Shown here: in pieces, positions 1 to 61,277 of the stretch
Numbering within the stretch: position 1 is the stretch's first letter
Layout: every line of letters begins with the position of its first letter
Translations under genes and position numbers: made by a program
Notes under the pieces: model-generated
Told to the model about the DNA's origin: nothing
Seen by the model: the letters and a program-made list of their open reading frames with translations, nothing else
Database searches by the model: none
From: Chloroflexota bacterium
Lineage (GTDB): Bacteria; Chloroflexota; Dormibacteria; Dormibacterales; Dormibacteraceae
Direction of reading: 5' to 3'
Length of the DNA stretch: 61,277 nucleotides
Assembly (NCBI GenBank): GCA_005881275.1
Contig: VBEF01000021.1
Coordinates: 1-61,277 of the forward strand

Positions 1-715
1 TGCTCTCCTTGGCCGAGCCTGCTTGCTCGACCTCTGACTTGATCTTTGTCAACTCGTCATCGATCTCCTTTGAGATCGTGATGTGCAGGAGCTCGGCCTC
101 CACGAAGTCGCCGCCGCCGATCGGCGGAAACGAGCCGAGGTCGACTAGCGAGTCGATGGCCTTCGCCCGAGCCTGCAGCCGCTCGGCCTTTTCCTCGGCG
201 CGGCCGACCGCCATCCCCAGCTCGGCGAGCTCACCGGAAACGCCGGCCAGAGATTCCTTGAGCCGGACCTCTGCCTCGGCCGCGGTGTAGCGCGCCGAGA
301 CGACCTCGCGGTGAGTGCGGAACTGCTCGATGCGGACCTGCAGGGTCCGCTCCTGCGTGGCGAGACGCTGCTTGTCGGCCTCGACCTCGGCGATCTGCCT
401 GGTCAGCCCATCCATCTCATTGAGGGCCAGCCGCTTGCGCTCGAGGGCGACGCGTGCGAGATCGTCCCGCCCAGCGCCGACGGCCCGGCGGGCCTGGTCG
501 TCGAGCACCGGGATCCGCGACTCCAGCTTTTGCGCCTGCTGCTCGAGCTGCTGCTTCGCGGTGGCGACGTCCACCAGTCCGCGCCGCATGTTGATCAGCA
601 GCTCCTGCTGCTGGTTGTAGGCGTAGTCGAGGACCTGGCGCGGGTCCTCCGCCCGGTCTAGGGCGCCGCTCACCTCGGTGTTGAGCAGCAACTTGATCCG
701 CGTCCAGACACCCAT
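1..715 (-). CDS. pspA: PspA/IM30 (phage shock protein A) family protein, 3' end cut by window edge
   Basis: The reading frame stays open from an ATG at 715 to the window edge, giving 238 codons without a stop. An AGGAGG ribosome binding site lies five bases upstream of the ATG. The product begins MGVWTRIKLLLNTEVSGALD, then ALDRAEDPRQVLDYAYNQQQ. This is the usual N-terminal amphipathic helix and start of the PspA/IM30 fold. The rest is almost entirely charged, heptad-like helix, as expected for this membrane-remodelling, ESCRT-III-like coiled-coil family. It probably acts at the inner face of the cytoplasmic membrane during envelope stress. Family members are usually 220-250 residues, so little is missing. 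It is separated by 342 bp from the glucan operon, which lies upstream on the same strand. Confidence 0.9.
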   Translation of the reverse strand, partial: MGVWTRIKLLLNTEVSGALDRAEDPRQVLDYAYNQQQELLINMRRGLVDVATAKQQLEQQAQKLESRIPVLDDQARRAVGAGRDDLARVALERKRLALNEMDGLTRQIAEVEADKQRLATQERTLQVRIEQFRTHREVVSARYTAAEAEVRLKESLAGVSGELAELGMAVGRAEEKAERLQARAKAIDSLVDLGSFPPIGGGDFVEAELLHITISKEIDDELTKIKSEVEQAGSAKES

Positions 716-865
716 TGCAACCTCCTGGTCGAAAAATCCGGCGACGGGGCGGAGTTTCGACCAGGCGGTGTCTCAGAAGCAGTCTCGGAAAGCTCTCAAA
801 TTCAGTCTCACCGGCCTTGAGACTCCAAGCCTGGTCCATGGAATTCCTGGGGAACGTGCGCTTGG

Positions 866-1057
866 GAACGCACCGAATCCAGGTGGTCGACGGGAGCGTT
901 TGGATACAAGCGTCCCCTTTACAGCAATGTGGTCATCGTGCGCGGCTTGCCCGTCACCCAGGTCGATCTGATGCTCTCGGATCTTTCCCGCGGCCTTCCC
1001 CCAGTCGAGGCGCTGGTCGCGCTCGATGCCGCCAGGCGCGGCATGTACGGGAGGCGC
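866..1057 (+). pseudogene. Possible remnant of an AbiEi-antitoxin/DUF559-type protein
   Basis: The 342-bp gap 716-1057 between pspA and glgB holds no intact gene. On the plus strand one frame reads GYKRPLYSNVVIVRGLPVT, then SDLSRGLPPVEALVALDAA. That pattern (charged strand, G-x-PVT, a 'DL' helix, then an acidic helix with D-A-A-R-R-G) resembles the middle of DUF559/AbiEi C-terminal proteins. There is no start codon or upstream half, and the frame runs straight into the antisense of glgB. If real, this is a decayed fragment. The resemblance is from memory of the family only and could be chance. The remainder of the gap shows nothing recognisable. Confidence 0.25.
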
Positions 1058-2962
1058 TTACTCGGCTTTCTGTTCCGGCTTGAAAAACACCGCCCCAAGC
1101 GGCGGCAGCGTGAGCGTCACGCTGTGCAGGTGGCCGTGCATGCTCACAGGCACCGCCTCGACCCCGCCCAGGTTGCCCTGGCCGCTCCCGCCGTAATGCG
1201 GCGCGTCGCTGTTCAGCACCTCGCGCCATCTCCCCGGCAAAGGAATTCCGATCTGATAGTTGTACCGGGGCACCGGCGTGAAGTTGAAAGCGCCGACGAG
1301 CATGTCCTCGGGCGTGCTGCTGCGGCGGATCAGGCTGACGACGCTTTGCTCGGCGTCGGTCACGTCGATCCACGAGAAGCCCGCGGGGTCGAAGTCCAAC
1401 TCATATAGCGCCTTTTCCTCGCGCAGGATCCGGTTCAGGTCGCCGATCCAAAGGCGCAATCCGCCGTGCATCGGTTGGTCGAGCAGGTGCCAGTCGAGAC
1501 TCTGCTCGACGTCCCACTCGCGCCACTGGCCGAACTCGCTGCCCATGAACAGCAGCTTCTTGCCCGGCTGCGCGTACATCCAGCCGAACAGCAGGCGGAG
1601 GTTCGCGAACTTCTGCCACTCGTCCCCGGGCATCTTGCCCAGGAGTGAACCCTTGCCGTGCACGACCTCGTCGTGCGACAGAGGCAGCATGAAGTTCTCG
1701 CCGAACGCGTACAACATGCGGAACGTCAGGTTGGAGTGGTGGAACTTGCGGTGCACCGGCTCCCGCTCGAAGTAATAGAGCGTGTCGTGCATCCAGCCCA
1801 TGTCCCACTTCATGCCAAAGCCGAGGCCCCCGACGTAGGTCGGGCGCGAGACGAGGGGCCACGCGGTCGATTCCTCGGCGATCGTTTGAGTGTCTGGCTG
1901 CTCTTTGAAAACCTCGATGTTGAATCGCCTCAAGAAATCGACCGCCTCCAGGTTCTCCCTGCCGCCGAACTTGTTCGGGATCCACTCGCCCTGCTTGCGC
2001 GAGTAATCGAGATAGAGCATCGAGGCGACCGCGTCCACCCGGAGCCCGTCGGCGTGATAGCGGTCGAGCCAGCAGAGCGCGCTGCTCAACAGAAAGCCGC
2101 GGACCTCGTTGCGTCCATAGTTGAAGATCGAGCTGCCCCAGTCCGGATGCACTCCGAGTCGCGGGTCGGCGTGCTCGAAGAGGTGCGTCCCATCGAAGTT
2201 CTGCAGCCCGAACTCGTCCGCCGGAAAGTGCGACGGCACCCAGTCCAGCACGACGCCGATACCGTTTTGGTGCAGGTAGTCGACCAGAAACATGAAGTCC
2301 TGCGGCGAGCCGTAGCGGCTGGTTGGTGCGAAGTACCCGGTGACCTGGTAGCCCCACGACTCGTAGAGCGGGTGCTCCATCACGGGCATGAACTCGACGT
2401 GCGTGAATCCCATCCGGCTTACGTAGTCCGCGAGCCGCGGGGCCAGCTCACGGTATGTCAGCCAGCGGTTGCCCTCCTCGGGCACTCGCATCCACGATCC
2501 GAGGTGCATCTCGTAAACCGACCACGGAGCTTTTCCGTTGTTCGGGTTGCGGCGGTTCTCCATCCAGTGGTCATCGCCCCATTCGTAAGCCAGGTCCCAA
2601 ACGATCGAGGCCTGGCGCGGCGGCGCCTCAGAGTAGGTGGCGAACGGGTCGGCCTTGTCCATGCCGTTGCGTGTCACCCGCGAATGCACGTAGTACTTGT
2701 AGAGGGCGCCGTGCCCGACGGTCGGAATGAAGCCTTCCCAGATGCCCGACTGCTCGCGCGGATAAAGACCGTTCGCGTTCTTGTCCCACCCATTGAATTC
2801 GCCGATCACGCTCACCGCGTCGGCGTTGGGCGCCCAGGCGGCGAAGTAGGTGCCCTCGGGATCATGCGAAAGGTGCGCCCCGAGCTTGTCGAACAGGTGG
2901 CCGTGAGTCCCTTCGTTGAAGAGATGCAGGTCGAACGGGCTCAGCAGGGAGCGAGCTATCAC
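1058..2962 (-). CDS. glgB: 1,4-alpha-glucan branching enzyme GlgB
   Basis: Transfers short alpha-1,4 chains to alpha-1,6 positions, branching glycogen-like glucan in the cytoplasm. The 634-residue protein has a CBM48 module (about residues 30-120) and a GH13 barrel. The catalytic triad is visible: Asp310 in DGLRVDAV, Glu363 in IAEEST and Asp431 in LSHDEV. All three align with E. coli GlgB Asp405, Glu458 and Asp526 at a constant offset of 95, so the extra N1 domain of the E. coli enzyme is absent. The start is GTG and overlaps the TGA of the upstream treS gene (GTGA), which implies translational coupling. It is the last gene of the glgE-treS/maltokinase-glgB operon and would branch the linear chains made by GlgE. 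Confidence 0.96.
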   Translation of the reverse strand: MIARSLLSPFDLHLFNEGTHGHLFDKLGAHLSHDPEGTYFAAWAPNADAVSVIGEFNGWDKNANGLYPREQSGIWEGFIPTVGHGALYKYYVHSRVTRNGMDKADPFATYSEAPPRQASIVWDLAYEWGDDHWMENRRNPNNGKAPWSVYEMHLGSWMRVPEEGNRWLTYRELAPRLADYVSRMGFTHVEFMPVMEHPLYESWGYQVTGYFAPTSRYGSPQDFMFLVDYLHQNGIGVVLDWVPSHFPADEFGLQNFDGTHLFEHADPRLGVHPDWGSSIFNYGRNEVRGFLLSSALCWLDRYHADGLRVDAVASMLYLDYSRKQGEWIPNKFGGRENLEAVDFLRRFNIEVFKEQPDTQTIAEESTAWPLVSRPTYVGGLGFGMKWDMGWMHDTLYYFEREPVHRKFHHSNLTFRMLYAFGENFMLPLSHDEVVHGKGSLLGKMPGDEWQKFANLRLLFGWMYAQPGKKLLFMGSEFGQWREWDVEQSLDWHLLDQPMHGGLRLWIGDLNRILREEKALYELDFDPAGFSWIDVTDAEQSVVSLIRRSSTPEDMLVGAFNFTPVPRYNYQIGIPLPGRWREVLNSDAPHYGGSGQGNLGGVEAVPVSMHGHLHSVTLTLPPLGAVFFKPEQKAE

Positions 2963-5900
2963 GCCGGCACGACCAGGTCCAGGATGCCTCGGAGCGGGAT
3001 GCGAACCCAGTCAGGTCGCAGGTTCATCTCGTACCGCAGCTCGTAAAGCGCCTTCTCGAGCAGCATGGTGGTGAGCTGAAGCTCCAGGTCCTCCTGGCTC
3101 TGGGGCACCCACGAAGCGCTACCCGCGGTCGAGAGATAACTCTTCAAAAATACAGCGGACACCGAATCCGCCCAGAAACGCGACCAGGCATGCAGCTCGG
3201 CCAAACGCTCCGCGGGTGCATGCTCCGAACGTAAGGCCGCCTGGGAGGCATAGGAGAACGAGCGAAGCATGCCCGCGACATCGCGCATCGCGAGTCGCTT
3301 CAGCCGCCGTTCGTAGAGGGAGCGAGTCGGCTCGCCCTCGAAGTCGATGATCACGAAATCGTGGCCGGTGTACAGGACCTGGCCGAGGTGATAGTCGCCA
3401 TGGACCCGAATCCGCGTCGTGTTGAGGCGGCGCGCCAGAAACGACTTCAGGATGTGCGTGATTCGCGATTCCAGCTCGAGCACCTTGCGGCCCTCGTCAC
3501 GCGCGTCGGCCGGCAGCTTGTTCAGCTGCGTGCGCAGGAGGTCCGTGGCACGCATGGAAAGCCCGCTCAGCGACTGGTAGATGGAGCGCTGGTCGAGTGC
3601 CGTGATCCTTTCCGGTGCGAACGCCGGATCGTCGGGGTCAGAAGCGAGGGCGGCGTGGAGCTCGGCCGTGCGCCGGCCCAGGAGCCTGGCCGAATCGAGG
3701 TAGCCCCCGATCACCTTGCTCGCGATTTCGGACGGTTCGAGCTTGCTCGCTTCGAGCAGGCTGCGTGGCATCGCTGGTGGCTGCGCTCCGACCAGCTCTG
3801 GGGCGGTGAAGAAATGGGCGAGGGTGTTGAGCGTGTACTGCCAAGCGTCGCCCTGGTTCGGCACGTAGGCCTGGAGGATCGCGATGCTGATCGGCTCGCC
3901 TTTCGCCCGACGGTACTCCAGGCTGCCGGCCAGCGGCGCAATGTGGCTGAAGGTCGTCTTTTCGGTCAGGAACCGCCCCACCTCGAGCTCGGGGTTCACA
4001 CCCTCCTCCAGGCGCCGGAACACCTTGAGCATGAGCCGCTCGCCGAAGATCACTGAGTTGTTGCTCTGCTCCGCGACAGACAGCTGGGCTTCCAGACGGA
4101 TCGTCTCCGGGCCGCGCAGGCGGGCGAACGCGCGGGTTGTGGAGCCGACCAGCGTCCCCATGCCGCCTGCCGCGCGACGTCGCCGGGCGATCGCGCCCAG
4201 GATCGCCTCGGCGAAGTTGGGCGGTCCAAGGGCGTCGTAGAGCAAGCCGCGGACGTCTTCGCCCTGGTTGCGGATCCAGGCGACGGCGGACTGTGGCCAC
4301 CGCTCGAGGATGTGAGGCGCCTCGGCCGCGTTCGCGTAGGCGACCGGCAGCATGTAGGTGTCCGGGTCGCCTTCCGCGTAGCCGATCACCACCGAGGTCA
4401 GGTAAGAGTTGCCCTCCGCCCCCGGGACGCTGACGACATCTGTGATCGTCGCCGTCTTGATCCGGCGCGCTTTGCCTCCAAACCAGCGCCGCTGCGGGAT
4501 GTAGCCGAGCAGCACCGCCTCCAGCGCTTCCTTCGAACCGCCGACGAGCGCAGCCTCCCAACCGCCTGCCACCCGAACCTCAGGCAGCACCCTGGCCGGC
4601 TGCGCGCCATCGCTCTGGATGCTCGGCGCGGCGCGCGGCTGCATCGCGAACCAGTAGAAGGCGTGAGGGCCCATGGTCAGGAAGTACGGGTTGTCACCGA
4701 CGACCGGCATCTCGTTGCTGCTGAAGAGCTCGACAGGCACGAGGCCCTTCCACTTGCTGAGGTCGAGCTCAACCGCCTGCAGGAACCGAGAGAGGTTGGC
4801 GATGCACAGGATTTTCTCGGATTCGTACTCGCGGACGTAAGCCAGCACTTTCCGGTTCTCCGGACGCAGCAGTTCGAGCGTGCCTCGGCCGAACGCGCGG
4901 TGCCGCTTGCGCAGCGCGATGAGCCGCTTGGTCCACGAATAGATGGAGTGCGGGTTGCCCTGCTGTGCCTCGACGTTGACCGTTTCGTAGTGGTACTCCG
5001 GATCTGTGATCACGGGCAGGTAGAGGCGTTGGCGGTTCGCACGTGAGAATCCGGCATTGCGGTCGGCGCTCCACTGCATCGGGGTCCGCACGCCGTTGCG
5101 ATCGCCCAGGAAGATGTTGTCCCCCATGCCTATCTCATCGCCGTAGTACAGGACTGGCGTGCCGGGGAGAGAGAAGAGCAGGCCGTTCATCAGCTCGATG
5201 CGGCGCCGGTCGTTGCCCAGCAGCGGTGCAAGGCGGCGGCGGATGCCGAGGTTCAGCCGGGCGAGGCGGTCCTGGGTGTATGCCCGGTACATGTAGTCGC
5301 GCTCCTCATCCGTGACCATCTCGAGCGTGAGCTCATCGTGGTTGCGCAGGAAGAGCGCCCACTGCGCGGTGTCCGGGATGCTCGGCGTCTGGGCCAGGAT
5401 GTCGACGATCGGAAATCGGTCTTCCATGCGGATCGACATGAACAGGCGTGGCATCAGCGGGAAGTGGAACGACATCTGGCATTCGTCGCTCTGGCCGAAG
5501 TACGAGACCGCGTCTTCCGGCCACTGGTTCGCCTCGGCGAGCAACATGCGGTTGCGGTACCCGGAGTCGACGTGCCCCCGCAGCTCGCGGAGGAACACAT
5601 GAGTCTCCGGCAGGTTCTCGCCGTTGGTGCCCTCGCGCTCGTAGAGGTAGGGAACCGCATCTAGCCTCACACCGTCGATCCCCAGGTCCATCCAGAAATC
5701 GAGCGCCTTGAAGATCGCCTCTTTCACCTTCGGGTTGTCGAAGTTGAGGTCCGGTTGATGCGAGTAGAAGCGGTGCCAGTAATAGGCGTTGGCGACGTGG
5801 TCCCACGTCCAGTTGGACGTCTCGAAGTCTTTGAAAATAATTCGCGCGTCCTGGTAGCGCTGGTTGGTTTCGCTCCATACGTAAAACTCACGAGCCGCGG

Positions 5901-6315
5901 TGCCAGGCCGAGCGCGCCGCGCGCGCTGGAACCATGGATGTTGATCCGACGTGTGATTGCAGACGAGCTCGTTGATGACCCGGATGCCCCGGCTGTGCGC
6001 ATCCTTCACCAGCTGGCTGATGTCTCCGAGCGTGCCGTACATCGGGTTGACGTTGGTGTAGTCGGCGATGTCGTAACCGTCATCGCGCAACGGCGACGGA
6101 TAGAACGGAAGCAGCCACAGCGCGTTGACGCCGAGGTCCTGCAGGTAGGGCAGCTTCTCGATCAAGCCGCGGAAATCGCCGCTGCCATCCGCATCGCTAT
6201 CCATGAAGGACCGCACGTGCATCTCATAGATGAGCGCGTCCTTGTACCAGAGAGGATCATCCTCGAGGTGAAACGGCTCGACCTTGCGGCGGCGACTCGT
6301 CGTGGTTGCGATCAC
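2959..6315 (-). CDS. treS: Trehalose synthase - maltokinase fusion (TreS-Pep2)
   Basis: Single polypeptide of 1118 residues joining two GlgE-pathway activities. Residues 1 to about 550 are GH13 trehalose synthase, which interconverts trehalose and maltose. Nucleophile Asp219 is in GVRLDAVPYL, the acid/base is Glu261 in LLAEANQWPED, and Asp327 is in NHDELT. From about residue 590 the protein is a maltokinase, which makes maltose-1-phosphate from maltose and ATP. Its aminoglycoside-kinase-like site is visible as HGDYHLGQ (Asp974) and IIDFEGEP (Asp991). The GTG at 6315 was chosen because it overlaps the glgE stop (GTGA); the longer open frame to 6423 lies inside glgE. In mycobacteria the two activities are separate proteins that form a complex; fusions are known elsewhere. 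Confidence 0.95.
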   Translation of the reverse strand: MIATTTSRRRKVEPFHLEDDPLWYKDALIYEMHVRSFMDSDADGSGDFRGLIEKLPYLQDLGVNALWLLPFYPSPLRDDGYDIADYTNVNPMYGTLGDISQLVKDAHSRGIRVINELVCNHTSDQHPWFQRARRARPGTAAREFYVWSETNQRYQDARIIFKDFETSNWTWDHVANAYYWHRFYSHQPDLNFDNPKVKEAIFKALDFWMDLGIDGVRLDAVPYLYEREGTNGENLPETHVFLRELRGHVDSGYRNRMLLAEANQWPEDAVSYFGQSDECQMSFHFPLMPRLFMSIRMEDRFPIVDILAQTPSIPDTAQWALFLRNHDELTLEMVTDEERDYMYRAYTQDRLARLNLGIRRRLAPLLGNDRRRIELMNGLLFSLPGTPVLYYGDEIGMGDNIFLGDRNGVRTPMQWSADRNAGFSRANRQRLYLPVITDPEYHYETVNVEAQQGNPHSIYSWTKRLIALRKRHRAFGRGTLELLRPENRKVLAYVREYESEKILCIANLSRFLQAVELDLSKWKGLVPVELFSSNEMPVVGDNPYFLTMGPHAFYWFAMQPRAAPSIQSDGAQPARVLPEVRVAGGWEAALVGGSKEALEAVLLGYIPQRRWFGGKARRIKTATITDVVSVPGAEGNSYLTSVVIGYAEGDPDTYMLPVAYANAAEAPHILERWPQSAVAWIRNQGEDVRGLLYDALGPPNFAEAILGAIARRRRAAGGMGTLVGSTTRAFARLRGPETIRLEAQLSVAEQSNNSVIFGERLMLKVFRRLEEGVNPELEVGRFLTEKTTFSHIAPLAGSLEYRRAKGEPISIAILQAYVPNQGDAWQYTLNTLAHFFTAPELVGAQPPAMPRSLLEASKLEPSEIASKVIGGYLDSARLLGRRTAELHAALASDPDDPAFAPERITALDQRSIYQSLSGLSMRATDLLRTQLNKLPADARDEGRKVLELESRITHILKSFLARRLNTTRIRVHGDYHLGQVLYTGHDFVIIDFEGEPTRSLYERRLKRLAMRDVAGMLRSFSYASQAALRSEHAPAERLAELHAWSRFWADSVSAVFLKSYLSTAGSASWVPQSQEDLELQLTTMLLEKALYELRYEMNLRPDWVRIPLRGILDLVVPA

Positions 6316-8414
6316 AGGAAGTACTCGAAGTCGCGCTCGCTGCGGACGCGCCGGCGGAAGCGGAAGATCTGACCAGGCAGCGCGTGGGGGTTGATCTCGA
6401 CGAAGTTGCGCGGTCCGTTCCACAGGTAGCGCGCGCCGGTGATCAGCTCGTGCGCCTGGTACGGGCGGTCGGGCTCGAGGCCGAGCTCGTCGAGCGGCAG
6501 GTTGACCATGCCGCGCTGGACGTGATGCGGGTCGACGTTGACCACCGTCAGGACCACGTTGGCATTGTCGGGCGTGCTCTTCGAGTACGCCAGCAGCTGT
6601 TCGTTTTCGGTCGGATGAAAGCGGAGGCCGCGGTCGGTCTGCAGCGCGGGATTTTCGTGGCGGATCCGATTGACAATCGTAACGAGCTCGCTGAGGCTGT
6701 TCGGGTCATCGCGCTCCCACGCTCGCAGCTGGTATTTCTCGGAGTCGAGGTACTCCTCCGAGCCCTGCTCGCGGGGCCTGCTCTCCAGCAGCTCGAATGC
6801 GGGGCCGTAGATGCCGTAGGTCGCGCCTAGGGTCGCGGCCAGGATCAGGCGGGCCTGGAACGCGGGCCGACCGCCGGTCTGCAGGTACTCGGTCAGGATG
6901 TCGGGCGTGTTGGCCCAAAGGCTGGGCCGGAAGAACTCGCGGATGGGCGGCTGCGCCAGCTCGGTGAAGTACTGGTAGAGCTCGTACGCGGTGTTGCGCC
7001 AGGCGAAGTAGGTATACGACTGGCTGAAGCCGGCCTTCGCGAGCCGGTACATGACCTTTGGCCGCGTGAACGCCTCCGCGAGAAGGATTGAGTCGGGATG
7101 CCGGCGCTTGAGCTCGCCGATGAGCCACTCCCAGAACGAGAACGGCTTCGTGTGCGGATTGTCCACGCGGAAGACACGGACGCCTTGCTCCGCCCAGAAC
7201 AGCACGATGGACAGGAGCTCTTGCCACAGCTCCCTCCAGTGCTCGTTCTCGAAGTCGAACGGGTAGATGTCTTCGTACTTCTTCGGCGGGTTCTCCGCGT
7301 ACTGGATCGAGCCGTCGGGCCGGTGCTTGAACCATTCGGGGTGCTCGCGCGTGTACGGATGGTCCGGCGAGCATTGGAATGCGATGTCGAGCGCGACGTC
7401 CACGCCTTGGTCGGCGGCTGTCTGCACAAGATGACGAAAGTCATCCAGCGTGCCCAGCTCCGGGTGCACGGCCTTATGACCTCCCTCCGCCGAGCCGATC
7501 GCCCACGGGCTGCCGGGCTCGCCCGCGGCGGCCGGCTTGTTGTTGGCTCCCTTGCGGTGGGTTTTGCCGATCGGGTGGATGGGAGGGAGGTAGAGAACAT
7601 CGAAGCCCATCCCCGCGATACCGGGCAGCAGCTGCTCGACCTCCGTGAAAGTCCCGTGTTTGCCGGGCGAGCCGGCCGAGCGCGGGAACAGCTCGTACCA
7701 GGTGCTGAAGCGGGCCTTGACAGGCTCCACCACGACCTCGACCTCGCGAGCGTAGGTCGTCGAGAAGTCCCGGTCGGCCGAGTAACGACGCATCAGTTGG
7801 GTAAGCTCGCCGTCGAGCGTGGCGGCGGCGCCGGCTCGCAGCGACTTCGACAGCGCCAGCAGCTGGGCCGCATCAGCCGCTTTGCCGTCGGCGCGGGCCG
7901 CCGCCTGGTCGACCATTCGCGCCCCGACCTCCAGTTCGACCTTGACGTCTTGCCCGGCCTGCACTCGCTTCGCGAGCTGGCGGCTCCAGGTCTCGAAGTG
8001 GTCGACCCAGCCTTCGACCGTGAAGACGTAGCGCCCGAGCTCGGTGACCGGGAAATCGCCCCGCCAGCGGTCATTGACCAGTGGCGTCAAGGGCGTCTCA
8101 ATCCAGTCCGGCCCCTCCGCCGCCTTCGAAGCACCCCCCGGCCGCGCCGGGGGGACCCCAGCAGGTATGGGGAGGAATTTGTGCTTTAGGATCGCCGCGA
8201 GGGCGTCGTGGCCGTCGGCGAAGACGTCGGCCTCGACTGTGACTGTCTCGCCGATCGCTCGTTTGGCCGGGAACCGGCCCCCGTCGACCTCCGGCGAGAC
8301 GGCCTCGATGACGACGCGCCGGCGCCCGTCGACGCCCGTCAGGGCCTTCACGGCAGCCTGGGGCCGGGCGGCCGCAGGCCGCTCGACACGCCTCCTCACC
8401 GGTGCCCGGGCCAC
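6312..8414 (-). CDS. glgE: Alpha-1,4-glucan:maltose-1-phosphate maltosyltransferase GlgE
   Basis: Uses maltose-1-phosphate to extend linear alpha-1,4-glucan. The 700-residue protein matches the family's usual length. It has an N-terminal beta-sandwich/helical region, the motif YLPPIHPIGKTHRKG (about 275-289), nucleophile Asp418 in VFRVDNPHTK, and acid Glu447 in LLAEAFTRPK. It is first in the operon with treS/maltokinase and glgB, so one transcript encodes the route from trehalose to branched glucan. The start is a GTG at 8414, only 28 bp from the divergent aldehyde dehydrogenase start, so the promoters must overlap. Residues about 80-103 form a Gly/Pro/Ala-rich insertion coded by a GC palindrome (8134-8154), which looks like an inserted repeat rather than conserved GlgE sequence. 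Confidence 0.95.
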   Translation of the reverse strand: MARAPVRRRVERPAAARPQAAVKALTGVDGRRRVVIEAVSPEVDGGRFPAKRAIGETVTVEADVFADGHDALAAILKHKFLPIPAGVPPARPGGASKAAEGPDWIETPLTPLVNDRWRGDFPVTELGRYVFTVEGWVDHFETWSRQLAKRVQAGQDVKVELEVGARMVDQAAARADGKAADAAQLLALSKSLRAGAAATLDGELTQLMRRYSADRDFSTTYAREVEVVVEPVKARFSTWYELFPRSAGSPGKHGTFTEVEQLLPGIAGMGFDVLYLPPIHPIGKTHRKGANNKPAAAGEPGSPWAIGSAEGGHKAVHPELGTLDDFRHLVQTAADQGVDVALDIAFQCSPDHPYTREHPEWFKHRPDGSIQYAENPPKKYEDIYPFDFENEHWRELWQELLSIVLFWAEQGVRVFRVDNPHTKPFSFWEWLIGELKRRHPDSILLAEAFTRPKVMYRLAKAGFSQSYTYFAWRNTAYELYQYFTELAQPPIREFFRPSLWANTPDILTEYLQTGGRPAFQARLILAATLGATYGIYGPAFELLESRPREQGSEEYLDSEKYQLRAWERDDPNSLSELVTIVNRIRHENPALQTDRGLRFHPTENEQLLAYSKSTPDNANVVLTVVNVDPHHVQRGMVNLPLDELGLEPDRPYQAHELITGARYLWNGPRNFVEINPHALPGQIFRFRRRVRSERDFEYFL

Positions 8415-8442
8415 AAATCAAATCGTGGCATGATTCGAGCGG

Positions 8443-9852
8443 ATGCTGAAATCAATAGATCCGGCCACAGGCCGGGAGCTTGCCTCGTTCCCCGAGGCCG
8501 ACGAGGCCGCCATCGAGAGCGCTCTCGCGCGCGCCTGGACCAGCCGGCACCCGTGGCGCGACGCCGGGCCGGGCATGCGGGCCTCGCTCATGCGTTCGGT
8601 CGCCGGCGTGCTGCGGACGGACAAGTCGCGTTACGCCGCCCTGCTCACGACTGAGATGGGCAAGCCCATCGTCGAGGCCGAGGCGGAGATCGAAAAGTGC
8701 GCCTGGACCGCCAACTGGCTGGCCGAGAACGGCGAGCGCCTGCTGGCCGACGAACCGACCGAGAGCACCGCCACCGAAAGCTATGTCCGGTTCCAGCCGC
8801 TCGGCGTCATTCTGGCCGTGATGCCGTGGAACTTTCCGTTCTGGCAGGCGTTTCGCGCCGGCCTGCCCGCGCTGATCGCCGGCAACGTGATGCTGCTCAA
8901 GCACTCCTCCAACGTGCCGCAGTCTGCGCTGGCGATCGAGGAGGTCTTTCGCGAAGCGGGGATGCCGGAGGGCGTTTTCCAAACGCTCCTGATCGGGTCG
9001 GCCGCGGTCGACCGGCTGATCGCCGACCACCGTGTCGCCGGGGTCACCCTGACCGGCTCCGACAAGGCCGGCGCCATGGTGGCGGAGTCGGCCGGCAGGG
9101 CGCTGAAGAAGACTGTGCTCGAGCTGGGCGGTTCCGACCCTTTCATCGTGCTCGCCGACGCGGACCTCGATGCCGCCTCGGCGGTCGCCGTCCGCGCGCG
9201 CAACCAGAACAACGGACAGAGCTGCATCGCGGCCAAGCGCTTCATCGTCGAGGAGCCGGTCGCGGACGAGTTCGAGCGGCGTTTCACCGCGGCCGTCGCC
9301 GCGCTGAAGGTCGGCAACCCGATGGACCGGGCCAACCAGGTGGGTCCGCTTGCGCGCGGAGACCTGGTGGAGGAGCTCGAGCGACAGGTCAACGAATCGG
9401 TGCGCCTCGGGGCGCGCGCGCTGACGGGCGGCAAGCGGATCGGCGGCGACGGCTACTACTTCGAGCCCACCGTCCTGGCGAACGTGAGGCCGGGCATGCC
9501 CGCGTACCACGAGGAGACGTTCGGGCCGGTTGCGGCTGTGATCAGGGTCAAGGACGCCGAGGACGCCCTTCGGGTCGCCAACGATACGGACTTCGGGCTC
9601 GGCTCCAACATCTGGACGCGTGACATCGAGCGAGCCAAGAAGCTCGCGGAGCGTATCGAGGCGGGGCTCGTCTTCATCAACGGCATGGTCGCATCCGACG
9701 CGCGGTTGCCCTTCGGCGGCGTGAAGCGGTCGGGCTACGGCCGGGAGCTGTCTGAGTATGGAATCAAAGAGTTCACCAACATCCAGACGGTGTGGGTCGG
9801 CCCTACCCGCACGGACGGCCAGGCTGCCAAGGCACTTCCGCGCGCCGAGTAA
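8443..9852 (+). CDS. NAD(P)-dependent aldehyde dehydrogenase, succinate-semialdehyde dehydrogenase-like
   Basis: Oxidises an aldehyde to the acid with NAD(P)+. The 469-residue protein has the full ALDH signature: Asn130 in VMPWNFPFW, general base Glu227 in VLELGGSDPF, and catalytic Cys261 in NNGQSCIAAKRF. The opening IDPATGRELASFPEAD and the length resemble succinate-semialdehyde dehydrogenases of the GabD1/Sad type. No GABA transaminase lies nearby, so the substrate is not settled. A CATGAT -10-like box ends 8 nt before the ATG and there is no Shine-Dalgarno sequence, consistent with a very short or absent leader. It is divergent from glgE, and a GNAT gene overlaps its 3' end. Confidence 0.9.
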   Translation: MLKSIDPATGRELASFPEADEAAIESALARAWTSRHPWRDAGPGMRASLMRSVAGVLRTDKSRYAALLTTEMGKPIVEAEAEIEKCAWTANWLAENGERLLADEPTESTATESYVRFQPLGVILAVMPWNFPFWQAFRAGLPALIAGNVMLLKHSSNVPQSALAIEEVFREAGMPEGVFQTLLIGSAAVDRLIADHRVAGVTLTGSDKAGAMVAESAGRALKKTVLELGGSDPFIVLADADLDAASAVAVRARNQNNGQSCIAAKRFIVEEPVADEFERRFTAAVAALKVGNPMDRANQVGPLARGDLVEELERQVNESVRLGARALTGGKRIGGDGYYFEPTVLANVRPGMPAYHEETFGPVAAVIRVKDAEDALRVANDTDFGLGSNIWTRDIERAKKLAERIEAGLVFINGMVASDARLPFGGVKRSGYGRELSEYGIKEFTNIQTVWVGPTRTDGQAAKALPRAE

Positions 9853-10400
9853 CGCTTGCCACCGAGCGGCTGCTGCTCGAGCCCGTCGGAACAAGGCACG
9901 CCGACGGCATTTACGCCGCCGTGGTCTCCTCACGACCAGAGCTGCTCCCCTGGATGCCGTGGGCGCGGGACCCCTCACTCGCGGGCCACAGCGAGATGAC
10001 CAGGCGAGTCGAAAACGAGTGGCTGGACGATCGCGTGTTTCATTTCGCTCTGGTCGAAAAGGAGACGGGCCAGGTGCTGGGCGTCGCCGGTCTCAACCGG
10101 GACGCGGCGGATTCAGCCGAGCTGCACTACTGGATCCGCAGCGACAGGGCCGGTCACGGCCTTGTGACGGAGGCGTGCCGGGTGCTGGTCGAATGGGCGC
10201 GAAACGAGCTGCCGGTCACCAAGCTGAGCCTCTGGGCGGGGACGGAGAACCTGGCGAGCAGGCGTGTCGCCGAAAAGCTCGGATTCCAGCACCTCGGGCG
10301 ACTTGGATGGCGTCCCGAAGGTGGGTTCGGCGAGTTCGAGGCCGAGAGCTACGAGCTGCGCTTCAGCTCTGCTACCGCGCCCCCGCCTCGGGCGGAATGA
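9792..10400 (+). CDS. GNAT family N-acetyltransferase, RimJ/RimL-like
   Basis: The product carries the RimJ/RimL pattern: TERLLLEPV at the N-terminus, a central HYWIRSDRAGHGLVTEA acetyl-CoA loop (Q/R-x-x-G-x-G/A type), and NLASRRVAEKLGFQHLG near the C-terminus. It should transfer an acetyl group from acetyl-CoA to a small molecule or a protein N-terminus; the target cannot be read from sequence. The only in-frame start is GTG 9792, which overlaps the aldehyde dehydrogenase by 61 bp. The conserved part starts about 20 residues later, so the first residues may be non-functional. Its 3' end overlaps the convergent CYTH gene by 29 bp. Confidence 0.85.
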   Translation: MGRPYPHGRPGCQGTSARRVTLATERLLLEPVGTRHADGIYAAVVSSRPELLPWMPWARDPSLAGHSEMTRRVENEWLDDRVFHFALVEKETGQVLGVAGLNRDAADSAELHYWIRSDRAGHGLVTEACRVLVEWARNELPVTKLSLWAGTENLASRRVAEKLGFQHLGRLGWRPEGGFGEFEAESYELRFSSATAPPPRAE

Positions 10401-10986
10401 CCACCGGAGTCGCGGGCGATTTCGTCGGCTTTCTCGCTCGCTGGTGCTTGCGCGCCATGACCGAGTAGCTGTCCCTCAGCGCTTTCGCGGGGTCGAGGCC
10501 GAGGCTTCGCGCCATTTCGGGTAGGACCTCGACGGGCCCCTCGAGCTCGACAAACCATCCGAAGTCGAGCACGTCGAGCGTGACGGAGACACCGTCGAGC
10601 ATCCAGTACGTACGCCTCTTCGGGTAAGTCCAGCCGACACGGAAGCCAAGCTGCTGCAGCATGTCCAGCGTCGCATGAACATCAGCCACGTCGACCTCGG
10701 TCTCCTCGCGGATCTTGACGCCTCCGTCGAATGTGGCCGGACCCTTGGCGGTCAACACGCCCCGTGGCCCGCCGTTGAGGATGCGAAGGCGAAGAGTGGT
10801 GTTGCGTGTCGACTTGCCAGGGCCGTTGAAGCGGTAGTTGTCTTCTCTGTACCGGCCAGTAAGTTTGGCGCCACGCTTGAGCAGCATCGCGCGCAGCTTG
10901 GCGTGATCGCGAACGCTGGCGACGCGAAACTTGAGCTCCGCCTCGATGGTGCGGTCTCTCGGAGTGCGCAGACGCCGGCGCGCCAC
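10372..10986 (-). CDS. CYTH domain (CyaB/ThTPase-like) protein
   Basis: The 204-residue protein opens with the diagnostic ExExK motif (IEAELKFRV), followed by the basic and acidic strands of a triphosphate tunnel enzyme: TTLRLRILNG, KIREETEVDV, and later LDVLDFGWFVELEG. CYTH proteins bind or hydrolyse triphosphates with Mg2+ (thiamine triphosphatase, inorganic triphosphatase, class IV adenylate cyclase). Sequence alone does not say which applies here. The Lys/Pro/Ala-rich C-terminal tail is unconserved and overlaps the convergent GNAT gene. The 195 bp between this gene and the next minus-strand gene hold nothing recognisable. Confidence 0.87.
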   Translation of the reverse strand: MARRRLRTPRDRTIEAELKFRVASVRDHAKLRAMLLKRGAKLTGRYREDNYRFNGPGKSTRNTTLRLRILNGGPRGVLTAKGPATFDGGVKIREETEVDVADVHATLDMLQQLGFRVGWTYPKRRTYWMLDGVSVTLDVLDFGWFVELEGPVEVLPEMARSLGLDPAKALRDSYSVMARKHQRARKPTKSPATPVVIPPEAGAR

Positions 10987-11181
10987 GCTGCGAGAGTAAC
11001 TGGTGGAGCGCCGGCAGGAGCCCCTCGACGGATCTTCGGCGCCCTGGCGGCCGTCTGCGTCGTTGCGGCCTCCGCTCCTCGCTCACGGATACACGATGCG
11101 CACGCTCCGGTGCTCGGCCGCGCCTGGCATCCGATCCGCCTGGATCACCGAATCTCTCGCCGAGGTCTCCCGCCGGCGCTC

Positions 11182-11595
11182 CTACGCGGCGGTCTTTCGC
11201 ATCCGATAGAGGGACGCGATCACCGCGGTGCACTCGTCCTCTACGTATTCCATGCCTGCAGCCTCTGCTACGCGACGAGCTTCCGCGGACCGGATGTCTT
11301 CCTGCAGCCACAGCGCCTTGGCGCCGACGGCAACCGCCTGGCGCGCGATCTCGGGTGCGTCCGCCGCCGGCCTGAAGACGTCGACGAGGTCGATCTTGTC
11401 GGGCACCTCGAGCAGCGATCGATAGACTCGCTCGCCAAACAGCGTCTCCGCGTAAGGGTTGATCGGGATGATCCGAAAGCCACGTCTCTGCAGGCCTTCC
11501 GGAACGGATCCTCCGGCTTTATTCGGATCGCGAGATGCGCCGACCACCGCGATGGTCCTGGCGCTCGCGAGGATCTCGTGCGAACTACGGCTCAC
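11182..11595 (-). CDS. CoA-binding protein (YccU family)
   Basis: A 137-residue single Rossmann domain. IAVVGASRDPNKAGGSVP is the CoA_binding glycine loop, followed by RIIPINPYAETLFGERVYRS and a conserved ALWLQEDIRS segment. The family matches the CoA-binding half of succinyl-CoA ligase-like proteins but has no catalytic domain; its physiological role is not established. It is transcribed away from the arsR-like gene, and the 80-bp divergent space contains that gene's promoter and operator. Confidence 0.9.
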   Translation of the reverse strand: MSRSSHEILASARTIAVVGASRDPNKAGGSVPEGLQRRGFRIIPINPYAETLFGERVYRSLLEVPDKIDLVDVFRPAADAPEIARQAVAVGAKALWLQEDIRSAEARRVAEAAGMEYVEDECTAVIASLYRMRKTAA

Positions 11596-11634
11596 GGGAA
11601 CTTGAAGTGGGCCCCCGCGGCCATTATTCCGCAG

Positions 11635-11669
11635 ATAGCTTGACAGCTATATAGCTGCTTAGCTATGTT
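11635..11669 (+). promoter_or_regulatory. Promoter and dyad operator of the ArsR-type gene
   Basis: TTGACA at 11640-11645 and TATGTT at 11664-11669 are separated by 18 bp, and the -10 ends 6 bp before the ATG at 11676, so the transcript should be leaderless. The spacer is filled with copies of the same half-site in both directions: ATAGCT at 11635, AGCTATATAGCT (perfect 12-bp palindrome, 11645-11656), and TTAGCTAT overlapping the -10. That layout fits autorepression by the ArsR-type product. Confidence 0.7.
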
Positions 11670-11675
11670 AACGGG

Positions 11676-12035
11676 ATGGCGGTGGGGGCCACGTTCGAGG
11701 TCATGGCCGAACCAAACCGGCGAGTGATCGTCGAGCTGCTTCGTGACCGCGAGCGGACGGTGGGTGAGCTCGTGAACGCGCTCGATATCAGCCAGCCCGC
11801 CGTGTCGAAACACCTTCGCGTACTGCGCGATGCGGGTTTCGTCGAATCGCGGACCGACGCGCAGAGGCGTTTCTACAGCGTGCGGCTCCACCCGCTGCGC
11901 GAGATGGACGCATGGCTCGAACCGTATCGCGCGATGTGGACCAAGAGCCTCGACGCCCTCGAACGTCACCTCGATGTGTCGGAGACCCAAGTCAAAGGAG
12001 GCAAACATGCTCGGAGAGCTAGAGCAGGTCGGTGA
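11676..12035 (+). CDS. ArsR-family winged-helix transcriptional regulator
   Basis: Small helix-turn-helix repressor (119 residues). FEVMAEPNRRVIVELL is the first helix. TVGELVNALDISQPAVSKHL is the recognition unit, and RRFYSVRLHPLREMDAWL is the wing and dimer helix. The metal-binding cysteines of classical ArsR are absent, so this belongs to the group usually paired with SRPBCC/AHSA1 proteins. It overlaps the downstream SRPBCC gene by 29 bp, and its own promoter carries a dyad it probably binds. No ribosome binding site precedes the ATG. Confidence 0.92.
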   Translation: MAVGATFEVMAEPNRRVIVELLRDRERTVGELVNALDISQPAVSKHLRVLRDAGFVESRTDAQRRFYSVRLHPLREMDAWLEPYRAMWTKSLDALERHLDVSETQVKGGKHARRARAGR

Positions 12036-12519
12036 AACCTGGCAGCTTCGGTTCGTGCGCGAATTGGCGCATCCGCCGGCCAAGGTCTGGCAAGCCTTGA
12101 CGGAGCCGGATCAGCTGCGTAAGTGGTTTCCCGACCAGATAGTCGTGGACGAATGGAAGGTTGGCGCCCCACTTGAGTTCAAGCCGGGGCATGGCTTGCC
12201 CGACCACCAGGGCGAAGTTCTGGCGTTCGAGCCGCCCCGCTTGCTCGAAATCCGGTGGGGCACCGATCGCGTTCGGTTCGAGGTCGTGCCGACCAAGACC
12301 GGATCTGTTCTGACGCTGGTCGATTCGATCGACGAGGTCGGCAAGGCGGCGCGCGACAGCGCAGGCTGGCACGTTTGCCTCGACTCGCTCGAGAGCGCGC
12401 TCGGAGGCAATCCTTCCGATTCATCAGCGGACAAATGGAAGGACCTCGACGACGCCTATGCCAAGAAGTTTGGTCCGGAGGCCGCGACTATCGGTCCGCC
12501 CGAAGGCTGGACTGGCTGA
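12007..12519 (+). CDS. SRPBCC/AHSA1 (START-like) domain protein
   Basis: A 170-residue helix-grip protein with the AHSA1 pattern RELAHPPAKVWQALTEPDQL, then KWFPDQIVVDEWKVG, and a C-terminal WHVCLDSLESAL helix. The fold forms a hydrophobic ligand cavity; the ligand is unknown. ATG 12007 is chosen because of a strong AGGAGG six bases upstream; the open frame itself extends back inside the arsR-like gene. ArsR-SRPBCC pairs are common in Actinobacteria and allies, where the regulator controls its partner. The 3' end overlaps the convergent, abnormal end of the 2-hydroxyacid dehydrogenase. Confidence 0.88.
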   Translation: MLGELEQVGETWQLRFVRELAHPPAKVWQALTEPDQLRKWFPDQIVVDEWKVGAPLEFKPGHGLPDHQGEVLAFEPPRLLEIRWGTDRVRFEVVPTKTGSVLTLVDSIDEVGKAARDSAGWHVCLDSLESALGGNPSDSSADKWKDLDDAYAKKFGPEAATIGPPEGWTG

Positions 12520-13332
12520 GCGCGATCGGCTACTCGGTCTCGTGTGCGGCGTGATGAGAACGTTTGGCGCGTGCCACAGCGGATGACCATCGGGAAGGGG
12601 CTCCGGATCCGCGACATCCAGGGCCGCGCGAATGTGCCCGGCCCTCAAGGCTCCAAGGAGCGCTTCGGTGTCCACGGTCTTGCCGCGGCCGGCATTGACG
12701 AACAACGCACCTGGCTTCATCTGCTCGAGGAATGCGCGATCGACGAACTTCGCGGTGGCGGGGCTGAGTGGGAGGAGATTGACGACGACGTCCGCCTGCG
12801 GTAGAAGCTCAGGCAGCACGGAGGGGGGTTGCGCATCCTCGCGCGGATGCTGCGCCACGCCGATGACGCGAACACGAAACGGCGCGAGGCGATCAGCCAG
12901 AGTCCTGCCGATCGACCCGTGACCGACCACGAGCACGGTTTGGCCTTCCAGGTCGTCGGATGGGGTCTTGTCGGCGGGACTGCGATCCCATTTGCCCTGA
13001 CGTTGCGACTCCACATACTCTGGGAACCGCCGCTGCATCGCCAGGATCGCAGCCAGGATCCACTCCGACACAGGACCGTCGTGCACGCCGACCGCCCTGC
13101 AAACGGTTACGCCCGGCGGGGTGCGCGGCAGAAGCCAGTCGACGCCGGCACTGAGCGATTGGACGACGCGCAGTCGCGGCATCGAGGCGAAGAGGTCTGG
13201 TAGGTGACCCGCGACTTCGAAGTTGATGACCGCAAACTCGACGTCAGGCGTCGGGTCACTGACGACCTCGACGCCTGTGGGCAGCGGCTCTAACTCGCGC
13301 CGGTACTCGCCGTCGAGAACGAGAACTCTCAG
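12424..13332 (-). CDS. D-isomer-specific 2-hydroxyacid dehydrogenase, abnormal at both ends
   Basis: The core is clear: NAD-binding GHGSIGRTLADRLAPF, then FVNAGRGKTVD (catalytic Arg), DVADPEPLPDGHPLW (Glu) and NVLITPHT (His). Conserved N-terminal sequence (LRVLVLDGEY, then VIN, LRVVQSLSAGVDW) runs without a stop back to the lon terminator, but contains no ATG, GTG or TTG before codon 51. The best-placed start is a CTG at 13332, three codons after the lon TAA in the same frame. After PHT the sequence turns into an Arg/Ser-rich tail that overlaps the SRPBCC gene, so about 40 C-terminal residues of the normal family are missing. It may be a decaying gene or one with a CTG start; activity is doubtful. 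Confidence 0.65.
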   Translation of the reverse strand: MRVLVLDGEYRRELEPLPTGVEVVSDPTPDVEFAVINFEVAGHLPDLFASMPRLRVVQSLSAGVDWLLPRTPPGVTVCRAVGVHDGPVSEWILAAILAMQRRFPEYVESQRQGKWDRSPADKTPSDDLEGQTVLVVGHGSIGRTLADRLAPFRVRVIGVAQHPREDAQPPSVLPELLPQADVVVNLLPLSPATAKFVDRAFLEQMKPGALFVNAGRGKTVDTEALLGALRAGHIRAALDVADPEPLPDGHPLWHAPNVLITPHTRPSSRSRSASPAFGRTDSRGLRTKLLGIGVVEVLPFVR

Positions 13333-13338
13333 CTGCTC

Positions 13339-15693
13339 TTAGGCCGCTTCGGTCTTCGACTTCGTCGTCGACGCCGGCTCGAGCGCGTGCTTCAGCACGT
13401 CCTCGACGCGAGAGGCGAGGTGGAAGGTCATCTTCTCGCGCACGCTCTGCGGCACGTCGTCGATGTCCTTCTCGTTGCGCTTCGGCAGGATGACCTCGGT
13501 CAGGCCCATGCGGTGCGCGGCAAGCACCTTCTGCTTGACGCCGCCGATCGGCAGGACCAAACCCTGAAGCGAGACCTCCCCGGTCATGGCGACCGTGTTG
13601 CGCACGGGCCGCCCGGTGAGCAGGCTCACGAGCGCGGTCGTCATCGTCACGCCGGCCGACGGCCCGTCCTTCGGCACCGCGCCCTCGGGGACGTGGATGT
13701 GGAACGACTTGTTGATCGCGTCGTGTGGGATTTTCAGCTCGTCAGCGTGCGACCGCACGTAGGAGAGCGCGATCTGCGCCGATTCTTTCATCACGTCGCC
13801 CAGCTGGCCGGTAAGCAGCAACCCGCCGCCACCATTTCCGTTGGAGTCCGTGGCCGACGCTTCGACGAACAGCACGTCGCCACCGGTTCCGGTGACGGCG
13901 AGCCCGGTCGCCACGCCCGGCACAGCCGTGCGCGCGGCGACTTCGTTGTCGAACTTCGGCTTGCCGAGGAACTCGCGGACGCGGTCGGGTGTGATCGCGA
14001 CTGGCGGGGTGAGCTCGTCCTTGGCGACCTTGGTCGCGATCTTGCGCGTGATCTTGCCCAGCTCGCGCTCGAGGTTGCGCACGCCGGCTTCCCGCGTGTG
14101 GTCGGTGATCACCTTCATGATCGCCGCGTCGTCCACGGTGACTTCATCAGGCTTGAGACCGGCCTGCCGGACCTGCCGCTTCAGCAGGTGGTCGCGCGCG
14201 ATCGCGACCTTCTCCTCTTCGGTGTACCCGTCGAGCCGGATCAGCTCCATGCGGTCCAGCAGAGGCGCGGGGATCGTCTCCGACACGTTGGCGGTCGGGA
14301 TGAACAGCACCTCGGACAGGTCGAGGTCGACCTCGAGGTAGTGGTCGCGGAACGTGTGGTTCTGCGCCGGGTCGAGGACCTCGAGCAGCGCGGCAGATGG
14401 GTCGCCCCTCCAGTCGCTGCCGACCTTGTCGATCTCGTCCAGCATGATCACCGGGTTCTTCGTGCCTGCGTCCTTCAGAGCGCGCACGATGCGGCCCGGC
14501 AGTGCCCCGACGTACGTGCGCCGGTGTCCGCGGATGTCCGCTTCGTCGCGGATGCCACCGAGCGACACGCGCGTGAACTTGCGACCCAAAGCGCGCGCGA
14601 CGGATTCGCCCAGCGACGTCTTGCCGACGCCGGGAGGTCCGACGAGCGTGATGATTGCGCCCGATCCGCGGCCGCTCAAGACTTCGAGCCCGCGCTCCTG
14701 GCGCAGCTTGCGCACGGCGAGGAACTCGATGATGCGGTCCTTCACATCGCCCAGGCCGGTGTGGTCCTCGTCGAGGATCGCGCGGGCCTTCTTCAGGTCG
14801 TAGTTGTCCTCGGAGCGCACGTTCCACGGGATGTCGAGCATCCAGTCGAGGTAGGTGCGGATCCATCCGTACTCCGGGTTCTGCTCGCTCGTCCGCTCCA
14901 GGCGGTCGAGCTCGCGGTTGACCTCGGTGAGCACGTTCTCGGGCATCTCCGCCTTCGCGACCCTTTCGCGGTAGGTCGAGACCACGTCGGTCTGACCCTC
15001 ATTGAGCTGCTTCTTGATCGCCTCCATCTGCTGGCGCAGGAGGAACTCGCGCTGCGTTTTCTCCATGCCCTCGGCGACGTCGCTGCGGATCTTCTCCTTC
15101 AACGATGCGTCGGCCAGGATGCCCTTGGTCCAGCCGATGAGCTTGGCCAGCCTCTCCTCGAGGTCGGTCATCTCCAGGATCTCGAGCTTCTGCTCGGTCG
15201 ACAGGTCCGGCGAGTAGCCGGCCAGGTCGGCGAGGTGGCCGGGAGTCCTCGCGGCGCGCAGGAACTGGACGACCTGCGGGACGCCACGCGACTCGACCAG
15301 GTTCTCGAGCAGGGCGCGGTACTCGCGGGCGAGCTCGAGAGACTTCTCCGTCGGTGGCTCGGGGTCGAGGATGGGGTCGGCTTTGACCCACAGTGCGCCG
15401 CCGATATCGGCCTGGCCGCTGCCCAGTCGGGCGCGGTACTCGCCCCGGATCATGAAGGCCTCGGCCCCAGTCGGCAGCTCGGCCGACTCGCCCAGCCGGG
15501 CGGCGGTGCCGATGGTGCCGAACTTGCCCTCGATGCGGGGCACGAGCAGGATCAGGCGGTTGCCCTGGCGGGCGGCCTCGATCGCGGCCTTCTGGTCATC
15601 GCCCTCGACCGCGAGGGTGACCGACATGTGCGGCAGGACGACGACGTCGTCCATGGGGAGGACTGGTAGGAGTTCGGATTTGGGTGTTGCCAT
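13339..15693 (-). CDS. lon: ATP-dependent protease Lon
   Basis: AAA+ serine protease that degrades misfolded and regulatory proteins in the cytoplasm. All Lon domains are present: an N-terminal substrate domain starting LLPVLPMDDVVVLPHMS, Walker A GPPGVGKTS (Lys366 when numbered from the upstream GTG), Walker B VIMLDEIDK, and a protease domain with Ser687 in PKDGPSAGVTM and Lys728 in PIGGVKQK. The Ser-Lys spacing matches E. coli Lon (679/722). Length (784 from ATG 15693, 792 from GTG 15717) is normal. A Ser/Asn/Gly-rich stretch after LFVEASA is a small insertion in the protease domain. Neither start has a clear ribosome binding site. The stop is followed in frame by the damaged dehydrogenase. 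Confidence 0.96.
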   Translation of the reverse strand: MATPKSELLPVLPMDDVVVLPHMSVTLAVEGDDQKAAIEAARQGNRLILLVPRIEGKFGTIGTAARLGESAELPTGAEAFMIRGEYRARLGSGQADIGGALWVKADPILDPEPPTEKSLELAREYRALLENLVESRGVPQVVQFLRAARTPGHLADLAGYSPDLSTEQKLEILEMTDLEERLAKLIGWTKGILADASLKEKIRSDVAEGMEKTQREFLLRQQMEAIKKQLNEGQTDVVSTYRERVAKAEMPENVLTEVNRELDRLERTSEQNPEYGWIRTYLDWMLDIPWNVRSEDNYDLKKARAILDEDHTGLGDVKDRIIEFLAVRKLRQERGLEVLSGRGSGAIITLVGPPGVGKTSLGESVARALGRKFTRVSLGGIRDEADIRGHRRTYVGALPGRIVRALKDAGTKNPVIMLDEIDKVGSDWRGDPSAALLEVLDPAQNHTFRDHYLEVDLDLSEVLFIPTANVSETIPAPLLDRMELIRLDGYTEEEKVAIARDHLLKRQVRQAGLKPDEVTVDDAAIMKVITDHTREAGVRNLERELGKITRKIATKVAKDELTPPVAITPDRVREFLGKPKFDNEVAARTAVPGVATGLAVTGTGGDVLFVEASATDSNGNGGGGLLLTGQLGDVMKESAQIALSYVRSHADELKIPHDAINKSFHIHVPEGAVPKDGPSAGVTMTTALVSLLTGRPVRNTVAMTGEVSLQGLVLPIGGVKQKVLAAHRMGLTEVILPKRNEKDIDDVPQSVREKMTFHLASRVEDVLKHALEPASTTKSKTEAA

Positions 15694-15830
15694 CTGTACG
15701 AGAGAACGTTTACCCACGGGGGAGAATTCCCAATCCTATGTGCCGCCGCAGCCCCTCCGGCGGCTGGGCCGGCGGTCACCGCTGCTCTCGGAGAGTCCGG
15801 ACGAACCGAGCATCTGGCACCGGCAAACGC

Positions 15831-15850
15831 CGGATAGTCCGGACTATCCG
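15831..15850. repeat. Perfect 20-bp palindrome, copy 1 of a dispersed element
   Basis: CGGATAGTCC is followed directly by its exact reverse complement. The same palindrome recurs at 30539-30560, with a degenerate copy at 30579-30602. A partial relative (GAGAGTCCGGAC) lies 40 bp away at about 15791. It sits in the gap between the 5' end of lon and the 3' end of a binding-protein gene. It could be a small mobile palindromic repeat, a transcription-factor site or a hairpin; there is no T-tract to make it a standard terminator. Confidence 0.7.
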
Positions 15851-15862
15851 AGGTTGTCTGGG

Positions 15863-16939
15863 TTAGGAGAGGCCCGCCGCCTTGCACGCCTGGGCATAGT
15901 CCGGCGTGCAGAGCTGGGACCGGCTCCAGAATCCATCCGCGATCACAGTGGTGACCAGGGTCTTGCGGGTTACCGAGAGCGGGCGAACCAGCGCGGCCGG
16001 CACGCCCCGGGCGCCGTTGTCCACGGTGTTGCCCGCCGTCATCTCGGCCGGCACCCTCACGCCGAAGACCAGATCGTAGGCCAGCGTCGCGGCCGTTTCC
16101 GCCTCCTGCCGGACCGGCCGGTAGACCGTCATGTACTGGTCGCCGGACACGATGCGCTGCACCGCCGACAGCTCGGCGTCCCCTCCTGTGACCGGGGGCA
16201 AAGTCTTGAGCCCGGCCGCCTTCATCGCGCTTACCGCGCCGCCCGCCACCTCGTCGCTGGCTGCGTAGACGCCGTCGAGCTTGTTGTTCAGGGCGGCGAG
16301 CGCCTGCGTCATCTCGAGCTTGGCACCGTCCGCGCTCCCCGACGGGGTGTCGTACTCCTTGGCCACCGTGACCTTGCCGTCGAGCGCCCCGCGAGCCGCG
16401 TTCTTCAGCAGAGTGGCCTCGAGGTCCGCTGGGTCGCCATGGATCATCACCACGGTCGGGTTGGCGGCTCCCTTCATCGCGCTGAGCAGGGCGCTCGCCT
16501 GCAGCGCGCCCACCGCCGCGTTGTCGAATGACACGTAGTACGCAAGCTCCGGGGTGTTGAGGATCAGCCGGTCATAGGCGATCACGAGCACGTGTTTCTT
16601 GGCCGCGGCCGAGACGATGACGGACGCGGTGCCTGGGTCGACCGCGTCGAGGACGAGCACGCTCGCGCCGCCCGCGAGTGCCGAGTCCGCCTGCTGCCTC
16701 TGGGCGGCCGGGTCGCCGTTGGCGTTGCGGTACACAAGCTCGCAATCCGAGCAGAGCGATCGCAGCTTGGCCTGGAAAAGCGGAACGTCCTGGCTCTCGT
16801 AGCGCGGCGCGCTGTCGGGAGCGAGGAACGCGATCTTCTTGCCGGGGGTCACGCCGCCGCCGACGCTGCCGCCGCCGCCGCATGCCACCGCGCCGAGGCC
16901 CAACAGGAGAAGCGCGGCCGCGAGCTTGTACGCCTTCAT
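15863..16939 (-). CDS. Sugar ABC transporter substrate-binding lipoprotein (second copy)
   Basis: Secreted lipoprotein of 358 residues. Signal peptide residues 1-19 end in a lipobox GAVAC with Cys20, followed by a Gly-rich linker. The mature part is a Peripla_BP_4/XylF-like type I binding protein: KIAFLAPDSAPRYESQDVPL, DPAAQRQQADSALAGGASVL, YYVSFDNAAVGALQA, and DGVYAASDEVAGGAVSAMKA. These are the usual hinge and sugar-loop patterns. It would deliver a sugar, perhaps a pentose, to the adjacent permease. It is last in the transporter operon and diverges strongly from the first binding protein (19208-20437), so the two may differ in ligand. A GAGG ribosome site lies eight bases before the ATG. 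Confidence 0.9.
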   Translation of the reverse strand: MKAYKLAAALLLLGLGAVACGGGGSVGGGVTPGKKIAFLAPDSAPRYESQDVPLFQAKLRSLCSDCELVYRNANGDPAAQRQQADSALAGGASVLVLDAVDPGTASVIVSAAAKKHVLVIAYDRLILNTPELAYYVSFDNAAVGALQASALLSAMKGAANPTVVMIHGDPADLEATLLKNAARGALDGKVTVAKEYDTPSGSADGAKLEMTQALAALNNKLDGVYAASDEVAGGAVSAMKAAGLKTLPPVTGGDAELSAVQRIVSGDQYMTVYRPVRQEAETAATLAYDLVFGVRVPAEMTAGNTVDNGARGVPAALVRPLSVTRKTLVTTVIADGFWSRSQLCTPDYAQACKAAGLS

Positions 16940-17031
16940 TCAACTACCTCGATTGCTGTGACGCTTGCTGCAACGTTGCTGAGGCCCGAAGGCTACCCCT
17001 TGGGCGCCCTCGCTAGCAAGCCCCGAGGGGG

Positions 17032-18378
17032 TCAGATGCGGGTGACGCTCCCTGAAGCGCTGCCGCGGCGAGAGACCGCATCGATGATGATCGCGGCCAG
17101 CAGCACGAGGCCGGTCACGATGTACTGCCACTCGAACTGCAGCCCCAGCAGGTACATGCCGTTGTAGATGGCCCCGATCACAAGGCCGCCAAGGACTCCA
17201 TGCAGCGGCTTACCGCGGCCGCCCATCAGGCTCGTGCCGCCGATGACGGCCGCGGCCACCGCATACAACACGTACTGCCCACCCTGCACGTTGTTGGACA
17301 TGCCGTTCAGATACGACGCGTAGAGCAGCATGCCGATCCCGGCGGTGAACGAGCACAGCATGAAGCCCACCGTGCGAACCAGCGCCAGGTTGATACCGGC
17401 CCGGCGCGCGGCTTCCGGGTTGCCGCCGATCGCGTAGACGTAGCGGCCGTACTTCGTGCGCTGGAGCAGCACCGTCCACACGCCCAGCACCGCAAGCACG
17501 ATCGGGATCATCCACGGCACTCCCTCGAGAGTGCCCAGGTTCGCGCGGTTGACGTTGCAGATGGAGACCACGACGACCGCCACGATGGCGATCGCGCCGA
17601 TCTTGATCAGCGTCAGGCTGGCCGGCGGCGCCACCAATCCGCTGGTGCGACGGCGCGAGTCCGCAAACCACATGAGCGCGCCCAGGCCGGCGACAACGAG
17701 GCCCGCGACGACCCACGAAGTGATCGGGTCGATCGTGCCCCACATCAGGTTGTAAAGGACGTGAAGGTTGTCGCTCTGGCCGACGAGGTTGGGATAGCCG
17801 GAGAAAGGTCCGAACAAAAGGATCTTCAAGAACAGCCCGTTGGCGACGAGATATCCCGCGAGCGTGACGATGAACGACGGCAGCCGCAGTCTTGTAATCA
17901 ACACTCCCTGGATGCCTCCGAATGCGAGGCAGAACAGCAGGCCGGCCACGATCGCCAGGGGCCAGGCCCAGTTCGTTGTGATGGGCTGCACGAGCTGGAC
18001 GGTGATCGCGGCGCCGCACGCGCCCACGAAGCCGACTGAGAGGTCGATCTCACCCAGGATGAGCGCGAAGCTCTCGGCCATGGCCAGCACCATGATCACC
18101 GCGCTCTGCTGGAAGAGGTTGACCAGGTTGCCGGGCGAAAGGTAGACCTGATTCGGACTGATCGCCTCGAACACGACCACGATCAGGACCATCGCGAAAA
18201 CGATGGGGAGGACGCCACTCTCGCCGGCGCGAATCCGCGCTGCGTAAGCGCGTAAATACTCAGACAGCGACTGGGCGACTACCTCGGGCGGAAGCTCGGC
18301 AACCGTGGCCTCTGGCGCCGCCGCCGTCAGGTCCGGCGCCGCCTCGGGAATGTCAGTTTGCTTTGAAAGGTCTTCCAC
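17032..18378 (-). CDS. Sugar ABC transporter permease (XylH/RbsC type)
   Basis: Polytopic inner-membrane protein of 448 residues with about ten hydrophobic segments from residue 58 on. The first roughly 50 residues are cytoplasmic and acidic/Ala-rich. Family motifs are present: FALILGEIDLSVGFVGACGA (the permease loop) and, near the C-terminus, AVAAAVIGGTSLMGGRGKPL. It forms the channel for the ATPase encoded immediately upstream; the two genes overlap by 26 bp, indicating coupled translation. Like XylH it is somewhat longer than RbsC-type permeases (about 320 residues). Confidence 0.93.
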   Translation of the reverse strand: MEDLSKQTDIPEAAPDLTAAAPEATVAELPPEVVAQSLSEYLRAYAARIRAGESGVLPIVFAMVLIVVVFEAISPNQVYLSPGNLVNLFQQSAVIMVLAMAESFALILGEIDLSVGFVGACGAAITVQLVQPITTNWAWPLAIVAGLLFCLAFGGIQGVLITRLRLPSFIVTLAGYLVANGLFLKILLFGPFSGYPNLVGQSDNLHVLYNLMWGTIDPITSWVVAGLVVAGLGALMWFADSRRRTSGLVAPPASLTLIKIGAIAIVAVVVVSICNVNRANLGTLEGVPWMIPIVLAVLGVWTVLLQRTKYGRYVYAIGGNPEAARRAGINLALVRTVGFMLCSFTAGIGMLLYASYLNGMSNNVQGGQYVLYAVAAAVIGGTSLMGGRGKPLHGVLGGLVIGAIYNGMYLLGLQFEWQYIVTGLVLLAAIIIDAVSRRGSASGSVTRI

Positions 18379-19138
18379 TGGCGCGCCCGCTACCTCCTGT
18401 TGTCATGTACTCGACGACGCTCTGTCGGTCGAAATTCGAGACCCTGTCCTGCACGGCCATGCGTCCGAGGTAGAGGACCGCGATGTTGTCGGCGACCTCG
18501 AAGACGTCGTTCAGGTTGTGCGATATGACCATCACGGCCAGGCCCTTGTCGCGCAACCGCCTGATGAGGTCGAGCACCATCCTGGTCTGGACGACGCCGA
18601 GCGCTGCAGTCGGCTCGTCCATGATCACCAACTTCGAGTTCCACATCACCGCCTTGGCGACTGCGACCGACTGGCGCTGTCCTCCCGAAAGTGATGCCAC
18701 TGGTTGGCGGATTGACTTCACGGTCGTGACCCGCAAATTCGACAGTGTCTCCTTGGCGGCGCGCTCCATGCTGTCCTCGTCGAGCAATCCGTTGCGGAGT
18801 CGCTCCCGCCCCAGGAACATGTTCTGGACGATGTCGAGGTTGTCAGCCAGCGCGAGGTCTTGATAGACCGTCTCGATTCCGAGGCGCGCGGCGTCGCGTG
18901 CATTGTGGATGTGGACCGGATGGCCCTCCCAGGAGATCTGGCCGTGGTCCACCTGGTAGATGCCGGCGATGCACTTGGTAAGCACGGTCTTGCCGGCGCC
19001 GTTGTCCCCGCACAGGGCGGTCACCTGCCCGGGCGGGATGTCGAGATCGACGTGGTACAGCGCCTGGACCGGACCGAAATGCTTGTCCAGCTCGCGAATC
19101 TTCAGCAACGGCTCGTCGGTTGCGACTTGAGCCGCCAT
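18353..19138 (-). CDS. Sugar ABC transporter ATP-binding protein
   Basis: Single ABC cassette of about 261 residues: Walker A GDNGAGKTVL, Q-loop VYQDLALADN, signature LSGGQRQSVAVAKA, Walker B LVIMDEPTAA and H-loop VISHN. Sugar importers of the RbsA/XylG type usually have two fused cassettes; here there is one, so the protein would work as a homodimer. ATG 19138 is chosen over TTG 19147. A CATAAT box ends 9 bp before the ATG, directly after an intrinsic terminator, and no ribosome site is present. The gene may therefore be transcribed both by readthrough and from its own near-leaderless promoter. Confidence 0.92.
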   Translation of the reverse strand: MAAQVATDEPLLKIRELDKHFGPVQALYHVDLDIPPGQVTALCGDNGAGKTVLTKCIAGIYQVDHGQISWEGHPVHIHNARDAARLGIETVYQDLALADNLDIVQNMFLGRERLRNGLLDEDSMERAAKETLSNLRVTTVKSIRQPVASLSGGQRQSVAVAKAVMWNSKLVIMDEPTAALGVVQTRMVLDLIRRLRDKGLAVMVISHNLNDVFEVADNIAVLYLGRMAVQDRVSNFDRQSVVEYMTTGGSGRASGRPFKAN

Positions 19139-19157
19139 GTCAGTCAAATTATGTTCG

Positions 19158-19196
19158 CTAATAAAGAAAGACGCCGCCGCGAGTTGCGGCGGCGTC
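19158..19196 (-). terminator. Intrinsic terminator inside the transporter operon
   Basis: An 11-bp perfect GC-rich stem (GACGCCGCCGC with its complement, 5-nt loop, 19170-19196) is followed on the minus strand by TTTCTTTATT. It lies just after the first binding-protein gene and before the ATPase gene. Partial termination here would give more binding protein than membrane components, as in many ABC operons. Confidence 0.85.
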
Positions 19197-19207
19197 CAGG
19201 AAATCGC

Positions 19208-20437
19208 TTACGAGATGCCGGCGGCGGTGCAGACAGCGGCGGTGACCTTCTGGCACAGCGCTGCCTTGTCGACGAAGTTGTCCTTGATCACCGTGTCCTT
19301 GATGTTCGCCTTGTTGACCCAGATCGGGACCAACAGGATGGCCGGCTGCTGCGTGCTGCCTGCCACGGGCGAAGGGGGCGCCGTGGTCCCGTTGACCAGG
19401 GCCGGCGGCGGAGTCGCGCTTGCGCGAAGCACGGTGGCGAGAGCCACGGCGGCCTGCGCTTCGAGATAGACGGCCTTGTAGACCGACCCGCACTGGTAGT
19501 CGGTCAGCGTGTTGGCGATCCCGTCCGGGGTTGCATCCTGGCCCGTGGTGGGAACCGACTTGGCCTTGACGCCCTTGCTCTTGAGGACGGTGACCACCGC
19601 GTTGCCGAGACCGTCATTGGCCTCGACCGTGGCGTTGATCGCGGCGTTGGCGGTGTAGGCCTGCTGGAAGATCGTCTGTCCGACGTCGTTCTTCCAGTCC
19701 GTGGCCACCTGCTCCCCGACGAGCTTCATGCCCTGGCTGTTGGTCGTGCCGTTGTCCACGTGCGCGACCTTCTTGCCCCAGATGGCGTCGTTGTAGCCCT
19801 GCGCGAATGAGACCGCGTTCGGGTCAGAGTTCTGGCCGCCGTCCAGCTCGAAGACCTGAGCGTTCTTGACGCCCCAGTCGGAGACGCACTGGACAAAGCC
19901 CTTGCCGATGAGCTCGCCCACCTGGACGTTGTCGAAGCTCACGTAGTAGGTGTTGGTACCGGTGAATGTCGCCCGGTCGTAGCTGATCACCTTGACGCCT
20001 TTCTGCGACGCCACGTTCTGGATCTGCGAGCCGACCGTGCTGTTGAGGGGGTCCATGATCAGGACCGTCGCGCCGTTGCTGATGGCGGTCTGGGCCTGGG
20101 CGAGCTCCTGGGCCTCCTGGCCCTGAGCGTTGCTGATCGTGAAGTCAGAAGACTTATAGCCAGCCATCTCAAACGCCTTCTGCAGGTATGGCTGGTCGAA
20201 CTGGACGTAGCGCACGGACGACGTGGTGTCGGGAAGGAGCACGGCGACCTTGCCCTTGCCGGCCGCGGTCAGGTCCTTCAGCTTGGCCATATACGAAAAG
20301 TCGGCCGTGAACGAGCTGATGCTCAGGTCCGATGGCACGGTGGCCGACGGAGTCGTAGTCGAACCTGTCGAGCCTCCGCACGCAGCGAGAAGCGCTCCCG
20401 CAGCGACGAAAGCAGGCAGTAGACGGGCTAATCTCAT
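19208..20437 (-). CDS. Sugar ABC transporter substrate-binding lipoprotein (first gene of operon)
   Basis: Secreted lipoprotein of about 409 residues with a lipobox LLAAC (Cys20 from ATG 20437) followed by a Gly/Ser/Thr linker. The mature domain is XylF-like: KVAVLLPDTTSSVRYVQFDQ, QTAISNGATVLIMDPLNSTV, VISYDRATFTGTNTYYVSFD, ANDGLGNAVVTVLKSKGV, and TGQDATPDGIANTL. The paired-domain layout and the 'TGQDA' loop fit a xylose-type binding protein, though the ligand is not proven. ATG 20437 has AGAGG nine bases upstream; GTG 20443 is too close to it. It is the first gene after the regulated promoter, and a strong terminator follows it. Confidence 0.92.
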   Translation of the reverse strand: MRLARLLPAFVAAGALLAACGGSTGSTTTPSATVPSDLSISSFTADFSYMAKLKDLTAAGKGKVAVLLPDTTSSVRYVQFDQPYLQKAFEMAGYKSSDFTISNAQGQEAQELAQAQTAISNGATVLIMDPLNSTVGSQIQNVASQKGVKVISYDRATFTGTNTYYVSFDNVQVGELIGKGFVQCVSDWGVKNAQVFELDGGQNSDPNAVSFAQGYNDAIWGKKVAHVDNGTTNSQGMKLVGEQVATDWKNDVGQTIFQQAYTANAAINATVEANDGLGNAVVTVLKSKGVKAKSVPTTGQDATPDGIANTLTDYQCGSVYKAVYLEAQAAVALATVLRASATPPPALVNGTTAPPSPVAGSTQQPAILLVPIWVNKANIKDTVIKDNFVDKAALCQKVTAAVCTAAGIS

Positions 20438-20579
20438 GCGCACTTACCTCTAATTCCAAAATCCCTGCTGCCTTCTTCCCGCGCAGGCCGCGGGGCGAGA
20501 GTGCGCCGGCAGACAGGTCTTACTCACGGCGTGGTCCCTTTTTTTCCACGCGGCAGTTCACCGAAGTGGTGCAGGCAAG

Positions 20580-20608
20580 AGCATTGCTCACGCCCACGAG
20601 TTTGTCAA
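20580..20608 (-). promoter_or_regulatory. Promoter of the sugar transporter operon
   Basis: On the minus strand TTGACA (20608-20603) is spaced 17 bp from AATGCT (20585-20580). This leaves an untranslated leader of roughly 135 nt before the first binding-protein gene. The neighbouring sequence 20620-20640 contains GCGACA, a half-site like that of the dyad over the ROK start codon, so the ROK protein may act on both promoters. Confidence 0.55.
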
Positions 20609-20672
20609 GTTATCGTATTCATCGATGCGACAATTTGTTCGGGCTCTTGACAAAGGCCCGGGCACGACCATC

Positions 20673-20693
20673 ATGTCGCATGCATGGCGACAT
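20673..20693. promoter_or_regulatory. Dyad over the start codon of the ROK repressor gene
   Basis: ATGTCGC and GCGACAT form a perfect 7-bp inverted repeat with a 7-bp centre that contains the ATG at 20684. A further ATGCGACA half-site lies at 20625-20632. Position and symmetry suggest a binding site for the ROK protein itself (autoregulation), either blocking transcription start or acting as a hairpin that hides the start codon. A TTGACA lies at 20648-20653, but no good -10 could be paired with it. Confidence 0.55.
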
Positions 20694-21892
20694 CCAAGAA
20701 TGCTGACGGGACCCTTGCCTGGCTGAGGGATCGCAACCGCGATCGGGTGGTCGAGATGCTCCGCATGCAGGGCCAGATCAGCCAGGCCGAGATCGCACGC
20801 GCCACCGGTCTCTCACGCACCACGGTTTCCACCCTGATCGCGGAGCTCAAGGAGGCCGGCCTGGTCGCGGATATCGACACCAAGTCCCTTCATGCCCGCG
20901 GCGGCCGACCCGGCGTGCAGCTTGTGCTTCGACACCCCTCACAGGTCGTGGCCGGCATCGACTTCGGGCACAGCCACGTCGCGATTGCCGTCGCCGATCT
21001 CGGCCACAACGTGCTCGCCGAACGCTGGCATGACCTGGACGTCAATCGTGAGGCCGCTCGAGCGCTCGACGTGGCGGCCGGCATGTTTGCCGAGATCCTC
21101 GAGGAGGTGGCCGTGGAGCGCACCAGCGTATTGGGCGTCGGCATGGGCATCCCTGGCCCCGTGGACCGCGCGCACGGCACGGCCGGCTCGGCCACGATTC
21201 TTCCCGGCTGGATTGGGCTCAGCATCGCCGCCGAGATGGAACAGCGCCTTGGGATTCCGGTCCGGATCGAGAACGACGCGAACCTCGGCGCGCTGGCTGA
21301 GCTGACCTGGGGCGCCGGCCGGGACTGCTCGAACTTCGCTTACATCAAGGCGGCGACCGGCATCGGGGCCGGCATCGTGATCGACGGGCGCTTGCTGCGA
21401 GGCGCGACCGGGACAGCCGGTGAGATCGGCCACACGACCCTCGACGAAGCGGGACCGCTTTGCTATTGCGGCAACCGCGGCTGCCTCGAAACCGTGGCTT
21501 CCGGTCCGGCCATCGTCCAGCTGGTCGGCCGGGTCAACGGTGAGAGCCTCGCTCTCTCTCAGATAATCGAGCTCGCGTCAGAGGGCGATTTGCGCTGCCG
21601 GCGCGCCGTCGCGGACGCGGGACGCGAGATCGGCGTGGCTGTGGCCGGCCTGTGCAACCTCATCAACCCGGAGCGGGTGATCGTCGGCGGCCTGATGAGC
21701 CGGGCAGGCGAGGTGCTCCTGGGCCCGCTCCGCGAATCGATTCGGCGTCACGCGGTCCAGGCGGCGGCCGAGACCGTCGACGTCCGAGCCGCGGTGTTTG
21801 TGGAGCGAGCGGAGCTGCTTGGGTCGGTGGCCCTGGCGCTTATCGGTTCACCTGAGGCGGAGATCGCGCACCGGATCGAGTCGCTGCGCTAA
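20684..21892 (+). CDS. ROK-family transcriptional repressor (XylR/NagC type)
   Basis: A 402-residue regulator. Residues about 20-62 form a winged helix (VVEMLRMQGQISQAEIARAT, then GLSRTTVSTLIAELK). From about 88 on it is a sugar-kinase-like ROK domain with GIDFGHSHVAIAV, GVGMGIPGPVD, ENDANLGALAE, and the zinc/ROK signature CYCGNRGCLET (Cys260, 262, 267 with His250). It should release DNA when a sugar binds. It faces the sugar ABC importer, which is the expected target. Orthologous arrangements are typical of xylose or glucose regulators; which sugar applies is not readable. Confidence 0.93.
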   Translation: MATSKNADGTLAWLRDRNRDRVVEMLRMQGQISQAEIARATGLSRTTVSTLIAELKEAGLVADIDTKSLHARGGRPGVQLVLRHPSQVVAGIDFGHSHVAIAVADLGHNVLAERWHDLDVNREAARALDVAAGMFAEILEEVAVERTSVLGVGMGIPGPVDRAHGTAGSATILPGWIGLSIAAEMEQRLGIPVRIENDANLGALAELTWGAGRDCSNFAYIKAATGIGAGIVIDGRLLRGATGTAGEIGHTTLDEAGPLCYCGNRGCLETVASGPAIVQLVGRVNGESLALSQIIELASEGDLRCRRAVADAGREIGVAVAGLCNLINPERVIVGGLMSRAGEVLLGPLRESIRRHAVQAAAETVDVRAAVFVERAELLGSVALALIGSPEAEIAHRIESLR

Positions 21893-21927
21893 AGGCCGGG
21901 CGATGTCGCCCCGCCTATGATCGAACC

Positions 21928-22506
21928 GTGAACCGCCGCACGCTGGCGTCGGTGCTGGGGGTCGGCATTGCCGGCTCACAGGCTGGGCACCTGCTCGCCT
22001 ATGAGATTCGCTTCGGAGCGGCCGCGCAGCAAGTCCAGAGCGCCGGCGTGCACGCCTATTTCCCGTCCCTTGCGAAAACAGTCCTCGGACTGGTCGCGCT
22101 CGCCGCAGTTGTCGCCATGCTGGTCATCGGACTGACCCGGGTGGCGGGCCACCGGATCGAGAAGGATTCCGCGCTCCCCTACCTGAGGCTGCTCGCGGCG
22201 CTTTTCACGATTCAACTGGCGCTCTTCGCCCTGCAGGAGACGGCGGAGTCGGCGGCGTCCGCGCCCGTCTTGTTGCTCTGGGGCACCCTGGGCCAGCTGC
22301 CGGTCGCCGCGGTGGCGGCCCTTGCCCTGCGCTGGTTGTTCGCCCGCCTGCGGCCGGCCCTCGCCCAGGTGAGCGCGTGCTTCGCGACTGCATTCCAGCT
22401 CGTGCCATCGATGCCGGCGGTGTTGGTGTGGCCGCCCGCGATGCATTTCGTCGCCCCTGTCGAGCCGTTCGCCACCGGATTCAACCGGCGGGGACCTCCT
22501 TCTTAG
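21928..22506 (+). CDS. Hypothetical membrane protein
   Basis: 192 residues with four or five hydrophobic segments (around 3-25, 48-75, 88-108, 112-140 and possibly 150-172). I do not recognise the family. It starts with GTG 21928 preceded by a TATGAT -10 box only six bases upstream and no ribosome binding site, so the mRNA is probably leaderless. It lies just before the cupredoxin-VKOR-CtaG cassette and in the same direction, separated by a gap with an 18-bp palindrome, so it may belong functionally to that cassette but probably has a separate message. Confidence 0.75.
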   Translation: MNRRTLASVLGVGIAGSQAGHLLAYEIRFGAAAQQVQSAGVHAYFPSLAKTVLGLVALAAVVAMLVIGLTRVAGHRIEKDSALPYLRLLAALFTIQLALFALQETAESAASAPVLLLWGTLGQLPVAAVAALALRWLFARLRPALAQVSACFATAFQLVPSMPAVLVWPPAMHFVAPVEPFATGFNRRGPPS

Positions 22507-22529
22507 CGTTCAGCCCGTACTGATCGCTT

Positions 22530-22547
22530 CGCGCACGCGCGTGCGCG
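22530..22547. promoter_or_regulatory. 18-bp perfect palindrome ahead of the redox cassette
   Basis: CGCGCACGC meets its own reverse complement, ending 13 bp before the AAGGAGG ribosome site of the cupredoxin gene. It could be an operator for the cassette or a short RNA hairpin; the all-GC alternating sequence is also prone to chance palindromes. Confidence 0.35.
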
Positions 22548-22571
22548 TGTCATCAACAAGGAGGAAATCGC

Positions 22572-22928
22572 GTGAGCAGAACTCGCGCTCTTATCGTGGC
22601 CGCGGTCCTGATTGTTTTCATCGCCGCCGGCGGAGTCTTGATCTATGCGACGAGGAGCCACGGGGGTCAGAACGTGACGATCGATCTGACCGTGACCGGC
22701 GGCACCAAGATGAACCCAACCGACTCCACCGCGCATCAGGACGACAAGGTCACGATCAACGTGACCAGCGATACCGACGGCGAGGTGCATCTGCACGGCT
22801 ATGACATTCCGTTCGAGGCCAAGGCCGGCCAGACCGTGAGCCACACGTTCACCGCGGACAAGACAGGCAACTTCCTCATCGAGTGGGAGACGACGAGCAC
22901 CGAGCTGGGCCACCTCGTGGTGACGTGA
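22572..22928 (+). CDS. Membrane-anchored cupredoxin-like protein without a type 1 copper cysteine
   Basis: 118 residues: an N-terminal membrane anchor or signal (ALIVAAVLIVFIAAGGVLIY), then a small beta-sandwich with GEVHLHGYDIPFEAKAGQ and TGNFLIEWETTSTELGHL. The fold resembles cupredoxin-1/EfeO-like domains. Potential metal ligands are His73, His75, His91, His114 and Met47. The Cys of blue copper proteins is missing, so it may bind Cu(II) or another metal in a type 2-like site, or none. It has an excellent AAGGAGG site before its GTG and is the first of five tightly coupled genes leading to CtaG. Confidence 0.82.
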   Translation: MSRTRALIVAAVLIVFIAAGGVLIYATRSHGGQNVTIDLTVTGGTKMNPTDSTAHQDDKVTINVTSDTDGEVHLHGYDIPFEAKAGQTVSHTFTADKTGNFLIEWETTSTELGHLVVT

Positions 22929-24319
22929 TGCTCGCCGGCATCCTCCTGCACGGGTTCGGGCAGCGTTACGACCTGCCGATCGGGCTCGCGCTGTATCTCT
23001 TCGCCGCGGGCGGCGTGGTGCTCATCTCGTTCGTCTTGGTCGTCCTGTTCGCCGGCGAGCAGGTGGGCGCGAAGGCGATCGCGTATCCACGCCGCGCGGT
23101 GCCGTGGCTCGTCGGTGTCGCGCGGTCTCCGTGGCCGCTCGCCACCGGTGGGACGATCGGCGTTCTCGGCCTGCTGACGGTCGTGATCGCCGGCTTCTTC
23201 GGCTCCGCCAACGCCTTCTACAACCCTGCCGAATACGTCGTCTGGATCTACTTCTGGGCCGTCACCGTGATCCTGTCAGGCCTCGTCGGGAACCTCTGGT
23301 ACCTGCTCAACCCGTGGGCGGCGATCTACGATGTCGTCGCCCGGCTCGTGCCTGTCCGCCCGCTCTGGAAGCTGCCGGAGGTCGGAGTCTGGCCGGCGAT
23401 GTTCGCCTACTTCGCCTTTGCCTGCCTCGAGCTGACAAGTGGAATGGGGAGCCGGCCGCAGATCGTGGCGCTCGCGGCCGTCGTCTACTCCGTAATCACG
23501 CTGGCGGGCATGTTCATGTTCGGCCGCAACGAATGGCTCGAGCATTGTGAAGGCTTCACGGTCCTGTTCGGCATCATCGGCCGCTTCGGGCCTTTCGAGG
23601 CGGAGCGCGACGAAGGCGGAGCGATCCGGGCGGTCTACGTGCGGCCGTGGGGGGTGGGCCTCCTCAGGCCCGCCGCCACAGGTTGGGACCGGGTCGTGTT
23701 CGTGATCCTCATGCTGAGCACGCTAGCGTTCGACGGAATCCTGTCCACGCCGGCGTGGCAGGACTTCAACCTCGCGCTCGAGCCTGTCTGGCTGCCTTTG
23801 GGTGCGTGGGGTTTTTTCTTCGCGCGAACCCTCGGACTACTCCTTCTGACCGTGGCTTTTCTGCTCGTCTTCGTCGCTTTCATGGAGGCGGTCATCTATC
23901 TCGGTCAGCGCAAGGTCGACATGGTGGCCACGGTCTCAGCCTTCGCCCTGACGCTGGTGCCCATCGCGCTCGTTTACAACGCCGCCCACAACTACAGCTA
24001 CGTCGTGGTGTCATCGCAGTACCTGATCCCGCTGCTCAACGATCCGCTGGGCAAGGGTTGGCACCTGTGGCCGGCGGTCGTCGGCTTCAAGCCAAGCTTC
24101 GCCCTGGCCCAGGCCTCGACTGTCTGGTACGCGCAGATCGTGCTCATCGTTCTGGGCCACGTCACAGCGGTCTACCTCTCTCACCTGAGGGCCGGTGAAC
24201 GATTCCGCACCGTTCAGCGCGCGCTGCTCAGCCAGTACCCCATGCTGTTGCTGATGATCATGTACACGATGACCAGCCTCTGGATCCTGGCCCAGCCCAT
24301 CACGCGCGAGACGGGATGA
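22928..24319 (+). CDS. Polytopic membrane protein of the cupredoxin-CtaG cassette
   Basis: 463 residues from the ATG that overlaps the preceding TGA (TGATG), with ten or more hydrophobic helices. Recognisable stretches are [57 protein letters not shown] and [20 protein letters not shown]. Similar actinobacterial proteins sit next to cupredoxin genes and, as I recall, some carry the annotation 'fenitrothion hydrolase'; that label says little about true function. Conserved His, Tyr and Trp at helix ends and its neighbours suggest a metal- or heme-related membrane role (inference). Confidence 0.78.
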
Positions 24320-25143
24320 GCGCACGGCGGCCACGACCGGTGCGCAAGCCTGTGGCGCGAACGCCGGTGTGGGTTGCGCCGGCGGCCATTGTCGCCGGGC
24401 TGGCGGTGCTCGTCGCCGCGTTCCTCGTCATCCGCTGGTACGTGACGCCACTCCCGCCGAAAGCGCCGAGCCAGGAGGCCACCGTTCAGATCGTCTCGAC
24501 GATCACGACCCTTCCCGCCTCCGAGTTCGATTCTGTCGGCCAGGGCACGGCCAACAACCTGATCAAGCCCATCACCGGTACGCCCTTGAAGGGGCCGAGT
24601 GGCAAGCTCGAGGTGTTCTATTACGGCGCAGAATTCTGTCCCTACTGCGCGGCCCAGCGCTGGCCGCTCATCATCGCCATGTCGCGCTTCGGCACGTTCT
24701 CGGGGCTGCAGACAACGACCTCGTCGTCGACAGACGTGTACCCGAACACCCCCACCTTCACGTTTCGCAATGCGACTTACACCAGTCAGTACATCGACTT
24801 CAGATCGGTCGAGACCACCGACCGCGACCGCAACCCGCTGCAGACGCCTACAGCGGCTGAGCAGCAGCTCGTCAGCCAGTACGACCCGGGCGGCACGATC
24901 CCGTTCATCGACGTCGCGAACCGGTATGCGATGACGGGCGCGATGTACACGCCGGACACGCTGGGCGGAATGAGCTTGCGGGCGGTCGCCGATGCGTTGA
25001 AGGACCCGAGTTCAACACAGGCCAGGGCCATCATCGGCTCCGCCAACCTCACGACCGCCGCGATCTGCAAGGCGAACGCAGACCAGCCCGGCACGGTGTG
25101 CTCCAGCTCCGCGATCCAGAGCCTCGAAAAGAACCTGAAGTAG
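24316..25143 (+). CDS. DUF929-family thioredoxin-like membrane-anchored protein (CPYC)
   Basis: 275 residues. A basic N-terminus and one membrane helix (about 19-41) place the domain outside the cytoplasm. The sequence [18 protein letters not shown] gives a redox CxxC at Cys108/Cys111, with a later cis-Pro-like [20 protein letters not shown]929 proteins are thioredoxin-like and often accompany VKOR, as here, suggesting a DsbA-like thiol oxidase or reductase. Two C-terminal cysteines ([15 protein letters not shown]) may form a structural disulfide. It overlaps the upstream gene by ATGA and the downstream VKOR by one base. Confidence 0.85.
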
Positions 25144-25535
25144 TGCCGCGCCTCAGGCTGATTGCGATTCTCGTCAGCCTGGCGGGAGTCGCCGTCTCGA
25201 TCTACCTGACCGTCGTGCACTACGCCGGGTTCGTACCGGCGTGCCCGGTTTCTGGCGCGATCAGCTGCGAAGCCGTGTTGTCGAGTCCATACGCGGTCAT
25301 CGCCGGCACGTCGATCCCGACGTCGGTCGCCGGGATCCTGTGGTTTGGCGTCAGCGCAGCGCTGTGGGCGCGTCCGCGTCGCAGCCTCCTGCTGGCGTGG
25401 TCGATGCTCGGACTTCTGACAGTGATCTACCTGCTGTTCGTCGAGATCGTGCTCGTCGGGGCCGTCTGCCTGTGGTGCACCGCCGCCCACGCGCTGGTCG
25501 TTGTGTTAGTCCTGATCGCCGTGGGCCGCAAATGA
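25143..25535 (+). CDS. Vitamin K epoxide reductase (VKOR) family protein
   Basis: 130 residues with four membrane helices. The outer-loop pair Cys34 and Cys42 (VPACPVSGAISCEAV) and the quinone-site pair Cys109/Cys112 (AVCLWCTAAHA) match bacterial VKOR, which re-oxidises a periplasmic thiol protein and passes electrons to quinone. The GTG at 25143 overlaps the TAG of the thioredoxin-like gene, and the 3' end overlaps CtaG by ATGA. The immediate partner is most likely the CPYC protein encoded just upstream. Confidence 0.92.
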   Translation: MPRLRLIAILVSLAGVAVSIYLTVVHYAGFVPACPVSGAISCEAVLSSPYAVIAGTSIPTSVAGILWFGVSAALWARPRRSLLLAWSMLGLLTVIYLLFVEIVLVGAVCLWCTAAHALVVVLVLIAVGRK

Positions 25536-26311
25536 TCACGTGGCCGTTCGACTGGACCGTGTACGCGGGCCTGGCCTTGCTCTTCTTCGGTCACGCCTGG
25601 CTTGCGCGGGGGGCCTCCGACGCTCAGCCCAGGCACACGGTGTACCTCCTCGCCGGACTTGCCACTTTGTGGATCGCGCTCGAGAGCCCAATCGACACGA
25701 TGAGCGACCGCTACCTGGACAGCGTCCACATGCTCCAACACGTGCTGCTCGGATTCGTCGCGCCACCCCTTCTGCTGCTGAGCCTGTCGCGGGAGATGGT
25801 GGCGCGAATCGTCCGCGCCCCTGGTGTGCGCCCGCTGACCGAGCCGGTGCAAGCGCAGGTCATCGCCGCCGCGGTCATGATCGCCTGGCACCTGCCGCCG
25901 CTCTACGACGCGACCCTCCGCAGCGAGGACCTCCACATCGTCGAGCACCTGACGTTCATCGGCGCCGGGCTGGCGCTGTTCTGGCCCGTCATCGAAGCCA
26001 CGTCGGAGCACGCCCGGTGGCGCATGTCGGCCGGGGCCAGGCTCGTCTACCTCTTGCTGGCGACCCTGCCGCAGGACGGCGTCGCGCTGGCCCTCATCTT
26101 CTCGCGCGTCCCCTTCTACGAGTTCTACACGCACGCACCGCGGCTGATCGAGGGTTTGACTCCCGTGATCGACCAGACCATCGCGGGAGCGGTGCTGATG
26201 ATCTTCGGCAAGGTGACGATGGCCGTCGCCGCTCTCGCGATCTTCTTCCGTTGGTTCGGGGCCGAGCACGGCTCTGACCGAGGGATAGAATCGCGGTTGG
26301 GGGTGCGGTAA
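25532..26311 (+). CDS. ctaG: Cytochrome c oxidase assembly protein, CtaG (caa3) family
   Basis: 259 residues and about seven membrane helices, with the caa3_CtaG pattern: DRYLDSVHMLQHVLLGFVAP, IAWHLPPLYDATLRSEDLHI, VEHLTFIGAGLALFWPVIEA, and LATLPQDGVALALIFSR. The spaced His residues are candidate copper ligands; in Bacillus CtaG is needed for active caa3 oxidase. Here it closes a coupled cassette of a cupredoxin-like protein, a thioredoxin-like protein and VKOR. Oxidase subunit genes lie in this window at 51.3-54.9 kb. ATG 25532 overlaps the VKOR stop. Confidence 0.9.
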   Translation: MITWPFDWTVYAGLALLFFGHAWLARGASDAQPRHTVYLLAGLATLWIALESPIDTMSDRYLDSVHMLQHVLLGFVAPPLLLLSLSREMVARIVRAPGVRPLTEPVQAQVIAAAVMIAWHLPPLYDATLRSEDLHIVEHLTFIGAGLALFWPVIEATSEHARWRMSAGARLVYLLLATLPQDGVALALIFSRVPFYEFYTHAPRLIEGLTPVIDQTIAGAVLMIFGKVTMAVAALAIFFRWFGAEHGSDRGIESRLGVR

Positions 26312-27676
26312 TTGAAGTACAGCGACAGCATCCTCGACCTCGTCGGCCACACCCCGCTCGTGCGCCTGCACAAGGTCACCGTCGGGCTGAAGCCCACGAT
26401 CCTCGCCAAGCTCGAGCAGCTGAATCCGGGCGGGAGCGTCAAGGACAGGATAGGCCTGACGATGATCGAGGACGCCGAGCGCACCGGCAAGCTGCGTCCG
26501 GGCGGCACCATCATCGAACCGACCTCCGGCAACACAGGGCACGGCCTGGCCATGGTCGCCGCGATCAAGGGCTACAAGATGGTCTTTGTCATGCCGGACA
26601 AGATGTCGGCCGAGAAGATCAGCCTGCTCAAGGCATACGGCGCCGATGTCGTGATCTGCCCGACCAACGTGGAGCGCTCCTCGCCGCAGTCGTACTACTC
26701 GGTCGCGGACCGCCTGGCGCATGAGATACCCGGCGCCTTTCAGCCCAACCAGTACTTCAACCCGCGCAACCCGGAAGCGCACTACCAGACCACCGGGCCG
26801 GAGGTCTGGGAGCAGACCGAGGGCCGGGTCGGCGTCTTCGTGGCCGGCATGGGCACGGGCGGCACGATCAGCGGCGTCGCGAAATACTTGAAGGAGCGCA
26901 AGCCGGGCGTGCACATCGTGGGGGCCGACCCAGAGGGCTCGCTCTACTCCGGACCCATCGCGCCCTACAAGGTCGAAGGTGTCGGTGAGGACTTCATGCC
27001 GGGCACGATGGACATCAAGTTGGTCGACCAGATCGTGCAGGTCACCGACAAGCAGTCCTTCGTGGCGGCGCGCAGGCTTGCTCGCGAGGAGGGGATCCTG
27101 GTGGGCGGCTCGTCGGGCCTTGCCATGCACGCCGCAATCGAGGTGGCGCTGACGCGCGGTCCCGAGGACGTGATCGTCGTGCTCTTCCCCGACACGGGCC
27201 GCAACTACTTGAGCAAGTTCTTCAACGACGAATGGATGCGGCAGAACGGCTACCTCGCCCGCCTCGGCGCGGTGCGGATCCGTGAGGTGCTCGACTCACA
27301 CCCAAAGGGTTTGCCGAAGCTGGTGACGGTCGAGGCGGGCAGGTCGGTGGGCGAGGCCATCGACCTGATGCAGCAGTACGGGATCTCGCAGCTGCCCGTG
27401 GTCGAGGAGTCGAACGGGCAAGGAGTGGTCGGCACGCTGCAGGAGCGCACGCTGCTCGACCGCGTCTACCGCGATCCGGCCATCGTCACCACGGCGGTTT
27501 CGGCGGCGATGGACGCGCCGCTGAGCCAGGTCGGTGTCGACTCGTCTCTGGACGATGCTTTCGAGCCGCTGCTGCGTGGCGAGCAGGCGGTGCTCGTGGT
27601 GGAGGGAGACAAGCCCGTCGCCGTGATCACGCGCGCCGACCTGCTCGAGTTCGTCGCGCACCGCGGTCAGGGCTGA
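26312..27676 (+). CDS. cbs: Cystathionine beta-synthase with CBS-domain pair
   Basis: PLP enzyme joining serine and homocysteine to cystathionine (or acting as a cysteine synthase). PLP Lys44 lies in NPGGSVKDRIG, the phosphate loops are PTSGNTGHG and GMGTGGTISG, and the LFPDTGRNYLSKFF stretch ends the catalytic core. Residues about 335-454 form two CBS modules, so regulation by a nucleotide such as SAM or AMP is likely. The TTG start follows the ctaG stop directly. A TAGAAT box at 26286-26291 could provide a separate promoter. The next gene is the gamma enzyme, so the pair makes cysteine from homocysteine. Confidence 0.93.
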   Translation: MKYSDSILDLVGHTPLVRLHKVTVGLKPTILAKLEQLNPGGSVKDRIGLTMIEDAERTGKLRPGGTIIEPTSGNTGHGLAMVAAIKGYKMVFVMPDKMSAEKISLLKAYGADVVICPTNVERSSPQSYYSVADRLAHEIPGAFQPNQYFNPRNPEAHYQTTGPEVWEQTEGRVGVFVAGMGTGGTISGVAKYLKERKPGVHIVGADPEGSLYSGPIAPYKVEGVGEDFMPGTMDIKLVDQIVQVTDKQSFVAARRLAREEGILVGGSSGLAMHAAIEVALTRGPEDVIVVLFPDTGRNYLSKFFNDEWMRQNGYLARLGAVRIREVLDSHPKGLPKLVTVEAGRSVGEAIDLMQQYGISQLPVVEESNGQGVVGTLQERTLLDRVYRDPAIVTTAVSAAMDAPLSQVGVDSSLDDAFEPLLRGEQAVLVVEGDKPVAVITRADLLEFVAHRGQG

Positions 27677-27680
27677 GCTT

Positions 27681-28835
27681 TTGCCGGAAGAAGAGGACAG
27701 CTGGGGTTTCTCGACCCGGGCCTTGCACGTCGGTCAGGGGCCGGACCCCGCAACCGGTGCGGTCGTCCAACCCATACACATGGCGACGACCTTCGCCCAG
27801 CAGGGCGTGGGCAAGCACCAGGGCTTCGAGTACTCGCGCACCGGCAACCCGACGCGCAACGCGCTCGAAGAATGCCTTGCCTCGCTGGAGGATGCGAAGC
27901 ACTGCCTGGCATTTTCATCCGGGCTCGGCGCAGAAACGACGCTGATGCTCCTGCTCAACCCCGGCGACCGCGTCGTCTACATGGAGGATGTCTACGGCGG
28001 CACGTTCCGTCTGTTCGACAAGGTGCTGAAGCGTTACGGGCTCGAGTTCAGCGCCATCGACGCATCCGATATCGACGCGGTCGAGAAAGCCATGACGCCC
28101 CAAACCCGAATGGTGTGGCTCGAGTCCCCGACCAACCCGCTGCTGCGCGTGGTCGACATCGACGCGGTGAGTGAGGTAGCCCACGGGCACGGAGCGATTG
28201 TCTGCGTCGACAACACGTTCGCCACGCCCTTCCTGCAGCAGCCATTGCATCTGGGCGCTGATGTCGTGGTGCACAGCTCGACCAAATACATCGGCGGGCA
28301 CAGCGATGTCGTCGGCGGGGCGATCATGACCGACAACGACGAGCTGGAAAAGCAGCTGCGCTTCCACCAGAACGCGGTTGGCGCGGTGCCGTCGCCGTTC
28401 GACTGCTGGTTGCTCTTGCGCGGCGTGAAGACGCTCGCCCTGCGCGTGGAGCGGCAGAGCCAGAACGCGATGGTGGTGGCGCAGGCGTTGCAGCAGAACA
28501 AAGCGGTGAAGCGTGTCTTCTATCCGGGACTGGAAGGGCATCCGAACCGCTCCGTCGCCGCCAGGCAGATGCGCATGTTCGGCGGCATGGTGAGCTTCGA
28601 GGTCGCGGACGAGCCGACCGCATTCCGCACCCTCCAGCGACTGAAGATCTTCGCCCTCGCGGAGTCGCTTGGCGCGGTCGAGTCGCTGGCCGAGCACCCG
28701 GCGCGGATGACGCACGCCTCGATCCCAGCGCAGGAGCGGCAGCGTGCCGGCGTGGGCGACGGCCTGATCCGGCTCTCCATCGGCGTCGAGGACGTGGCCG
28801 ACCTCATCGCCGACCTCGAATCCGCCCTCAGATAG
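27681..28835 (+). CDS. Cystathionine gamma-synthase/gamma-lyase family PLP enzyme
   Basis: 384-residue Cys/Met metabolism PLP enzyme. It has EYSRTGNPTRNALEECLA (substrate phosphate region), FSSGLGAETT, VCVDNTFATPF, and PLP Lys202 in HSSTKYIGGHSD. Next to cystathionine beta-synthase, the gamma-lyase role (cystathionine to cysteine) is favoured, but gamma-synthases look nearly the same. It starts with TTG 27681, four bases after the cbs stop, and belongs to the same transcript. Confidence 0.92.
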   Translation: MPEEEDSWGFSTRALHVGQGPDPATGAVVQPIHMATTFAQQGVGKHQGFEYSRTGNPTRNALEECLASLEDAKHCLAFSSGLGAETTLMLLLNPGDRVVYMEDVYGGTFRLFDKVLKRYGLEFSAIDASDIDAVEKAMTPQTRMVWLESPTNPLLRVVDIDAVSEVAHGHGAIVCVDNTFATPFLQQPLHLGADVVVHSSTKYIGGHSDVVGGAIMTDNDELEKQLRFHQNAVGAVPSPFDCWLLLRGVKTLALRVERQSQNAMVVAQALQQNKAVKRVFYPGLEGHPNRSVAARQMRMFGGMVSFEVADEPTAFRTLQRLKIFALAESLGAVESLAEHPARMTHASIPAQERQRAGVGDGLIRLSIGVEDVADLIADLESALR

Positions 28836-28847
28836 TCTTTTCTAGTC

Positions 28848-30515
<1,668 letters not shown>

Positions 30516-30538
30516 GCGGTTTGGCTTCCTTCTGTGCG

Positions 30539-30602
30539 CCGGATAGTCCGGACTATCCGGGGTTCACGGCGGGCAAATCGGCCGTTAGTCCGGACTATCC
30601 GG
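30539..30602. repeat. Two copies of the GGATAGTCC palindrome between convergent genes
   Basis: 30539-30560 is a perfect 22-bp palindrome identical in its core to the one at 15831-15850. Its two halves are CCGGATAGTCC and the reverse complement. A second, imperfect copy has the 12-bp core TAGTCCGGACTA at 30586-30597 followed by TCCGG. They fill the 108-bp gap between the 3' ends of ilvD and leuD, where a bidirectional transcription stop would be useful, but no T-rich tail is present. Confidence 0.75.
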
Positions 30603-30623
30603 GAATGACAACGCGGCCCGAGG

Positions 30624-31211
30624 TCATTTGACGGCGGGGAGCCACTCCGCGCGGCGCTTCTCGTAGGCAGCGATGTCCTTGTGGTGGCGTTCGACAAGCG
30701 CGATCTCGTCCAGGCCGCCGAGCAGGCACTCGCGCGCGAATGCGTCGATCTCGAACCGATAGCTGAAGCCATCGCCTCGCACCTGGCGCGCCTCGAGGTC
30801 GACGATCACCTCGGCCGTCGGATCCTCTGACACGAGGTCGATCAGGTGGCGCACCTGGCTGTCCGGGAGCGTGACCGCGAGCAGGCCGGTCTTGTAGCAG
30901 TTGGCGCGAAAGATGTCGGCGAAGCTCGGCGCGATGATCGCGCGGAAGCCGAAGTCGCGCAGGGCCCATGGCGCGTGCTCGCGTGACGAGCCGCAGCCGA
31001 AGTTCGCGCCGGCCACGAGGACCGGCGCGCCGGCGTACTCCGGCCGGTCCAGCACGAAGTCGCCTCGCGCGCGCCAGTCATAGAAAAGGAATGGGCCGTA
31101 CCCGGTCCGCTCGATGCGCTTGAGGAACTGCTTGGGGATGATCTGGTCGGTGTCGACGTCGGCAAGGTCCAGCGGCGCCATGCGCCCGGCAACGCGCTTG
31201 ACGGGTTCCAT
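30624..31211 (-). CDS. leuD: 3-isopropylmalate dehydratase small subunit
   Basis: Swivelling aconitase-like domain that completes isopropylmalate isomerase in leucine synthesis. The 195 residues include DLADVDTDQIIPKQFLKRI, GANFGCGSSREHAPWAL, and FADIFRANCYKTGLL, all typical of LeuD. The ATG directly follows the leuC TAG, so the two subunits are made together in stoichiometric amounts. Confidence 0.96.
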   Translation of the reverse strand: MEPVKRVAGRMAPLDLADVDTDQIIPKQFLKRIERTGYGPFLFYDWRARGDFVLDRPEYAGAPVLVAGANFGCGSSREHAPWALRDFGFRAIIAPSFADIFRANCYKTGLLAVTLPDSQVRHLIDLVSEDPTAEVIVDLEARQVRGDGFSYRFEIDAFARECLLGGLDEIALVERHHKDIAAYEKRRAEWLPAVK

Positions 31212-32597
31212 CTACAGCAGCTCTCGGACGTCGACAAGGTGCCCGGTGATCGCCGCCGCCGCCGCCATCGGCGGGCTCATCAGGTGCGTGCGTCCGCCTG
31301 AGCCCTGGCGCCCCTCGAAGTTGCGATTCGAGGTCGACGCGCACCGCTCGCCTGGGGCCAAGATGTCCGGGTTCATGCCCAGACACATCGAGCACCCCGC
31401 GTTGCGCCACTCAAAGCCGGCGGCTTTGAACACGAGGTCCAGGCCTTCCTCTTCCGCGGCGCGCTTGACCGACGTCGAGCCGGGGACGACCATAGCGCGA
31501 ACTTTCGGATGCACGCGGCGACCCTGGATCACCCCCGCGGCGGCGCGCAAGTCTTCGAGGCGCGCGTTGGTGCACGAGCCGATGAAGACGCGGTCGATGG
31601 CGATGTCAGCCAGTGCGGTTCCAGGCAGCAAGTCCATGTAGCGCAGGGCTCGCTCGTCGGTTTCCGAGCGCGGCGACGGCACGCGTCCTGTGACCGGCAC
31701 GACCTGAGCCGGAGTCGTGCCCCACGTCACGTGCGGTTCGAGCTTCGATGCGTCGAGCTCGATCACGCCGTCGAACTTCGCGTCCTGATCGGAGGCCAGC
31801 GAGCGCCAGTACTCGAGCGCCTTCTCCCAGGCAGCGCCTTTCGGCGCGTGGGGCTTGCCTTCCACATAAGAGAAGGTCGTGTCGTCCGGCGCCACCATCC
31901 CGGCCTTGGCGCCCCACTCGATAGACATGTTGCAGATGGTCATGCGGCCCTCCATCGAAAGGCCGCGGATCGTCGGGCCGCGGTACTCGACCAGGTGGCC
32001 CTGACCGGCCGACGTGCCCGTCCGGCCGATCAGACCGAGCACGATGTCCTTGGCGGTGACGCCCAGCGGCAGCTCGCCCTCGACGTTGACCGCGCGGTCG
32101 CCCTGCCGCTTCTGGGGGAGGCACTGGGTGGCGAGCACAAGCTCCACCTCGGAGGTCCCGATCCCGAAAGCCAGCGCCCCGAACGCGCCGTGCGTCGACG
32201 TGTGCGAGTCGCCGCAGACGATCAGCATCCCCGGCTGGGTCAGGCCCAGCTCGGGCCCGATCACGTGGACGATCCCCTGTCGCCGGCTGCCGATCTGATG
32301 CAGCGGGATGCCTTCCCGCCGGCAGTTCTCGGCCAGCACCTCCATCTGCTTCCGTGACAGGTCGTCGGCCGCCCGGACGCCCCCGCGGGTGGGAACGTTG
32401 TGGTCCATCGTCGCCACCGACAGATCCGGCCGCCGGACCTTGCGCCCGGCCAGCCTCAAACCCTCGAACGCCTGGGGCGAGGTCACCTCGTGGACGAGGT
32501 GCAGGTCGACGAAAAGCAGGTCCGGCTCGCCTTCCGCGGTACGGACCACATGGGCGTTCCACAACTTCTGGGCGAGGGTCTTGGCCTGGTTTGGCAT
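31212..32597 (-). CDS. leuC: 3-isopropylmalate dehydratase large subunit
   Basis: 461-residue aconitase-family subunit with the [4Fe-4S] ligands Cys342 ([10 protein letters not shown]), Cys402 and Cys405 ([11 protein letters not shown]), and substrate motifs [21 protein letters not shown] and [14 protein letters not shown] 32597 is where LeuC similarity starts; the open frame continues upstream through the regulatory region of the divergent ilv operon and is not coding there. A TAAAGT -10-like box on the minus strand (32614-32609) ends 11 bp before the ATG with no ribosome site, so the leader is only a few bases long. Confidence 0.96.
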
Positions 32598-32635
32598 CGG
32601 GAACGACAACTTTACGCACCACCAGGGCCGGAAAT

Positions 32636-32652
32636 TTGTGCCCTGGGCACAA
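32636..32652. promoter_or_regulatory. 17-bp dyad between leuC and the ilv leader
   Basis: TTGTGCCC and GGGCACAA form a perfect 8-bp inverted repeat around a single T. It lies between the leuC promoter region and the start of the ilv leader peptide (32691), so a repressor bound here could control both directions. The bound protein cannot be named from the sequence. Confidence 0.5.
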
Positions 32653-32690
32653 TCCGAACCGGGGTCTGGCTCGTTAACATCAACAACCTC

Positions 32691-32774
32691 ATGGCACAGC
32701 CATCGCGCCTGTTCGTACTCCTCCTTGGACTCCTGGGCCTTATTGGCATCCAAACGGGGGCACGCGCGAACTAG
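32691..32774 (+). CDS. ilv leader peptide (27 residues, rich in Leu/Ile/Val codons)
   Basis: An ATG is followed by 26 sense codons and TAG. Codons 7-20 read [14 protein letters not shown]: seven Leu, two Ile and one Val in fourteen codons. It is followed after 23 bp by an intrinsic terminator and then ilvB, which is the classical order for transcription attenuation by ribosome stalling. The sequence GGGGGC inside codons 22-24 (32756-32761) is identical to the 3' arm of the terminator. A TAACAT box at 32674-32679 may be the -10. Actinobacterial ilvB leaders are known to work this way; this peptide itself I do not recognise. Confidence 0.85.
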
Positions 32775-32797
32775 CCAGAACCGCAAGATAGATCGCA

Positions 32798-32835
32798 AAA
32801 GCCCCCGACCGAAAGGCGGGGGCTTTCTCATTTTT
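32798..32835 (+). terminator. Attenuator terminator of the ilvBNC-leuA-pheA operon
   Basis: AAAGCCCCC (32798-32806) pairs with GGGGGCTTT (32818-32826), with an 11-nt loop, followed by CTCATTTTT. The alternative antiterminator is visible: CGGGGGC at 32755-32761, inside the leader peptide gene, is perfectly complementary to GCCCCCG at 32801-32807 (7 bp). A ribosome stalled on the Leu/Ile codons would leave CGGGGGC free to block the terminator. A ribosome that reaches the stop at 32774 would cover it and let transcription stop. Confidence 0.85.
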
Positions 32836-32859
32836 GAAGCAATAGGAGCCCGCCAAACC

Positions 32860-34545
32860 TTGACCGGAGCCGACATGATCCTGGAAGCGCTGGAGCGCGA
32901 AGGTGTCGAGTACATCTTTGGCTACCCGGGTGGCGCCAACCTGCCGATCTACCAACACCTGCCCGAGCACCCCAACCTCAAGCACATCCTGGTCCGCCAT
33001 GAGCAGGGCGCCGCGCACATGGCCGACGGCTACGCCCGCGCCTCGGGCAAGCCGGGAGTCGTGTTCGCCACGTCCGGTCCGGGCGCCCTGAACCTGGTCA
33101 CGGGACTCTGCACCGCCTACATGGACTCGGTGCCGATGATCGCCATCACCGGGCAGGTCGTCAGCACCCAGGTTGGGCGCGACGCGTTCCAGGAATCGGA
33201 CGTCATCGGCGCGACCAGCTCCGTCACCAAGCACAGCTACCTCGTGACCAGGATCGACCAGCTGCCTCGCGTCATCCACGAGGCGTTCCACATCGCCACC
33301 ACCGGCCGGCCGGGTCCCGTCCTGATCGATATCTGCAAGGACGTCCAGCAGGCCGATGCGGAGCGCATCACCCCGCAATACCTGGATCTCCCCGGCTACA
33401 AGCTGAACGGTCACGTCAACCTCGACCAGGCGCGGCAGGCCGCCCAGGCGCTGGCCGGAGCCGAACGACCGGTGATCCTCGCCGGGCATGGCGTCCTCCT
33501 GAGCCATGCGGAGCGGGAGCTGATGCAGTTGTCTGAGGCGGCGGCCGCCCCCGTAGGGACGACGCTCCTCGGCATCGGCGCGTTCCCGGTCAAGCACCCG
33601 CTGTCGCTGCACATGACCGGTTTCATGGGTACGGGCTGGTGCCTGAAAGCGGTCCAGAACGCGGACGTTTTGATGATGGTCGGCATGCGGGTCGACGACC
33701 GAGTCACCGCGAAGCTCTCCGAGTTTGCGCCCAACGTCAAGACGTTCATCCACGTCGACATCGACGAGTCCGAGATGGGGAAGAACGTGCGGCCTCACAT
33801 CGAGCTGGTCGCCGACGCGAGGCTGGCGCTCGAGGCGATGCTGCCTCACGTCGGCAAGGTCCAGGCGGACCGTGGCAATTGGCTGGCTCAGATCGACGAG
33901 TGGCGCGAGGAGCATCCGCTTCGCTACAGGCACTCGAACGGACAGCTCCAGCCTCAGGACGTGCTGATCGACATGTATCGCCGCGCCAAGAGCGAGGCGA
34001 TCGTTGTCGCCGACGTCGGCCAGAACCAGATCTGGGCCGCCCTCTGGTGGAACTACGACCGACCGGGCCTGTTCATCAACTCGGGTGGCTCGGGCACGAT
34101 GGGTTTCGCGCTGCCGGCCGCGATCGGCGCCAAGTTCGGCCGGCCTGACCTTCCGGTCTGGTGCGTCGCGGGCGAGGGCGGCTTTGTGATGACAGCGCAG
34201 GAGCTGTCGGTCGCGGTCGAGCACCAGCTCGACGTCAAGATCGTTCTCCTCAACAACTTCTCGCTGGGCATGGTCCGCCAGTTCCAGGACGACTTCTATG
34301 GCGGAGTGCGCTCCCAGGTCGATCTGACCCACATGCCTGACTTCGTGAAGCTTTGCGAGGCATACGGCCTGCCCGCACTTCGGGTCGAGAAGTTTGAGGA
34401 CATCGCGCCGTCCTTCGACGCCGCGGAGCGCACGAAGGGTCCGTTCCTGATCGACTTCCGCATCGACCCCGAGGCCAACGTCTACCCGATCGTCCCGCTC
34501 GGCAAGGGCCTCAACGAGTTCCGGGAGGCCCCTGAATATGCTTGA
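32860..34545 (+). CDS. ilvB: Acetolactate synthase large subunit
   Basis: ThDP-dependent enzyme making acetolactate and acetohydroxybutyrate, the first common step of branched-chain synthesis. About 561 residues: [18 protein letters not shown] (FAD/ThDP domain), catalytic Glu in [26 protein letters not shown], and the ThDP diphosphate motif [12 protein letters not shown] with [16 protein letters not shown] 32860 keeps the conserved LTGADMI start. ATG 32875, which has GGAG five bases before it, is an alternative that loses only five residues. It lies 25 bp after the attenuator and overlaps ilvN by 8 bp. Confidence 0.96.
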
Positions 34546-35056
34546 GATGAAGCCGAAACCAGCGGCCGCTCCGCTCCCCGTGAAGGGGAAGGAGACCAGG
34601 ATCCGTGTCCTCTCATTGCTTGTCGAGGACGGGCAGAACACGCTGACCAAGGTCTCGGGTGTGATCCGGCGTCGTGGTTTCCACGTCCGCGGGATCTCCG
34701 TCGGCCCGAGCCGGCAGCCCGGCCGTTCGCGGATCACGCTGCAGATCGACCACGGCCACGCCGAGGCCGATCAGGTGCGCAAGCAGCTCGAGCGGCTGGT
34801 CGAGGTCGTCGAGGTCGAGGACCTGACAGGCGACGAGGTGCACAGCCGTGAGCTGATCGTCGCCAAGGTTGCGGCCTCCGAGCTCGAGGCGCTGCTGCAG
34901 CGAGGCGCGAAGGTTCTGTCGACGGGGCCGGATGGCACGACGGTCGAGTTTTCCGGCGATGCCGATGAGGTTGGCGATTTCGTCAACGAGCTGGCGCGGC
35001 ACGGCATTGTCGAGGTCGTTCGCTCGGGGCCCGTGGTGATGAGGAGAACCGAATGA
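34538..35056 (+). CDS. ilvN: Acetolactate synthase small (regulatory) subunit
   Basis: 172 residues with an N-terminal ACT domain ([20 protein letters not shown], then [15 protein letters not shown]) and the C-terminal ALS_ss_C domain ([16 protein letters not shown]). It activates IlvB and confers valine feedback inhibition. The N-terminal 16 residues before the ACT domain are unstructured and Pro/Ala/Lys-rich. It overlaps ilvB by 8 bp and ilvC by 4 bp (ATGA), so the three products are co-translated. Confidence 0.95.
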
Positions 35057-36045
35057 AGATCCACTACGAAGTCGACCTGCCGCAGCGGCTGGGCGAGCCT
35101 GTGGCGGTGATCGGCTACGGCAGCCAGGGTCGCGCGCACGCGTTGAACCTGCACGACAGCGGCGAGGACGTTCGCGTCGGTCTGTACCCCGGAAGCAAGT
35201 CGATCGAGCGCGTGGAGGCCGACGGCCTGCGGGCGGTACCTGTGCCCGAGGCGGTATCGGAAGCCTCGGTCGTCATGGTCCTGACGCCGGACGCGGGCCA
35301 GGGCAAGCTGTTCCGCGAGTCGATCGAGGCTCACCTCCAGCCGCGCTCGATGCTGATGTTCGCGCACGGCTTCGCGATCCACTTCGCGCAGATCAAGCCC
35401 AACCAGGACATCGACGTCGCGATGATCGCGCCGAAGGGCCCTGGCCACCTCGTGCGCAGCACGTACGTCGCCGGCCAGGGCGTGCCGGCGCTGATCGCGG
35501 TGCACCAGGACGCCACCGGTCATGCGTGGCAACGGGCCATGGCCTACGCGCGCGCGCTCGGCGCGGGCCGCGCCGGAATCCTCGAGACCACGTTCAAGGA
35601 AGAGACCGAAACCGACCTCTTCGGCGAGCAGGCGGTGCTGTGCGGTGGCGTGGCGTCGCTCGTGAAGACGGGTTTCGAGACGCTCGTCGAGGCCGGCTAC
35701 CAGCCCGAGCTCGCGTACTTCGAGGTCCTGCACGAGCTGAAGCTCATCGTCGACCTGATGTATCGGGGCGGGCTCGGCTTCATGCGCTACTCGGTTTCCG
35801 ACACCGCCGAGTACGGCGATTACGTGTCTGGGCCGCGTGTCATCGACGACCACGTGCGGCAGTCGATGCGCAAGGTGTTGGCCGAGATCCAGGACGGCAG
35901 TTTTGCCGAGCGCTGGCTCGATGAAAACTCGAACGGTCGCGAGAACTTCATGGCCATGCGCAAGAAGGACGCGGACCACCAGATCGAGCAGGTCGGGCGT
36001 GAGCTGCGCTCGATGATGACGTGGTTGGAGCCAGTGGAGAAATGA
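35053..36045 (+). CDS. ilvC: Ketol-acid reductoisomerase, class I
   Basis: Isomerises and reduces acetolactate. 330 residues, normal for class I: Rossmann loop [19 protein letters not shown], cofactor loop [10 protein letters not shown] (Ser/Lys/Ser pattern suggests NADPH), and C-terminal knotted domain with [19 protein letters not shown] and [17 protein letters not shown] holding the Mg2+ ligands. The start codon overlaps the ilvN stop (ATGA), and its stop overlaps leuA in the same way. Confidence 0.96.
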
Positions 36046-37301
36046 AAGACGTGAACCCGGACCGAGTATTCATCTTCGACACGACGCTGCGCGACGGCGA
36101 GCAGTCTCCTGGCTTCCACCTCGACGCGAACTCCAAGCTTCGCATCGCGCGCCAGCTGGAAAAGCTTGGCGTGGACGTGATCGAAGCCGGGTTCCCGATC
36201 TCTTCCCCAGGTGACTTCGAGGCGTGCCGGCGCATCGCGCGCGAGATCCGCGGCGCGACGGTCACCGCGCTGGCGCGCGCCGTGAAAGAGGACATCGACG
36301 CGGTCTGGGGGGCGATCAAGGAGGCGGAGAACCCGCAGATCCACATCGTGCTTTCAGTTTCGGACGTCCACATCAACCGCAAGCTAGGCATGTCTCGCGA
36401 GCAGGTCCTGAAGCGCGGCGCCGAGATGGTCGCGTACGCGCGGACGCTCTGCGACAACGTCGAGTACTCGCCGGAAGACGCCGGGCGCGCCGACATCGAC
36501 TACCTGGTCGAGACGGTCGAGACGATGATCGCGGCCGGGGCCAACGTCATCAACATCCCCGACACCACCGGCTACTGCTTGCCTTACGAGTTCGGCGAGA
36601 TCGTGCGTCGCGCCATCAAGGACGCGCGGGGCAGCGACAAGGCGCTCTTCTCGGTGCACTGCCACAACGACCTCGGCCTGGCCGTCGCCAACACGCTGGC
36701 CGCGATCTCGGCCGGCGCTCGGCGCGTCGAATGCACCGTCAACGGCATCGGTGAGCGGGCCGGCAACACGTCGCTCGAGGAGATCGTGATGCTGCTCAAC
36801 GTGCGCCAGGCGAAGCTTGGCCTCGAGTGCGGTGTCAACACGACTGAGATCACTCGCACGTCGCGTCTTGTCTCTGAGCTGACCGGCACGCCCGTGCAGC
36901 CGAACAAGGCTGTGGTCGGGGCCAACGCCTTCGCCCATGCGTCCGGTATCCACCAGGACGGCGTGCTGAAGGACCGCCTGAACTACGAGATCATGAAGCC
37001 GGAAGACGTCGGCCTTTCCGACTCCCGCATCGTGCTCACGGCTCGCTCCGGTCGCCACGCCTTCCACCACCGTCTCGGCCGGCTCGGCATCACGCTCACG
37101 GATGGCAACGACGACGCGGCGTGGCAGCGATTCCTCCAGCTGGCTGACACGAAGAAGGAAGTCACCGATGAGGACCTGCGGAAGATCGCCGCGATGTCAG
37201 AGACCAACGGTCATGAGGGCAACGGCCACCCGCCGGTGACGGACCAGCTGAACGATCACAACCACGTCGCGGACACGCTCCGACACCTGATTTTCGGGTG
37301 A
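36042..37301 (+). CDS. leuA: 2-isopropylmalate synthase lacking the C-terminal leucine-binding domain
   Basis: Condenses acetyl-CoA with ketoisovalerate, the first committed step to leucine. The catalytic TIM barrel is complete: [17 protein letters not shown], then [34 protein letters not shown], and [17 protein letters not shown]. So is the linker with [18 protein letters not shown] and [10 protein letters not shown]. But the protein is only 419 residues and ends in a short His/Asn-rich tail. The LeuA_dimer allosteric domain that takes E. coli LeuA to about 520 is absent. The stop overlaps pheA (GTGA), so this is the native end and not a window or assembly truncation. Homocitrate or citramalate synthase activity is a less likely alternative given its operon. 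Confidence 0.93.
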
Positions 37302-38116
37302 AGGTTGCCTACCAGGGCGAGCCTGGGGCGTACTCGGACGAGGCCGTCTCGGCGCTCTTTCCGGACGCCCAGGCTGTCGGCTTTCCGACTTTCCGCCTGA
37401 CGTTCGACGCGCTCGCGATGGGTGCGGTCGAGGCTGCCGTGCTGCCCGTGGAGAACAGCAGTGCGGGCGTCGTGCAGGAGGTGTCGGACCTCCTGTGGGA
37501 GCTGCCTGGCCTGCGCGTCGTCCGAGAGCATGTGCAGCCGGTGCGCCACTGCTTGCTTGGATGGCCGGGGCCGGTGGAGCGCGCGCTGTCGCATCCGCAG
37601 GCGCTCGCGCAGTGCGACCGCTACCTGCACTCGCGACAGATCCGCTCGGTCGCGTATCACGACACCGCCGGCGCGGCCCGGGCCGTCGCCGAGCAGCGGC
37701 AGCCCGGCACGGCGGCGATCGCGAGCAAGGCCGCTGCCGCGCGCTACGGGCTCTACGTGCTGGCCGAGTCGATCCAGGACGACTCTGAAAACCGCACCCG
37801 GTTTGTGGTGGTCGAAAAGGGAAGCCCGTCCCGACCCCGCGAGGCGAGCTCGGGATGGAAGGGATCGATCGCCTTCGTGACCGCCCACCGTCCGGGCAGC
37901 CTGGCGCACGCGCTGGACTGCTTCGCGCAGCGTGGCGTCAACCTGACGCGGCTGGACAGCCGGCCGATGATGGGGCGGCCGTTCGAGTACCGGTTCTATC
38001 TGGACTTTTCGATCAACGGCGAGGCTTCATCACCGGCCGCGGCCGAGGCGGCGTTGAGCGACCTGGAAGAGGCGAGCGCGGAGATCAAGCTGTTCGGGAC
38101 GTACCCCTCGGCTTAG
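37298..38116 (+). CDS. pheA: Prephenate dehydratase with ACT domain
   Basis: Converts prephenate to phenylpyruvate for phenylalanine. 272 residues: VAYQGEPGAYSDEAVSALFP at the N-terminus, VLPVENSSAGVVQEVSDLL, the catalytic Thr in SENRTRFVVVEK, then a C-terminal ACT domain (FVTAHRPGSLAHALDCF, RLDSRPMMGRPFEYRFYLDF) for Phe feedback. No chorismate mutase domain is fused. GTG 37298 overlaps the leuA TGA, so an aromatic gene is translationally tied to the branched-chain operon and should fall under the same attenuator. Confidence 0.95.
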   Translation: MKVAYQGEPGAYSDEAVSALFPDAQAVGFPTFRLTFDALAMGAVEAAVLPVENSSAGVVQEVSDLLWELPGLRVVREHVQPVRHCLLGWPGPVERALSHPQALAQCDRYLHSRQIRSVAYHDTAGAARAVAEQRQPGTAAIASKAAAARYGLYVLAESIQDDSENRTRFVVVEKGSPSRPREASSGWKGSIAFVTAHRPGSLAHALDCFAQRGVNLTRLDSRPMMGRPFEYRFYLDFSINGEASSPAAAEAALSDLEEASAEIKLFGTYPSA

Positions 38117-38135
38117 CCACCGGCTCGCTTCGGCC

Positions 38136-38197
38136 CCTCCCCATAGATGGGGAGGAGTAGTACAGGTCGCGGCGGGAAGCACTCTGACCGCGACCTG
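38136..38197 (+). terminator. Two hairpins after the ilv-leu-phe operon
   Basis: CCTCCCCAT/ATGGGGAGG (38136-38155, 9-bp stem) and CAGGTCGCGG/CCGCGACCTG (38163-38172 with 38188-38197, 10-bp stem) follow the pheA stop in tandem. Neither has a T-tract, so they may act with Rho, stabilise the mRNA end, or be repeats. The first shares CCTCCCCATA with the insertion inside glgE. Confidence 0.4.
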
Positions 38198-38259
38198 CAC
38201 GCGTAAGTGTAAGTTAACGGCGTTAAGTGGCGCGGCCCTTGGGCAAGCGAAATGGAACG

Positions 38260-38287
38260 TTACAGAAGCCTTTCTTTGAGCTAAAGT
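38260..38287 (+). promoter_or_regulatory. Promoter of the XRE-TPR gene
   Basis: TTACAG (38260-38265), 16-bp spacer, TAAAGT (38282-38287). The box ends seven bases before the GTG at 38295 and no ribosome site is present, so the transcript is predicted to be leaderless. Confidence 0.55.
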
Positions 38288-38294
38288 TCACGAC

Positions 38295-39677
38295 GTGGCC
38301 AGCGGGCGCACTGACGCACCAGTTGCGACTGACGCGCGGCCAAAGAGACGGAGGCTTCCCGGGGTAGCCGTCCGCCCGGGTTCGGTAAAGCAGGCGCGTC
38401 TTGACTCTGGGCTGAGCCTGGCTCAACTGGGGAAGGGGCACGTCACGGCTCCAGCGATCTATCTGATCGAGGTCGGCCGCACCAGGCCGTCGCTGCCGAC
38501 CCTCGAGCACATCGCGCGCCGCACGGGCAAGCCCGTCGAGTTCTTCCTGGCCGAACCCGCGGGCGCGGCTGACGGAACGCAGGCAAACCTCATCGCCCTC
38601 GAAGTGATGGTCGCCGACGGCCGTAACCACGAAGCGATCGCGCTCGGCCTATCGCTTCTGGAAAGCGGTTCGTCAGCGTTCCGCCTCGGGCGGATTCGCT
38701 TCTTTCTCGCCCAGGCCTACATCGGTGCGTCTCAACCGCACCGTGCACCCCCGCTCCTGGCCGACGCTCGCTCCCACTTCGAGGCGGTGAACGACGGCGT
38801 GATGCTGGCCGAGTGCATCGGCGCTCAGGCCGCGCTTGCCAACCTGGCGCAGTCGAAAGACGCGGTGACCCTTGCCGAGATGGCGCTGTCGGTGTGTCGC
38901 GGCTTGAAGCCTGTGCCGGTGCCGACTGAAGCGCGCCTGCTTGGCATCCTCGCCACCGCGCATGCTTCCAACCACGATTGGGACAAGGCGGTCGCAGGTT
39001 TTGAGGAATCGATCCAGGTCGGCGGCGGGATTTTCGATCTGCGCCGGACCGCCCGTCTCTACGGCCAGCTCGGCAGCGCGTATCAGGAGGTCGGCGAGGC
39101 AGAGGCGGCAGTCCGGTACGCGATGCGCTCGGTTGCGATTCTCGAGGTGCTGCGGGATCGGGCGGCCATGGCCCGGTCGGAAAACAGCCTCGCGCGGGTG
39201 TTGATCGCGCGGGGTGACCTGGACGGCGCGCGCACGCATCTCGACCGCGCGCTCGAGCTCTCCGGCGAAGGTGACGTCAACTTCGGGCGCAGCCAAATTC
39301 TGCTCAGCCACTGTGAGCTCGCGATGCGGGAGGGCAAGATCGAGCAGGCGGACGAGCTGGCTCGCCAAGCGCTGGAGCTGGCGGAGGGGTTGGAGGAAGG
39401 CGCCAGCATCGCCGAGGCGCACTTGTGGGTCGGGCGCATCGCCGACCGGCGCGGCGACCATCAGGCCGTCGATCGAGCTTTCGAGGACGCGATCAGCGGC
39501 TTCGAGGCCCTGGGCTTGCGCGAGCGGCTGCTTCACTGCCACGGCGCGTACGCTGAGATCCTCGAGCGGCGGGGCGAGGTCGCGAAGGCTTACGCCCACA
39601 TGAAGGAGGCCCTCCAGGCGAGCCGGCCCGGGCTTCTCCGCCGGGAGGAGCAGCAGGAGCGCGTCACCTCGGCTTAG
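38295..39677 (+). CDS. XRE-type helix-turn-helix regulator with TPR repeats
   Basis: 460 residues. Residues about 28-85 form an XRE/Cro HTH (VKQARLDSGLSLAQLGKGHV, then IYLIEVGRTRPSLPTLEHIA). The rest is at least seven TPR-like helix pairs (for example AVAGFEESIQVGG, AAVRYAMRSVAILEVL, GDLDGARTHLDRALELSGEG, KIEQADELARQALELAEGLE). The layout resembles peptide- or phosphatase-sensing regulators and SARP-like TPR proteins. The signal is unknown. It is a monocistronic leaderless gene just upstream of the fused E1 dehydrogenase, which is a plausible but unproven target. Confidence 0.85.
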   Translation: MASGRTDAPVATDARPKRRRLPGVAVRPGSVKQARLDSGLSLAQLGKGHVTAPAIYLIEVGRTRPSLPTLEHIARRTGKPVEFFLAEPAGAADGTQANLIALEVMVADGRNHEAIALGLSLLESGSSAFRLGRIRFFLAQAYIGASQPHRAPPLLADARSHFEAVNDGVMLAECIGAQAALANLAQSKDAVTLAEMALSVCRGLKPVPVPTEARLLGILATAHASNHDWDKAVAGFEESIQVGGGIFDLRRTARLYGQLGSAYQEVGEAEAAVRYAMRSVAILEVLRDRAAMARSENSLARVLIARGDLDGARTHLDRALELSGEGDVNFGRSQILLSHCELAMREGKIEQADELARQALELAEGLEEGASIAEAHLWVGRIADRRGDHQAVDRAFEDAISGFEALGLRERLLHCHGAYAEILERRGEVAKAYAHMKEALQASRPGLLRREEQQERVTSA

Positions 39678-39745
39678 GGCCGGGCAACCTCTGATAACGT
39701 AGATTTCGCCGCTCGGGCGGCAAACTATGGACGCGTAGGGGAGGT

Positions 39746-42148
<2,403 letters not shown>

Positions 42149-42158
42149 AGGTTCCGCG

Positions 42159-43832
42159 CTAGGTCAGATCGCCCGGTAGGTAATCCATCACCGCCAGCGC
42201 GGGCGCGCGGTTCAGCAAGTTAAGTCCTTCGAGCACATAGCCGAACCAGCCGGCCGCCGCGGTGGCGGCGGCGAGCGGCGGAACCATGCGCTTGGGCCCG
42301 CGGACCTCCCGCACCGGAGCGTCGTCCTTCAGCCCCGCGAGCGTACGAGCCTTGGTGATTCCCGCGTCGAGGCCGCCCATCTCATCGACGAGCTTCCGTT
42401 CCAGCGCCTGGCGCCCCGTCCACACCTTGCCCTGGGCGATCGGACCCAGCTCGTCGGGCGTCATCTTGCGAGCTCGGGCGACAACGTCGAGGAACACGCT
42501 GTAGATGCGCTCGATATCACTCCGCACGATGCCGCGTTCCTCTTCGTTGAACGGCCGCTCGTCGCTGTACATGGTCACGCGGTCGCCGAACGCAATCGTT
42601 TCACGGTTGAAAAGCAGCTTCTGCCACGTGGCGCCGGTCACGATCTTTCCGGTGAGAACGCCGATCGATCCCGTCAGCGTGCTTGGGCGCGCAACGATCC
42701 ACGACCCCGGTGTAGCGATCCAGTAACCGCCCGATCCCGCGACAGCCCCCATCACGACGACGATCGGCTTGCGCGCGGCGACCACCTTCAACGCGAGGCG
42801 CATCGCTTCCGACGCCGTCGACGAGCCACCGCGCGAGTTGACGTAGAGCACCACCGCGGCGGCTCGCTTGTCCGCGGCAACCTGGCGGGCCAGCGGCACG
42901 ACGCTCAGATCTCCGGCGCGCTCCTCGCCGAGCAACGGAATGTCGATGGGCGGCTTGACGGGGAGGCGGCCTGATCGGCCGTCAACGATGGTGCCTTCGA
43001 TTCGCATCAGCGCGATGTACTTGCCCCGTCGCAGAGATGGCGCAGCCCTTCGCATCTTGCCGCTGGCCTGCTCCCAGGAGCCGATCCGGCCTGCGAGAAG
43101 CGAAGGGAGCTCTTCTTCCCCGACCACCCGATCCGCGGCGTGCTTCTCGACCGCCACGTCGTCGCCATACGGCGAGCAGTCGATCAGGTCCTTCGCGCCT
43201 GCCTCGTCCAGGCCGCGCGACTCGGAGACCGCGCTGACGAGCTCCCTGAACTGAGAATCGAGCAGCCACGTCACCTGCTCGCGGAACTCGGGCGTCATCT
43301 TCGGCTTGGTCAGCGGGTCCGCCGCTGACTTGTACGGCGACACCTGGATGAAGTCCGCGCTCACACCAAATCGGGCCAGCCCGTCGGCGAGAAAGACCCC
43401 GGTGCTCGCGAAACCCAGCTGCTGGACCATGCCGGTAGGCATCAGCAGGATCTCGTCGCAGGCGCACGCGAGGTAGTAGGGCCCGGTCGTGTAGGACGGC
43501 GCCCAGGCCACGACGCGCTTTCCGGCCTTCCGGAGCTTGGCGACCAGCTCGCGGAGGTCCTGCAGCGTCGCCATCGGCATTCCGGTCGTGCGCAGGTGGA
43601 GGACGACGCCCTTGATCCGAGGGTCGCGTGCGATCGCGTCGAAGCGCTCGCCCAGCTCTTTCACGCTGAGTCGAGGCTTCGAGGTGAACCGCTGCCAGAG
43701 CGGACGCGGTGGATCCGGCAGTCCGGGCAGGCTCTCTTCCAGCACGAACACGACGAACTCGGGAGGCTTGCCGATCGAGCGCCGGACGCTCGAGACAAGC
43801 CACCACAGGTACCGAAACGGAAGCAGGATCAA
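42159..43832 (-). CDS. sppA: Signal peptide peptidase SppA, long (67K) type
   Basis: Membrane-anchored serine protease that removes leftover signal peptides. 557 residues with two S49 domains, as in E. coli SppA. Catalytic Lys168 lies in the N-terminal domain (VSPYKSAADPL) and Ser367 in the C-terminal domain (VAGSGGYWIA). Their spacing of 199 matches Lys209/Ser409 of E. coli. The N-terminal hydrophobic segment is weak (LPFRYLWWLV), so membrane attachment may be peripheral. Start TTG 43832. It converges with the E1 gene. Confidence 0.93.
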   Translation of the reverse strand: MILLPFRYLWWLVSSVRRSIGKPPEFVVFVLEESLPGLPDPPRPLWQRFTSKPRLSVKELGERFDAIARDPRIKGVVLHLRTTGMPMATLQDLRELVAKLRKAGKRVVAWAPSYTTGPYYLACACDEILLMPTGMVQQLGFASTGVFLADGLARFGVSADFIQVSPYKSAADPLTKPKMTPEFREQVTWLLDSQFRELVSAVSESRGLDEAGAKDLIDCSPYGDDVAVEKHAADRVVGEEELPSLLAGRIGSWEQASGKMRRAAPSLRRGKYIALMRIEGTIVDGRSGRLPVKPPIDIPLLGEERAGDLSVVPLARQVAADKRAAAVVLYVNSRGGSSTASEAMRLALKVVAARKPIVVVMGAVAGSGGYWIATPGSWIVARPSTLTGSIGVLTGKIVTGATWQKLLFNRETIAFGDRVTMYSDERPFNEEERGIVRSDIERIYSVFLDVVARARKMTPDELGPIAQGKVWTGRQALERKLVDEMGGLDAGITKARTLAGLKDDAPVREVRGPKRMVPPLAAATAAAGWFGYVLEGLNLLNRAPALAVMDYLPGDLT

Positions 43833-43863
43833 CCCACGCCCTTATGGGCGATTTTAGTGGGTG

Positions 43864-44991
43864 CTAAACGACCTTTGAAATTTCGAGATGCTCGTCCATC
43901 TCTTCGCTGAGCCGCGACGCCCCGTACTTCTGGCCGACGTGGTGGTGGTAGGGAACGCCGGAGAAGAGGTGATGCGACCTGGTCGGGATGTCAACCCCGT
44001 CCGCCCACTCCTTCCGCTGCAGGGCCATGTAGCCCTCTTCCTGGCTTTGCTTGAGGTCGTTGAGAAGGGTCGAGATTCCGTACCCGGCCGCGTGCTGGAC
44101 CGCGAGCGTGATGAAGATGAAGCCCACGCCCAGCAGCCCGAGCTCGTCCCAGGTGACGGGGTCCTTCTCGTTGAACCACTTGAAGGAAGACGAGTAGTTG
44201 AAAGCGAACCGCGCTTTGGGAAAGCGCTTGCGGATCTCGGTGCAGAACTCTTCTGTCGGCCCGCGCTCCGCCGTCGGGAACTCGCACCAGAGAAGATCGG
44301 GCACGCCGCTGTCGAGGTAGCGCAGGCCGCGATCGATTGCGAGCTCGAGGCCTCGCTTGGACTCCGGCGCTTCCGTGGCCGATACGCCATCGGTGCGGGC
44401 GATGATGATGAAGTCCTTGTGGCCGAGGTCGTCGGCCGCACTGCGCATCATCTTCAGCTTGCCGACGAACTCGTCGGCTGAGATCAAGGCCTTGCCGGCG
44501 ATATGCCCGCACCGCTTCGGCATCACCTGGTCTTCGAGGTGCGCCGCAGCAACACCTGCGTTCACATAAAGCTCCACCGTGCGTTGCACGTTGAAGAGGT
44601 TTCCGTATCCGGCGTCCATGTCGACGACCACGGGCGGGATCTCGAGATGCACCGGCGCCGCCTTCTTGTCAGGGTCGCCCATCGCCATGGTGAGCTGGAA
44701 CTTGCGCAGAGCGCTGACGGTGCGGCGCGCGCCGTCCGCGATCTCGACCGACGAGTAGAGATCCATGTCCGTCGTCCCGAGGTGGCCGACGGCGAACGAA
44801 TAGCCGCTGAAGTAAACGGCATCAAAGCCGTGGTACATCACCAGCTGCCCGCCCATCGGGTCGTAGACGCCCGGAGCGAAGACGTACGGTTTTTCCGCCA
44901 GGAGCCGGCGCAAGCGCGTGCTTGGCGCCTCGTTGCGCGACGCCGGCACTTTGTAGCCCTCCGGCAGGAGAGGCGTGGAAACCAATTCCAT
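43864..44991 (-). CDS. aceA: Isocitrate lyase family protein (short form)
   Basis: 375 residues of the ICL/PEP-mutase superfamily. The signature PKRCGHIAGKALISADEF holds catalytic Cys161 (KKCGH in classical ICL). VDMDAGYGN and IIARTDGVSATEAP provide Mg2+ ligands. FAFNYSSSFKWFN corresponds to the ICL-specific NCSPSFNW segment, which favours isocitrate lyase over methylisocitrate lyase. Classical bacterial ICL is about 430 residues, so this is a short version. A GAGGAGG site lies upstream of the ATG. The Cys-rich mini-gene ends 16 bp before it, and a LysR regulator lies further upstream, likely controlling a glyoxylate-shunt unit. Confidence 0.86.
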   Translation of the reverse strand: MELVSTPLLPEGYKVPASRNEAPSTRLRRLLAEKPYVFAPGVYDPMGGQLVMYHGFDAVYFSGYSFAVGHLGTTDMDLYSSVEIADGARRTVSALRKFQLTMAMGDPDKKAAPVHLEIPPVVVDMDAGYGNLFNVQRTVELYVNAGVAAAHLEDQVMPKRCGHIAGKALISADEFVGKLKMMRSAADDLGHKDFIIIARTDGVSATEAPESKRGLELAIDRGLRYLDSGVPDLLWCEFPTAERGPTEEFCTEIRKRFPKARFAFNYSSSFKWFNEKDPVTWDELGLLGVGFIFITLAVQHAAGYGISTLLNDLKQSQEEGYMALQRKEWADGVDIPTRSHHLFSGVPYHHHVGQKYGASRLSEEMDEHLEISKVV

Positions 44992-45007
44992 CGAAGGCCT
45001 CCTCTAG

Positions 45008-45106
45008 CTATTCGTTGTCGTGATCGCAGTTGCAGGGATCGGGGCACTCGCACTCGTGTGTGGAGGGCTCGCGGTCCGGGTCCTGCGATCGGTTGTCCCT
45101 ATCCAT
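45008..45106 (-). CDS. Acidic Cys-rich 32-residue mini-protein upstream of isocitrate lyase
   Basis: ATG 45106 to TAG 45008 encodes 32 residues: an Asp/Arg-rich start (MDRDNRSQDPDREP) and the tail HECECPDPCNCDHDN with Cys19, 21, 25, 27 and His18, 29. A -35/-10 pair lies immediately upstream with the -10 ending eight bases before the ATG, so translation of a near-leaderless mRNA would start here. The isocitrate lyase gene follows 16 bp later with its own strong ribosome site. The C-x-C-x3-C-x-C pattern suggests binding of Zn, Cu or an Fe-S cluster; no family is recognised. It could also be a regulatory leader peptide sensing cysteine. Confidence 0.6.
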   Translation of the reverse strand: MDRDNRSQDPDREPSTHECECPDPCNCDHDNE

Positions 45107-45114
45107 GACGTCCA

Positions 45115-45143
45115 ACCTAACGGGCGCATCGGTATAAGTCCAA
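45115..45143 (-). promoter_or_regulatory. Promoter for the mini-gene - isocitrate lyase unit
   Basis: On the minus strand TTGGAC (45143-45138), a 17-bp spacer and TTAGGT (45120-45115). The box ends eight bases before the mini-gene ATG. AT-rich sequence just upstream (45140-45170, with CAATTG and ATTGGAAAATTC elements) is a suitable target for the LysR protein whose gene ends 74 bp further upstream. Confidence 0.6.
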
Positions 45144-45216
45144 TTGATTGATCTGATGAGACCCATTGGAAAATTCGATGCGCAAGAAGTGCCGTCCGCG
45201 CGTTCTATCGGGTCGG

Positions 45217-46140
45217 TCAGGCTCGGTTTTCGAGCAGCTCCAGGAATGCGGCCACGATGCCCTCGGGCTTGCCCGCGTCCCTCCGCCGGTACGCGACGAT
45301 CGTGTTCTGCATCCGGGGCGCGTCCTTCATCTTGACCAGGCAAAGCGTCCCGCCCTCCACCTCACGCGCGACGGCGGTCCCTGGCAGCAGCGCCACGCCC
45401 AGCCCACGCTCGGCCATCTTCTTGGCGGCCTCGATGGAGTCGAGCTCCATCATCCCGCGCAGGCTCACGCCCGCCGACAGGAACGCGCCCTGGGTGATCT
45501 CGTAGTAGCTGGAAGTGCGGTCGAACATGATCAGCTTCTGGCTCGCAACCTCAGACATCACGACGGAAGGTCGCTTGGTGAACGCGTGGTCGCGAGCGCA
45601 CACGAGGACGAGGTCTTCGGTGTGGAAAGGGCGAAGCTCCAAATCCGGGTGGCGAATGGCCCGGCCGAGCCCAATCTGCACCTCGTCGCGCAACACCAGC
45701 TCGACGACGTCTTCCGAATGGCCTGTCCGGACCGAGACCTCGACCCGAGGGTGGGCGGCGACGAATTTCTCGAGCATCTCGGGGAGCACGTATGTGCTGA
45801 CGGCCGGGGCGGCGGCGATCATGAGGTGGCCGGCCGAGGCTGTCATCACCTGCTGGAGGGCATCGCGCCCGTCGACCAGGGCGCGGAGGGCCCGTTCTGC
45901 GAACGGGATCCACGCCCGGCCCGCATCGGTCAGCCGCATGCCGTGTGGCGTGCGGAGAAAGAGCGGCGTGCCGAGCTCGCGCTCCAGTCCGTGAAGGCGC
46001 GCCGTCAGGGTCGGCTGGGTGATGAAGAGCGCCTCGGCGGCGCGGCTGACGCTTCCCCGGCGGGCGACCTCGAGGAACCCCTCGACCTGCACGAGCTGGA
46101 TGCCGTTTGGCTTCCCGTTACGTGATTCGTCTATGGCCAT
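45217..46140 (-). CDS. LysR-family transcriptional regulator
   Basis: 307 residues: N-terminal HTH (LVQVEGFLEVARRGSVSRAA, then FITQPTLTARLHGLERELGT), and a type 2 periplasmic-binding-like effector domain (GHLMIAAAPAVSTYVLPEML, and GLGVALLPGTAV). It lies on the same strand immediately upstream of the mini-gene/isocitrate lyase unit, which it probably regulates; the co-inducer is unknown. An AT-rich stretch TATAGATAAGAT lies on the minus strand about 20 bp before the ATG and contains -10 candidates. Confidence 0.92.
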   Translation of the reverse strand: MAIDESRNGKPNGIQLVQVEGFLEVARRGSVSRAAEALFITQPTLTARLHGLERELGTPLFLRTPHGMRLTDAGRAWIPFAERALRALVDGRDALQQVMTASAGHLMIAAAPAVSTYVLPEMLEKFVAAHPRVEVSVRTGHSEDVVELVLRDEVQIGLGRAIRHPDLELRPFHTEDLVLVCARDHAFTKRPSVVMSEVASQKLIMFDRTSSYYEITQGAFLSAGVSLRGMMELDSIEAAKKMAERGLGVALLPGTAVAREVEGGTLCLVKMKDAPRMQNTIVAYRRRDAGKPEGIVAAFLELLENRA

Positions 46141-46184
46141 GGCCTGACGCTACAAATCTTATCTATAGCGCGCCGACTCGGGTC

Positions 46185-46382
46185 TTAGTTGCGGCCTCTT
46201 TGCAGAATCACGCGCGCCGCGACGATCGCCAACGCCCACACCGGACCCATGGTGATGATGAAGGGCCGGATCGTGTCGCTGGCCGAATGCGAGTTGCGGT
46301 CGAAGGCCAGGAACACGAGGACCGTGCCGTAGAGAAGCACGATCAAGGCAAACCCAACGCCGGCGAGGGCTTTCCAGCTCAT
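46185..46382 (-). CDS. Small two-helix membrane protein
   Basis: 65 residues with two hydrophobic helices (GVGFALIVLLYGTVLVFLAF and ITMGPVWALAIVAARVIL) joined by a charged loop. The family is not recognised. A TACGAT box ends ten bases before the ATG and no ribosome site is seen. It shares a 42-bp divergent space with the LLM oxidoreductase gene. Confidence 0.65.
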   Translation of the reverse strand: MSWKALAGVGFALIVLLYGTVLVFLAFDRNSHSASDTIRPFIITMGPVWALAIVAARVILQRGRN

Positions 46383-46424
46383 CGTCCAGGGAATCGTAGG
46401 CCGTCGGCTCCTATTGTTTTGGAT

Positions 46425-47381
46425 ATGGCTGCTCTTTTCGGTTTCCACATGCCGACCTTCAGCTTCCCTGGCGTCTCCAACGACAAGCTGTTCGATCGCG
46501 TGCTCGAGAACGCGCGGGCGGCGGAGCGGGCCGGCTTCGACCTCGTCACCGTGATGGATCACTTCTATCAGATACGCGGGATCGGTCCCGAGACCGAGCC
46601 GATGATGGAGGCGTACACCACGCTCAGCGCGCTCGCGGCTCAGACATCGCGGATCAAGCTCGGCACGCTCGTGACCGGGGTCACCTACCGCAACCCGGCG
46701 CTGCTCGCCAAGATGGTGACAACTCTTGACGTCATCTCGAAAGGCCGCGCCATCTTGGGCATCGGCGCCGCGTGGAACGAGGATGAGCACAATGGCTACG
46801 GCACTGAATTTCCGCCCATCGCCCAGCGCATGGACAGGCTCGACGAAGCACTGACCATCGCCAAGCTGATGTTCACGGAGGAGCGCCCGACGTTCGAGGG
46901 CAAGTACTACCGGATCGAGCGCGCGCTCAACGTGCCACGTCCCGTCCAGCCGGGTGGACCAAAGATCCTGGTCGGCGGCGGCGGCGAGAGGCGAACGCTG
47001 CGGCTTCTCGCGCAGCACGGCGACATCGGTCACTGGTTTGGCGGCAACCTAGAGGACCTGAAGCGCAAGAAGCAGGTGTTCGAACAGCACTGCGTCGAGG
47101 TCAATCGGGATCCTTCAGAGGTCCTGCTCACGGTCGGCCTCATGCTCGTGCTGGCGGAAAACGAAAGGGATGCCAGGAAGCTGCTGGACGGACTCACTCC
47201 GGAGCGGCGCGCCATGGCGGTGACGACGACCGTGGCGCAGGCCGCGGAGATCATCGGCCAGTACATGGACGCCGGATTTGGCGGCTTCACGTTCAACAAC
47301 AACGTGCTCCAGACCGGCGAATCGATCGCGCTCGCGGGTGAGCTGATCCAGACGGTGAACGGGAGCCGCGTTCCGGCCTAA
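46425..47381 (+). CDS. LLM-class (luciferase-like, probably F420-dependent) oxidoreductase
   Basis: 318-residue bacterial luciferase-like barrel: FGFHMPTFSFPGVSND, then AERAGFDLVTVMDHFYQI, IKLGTLVTGVTYRNPALLAK, and AILGIGAAWNEDEHNGYGTE. This subfamily (F420-dependent LLM oxidoreductases, TIGR03560-like) is frequent in Actinobacteria and Chloroflexota; flavin use cannot be excluded. The ATG at 46425 follows a TATTGT box by seven bases with no ribosome site, so the mRNA is predicted leaderless. It overlaps the convergent DUF1684 gene by four bases. Confidence 0.9.
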   Translation: MAALFGFHMPTFSFPGVSNDKLFDRVLENARAAERAGFDLVTVMDHFYQIRGIGPETEPMMEAYTTLSALAAQTSRIKLGTLVTGVTYRNPALLAKMVTTLDVISKGRAILGIGAAWNEDEHNGYGTEFPPIAQRMDRLDEALTIAKLMFTEERPTFEGKYYRIERALNVPRPVQPGGPKILVGGGGERRTLRLLAQHGDIGHWFGGNLEDLKRKKQVFEQHCVEVNRDPSEVLLTVGLMLVLAENERDARKLLDGLTPERRAMAVTTTVAQAAEIIGQYMDAGFGGFTFNNNVLQTGESIALAGELIQTVNGSRVPA

Positions 47382-48007
47382 CTCTTGTAAGAGAGCTCGC
47401 CCGCTCGCACCGGCACCTTCAGGTGGTTCTCTGGCGGCGCGAGCGGGCAGGCCCAGCGCGGGCTGTAGGCGCAGGAGGCGTTGTAGGCGAAGTTGAAATC
47501 GATCACGACGTCAGTTGAGCTCGGCTCGATCTCGAGCACCAGCCCGTCGGTGTCTTTGGCGGTGTCGAAGAGGTAGCGGCCGCCGCCGTAGGTTTCATGC
47601 CCCGAGGTGAGGTCGCGAAACGGAACGAACAGGCCGCCCGCGTACTGCACGAGGCTGAGCACAGTTAGGGCGCATTCCTGGCCGTCGAGCGTGAAGACCA
47701 TGCGTCCCACGCGCCGGTATCTGACCGCGCCGTCCTCACCGCCGGTGTCGATCACCAGCTCGGTTCCATCGCCTGGTTCGACATGCGCGGTCACCCGATA
47801 CGCTGGATCGGGATCGAAGTAGCGCAGGCCCTGGAACGAGGCCCTTTCCTCAGGCTCGATCGGTGACTGAGGATGCGTCCGAAACAGCGCGTTGCGAGCC
47901 TCGCGAAATCGAGCCAGCGTGCCCGGACCGGAGATGCGATAGAGATCGCCCACACGGCGACGCCAGTCGACCAGGTCGAGATACGGCTGAGGCTCAGTGC
48001 CCGTCAA
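47378..48007 (-). CDS. DUF1684 family protein
   Basis: 209 residues with the DUF1684 pattern: LVDWRRRVGDLYRI, FREARNALFRTHPQSPI, GLRYFDPDPAYRV, FRDLTSGHETYGGGRYL, and the closing FNFAYNASCAYSPRWACPLA-type motif with conserved Cys and Pro. The molecular function of DUF1684 is not established. TTG 48007 overlaps the end of the upstream membrane-protein gene by 14 bp, so both are on one transcript. Confidence 0.88.
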   Translation of the reverse strand: MTGTEPQPYLDLVDWRRRVGDLYRISGPGTLARFREARNALFRTHPQSPIEPEERASFQGLRYFDPDPAYRVTAHVEPGDGTELVIDTGGEDGAVRYRRVGRMVFTLDGQECALTVLSLVQYAGGLFVPFRDLTSGHETYGGGRYLFDTAKDTDGLVLEIEPSSTDVVIDFNFAYNASCAYSPRWACPLAPPENHLKVPVRAGELSYKS

Positions 48008-49649
48008 CGGTCTGCTCAGTAGGCGTCAGGTGGTAGTTCGCCTGCGGCGGGAGGCTCGCCAGGGCCTGGTGCACGTCGTCCTCATTCGCGTCGGTGACCA
48101 CCAGCGTGTAGCGGCGGGAGTGCGGTCCTACCACCTCAGCCGTCGGCGCCGCGTCCTCGTGCGTCGTCTGGGCGATGACAGCAACGGTCGCCGGCAGGAT
48201 GGACGGCTGCGCTGTGACTTTGGGCGGCCGCGTCGCGGCGTCCGAGCGCAGGACGCGCCAGTGATAGACGCCGATCGCGGCGGCGACGACGATCAACGCC
48301 AGGAAGCGGCCGAAGTTGAGGTTGTTCTCATCTGTCAGGTTCGGATGCGCGCTGAAGACCTGCTGAAGCAGGGCGTTGATGAGCCCGACGCCGCCGCCAA
48401 GGACCGCCAGCACACTGCCGAGAAGAGCGGCCCAGACATAGAGCTTGCGGCTGAGCGACTGCCGGTCCGCGGCCCAGGGCGCCTGCCTCCAGTGGGCCAG
48501 CCAGACCGCGGCGCCGACCAACAGCAGGGTCAGCGAGAGGCTGGCCGGATCCTTCCAGTCGGGTGCTTTGATGCCGATGACGGGCGCTTCGGCCGCGACC
48601 AGAAGAGTGCCCAGCAGTACCGCCGCGCCGTAAGCCATCGCGCCGAGCGAGATGAGCGCGGCCATGTTCGTGTAGAGACGACGCACGCCGGCCTGCCGGT
48701 CGGCCTCTTGCGTGCGCGCGTCACGGGCCAACCGCCGCCGGATCAAAAACCACGCCACTCCATACACGAGCAGGAGTGAGCCTGGACCGGCCAGGGCTGC
48801 CAGCAGATTCGTGCCCGCGCCACCGGGGTTGCTGACGCCAAGGGCCCGGTCGAGGGCGTAGTACAGGATCTGTGTCGCACCGAAGAGTGCTGCTCCGATG
48901 CTGAACGCAACGGCGATGAATCCCTCCAGCGCGCGCAGCGTGGAATGCCGGTCGTCTGAGATGTGATTCGTGGCGACGGCTCGAGCGTGGAAGCTCCACA
49001 GCAGCGCCCCGGCAATCACCGAGCCTGCCGGGGTGGCCATGTACAGATACTGGACGATCGAGCCGAGGACCAGCTTCGTCCACCCGAGCTGCAGCAGGTA
49101 CGCCGCACTCGACAGCATGGTCAGCAGGCCCACCAGCAGGGCGACGTACATGTACCAACGGCGGAGCGTGGCTGAGGCGCCTTCCTCGCCGACGGCAGCG
49201 CGGTCTCGCGATGCGATCACGAAATGGAATCCGAGAAGAGCCACGCAGACGACGCTTGCCCAACCCAGCTGCGCCGCGGTCAGTCCGTTGAGAGGCAGCT
49301 GATCGAAGACCGGCTGGAACAGGAAGAACAGCGCGAAGGCGAGCGTCTCCATGGCCGCGAGCGCAGTCGCAAGACAGACGAAGTACAGGTACAGGCGCCG
49401 CAGGGCGGACGCGCGCTCAAACGGATCTCGCATCGCAAAGCGGCGCGCAACCCAGAAGTGCACGCCCCAAACCGGCAGCGCCACCACCGTCATGGCGGTG
49501 AAAACCGCAAGCTGGCTGCGGCTGGATTCAGCCGACGGGTCGTTGAAGGCAAAGAGCAAGACTGTGGCGCCGAGGAAGACGAGGCCCACCGCCAGCAGCA
49601 CCATCGCCGCGGCGCTCACCAGGTACAGGTAGAGGCGCCTCAAAATCAC
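47994..49649 (-). CDS. Membrane protein of six tandem two-helix repeats (DUF5671-like)
   Basis: 551 residues. Units of about 80 residues begin with RRLYLYLV or a variant at residues 4, 84, 163, 238, 323 and 401. Each unit contains one helix after this motif and a second helix ending in a pattern like GxHFxxxxR (for example WGVHFWVARR, GFHFVIASR, WLAHWR, GVYHWRVLR). About twelve membrane helices result, followed by a soluble C-terminal region of roughly 75 residues. The repeats resemble DUF5671; function unknown. It starts at GTG 49649, divergent from the Trm112-like gene, and its 3' end overlaps the DUF1684 gene. Confidence 0.85.
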   Translation of the reverse strand: MILRRLYLYLVSAAAMVLLAVGLVFLGATVLLFAFNDPSAESSRSQLAVFTAMTVVALPVWGVHFWVARRFAMRDPFERASALRRLYLYFVCLATALAAMETLAFALFFLFQPVFDQLPLNGLTAAQLGWASVVCVALLGFHFVIASRDRAAVGEEGASATLRRWYMYVALLVGLLTMLSSAAYLLQLGWTKLVLGSIVQYLYMATPAGSVIAGALLWSFHARAVATNHISDDRHSTLRALEGFIAVAFSIGAALFGATQILYYALDRALGVSNPGGAGTNLLAALAGPGSLLLVYGVAWFLIRRRLARDARTQEADRQAGVRRLYTNMAALISLGAMAYGAAVLLGTLLVAAEAPVIGIKAPDWKDPASLSLTLLLVGAAVWLAHWRQAPWAADRQSLSRKLYVWAALLGSVLAVLGGGVGLINALLQQVFSAHPNLTDENNLNFGRFLALIVVAAAIGVYHWRVLRSDAATRPPKVTAQPSILPATVAVIAQTTHEDAAPTAEVVGPHSRRYTLVVTDANEDDVHQALASLPPQANYHLTPTEQTVDGH

Positions 49650-49675
49650 AGGCGAAACCGTACTACCATGCGCGG

Positions 49676-49843
49676 GTGATCTCTCAAGAACTGCTTGAAA
49701 TCCTGGCGTGCCCGAAGTGCCACACGAAGATCGAGCTCAGGGAGCCGGACAGGCTGCGTTGCCCCAACTGCAAGGTGCTCTATCCGATCGTGGACGGGAT
49801 CCCCGTGATGCTCATCGAAGAGGGGAAACCGGAGGAGCAGTAG
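49676..49843 (+). CDS. Trm112/YcaR-like zinc-ribbon protein
   Basis: 55 residues: ELLEILACPKCHTKIELRE, then LRCPNCKVLYPIVDGIPVML. This is the UPF0434/Trm112 signature with CxxC and CxxC pairs and the invariant YPI-DGIPVM. Family members are short zinc-binding proteins that can stabilise methyltransferases. Start GTG 49676 follows a TACTAC box by nine bases with no ribosome site. Confidence 0.9.
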   Translation: MISQELLEILACPKCHTKIELREPDRLRCPNCKVLYPIVDGIPVMLIEEGKPEEQ

Positions 49844-49861
49844 CGGGAACCTTCTCCTTAC

Positions 49862-51043
49862 TCAGGCCGCGCACGCGTAGTGACTGGTGTCTTTCGGTGA
49901 GGGGTTGGCCTCGGCGTCGCGGATGTCCGGCGTGATCTCGTCGTCGGTGAGCGCGTAGGCCTGGTTCGGATCGCTGGCCGAGGTCGCGAAGACCATGCCG
50001 AGCACCCGCCCTTGCATGTCGATGAGGGGGCCGCCCGAGTTGCCCGGGTGGACGGTTGCCTGCAAGACGAAGATCTGGCGCGTCACCAGGTTCTGGTTGT
50101 AGATGTCACGGCCCTGCGCCTGGACGGTGCCATCCACGACCGCAGGCACCACCTTCTCCGCGAGCCCGCCCGGATAACCGATGACGGCCCCCTGCGTGCC
50201 ACGCTGCGCCGGGCCGAGGGTGAGCCCCGACACCGCGTATCCGGGCACGAAGAGCACAGCCACGTCGCGCTCCGGGTCGAAGAACACCACCGTCGCGCGC
50301 ATGGTGGAGCCGTCGGTCTTCTGGATCGTGTGGGAACCCGTTCCCGAGACGACGTGCGCGTTGGTCACGACGTAACCGCTGCCGACTGGAAAGCCGCTGC
50401 CCGTCACGATGCCGCCACAACCCAGGCTCGACACCTTGACGACCGACTGGGCCGCGTGGTTGACGCCAGGCGTGTCCACCGACTCGGGCACAGGGAGCGC
50501 GCTCGGGAGCGTCGGCTCGAGGCCGGCGAACACGGGTGGGAATTGCACGCCAGCCAGTACCTGTTGCACGCTGGCGAGGAACGGCGGAGGACGCGGGGCC
50601 AGCGTGTCGAGGCCGCGGAGCAGCGCTGAGCGCTGGATCTGCTGGGCGATCTCAGGGCTCGGCCCGCGCGAGAAGCTCAGGCCGAGGAACCAGCACATCA
50701 CGAGCACCGCAAAGGCGGAGAGCGCAGCGCCCGCGACGGAATCGGTCGACGTGTGAATGCCGGTGCGCAAGATCTGGCGGCGGATCGGCTCGCCCACCGC
50801 GAAACCGATGCTCGAGCCGAGGCTGCCGCCGATCACCAGGACGAGAACCGCGCCCAGGGGCCGGGCGGTGGCGTTGTTGATCTGCAGGTAGTCGAGAACG
50901 TACCTGGCGGAGGCGGCGCCGAGCATCACGCCAACCAACAGGCCGACGTATTGCGCGAACGACAGCCAGAATCCCCGCCGGTACCCGTTGGCGAGTCCAA
51001 CGACGGCCGCGATGAGGATGAGGACGTCTATGAGATTGATCAA
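49862..51043 (-). CDS. CvpA - trypsin-like membrane serine protease (MarP-like)
   Basis: 393 residues. Four membrane helices of a CvpA domain (about 5-125) are followed by a periplasmic chymotrypsin-fold protease with His230 (VTNAHVVSG), Asp260 (DPERDVAVLF) and Ser336 (HPGNSGGPL). Cys209 and Cys391 match in position the disulfide pair of Mycobacterium tuberculosis MarP (Rv3671c), a protease for acid and oxidative stress. The start is TTG 51043, preceded by TAAGTA seven bases upstream without a ribosome site (probably leaderless). Confidence 0.9.
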   Translation of the reverse strand: MINLIDVLILIAAVVGLANGYRRGFWLSFAQYVGLLVGVMLGAASARYVLDYLQINNATARPLGAVLVLVIGGSLGSSIGFAVGEPIRRQILRTGIHTSTDSVAGAALSAFAVLVMCWFLGLSFSRGPSPEIAQQIQRSALLRGLDTLAPRPPPFLASVQQVLAGVQFPPVFAGLEPTLPSALPVPESVDTPGVNHAAQSVVKVSSLGCGGIVTGSGFPVGSGYVVTNAHVVSGTGSHTIQKTDGSTMRATVVFFDPERDVAVLFVPGYAVSGLTLGPAQRGTQGAVIGYPGGLAEKVVPAVVDGTVQAQGRDIYNQNLVTRQIFVLQATVHPGNSGGPLIDMQGRVLGMVFATSASDPNQAYALTDDEITPDIRDAEANPSPKDTSHYACAA

Positions 51044-51112
51044 CGGGCTCTACTTAGTAACACCCTAGCCTTCCTCAACGCCCGAACGTCGTGGCTTGGC
51101 GATAATTGACAC

Positions 51113-51280
51113 GTGGTCTATCTCGCCGGTGAATGGGTGCCCGCCTGGCTCTGGATGAGCATGACCTTCCTGGTCGCGACTCTGGGCGTGGCCGGCCTGG
51201 GCTGGTGGGTGCTGCGCGGCGACGCGATCAATCGCGCCAGCGAGGAGTCGCTCGAACCCGAAGCCGCCGAACACCACTAG
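51113..51280 (+). CDS. Small single-helix membrane protein next to the oxidase genes
   Basis: 55 residues: a Trp-rich N-terminus, one hydrophobic helix (MTFLVATLGVAGLGWWVLRG), and an acidic tail rich in Glu and ending in His-His. GTG 51113 is preceded by GATAAT with exactly six bases between, and by no ribosome site. It ends ten bases before the convergent ctaD stop. I do not recognise the family; its position raises the possibility of a small oxidase-associated subunit. Confidence 0.65.
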   Translation: MVYLAGEWVPAWLWMSMTFLVATLGVAGLGWWVLRGDAINRASEESLEPEAAEHH

Positions 51281-51290
51281 CTCGCCGGGT

Positions 51291-52943
51291 TCAGGTTGCG
51301 GTAAGGACCGGCTCCTGTTCGACCAGCTCCCCGGCCTCGCGCAGGTCCCGCACCGGCATGAAGCTGCGCACAGGCGGAACGCGTTCGAAGTTGTACGGCG
51401 GCGGGGGAGAGGTCGTCGCCCACTCCAGCGTGTTGCCCTTCCACGGGTCGTTGCCCGCGATCTCGCCGTGGTTCCAGCTCTGGACCACGTTGATCAGGAA
51501 GAGCAGGATCGAGAACGCGATCAGGAACGACGAGATCGTGATGATCATGTTCGTCGTCGCCCAGGCGGGGTTGGCGTAGGTCCAGATGCGGCGCGGCATT
51601 CCTTCCAACCCGAGCGTGTGCATGATCAGGAAGGTGCCGTTGAAGCCGACGAACACCGTCCAGAAGTTCCACTCGCCAAGCGTCCGGTTCAGCAAGCGAC
51701 CGGTGATCTTCGGGAACCAGTAGTAGATGCCGGCCAGGATCGCGAACACGCTGCCCCCGAACAGAACGTAGTGCAGGTGGGCGACAACGTAGTAGGACTG
51801 GTGGAGCTGCGTGTCGACCGGCACTGAGGCCAGGAAGATGCCGGTGATGCCGCCGATCAGGAAGGTCGCCAGGAAGCCGAAGACGAACTTCATCGGCACC
51901 GTGAACTCGACCGAACCCCACCACGCGGTGGCGATCCAGTTGAAGAACTTGATGCCGGTCGGCACCGCGATGAGCATGGTCATGAGCATGAAAAAGCCCT
52001 CGACGTACGTGTTCATGCCGACGGTGAACATGTGGTGTGCCCAAACGGTCATCGACAGGAAGACGATTCCGAACATCGCCGCCACCATCGACATGTAGCC
52101 GAAGATCGGCTTGCGCGCAAAGACCGGGACGATCTCGGACACCAGCCCGAACGCGGGCAGGATCATGACGTAGACCTCGGGATGCCCGAAGAACCAGAAC
52201 AGATGCTGGTACAGGACCGGGCGCCCCTGGGTGGTGAAGAACTGCGTGCCGAGCTGGCGGTCGAACTCGAGCAGGATCATCGCCGCCGCAAGCGGAGCAC
52301 CGACGATCAGAAGCAGGATCGAGGTCGAGATCTGCGCCCACACGAAGAGGGGCAGGCGCGAGAACCGCATGCCGGGCGCGCGAAGGGCGACGATCGTGGT
52401 CAGGAAGTTGGTCGAGGCCATGATGCCGCTGATCGCCCAGACCATGATGCTCAGCGCCCAGAAGTCGACGCCCAGCCCGTGGTTGAACGCCTTCTCGGTC
52501 AGCGGCGCGTAGCCGGTCCAGCCGGCATTCAGCGAGCCGCCGGTGAAGAAACCGCAGTAGTACAGGATGATCGAGACCGGGATCAGCCAGAAACCGAGCA
52601 GGTTGACCCGCGGGAAAGCCATGTCCCGGGCGCCAATCATTAGCGGCACCATGTAGTTCGCGACCCCGGTGACGAAGATCGTGACGAAGAAGAAGATCAT
52701 CGTCACGCCGTGCGCCGAGATGATCTGGTTGTAAGTCTCGGCGTCGACTATGTGCAGGTTGGGCTGGGAGAGCTGCAGCCGGATGATCAGCGCGAAGATG
52801 CCGCCGATCACAAAGCTGATGATCGAGGTGACCATGTACATGATCCCGATCAGCTTGTGATCGGTCGTCGTCAGCCAGATGCTGATCGGCTTGAAGAATG
52901 TGTCGTCGTACTGCTTCGGCCGGGGGAGGACTGTAGTTGCCAT
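51291..52943 (-). CDS. ctaD: Cytochrome c oxidase subunit I
   Basis: 550 residues and twelve membrane helices of an A-type heme-copper oxidase. The low-spin heme ligands are in ISAHGVTMIFFFV and the HLHYVLFG segment. The Cu-B/Tyr cross-link and D-channel Glu are in WFFGHPEVYVMILPAFG, with the HH pair in VWAHHMFTVGM. The Glu in FGHPE marks the A1 subgroup. It reduces O2 to water and pumps protons. It is cotranscribed 15 bp after ctaC, with AGGA before the ATG. Confidence 0.97.
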   Translation of the reverse strand: MATTVLPRPKQYDDTFFKPISIWLTTTDHKLIGIMYMVTSIISFVIGGIFALIIRLQLSQPNLHIVDAETYNQIISAHGVTMIFFFVTIFVTGVANYMVPLMIGARDMAFPRVNLLGFWLIPVSIILYYCGFFTGGSLNAGWTGYAPLTEKAFNHGLGVDFWALSIMVWAISGIMASTNFLTTIVALRAPGMRFSRLPLFVWAQISTSILLLIVGAPLAAAMILLEFDRQLGTQFFTTQGRPVLYQHLFWFFGHPEVYVMILPAFGLVSEIVPVFARKPIFGYMSMVAAMFGIVFLSMTVWAHHMFTVGMNTYVEGFFMLMTMLIAVPTGIKFFNWIATAWWGSVEFTVPMKFVFGFLATFLIGGITGIFLASVPVDTQLHQSYYVVAHLHYVLFGGSVFAILAGIYYWFPKITGRLLNRTLGEWNFWTVFVGFNGTFLIMHTLGLEGMPRRIWTYANPAWATTNMIITISSFLIAFSILLFLINVVQSWNHGEIAGNDPWKGNTLEWATTSPPPPYNFERVPPVRSFMPVRDLREAGELVEQEPVLTAT

Positions 52944-52958
52944 CCGATTCCTATCCTA

Positions 52959-53780
52959 CTAAGCGGGTGACGGGGATGGTGATGGGGAAGGCGACGTGGT
53001 CGCCGCTTTCTGCTTGGCCATCCAGGCGTCGAAATCAGCCTTGTCCATAGCCTGCATCATGATCTGCATCTGCGCGTGCCCTGAGCCGCACAGCTCGGCG
53101 CACTCGCCGCGCCACTTGCCTGGCTTGTCGATCTTGAGCCACGAGAAGTTGTCGTAGCCCGGAACCGCGTCCGTCTTGCCCGAGATCGAGGGCACCCACC
53201 ACGAGTGGATCACGTCGTTGGCGTCGAACTGCAGCTTGATCAGGGTATTGGTGGGCACAACAAATGGCGTCACCTCGGCGGCGAGGCTGCCCTCCTGGTG
53301 GACCACGACGCCGTTGAGATAGTCGTACTCCCAACCAAACTGATGACCGCTCACCTTGACCGTCATCTCCTGGTTGTTGATGGGCTGGAAGTTCTTCTGC
53401 AGCTCCACGAAGCTGTAGGCGGCGATCGCCAAAACGATGATGAGCGGGGCGAGGGTCCAGGCGATCTCGAGCCCCGCGTGCCCGTGCACCTGGGGAACCA
53501 CGTAGCCGGCGGGTTGCCGCGAGCGGCGGTAGCGAATGACCACCCAGAGCAGAGAAGCCTCCACACCGACAAACACGGCAATCGCCACCAGCGAGATGTA
53601 GAAGTAGGTGTCGTAGATGTCCTTTCCGTTCGGCGAAACGGGCTCAGGAAAGATGGGACTCAGGCCGCCGAGATCGCAGGAGCTGAGAACGAAAGCGAGG
53701 CCGGCGAGTCCGATGGTCGTGATCAGCGCGCGAGCGCTTCGAGCCACGAGATGGAAGTATATCGGCGGCAGGAATCGCAC
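52959..53780 (-). CDS. ctaC: Cytochrome c oxidase subunit II (lipoprotein, CuA)
   Basis: 273 residues. The signal sequence ends in a lipobox-like FVLSSC; two membrane helices follow, then the cupredoxin CuA domain with HSWWVPSISGKTDAVPGY and CAELCGSGHAQMQIMM. Those supply two Cys, two His, Met and Glu of the CuA centre. No cytochrome c domain is fused, so an external electron donor is needed. The C-terminus is a Ser-Pro repeat tail. The start is GTG 53780, divergent from the zinc-ribbon gene. Confidence 0.95.
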   Translation of the reverse strand: MRFLPPIYFHLVARSARALITTIGLAGLAFVLSSCDLGGLSPIFPEPVSPNGKDIYDTYFYISLVAIAVFVGVEASLLWVVIRYRRSRQPAGYVVPQVHGHAGLEIAWTLAPLIIVLAIAAYSFVELQKNFQPINNQEMTVKVSGHQFGWEYDYLNGVVVHQEGSLAAEVTPFVVPTNTLIKLQFDANDVIHSWWVPSISGKTDAVPGYDNFSWLKIDKPGKWRGECAELCGSGHAQMQIMMQAMDKADFDAWMAKQKAATTSPSPSPSPSPA

Positions 53781-53826
53781 CCCGCTGTGCCCTGGACAGC
53801 CGACCCGATAGAATCCAAAATCGATT

Positions 53827-54321
53827 GTGGCCGTAGCCCGGAAGCCTCGCTACGTCGACCTGGCCAACCCCAGCCTGTCCGTCGAATGCCCCAACTGCGG
53901 GCTGCGGACGGCGCGCTTCGTCGACCACTGCCGCAACTGCGGCTACAAGCTCTGGCCCTCCAGCGAGATGGCGTCCGCGGCTTTCAAAGCGTGGCGGGAC
54001 GCTGACCCGAGCCGCGCCGACGCCTCACGCTTCGATCTCGACCTGCCGCCGCCGCCGATCGATGACACGGTGGATTACGCCGAGCGCGCGCACTCCCTCG
54101 GAATCCACCTTTTTCCGAACAGCAATTTCCCGTTCATCATCTGCGTCGGCATATTCTTTCTCGGTCTGGCCGCGATCCCGTTCTCGCCGACCGCGCGGAT
54201 CACGCTGGCCGTCATCGGCGGCCTCATCTTCCTCTACGGTGTCGTAGGTTGGGTCCTGGTCGAGGACGTCAAGATGTTTCCAGCCGACAACCCCAAGACG
54301 AACGGTGAGGTGCATCACTGA
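53827..54321 (+). CDS. Zinc-ribbon two-helix membrane protein in the oxidase cluster
   Basis: 164 residues. An N-terminal double zinc knuckle (Cys21, Cys24, Cys35, Cys38: CPNCGLRTARFVDHCRNCG) is followed by a Pro-rich linker and two membrane helices (about 101-119 and 124-142). It lies between ctaC and ctaE and its stop overlaps the ctaE start (TGATG), so it is made with subunit III. The two-helix part sits where a small subunit IV (CtaF-like) is expected in Actinobacteria; the cytosolic zinc ribbon is unusual. A TAGAAT box lies 12 bases before GTG 53827. Confidence 0.75.
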   Translation: MAVARKPRYVDLANPSLSVECPNCGLRTARFVDHCRNCGYKLWPSSEMASAAFKAWRDADPSRADASRFDLDLPPPPIDDTVDYAERAHSLGIHLFPNSNFPFIICVGIFFLGLAAIPFSPTARITLAVIGGLIFLYGVVGWVLVEDVKMFPADNPKTNGEVHH

Positions 54322-54947
54322 TGGCCGTCGCTTCGCTGCAGCGAGAGCCGACGCCGGAGTACCCGGCGATCAAGCCCGGGATGATGGGGATGTACATATT
54401 CTTGGCCTCCGAGGTCATGTTCTTCGGAAGCCTGTTCGCGATGTACTTCTACATGGTCGGGTCGCACAACACCTGGCCGCCGGCTGCTCCGAGCAGCACT
54501 CCCGAGTACTACGTCAGCTGGTGGCCGATCCCGTTCGTCAACACGATCGTCCTGCTGTCCAGCGGTGTGACGTGCCACTTCGCCCTCGAAGCACTCTCAC
54601 GCGACAACCGGCGGAGATTTTTCGTGCTCATGATCACGACGATTGTCCTGGGACTTGGATTCGAGTTCGGCCAGCTGTACGAGTTCATCAACGCGTTCAG
54701 CCGCGGCCTGAACCTGACCGCGAACACTTTCGCCAGCGCGTTCTTCACGATGACAGGCTTCCACGGCGCGCACGTGCTTGGCGGACTGGTTCTGCTTACC
54801 CTCATCCTGTATCGCGCGGCCCGGGGCCAGTTCTCGTCTCGCAATCATGTCGGCCCGGCGGCCGTGACCTTGTACTGGCACTTCGTTGACGTGGTGTGGA
54901 TCTTCCTGTTCGGAATTCTCTACCTGGGGGTGACGGCGTTCAAATGA
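54321..54947 (+). CDS. ctaE: Cytochrome c oxidase subunit III
   Basis: 208 residues with seven predicted helices and the COX3 pattern: GMYIFLASEVMFFGSLFAMY, then SGVTCHFALEALSRDN, GFEFGQLYEFINAF, FFTMTGFHGAHVLGGL, and LYWHFVDVVWIFLFGILYLG. It stabilises subunit I. It overlaps the zinc-ribbon gene by one base and the following cupredoxin gene by four (ATGA). Confidence 0.96.
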   Translation: MAVASLQREPTPEYPAIKPGMMGMYIFLASEVMFFGSLFAMYFYMVGSHNTWPPAAPSSTPEYYVSWWPIPFVNTIVLLSSGVTCHFALEALSRDNRRRFFVLMITTIVLGLGFEFGQLYEFINAFSRGLNLTANTFASAFFTMTGFHGAHVLGGLVLLTLILYRAARGQFSSRNHVGPAAVTLYWHFVDVVWIFLFGILYLGVTAFK

Positions 54948-55306
54948 GAGCTGCGGCGGTGGCCCTGGTCATGGTCGCGCTGCTGTCCGCATGCGGCGGC
55001 AGCAGTGGAGGGACCGCGCCGGCGGGTTCGACGCAGGTGACGATGACCGAGTTCAAATTCGCCCCCTCGACGATCACCGTCGCCCACGGCAAGGTGATCT
55101 TCTGGCTGATCAACTCGGGCAACGTCGCGCACGACATGGCCATTCGCGACAGCTCCAATAATCGGGTGGCCACCAGCGACCTGATTTCGGCGGGCGACTC
55201 GAAGGAGTTCGACGTCAACGATATTCCCGCCGGAACCTACACGATCTTCTGCACCCAGCAGGGCCACGAGGCCTCGGGCATGAAGGGGACGCTGACCGTC
55301 ACTTAG
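54944..55306 (+). CDS. Plastocyanin-like cupredoxin lipoprotein
   Basis: 120 residues. The signal peptide ends in a lipobox LLSAC (Cys16), then a Gly/Ser linker and a type 1 copper domain. His is in SGNVAHDMAIRD, and Cys, His and Met are in TIFCTQQGHEASGM. All four classical blue-copper ligands are present, unlike the cupredoxin at 22572. ATG 54944 overlaps the subunit III stop, so this soluble copper protein is made with the oxidase and is a good candidate for its electron donor (inference). Confidence 0.9.
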   Translation: MRAAAVALVMVALLSACGGSSGGTAPAGSTQVTMTEFKFAPSTITVAHGKVIFWLINSGNVAHDMAIRDSSNNRVATSDLISAGDSKEFDVNDIPAGTYTIFCTQQGHEASGMKGTLTVT

Positions 55307-55325
55307 CGACGCGCTCGGGCTTGCC

Positions 55326-55910
55326 CTACGGGCTTGCCGACGGACTCGGCGACGGAGTCGGCGACGGGCTCGGCCCCGGCGCCACGCTCACGAGCTCGAT
55401 CTCGAACACGAGGGTCGCGTTGGGCGGGATGATCGTCTGTCCGGTTTGCTGGTCCGTCTGACCCTGCGCGCCGTACCCAAGAGCGGATGGGATGGTGAGG
55501 CACCGCTTGCCGCCGACCTTCATTCCGGGCACCCCTTCGTCCCAACCGGGGATGACCTGCCCCTGGCCGATCTGGAATGTGAAGGGGGAGCGGCCGGGCT
55601 GCCGGCTCGAGTCGAAGGACTTGCCGTCCGTCAGCCAGCCCGTGTACTGGACATCGGCGTTCTGACCGCGCTGGGCGACCTCGCCCGTGCCGACCTTCAG
55701 GTCAGCGACCTTGAGACCATCTGGGTACGTCACGCCCGACAGCTGCCGGCATGTGTTGAAGTCGTCAGCGCCCGGGGACGCGCTAGGCCCCGCGGATGGC
55801 CCGGCACTCTCGTTCGCGATCGGCGGTGTTCCCGCGTACGGATCGGAGTAGCCACACGCGGCCGCCGCGAGAGCGGTCAGGCCCAGGATCGCTAGTAGCG
55901 TTCCCCTCAA
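55326..55910 (-). CDS. FKBP-type peptidyl-prolyl isomerase lipoprotein
   Basis: 194 residues: lipobox LAAAAC (Cys19), a Pro/Ser/Gly linker, and an FKBP domain (GTGEVAQRGQNADVQYTGWL, DGKSFDSSR, QVIPGWDEGVPGMKVGGKR, PPNATLVFEIELVSV). A C-terminal Ser-Pro repeat follows. It acts outside the membrane on exported proteins. The start overlaps the upstream cyclophilin stop (ATGA), giving a two-isomerase operon. Confidence 0.93.
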   Translation of the reverse strand: MRGTLLAILGLTALAAAACGYSDPYAGTPPIANESAGPSAGPSASPGADDFNTCRQLSGVTYPDGLKVADLKVGTGEVAQRGQNADVQYTGWLTDGKSFDSSRQPGRSPFTFQIGQGQVIPGWDEGVPGMKVGGKRCLTIPSALGYGAQGQTDQQTGQTIIPPNATLVFEIELVSVAPGPSPSPTPSPSPSASP

Positions 55911-56407
55911 TCGACGCTGACGTCGAGCGAGCTGATCGTGTCGCCGACCTGGAGCCTGTCGACCACTTCCATCCCGGATGTGATCGCGCCGAAGTGGTTG
56001 TACACGCCGTTGCTCGCGAGAAACGGCGCATCTCCCAGCGTGATGAAGAACTGCGAGCCGCTAACGCCGGCCGCGCTCGAGGCCATGCCGGCCGTGCCGC
56101 GCTGCCAGTTCGTGGGGTTGGACTCATCGGGGAGCTTGTAGGCCGGTCCGCCGGTGCCGTTGCCGAGCGGATCGCCGCCCTGGACCACAAACCCGGGGAC
56201 GACGCGGTGAAAGGTCAAGCTGTCATAAAAATGGTTCTGCGCCAGGTACACGAAGTTGTTGACCGTCTGCGGCGCGACCTTCGGCTCGACGAGCGCGATC
56301 ACGAAGTCTCCGCGGGATGTGTGCACCGTGATCGAATATCGCTTGGTCGGGTCGATGACAGTGGGTGGAGGCGTGGTTCGCTTTTCCATGGCGGTGACGC
56401 TCCACAT
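55907..56407 (-). CDS. Cyclophilin-type peptidyl-prolyl isomerase
   Basis: Up to 166 residues: FVIALVEPKVAPQTVNNFVY, the active-site FYDSLTFHRVVPGFVVQGGD, GMASSAAGVSGSQFFITLGD, and NHFGAITSGMEVVDRL. No signal peptide is seen, so it is probably cytoplasmic, in contrast to its FKBP lipoprotein partner. Starts at 56407 and 56389 (MEKRTTPP) are both possible; GGAG lies ten bases before the second. The conserved domain starts at about residue 22. Confidence 0.92.
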   Translation of the reverse strand: MWSVTAMEKRTTPPPTVIDPTKRYSITVHTSRGDFVIALVEPKVAPQTVNNFVYLAQNHFYDSLTFHRVVPGFVVQGGDPLGNGTGGPAYKLPDESNPTNWQRGTAGMASSAAGVSGSQFFITLGDAPFLASNGVYNHFGAITSGMEVVDRLQVGDTISSLDVSVD

Positions 56408-56453
56408 TAGAGGATCGCGCGAGGGCGACGTTTTGGCCCGCTACGCTTCGACT

Positions 56454-57110
56454 ATGCGCGAAGAGCCGCCGGCGTGGCACGCTGACGACTTCCATCTCGG
56501 CGCGGACGTGTACTCGAGTGACGGAAAGCATGTGGGCAAGCTGGTCCACGTCCTCGTCGACACCGAGTACAGGCTGAGGTCGCTCGTGGTCAAGGAGAGC
56601 GCCGGCTTTTCCGGCCGCCTTCTATCGCCCGGTTCGCTTCTCGTGTCCGACGAGTTCATCGCTCCGAAAGACGCGGTCAAGGCCGTCACGCACGACCGGG
56701 TCGACCTCAACCTCAGCTCGGCCGAGGTGCGCCGACTCCAGCCGTACGTCGTGTATCGCGAGAAGCCCGAGTCGGTGGGTGAGGAGCTGGAGGACGTCGC
56801 GGGCGTGTTGGGTTCGGGACCTGAGGTGCCGAACTGGCTCGAGCAGTTCGCCAATAAGTCGGAGAGTGAGCTCGAGATCGACGCCGGTGAGAAGGTGATG
56901 CTCGGGCACACCGGCAAGAAGCTGGGGACGGTGAAGGATGTGCTGTTCGACGGCGATCAGCTCGTCGGGGTCGTGCTCACGCCGGAGGGCTTGTTCAAGA
57001 AGGAGGTCATCCTGCCGCGCAGGTTCCTCGATCGGAGCGACGACGCCGCGCTGTTTGCACGGATCGACGAGAAGGATCTCGACCACCTCAAGCCATTCCA
57101 GCCCCGCTGA
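56454..57110 (+). CDS. Tandem PRC-barrel domain protein
   Basis: 218 residues with two PRC-barrel-like units. The first (about 10-95) has FHLGADVYSSDGKHVGKLVH and TEYRLRSLVVKESAGFSGRL; the second (about 137-215) has GEKVMLGHTGKKLGTVKDVL and GDQLVGVVLTPEGLFKKEVI. PRC barrels bind RNA or protein partners in ribosome assembly (RimM) and photosynthesis; here the role is unknown. ATG 56454 follows TACGCT by six bases, which suggests a leaderless mRNA; longer in-frame starts lie inside the divergent cyclophilin gene. Confidence 0.82.
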   Translation: MREEPPAWHADDFHLGADVYSSDGKHVGKLVHVLVDTEYRLRSLVVKESAGFSGRLLSPGSLLVSDEFIAPKDAVKAVTHDRVDLNLSSAEVRRLQPYVVYREKPESVGEELEDVAGVLGSGPEVPNWLEQFANKSESELEIDAGEKVMLGHTGKKLGTVKDVLFDGDQLVGVVLTPEGLFKKEVILPRRFLDRSDDAALFARIDEKDLDHLKPFQPR

Positions 57111-57122
57111 AATCCGCGGGCC

Positions 57123-57154
57123 AAATTCCCCCATCCCTAAATTCCCCCATCCCT
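57123..57154. repeat. Two tandem copies of a 16-bp unit
   Basis: AAATTCCCCCATCCCT occurs twice back to back, followed by CCCCCACCCTCCC and GGGGTTTTCC. The 128-bp gap 57111-57238 between the PRC-barrel gene and the convergent DUF4260 gene holds nothing else. The C-rich strand ending in GGGGTTTTCC may help end transcription on the plus strand. Confidence 0.6.
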
Positions 57155-57238
57155 AACCCCCACCCTCCCTTGGGGTTTTCCTTGTGTGTGGGGCGGGGGC
57201 AGAGTACGAACGGCCGCCCGTGCCCGCAATCCCGCCTG

Positions 57239-57607
57239 TTAAGACGCCCGCTCGCGCTGAAATCCCTGCGCCGTGCGCAGGCCGAAGCCAAGACTTCTGT
57301 CGAAAGAAATGTGCGCGCACCATGCGAGTCCGGCGGCGACCCACGGCGTGGAGTTCACAACGAACGCCACGACGACGAGGACAATGGGCGCCCAGTAGCG
57401 ATGGACCGCGTTGTAGGCCGGCACGGCGCGCGGATCCAGCTGACCGCGCTGCAGCCCTTGACGAAATCCAAAGAGCATCGTCACATCCGGCGCGAGAGCG
57501 AAGACGGCCAGAGGCCACCAGGCCGCGTGTTGCGTGACCACGAGCCAGATCCCAAGCCCAGCGAACACGAAACCCAGAGCCGCATACGCGAGCCGGATAA
57601 GCCTCAT
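57239..57607 (-). CDS. DUF4260-like small membrane protein
   Basis: 122 residues and four hydrophobic stretches. FALAPDVTMLFGFRQG, AYNAVHRYWAP and WCAHISFDRSLGFGLRTAQG match the DUF4260 pattern (conserved Asp, His and Asp-Arg-x-x-Gly). Function unknown. The start overlaps the end of the MFS gene (ATGA), so the two are coupled. Confidence 0.8.
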   Translation of the reverse strand: MRLIRLAYAALGFVFAGLGIWLVVTQHAAWWPLAVFALAPDVTMLFGFRQGLQRGQLDPRAVPAYNAVHRYWAPIVLVVVAFVVNSTPWVAAGLAWCAHISFDRSLGFGLRTAQGFQRERAS

Positions 57608-58788
57608 CGCGCCGGCTCACGCGCGCCGCGCGCGATCAGGATCGCGAGCACCACGGCCAGCCCGGCGACCACGAACAGCGAGGCCTGGACGCCCGAGGTC
57701 GCCGCGACCCCGCCTCCGATGACCGGTCCGAGAGCGAATCCGAGTGCGACCGAGCTCGCGTTCAATCCAAACACGGTGCTCTGTGCCGCAGACGGAGTTT
57801 CCAGCCCGATCATGCTGGCGGTGGCGGGCAGGACCACTCCACTGAAAAGCCCGTTGAGCGCCATCGCGATCACGATCATGGCCGCCCACGGAGCAACCCC
57901 AAGGGCCGCCACCGCGACAGCCACAAGTCCCGCGGCCACCGCCGCGGTGCGCACGTAGCCGAGCCGCGCAGTCACTCGCGTGTAGCCGATGGCGGCGGCG
58001 CTGCTCGCGAGTCCTGACAGCCCGAACCCAAGTCCGCTCACCGCGGACACGCCAGTCGAGAGAAGCTCGAGCAATCGCAGGACGACGAGCTGCTGCGTGG
58101 CCGCGTTGACCGTGCTGATCAAACCCTGCGAGCCGATCAGCACGGCGAGTGCTCGGTCGAGACCAGGTCTCTGATTGATCACCGCCAATGTGCTCAGCCG
58201 AGCACCAGAAGCCCTGACCAAAGGGCTCTCGCGCACGATCAAGACCACCGGAATGATCGCCAGGAACAGCGCGACACCCCCGCCCAGAAACACGAGCCGC
58301 AGCCCGAACAGGTCGCCGGCGAGGCCGCCCACCACCGGACCGATCGCCCCGCCCAGCGCGACCGCCGATGTCACCACGCCCAACGCCCACCCGACGCGCG
58401 AGCGCGGCGTCTCCGCGGCGACCAGCGCTGTTGCCGCGGCCACGGTCCCGCTGGTGGCGCCTTGCAAGAACCGGAGGACGATCAGCTCCGTCGGGTTCTG
58501 GACGAAGAAGATCAACCCGACCGTGATCGCGCCGCCCACCATCGAGCGCAGCAGCATCGGCTTGCGGCCGAAGCGGTCCCCCAACACCCCCCAGACCGGG
58601 CTCGCGACCGCCAGAGCGAACCCCGACGCGCTCGCCGAGGCGGCGGTCCACAGGTCGAGGTCCCGACCTGCATGCACGCCGAGGTCCTTGGACAGAAAGA
58701 TGGAGAGGAACGGAAACGCAAAGCTGGATCCGAAGATCGCGGTGAACTCGGCGAACCACAGCGCCGCGAGGTTGCGCCGCCAGTTCAC
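57604..58788 (-). CDS. Major facilitator superfamily transporter
   Basis: 394 residues with twelve helices. The MFS motif A appears as WGVLGDRFGRKPMLL between helices 2 and 3, with RFLQGATSGTVAAATALVAA in helix 4 and GPVVGGLAGDLFGLRLVFLG in helix 5. It resembles drug or metabolite exporters of the DHA1/MdtG type; the substrate cannot be read. It is translationally coupled to the DUF4260 gene. Confidence 0.88.
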   Translation of the reverse strand: MNWRRNLAALWFAEFTAIFGSSFAFPFLSIFLSKDLGVHAGRDLDLWTAASASASGFALAVASPVWGVLGDRFGRKPMLLRSMVGGAITVGLIFFVQNPTELIVLRFLQGATSGTVAAATALVAAETPRSRVGWALGVVTSAVALGGAIGPVVGGLAGDLFGLRLVFLGGGVALFLAIIPVVLIVRESPLVRASGARLSTLAVINQRPGLDRALAVLIGSQGLISTVNAATQQLVVLRLLELLSTGVSAVSGLGFGLSGLASSAAAIGYTRVTARLGYVRTAAVAAGLVAVAVAALGVAPWAAMIVIAMALNGLFSGVVLPATASMIGLETPSAAQSTVFGLNASSVALGFALGPVIGGGVAATSGVQASLFVVAGLAVVLAILIARGAREPAR

Positions 58789-58839
58789 ACCGCCCGCGTT
58801 GACTGGCGGAACTGTCGCGCGAGGGTCAATCGACAGCGG

Positions 58840-59480
58840 TCAGGATCCCAAGATTTCGACGATTCGGTCGGACGTGATCGGCAGATGATCGACGACGGCG
58901 TCGGCCCGCACCTTGCAAAGGGCGTCCTCCACCGCGTTGGAGATCGCCGCCGGCACGGGGATGGTCCCGCTTTCGCCGGCGCCTTTGAATCCTTCCGGAT
59001 TCGCGTCGGTGGGCGTTGAGATGTGGACCAGCGCAGGTGGGGGAACCTCCCCGGTGCTCACGATCGTGTAGTCGAGGAAGCTCGCCGTTCTGAAATTGCC
59101 GTCAGGGTCGTACGCCGCGGCCTCGAACAACGCATAACCCAATCCGTGAGCGAAGCCACCGTGCATCTGTCCCTCGACGATCAGCTCGTTGATCGGCTGG
59201 CCTATGTCGTGCGCGATGACGTAGCGAAGCACCTCCACCTGGCCCGTCTCCGGGTCGACCGCGACGATGGCGGCATGGCATCCGCTCGAGTAGGCGAGAG
59301 GGCGGTGGGGGTCGAAGCTTTCCAGCAGCTCGAGGCCTTCGTCCGGCACGATGTCGGTGGCGGGCACGCTCTTCGCCGGGGCACCGCGCACCGTGATGAC
59401 GCCGTCCTCGATCACAAGGTCTGCCGCATCCGCCTCGAGCACGTCGCCGGCGCGTTCCAGCAGCCTCTTGCGCAGCGTGG
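58840..59480 (-). pseudogene. 3' fragment of a xanthine dehydrogenase/CoxL-family large subunit, out of frame
   Basis: From about 59480 down to the stop at 58840 the frame encodes LRKRLLERAGDVLEADAADL, then VLRYVIAHDIGQPINELIVE, HGGFAHGLGYALFEAAAYDP, and KGAGESGTIPVPAAISNAVE. This is the C-terminal third of a molybdenum hydroxylase large subunit, including the catalytic Glu in GAGESGT. It is in a different frame from the 5' part. Residues that usually lie between 'DRLG..' and 'LRKRLLE' (the GTFGSRS-type loop, about 40 residues) are missing, so a deletion of non-multiple-of-three length explains the break. Confidence 0.85.
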
Positions 59481-60988
59481 ATCTTGTCGAATGGCCAGCC
59501 CAATCGGTCGGCCGCCACCTGGGCCGCCATCGTCTGATGGCCCTGGCCCTGCGGCGTCGAACCGACGGACAGGAGGGCCGTGCCGTCCTTCTGAATCCGA
59601 ATCCGGGCGGGCTCGCCGCGTCCAAACCCGGTCGATTCGACGCAGCAGGCGACGCCGACTCCCACGAGCCGTCCGTCGGAATGCGAGGGAACCTTGCCGA
59701 GCTTTTCGAGCGTGAGCTCCAGCAGCTTCGGATAGTCGCCGCTGTCGTACACGAGCCCGCGGCGGCCGGCCGGATAGCCGGTCGTGAAAGGGATCTGCTC
59801 CGGCTGGACCAGGTTTCGCCGCCGGAGCTCGATGGGCGAAATCTGCAGCGCGCGAGCGAGGCGATCGATCACGCGCTCGACGGCGTAGTTGCCCAGCGGG
59901 CGGCCGCCGCCGCGGATGAAGCCGGTCGGCACCGTGTTGGTGTAGACAAGACGCGCTTCGACCTCCATCGCCGGCAGGACATAGGCCGACAGCATGTGGG
60001 ACACGATGATGTCCGGCTGGCCGGCGCCAGATCCCGCGTACGCGCCCAGGTCGTGGATCAGCCGGCCCCGCAAACCACGCAGCTTGCCGTGGCGATCAGA
60101 CGCGATCTCGAGCTCGATGACGGAGCCATGCCCTTGCGCCGTGGTGGCGCCGTCCTCGCTGCGCGTGGCCACCCATCTCGCAGGCCGCTTCAGGCGCCAC
60201 GCCGCGAGCGCGGTCAGGACCTCTTCGGGAAACACCGAGCCCTTCGCGCCGAACCCGCCGCCAACGTCCTCCGCGAGCACGCGAACTTTGTCTTCGTCGA
60301 GCCCAAGCACCCCCGCGATGGACTCGCGAACGCCGAAGACGTTCTGGGTCGAGGTCCAAACCTTGATCCCTCCTGTCTCGGGATCCGGCGAGGCTGTGAC
60401 GGTGCGTGGCTCCATCGCCGCGCCCGCGATCCGAGCCGTGGTCAGGCGAATTTTCGCGGTGACGCTGTCCCGTCCAAAAGCTGTCTTGATGTCCCCGTAG
60501 CTCGTCGTCTTCGCGCGCGCGACGTTGCCCTTCATGTCCGAGTGCACCGGCGGGGCGCCAGAGGCCGTCGCCGTGCTCACATCGCCGACCGCGGGCAGAG
60601 GATCCATCTCCGCGATCACCGACTCCGCCGCGTCAAGAGCCTGATAAGGGCTCTCTGCGACCACCACCGCGAAGGCTTCGCCGACGTAGTTGACCTCGTC
60701 GCGATTCAGGATCGGCCGGCCCCGACTCTCCATGTCCTCGGGGCCCCAATCGCTCAGGCCGCCGGCAGTCTCCGGCAGATCGTCGGCCGTCCAGACCGCG
60801 ATGGCGCCCGGCATCGATAAAGCCGCCGACGCGTCGACCGCCTGGATACGCGCGTGGGGGAGGGTGGAGCGGCAGAAGGCGAGGTGGACGAGACCGTCGA
60901 GCTTGATGTCCCCGGCAAACCGGCCGCGGCCCGTGATGAGTCGCTCGTCTTCGACGCGGCGCATGCGCCGGCCGATGTATGGAGCCAC
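59102..60988 (-). pseudogene. 5' part of a xanthine dehydrogenase/CoxL-family molybdenum hydroxylase large subunit, frameshifted
   Basis: The protein is conserved from APYIGRRMRRVEDERLITGR through VLAEDVGGGFGAKGSVFPEE (molybdopterin loop), TGFIRGGGRPLGNYAVERVI and VGSTPQGQGHQTMAAQVAAD to DRLGWPFDKIH (near 59481). After that the frame turns into Arg-rich nonsense to the stop at 59102. The RGGGR loop and lack of the AYxCSFR motif argue against form I CO dehydrogenase; a form II-like aldehyde or purine hydroxylase is likelier. The FAD and Fe-S subunits are not adjacent: the next gene upstream is a tRNA. GTG 60988 is the start. Probably inactive unless this is an assembly error. Confidence 0.88.
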
Positions 60989-61029
60989 GCTCCTACAATA
61001 AGTCGTTCATTCCAGCCCATTCCTGAAGT

Positions 61030-61105
61030 GGGCGGCTAGCTCAGTTGGAAGAGCGCCAGCTTGACATGCTGGAGGTCGGGGGTTCGAAACCCTCGCCGCC
61101 CACCA
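61030..61105 (+). tRNA. tRNA-Val(GAC)
   Basis: Complete cloverleaf: acceptor GGGCGGC/GCCGCCC, D-arm GCTC/GAGC, anticodon stem CCAGC/GCTGG with loop TTGACAT (anticodon GAC, 61063-61065), variable loop AGGTC, T-arm GGGGG/CCCTC with TTCGAAA. Discriminator A is followed by an encoded CCA (61103-61105). A TACAAT box at 60994-60999 may be its -10, giving a 5' leader of about 24 nt. Confidence 0.96.
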
Positions 61106-61112
61106 TCGGCGA

Positions 61113-61277
61113 TCAGCTGCGGATCAGATCGAGCAGCTCTTCTTCAGGCTTCGCCAGGTCGATCGGGCCAATGGCCCCACCCGGGCGGCGGCCGGTCGCC
61201 CAGTAAACCTCGCAGGTATTGCCATCCGGATCGTGGACGTAAAAGCTGAGCGTCGGTCCGTGGTCGAGGCTCATGAC
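61113..61277 (-). CDS. VOC (glyoxalase/dioxygenase) family protein, 5' end cut by window edge
   Basis: The last 54 codons of a minus-strand gene are visible. They include SFYVHDPDGNTCEVYWATG, the typical final beta-strand unit of a vicinal oxygen chelate domain with its metal-binding Glu, then an acidic helix EEELLDLIRS. VOC proteins include glyoxalase I, fosfomycin resistance proteins and extradiol dioxygenases; the subfamily cannot be told from this piece. The gene ends seven bases after the convergent tRNA. Confidence 0.85.
   Translation of the reverse strand, partial: VMSLDHGPTLSFYVHDPDGNTCEVYWATGRRPGGAIGPIDLAKPEEELLDLIRS

Follow-up and report, generated by a model that had tools for sequence, protein, structure and literature searches.

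A probable leaderless Leu/Ile/Val leader-peptide attenuator before the ilvB operon of Dormibacteraceae, with T-box-like leaders at the same slot elsewhere in the class

The ilvB gene of a Dormibacteraceae genome is preceded by a Leu/Ile/Val-rich reading frame and a GC-rich hairpin, which raises the question of whether the two form a ribosome-mediated attenuator of the operon, as a sequence-only reading had proposed, and how far among related bacteria such an element extends. The window, i.e., the whole stretch of DNA analysed (61,277 nucleotides, contig VBEF01000021.1 of assembly GCA_005881275.1), belongs to a MAG of 2.94 Mb in 127 contigs from the Dormibacteria, soil bacteria about which little is known. 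Leaving aside one relative at 59%, the 16 best relatives of its IlvB are 73–95% identical and by title are mostly Candidatus Dormiibacterota, Dormibacteraeota or Chloroflexi, including Candidatus Dormiibacter inghamiae.

On the plus strand, ilvB (acetolactate synthase large subunit, 32860–34545, TIGR00118 above cutoff) is followed by ilvN (acetolactate synthase small subunit, 34538–35056, Pfam ACT_5 and ALS_ss_C), ilvC (ketol-acid reductoisomerase, 35053–36045, Pfam KARI_N and KARI_C), leuA (2-isopropylmalate synthase, 36021–37301, NF002086 above cutoff, start at GTG 36021 or ATG 36042) and pheA (prephenate dehydratase, 37298–38116, Pfam PDT, NF008865 above cutoff). These five genes had been taken for one operon, and they do appear as one: neighbouring genes are joined via short overlaps (4 bases for leuA/pheA), and of 10 family loci examined, 6 carry pheA as part of the operon, two are without it (L014, L017) and two end before the place where it could be seen (L005, L012). 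In genera g5, g12 and g14 (L201–L203), ilvC is separate from the operon and pheA lies beside that ilvC. The ilvB start is probably TTG 32860, with the Shine-Dalgarno sequence AGGAG at 32844–32848; leuC and leuD are encoded on the opposite (minus) strand, divergent from ilvB.

The leader ORF occupies 32691–32774 on the plus strand. It has 27 codons, and ten Leu, Ile or Val codons, including the rare GTA, CTT and ATT, fall within codons 7–20 (32709–32750), exactly as had been claimed. The terminator hairpin AAAGCCCCCG-ACCGAAAGG-CGGGGGCTTT spans 32798–32826 (−22.0 kcal/mol) and with its T-rich tail reaches 32835; the hairpin is where it had been placed, but the T-tract is broken (TTTCTCATTTTT). 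The 7-bp alternative pairing of CGGGGGC (32755–32761) with GCCCCCG (32801–32807) is also present, but the antiterminator is longer than had been thought, about 14 bp. Helix I of region 2 is CGGGGGC, inside the leader ORF, and helix II is GCGA.CUA (32766–32773), which overlaps the leader stop codon; GCGA (32766–32769) pairs with TCGC (32793–32796) and CTA (32771–32773) with TAG (32789–32791). Region 3 (32789–32807) consists of UAG.UCGC and GCCCCCG, the latter being also the 5′ arm of the terminator. The longer antiterminator and the probable leaderless start described below had been overlooked by the earlier reader.

The antiterminator fold of the window has −22.6 kcal/mol, compared with −22.0 kcal/mol for the terminator, and none of 300 shuffles matched it when the terminator arm was fixed and the preceding stretch shuffled. 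For the whole 166-nt leader, the advantage in folding over shuffled sequence is only moderate (z −2.1, with 8 of 200 shuffles equal or better). A crude architecture screen of both strands of the window gave eight matches, among which this locus is top in two respects, Leu/Ile/Val density (9 in 12 residues versus 6–8 in the others) and terminator energy (−22.0 versus −12.4 to −19.5 kcal/mol). A simple consensus scanner run over 32300–33100 found neither a sigma-70-like nor a terminator-like site; the broken T-run, the length of the loop and a poor −35 probably account for this.

Among the 42 family genomes examined, 35 have IlvB at E 1e-200 or better, and one more has it at 4e-180. Three of these 35 are without usable upstream DNA (L088, L102 and L107, contig ends) and one is masked (L125); the other 31 gave 30 distinct upstream regions with leader ORFs, the region of L097 being identical to that of L096. 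L139 and L141 also have leaders and stand outside the 30 counted. All 30 contain a leader ORF of 21–29 codons, a terminator and an antiterminator fold, and Leu/Ile/Val codons, whose conservation had been named as a check of the proposal, are kept in every one, 6–13 per leader. The terminator hairpins (30 of 30) range from −16.4 to −37.5 kcal/mol, a T-rich tail having been demanded by the search, and in any sequence at most 18 of 300 shuffles were as good as the antiterminator. Exact matching recovered the pairing from 22 of the 28 family regions searched; the distant members L103, L104, L105, L108, L110 and L111 have a bulge or mismatch in the helices and give no exact match. Their leaders and those of L122–L124 were chosen by eye, and where there were several in-frame starts, we took the one at the common place.

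An RNAalifold consensus and a first covariance model (R1) on that structure proved to be of no use and were replaced by model R2, built from the 30 family leaders using the antiterminator structure; it matches 37 of the 42 family genomes at E 2e-5 or better, a figure that is partly circular. Weak matches of this model (L142–L147, L150, L152) were set aside, and eight such loci were inspected. Among these loci, an operon-protein search gave matches only at L142, LeuC-/LeuD-like ones (28–32% identity), and the candidate leader there is not Leu/Ile/Val-rich. At L144 (G023:C152:12827–12909), a Leu/Ile/Val-rich short ORF and then a strong terminator precede an unidentified gene, which may be either chance or another attenuator. 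A match in G106 of family f3 (G106:C428:4918–5008, E 5e-24) is probable contamination and was left uncounted, because the leader is closely like that of genus g1 (L140 versus L089), the contig is 5 kb long and the genome is listed with 6% contamination.

The arms of the antiterminator were compared in two alignments. In the structure-blind A1 (27 sequences), 89.4% of antiterminator cells are paired, versus 34–45% after sliding by 1–3 columns, and five pairs are changed on both sides, a number reached by 3 of 500 shuffles. In the shorter A2 (30 sequences, 29 distinct rows), 89.4% are again paired, and the four pairs changed on both sides are not unusual (89 of 500 shuffles). The terminator shows no clear co-variation, with three such pairs in A1 (60 of 500) and one in A2 (451 of 500), and RNAalifold on A1 found neither the antiterminator nor the 1:2 hairpin discussed below.

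Since distant members are misaligned by one base in A2, an alignment-free partner-swap test was made, comparing native and swapped duplex energies for one genome per genus (12 genera) in ten samplings of 5000 permutations. Per 5000, the native pairing was equalled or beaten 2–32 times for regions 2 and 3, 0 times for regions 3 and 4, and 1–34 times for regions 1 and 2, compared with 349–2415 and 1121–4137 times in the controls (region 1 with 3 and with 4), all these figures taking the genera as unrelated and leaving base composition uncorrected. The unproposed pairing of regions 2 and 4 was also somewhat favoured (21–268 of 5000), presumably because both match region 3. Overall, the comparisons support matched changes in the antiterminator arms between genera; the conservation of the alternative pairing, which had also been named as a check, is thus found, less clearly on A2.

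The 1:2 hairpin, in the window TCGCGC (32703–32708, a tentative region 1) with GCGCGA (32764–32769), appears in 30 of 30 folds with at least four pairs between the two regions in each. When codons 2–10 were shuffled, 76% of shuffles reached at least four pairs and 40% folded at least as well. Folding thus lends the hairpin no support, and with partner swap alone favouring it, we treat it as tentative.

Codon choice in the 30 leaders, from 30 genomes, differs from that in 15 ORFs of the window (6209 codons). GTA makes up 59% of Val codons in leaders versus 2% in the ORFs, ATT 76% versus 3.8% of Ile codons, and CTT 34% versus 8.2% of Leu codons. Region 2 draws on the last Gly codon of the leader, and all 30 leaders have GGG there, compared with 18.5% of Gly codons in the ORFs. 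In the 21 closest leaders, variation at codon positions 1, 2 and 3 is 0.19, 0.13 and 0.26, and the gaps within their alignment are whole codons. The conserved bases of the leader region are those of the codons and of the pairing arms.

These data bear on the alternative that a constitutive terminator fixes the ilv level and that the ORF beside it is incidental, encoding a small membrane or signal-like peptide. By eye, the peptide does resemble a hydrophobic helix with an AxA-like end, and translation of the leader is itself a prediction. Such a peptide would account neither for the conservation of region 2 and of the helix that it forms with region 3, nor for Leu/Ile/Val codons being rare ones and the pairing Gly codon being always GGG; moreover, other families of the class keep the Leu/Ile/Val codons and the terminator while the C-terminus of the peptide differs. 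We regard this explanation as very unlikely, although it survives better than the two considered below.

A Shine-Dalgarno match of at least four bases was found in none of the 30 leaders, compared with 25 of 30 ilvB genes. The window has the −10-like hexamer TAACAT at 32675–32680 on the plus strand, and in 29 of 30 leaders TANNNT is spaced 9–12 nt upstream of the start codon; in the exception, L112, it is 15 nt before the ATG or 9 nt before a GTG in the same frame. Chance alone would place such a hexamer in about a fifth to a quarter of search windows of this size, so it is the regular spacing, not mere presence, that carries the argument. Transcription usually starts 6–8 nt past a −10 hexamer, which would leave a 5′ leader only a few bases long. 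The leader is probably translated leaderless, with its start codon at or next to the 5′ end of the RNA. In four of five family-f4 stretches, a TTGAC + TATACC pair was seen by eye upstream of a TTG start.

With no Shine-Dalgarno sequence and, in 29 of 30 leaders, a start codon near the probable 5′ end, attenuation could also be real and sense mainly ribosome loading at that end, i.e., general translation stress, and the 1:2 hairpin, if real, would terminate transcription on failed loading. Against this speak the conservation and rarity of the Leu/Ile/Val codons just 5′ of region 2, and the triplet CUC seen by eye at the specifier place in two T-box-like leaders of this slot, and we consider it less likely again than an incidental ORF.

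In the Rfam search of the window, T-box (RF00230) gave no match at gathering score, its motif and sub-gathering matches being confined to other lineages, and neither did Leu, Thr, Trp and His leaders, ilvB-OMG or the ppGpp riboswitch, all of them families that we take to be included in the library searched. Least likely of all is a riboswitch that senses tRNA or a metabolite, whether T-box, ppGpp class or another, and has no need of translation: T-box-like leaders do occupy the same slot in some sister genera, and some ilv genes elsewhere have a ppGpp riboswitch upstream (PMC10272879, in the text available), but in the window Rfam recognises at gathering score nothing except a tRNA at 61030, only 26 nt separate the stop codon of the leader from the GC stem, and the conserved bases are codons and pairing arms.

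Two observations concern the divergent side of the locus. On the minus strand, TAAAGT lies 11 nt before the ATG of leuC (32595–32614, by eye), and the leuC of the window seems to be leaderless too. Between the divergent leuCD and ilvB leader promoters lies a dyad, TTTGTGCCCTGGGCACAA (32635–32652), whose halves TTTGTGCCC-GGGCACAA are 20–22 nt from each −10-like hexamer; it is a candidate activator or repressor site, and a TTTGT-N-AC form near this place is kept in 28 of 30 family leaders.

We put the probability that the element is a ribosome-mediated transcription attenuator of Leu/Ile/Val type, probably leaderless, at roughly 0.88. In the mechanism that we infer, from transcription start and leader translation through stalling and termination to the control of pheA, RNA polymerase would start a few bases 5′ of the leader ATG, and a ribosome, with no Shine-Dalgarno sequence present, would load at the RNA 5′ end or directly beside it. 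With ample charged Leu-, Val- and Ile-tRNA, it would reach the stop codon and cover region 2 (codons 22–28), and the 3:4 terminator would form ahead of ilvB. With charged tRNA scarce, it would stall at codons 7–18, the rare GTA, CTT and ATT included, and region 2 would be free to pair with region 3 over about 14 bp, which would block the terminator and allow ilvB-ilvN-ilvC-leuA-pheA to be transcribed. Taking a ribosome footprint of ~26 nt around the stalled codon, as given in the available part of PMC13236596, stalls at codons 7 to 17 or 18 would leave region 2 free, and a ribosome at the stop codon would cover helix II and the end of helix I. When the leader is untranslated, pairing of region 1 with region 2 may leave the terminator free to form, a step that is tentative.

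The attenuator mechanism itself is of an already known kind and is well supported by sequence comparison. The ilvBN, ilvGMEDA and leuABCD attenuators of E. coli share the four-region logic and rare control codons with the window element, and differ in that their leaders are Shine-Dalgarno-initiated and have other sequences. In Corynebacterium glutamicum, according to the accessible text of PMC11857589 and PMC10272879, ilvBNC (ilvL; ilvB-II motif) has a similar arrangement of branched-chain leader, terminator and overlapping antiterminator before ilvB, with GUA and CUU among its control codons, whereas the leader has 15 aa, the sequence and lineage are other, and the operon as described there is ilvBNC without leuA and pheA. 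Transcription starts there one nucleotide from the leader ATG (PMC11857589, same portion), and thus the leaderless start is not new in kind. The excerpt of PMC13236596 describes, before ilvB1NC of Mycobacterium tuberculosis, a branched-chain uORF, an antiterminator masked by the ribosome at the stop codon and an intrinsic terminator upstream of ilvB1, but with a shorter regulatory codon run (LVVI) and a three-gene ilvB1-ilvN-ilvC operon. Actinobacterial ilvB leaders likewise have short Ile/Val/Leu ORFs and terminators upstream of ilvB; in the part of PMC1262725 at hand, these ORFs run into the terminators and how regulation works is called unclear, and the LEU element of actinobacterial leuA differs in being a pseudoknot. 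In Sinorhizobium meliloti trpL, the attenuator RNA also begins with the leader ATG, although the amino acid is Trp and a 14-aa peptide acts in trans (PMC7298713, as far as its available text goes). Our search, which covered part of the literature, found no earlier report of leader-peptide attenuation in Dormibacter or this class.

In a survey of 110 genomes of the class, IlvB was found at E 1e-150 or better in 71, of which 36 belong to the family and 35 do not. Confinement of the attenuator to the family, an impression from only 290 nt upstream of ilvB, was dropped because up to 1000 nt upstream revealed leader attenuators in other families, behind a small ORF. The 35 non-family regions comprise 28 leader attenuators, five T-box-like leaders and two that are too short (L160, L174). 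An automatic screen for leader, terminator and antiterminator passed 26 of the 35, versus 3 of 140 shuffles and 4 of 35 reverse strands, and two attenuators were recognised by eye, L119 (poorer leader) and L161 (terminator partly masked). A T-box motif stands instead of the attenuator in L113, L116, L117, L155 and L156, which score 34–52 bits against RF00230 (E-values of 5e-5 to 3e-9), short of the 93 bits set as its gathering score; in the two of these T-box-like leaders aligned by eye, the specifier-place triplet CUC is that of leucine. Among 59 further ilvB loci (L023–L081, ~47–51% identity, mostly titled as other groups, 58 with at least 200 nt upstream), the screen accepts five, and a T-box motif is present in four.

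Outside the family, an ORF of ~62 residues lies between attenuator and ilvB (L114:547–735, L118, L119, L120), and in family f3 another small ORF fills that slot (L113:239–424). Pfam gave no match for the three of these small ORFs that were searched, and an assignment of the f3 ORF as CopG-like was given up on the same result. A candidate attenuator before the separate ilvC-pheA of three genera was not supported, terminators being present without a convincing leader. In these loci (L201, L202 and L203, from g5, g12 and g14), a short conserved CACCCTCTTCGCGACG-type stretch lies directly before the terminator upstream of ilvC-pheA, with no clear leader ORF; this type of stretch is also found in L108.

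The element was met before a different enzyme as well. In genera g3 and g9, neither IlvB at 1e-150 nor IlvN was found in 3 of 3 genomes (71–88% complete); three genus-g1 MAGs are likewise without IlvB at 1e-150, one of them also without ilvC and ilvN, and since MAGs are incomplete, such absence is weak by itself. In g3/g9, leader attenuators precede leuA in two genomes (L134, L137) and a ThDP enzyme of ~590 residues in 3 of 3 (L178–L180). This divergent enzyme (L135:621–2393; L178–L197) carries all three TPP-enzyme domains, and its scores against the acetolactate synthase models listed fall far short of their cutoffs. It occurs in 22 of 110 class genomes, of which 16 belong to family f3, none of these 16 having IlvB at 1e-150. 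All 14 f3 loci with upstream DNA have a small ORF before the enzyme gene and ilvC after it, while a T-box motif stands upstream in 13 of them and leuA downstream in 10; six of six f3 loci match the Rfam T-box model below gathering (30.6–50.1 bits). One f3 genome (G046) has the T-box and the same small ORF before a true IlvB (L113), and in three genomes keeping IlvB, the ThDP enzyme is without such a leader (L181–L183). The regulatory element thus follows function rather than gene, which points to the ThDP enzyme as a candidate replacement for IlvB and IlvN, i.e., an unrecognised acetohydroxyacid synthase, as judged from context. We consider it somewhat more probable than an even chance that in Dormibacteria a leaderless Leu/Ile/Val leader and a leucine T-box are interchangeable at this slot, both standing also before a ThDP enzyme that replaces IlvB/IlvN as an acetohydroxyacid synthase without regulatory subunit.

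The LeuA of the window (426 aa) is matched by long 2-isopropylmalate synthase models only to about position 380–386 of 494–523, and a Pfam search at E 0.001 found no C-terminal regulatory domain, so the leucine-binding domain seems to be absent and attenuation may be a main leucine feedback. The leaders hold 0–2 Phe codons each, and pheA would therefore follow the branched-chain supply, under the control of branched-chain aminoacyl-tRNA.

Taken together, the analysis widens the range of leader-peptide attenuation, here with a probably leaderless start, by a class for which we found no such report. More interesting than the attenuator as such are its exchange with T-box-like leaders and the connection to a candidate replacement enzyme. 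One class, with the same operon behind either a leader peptide or a T-box-like leader, offers a natural experiment.
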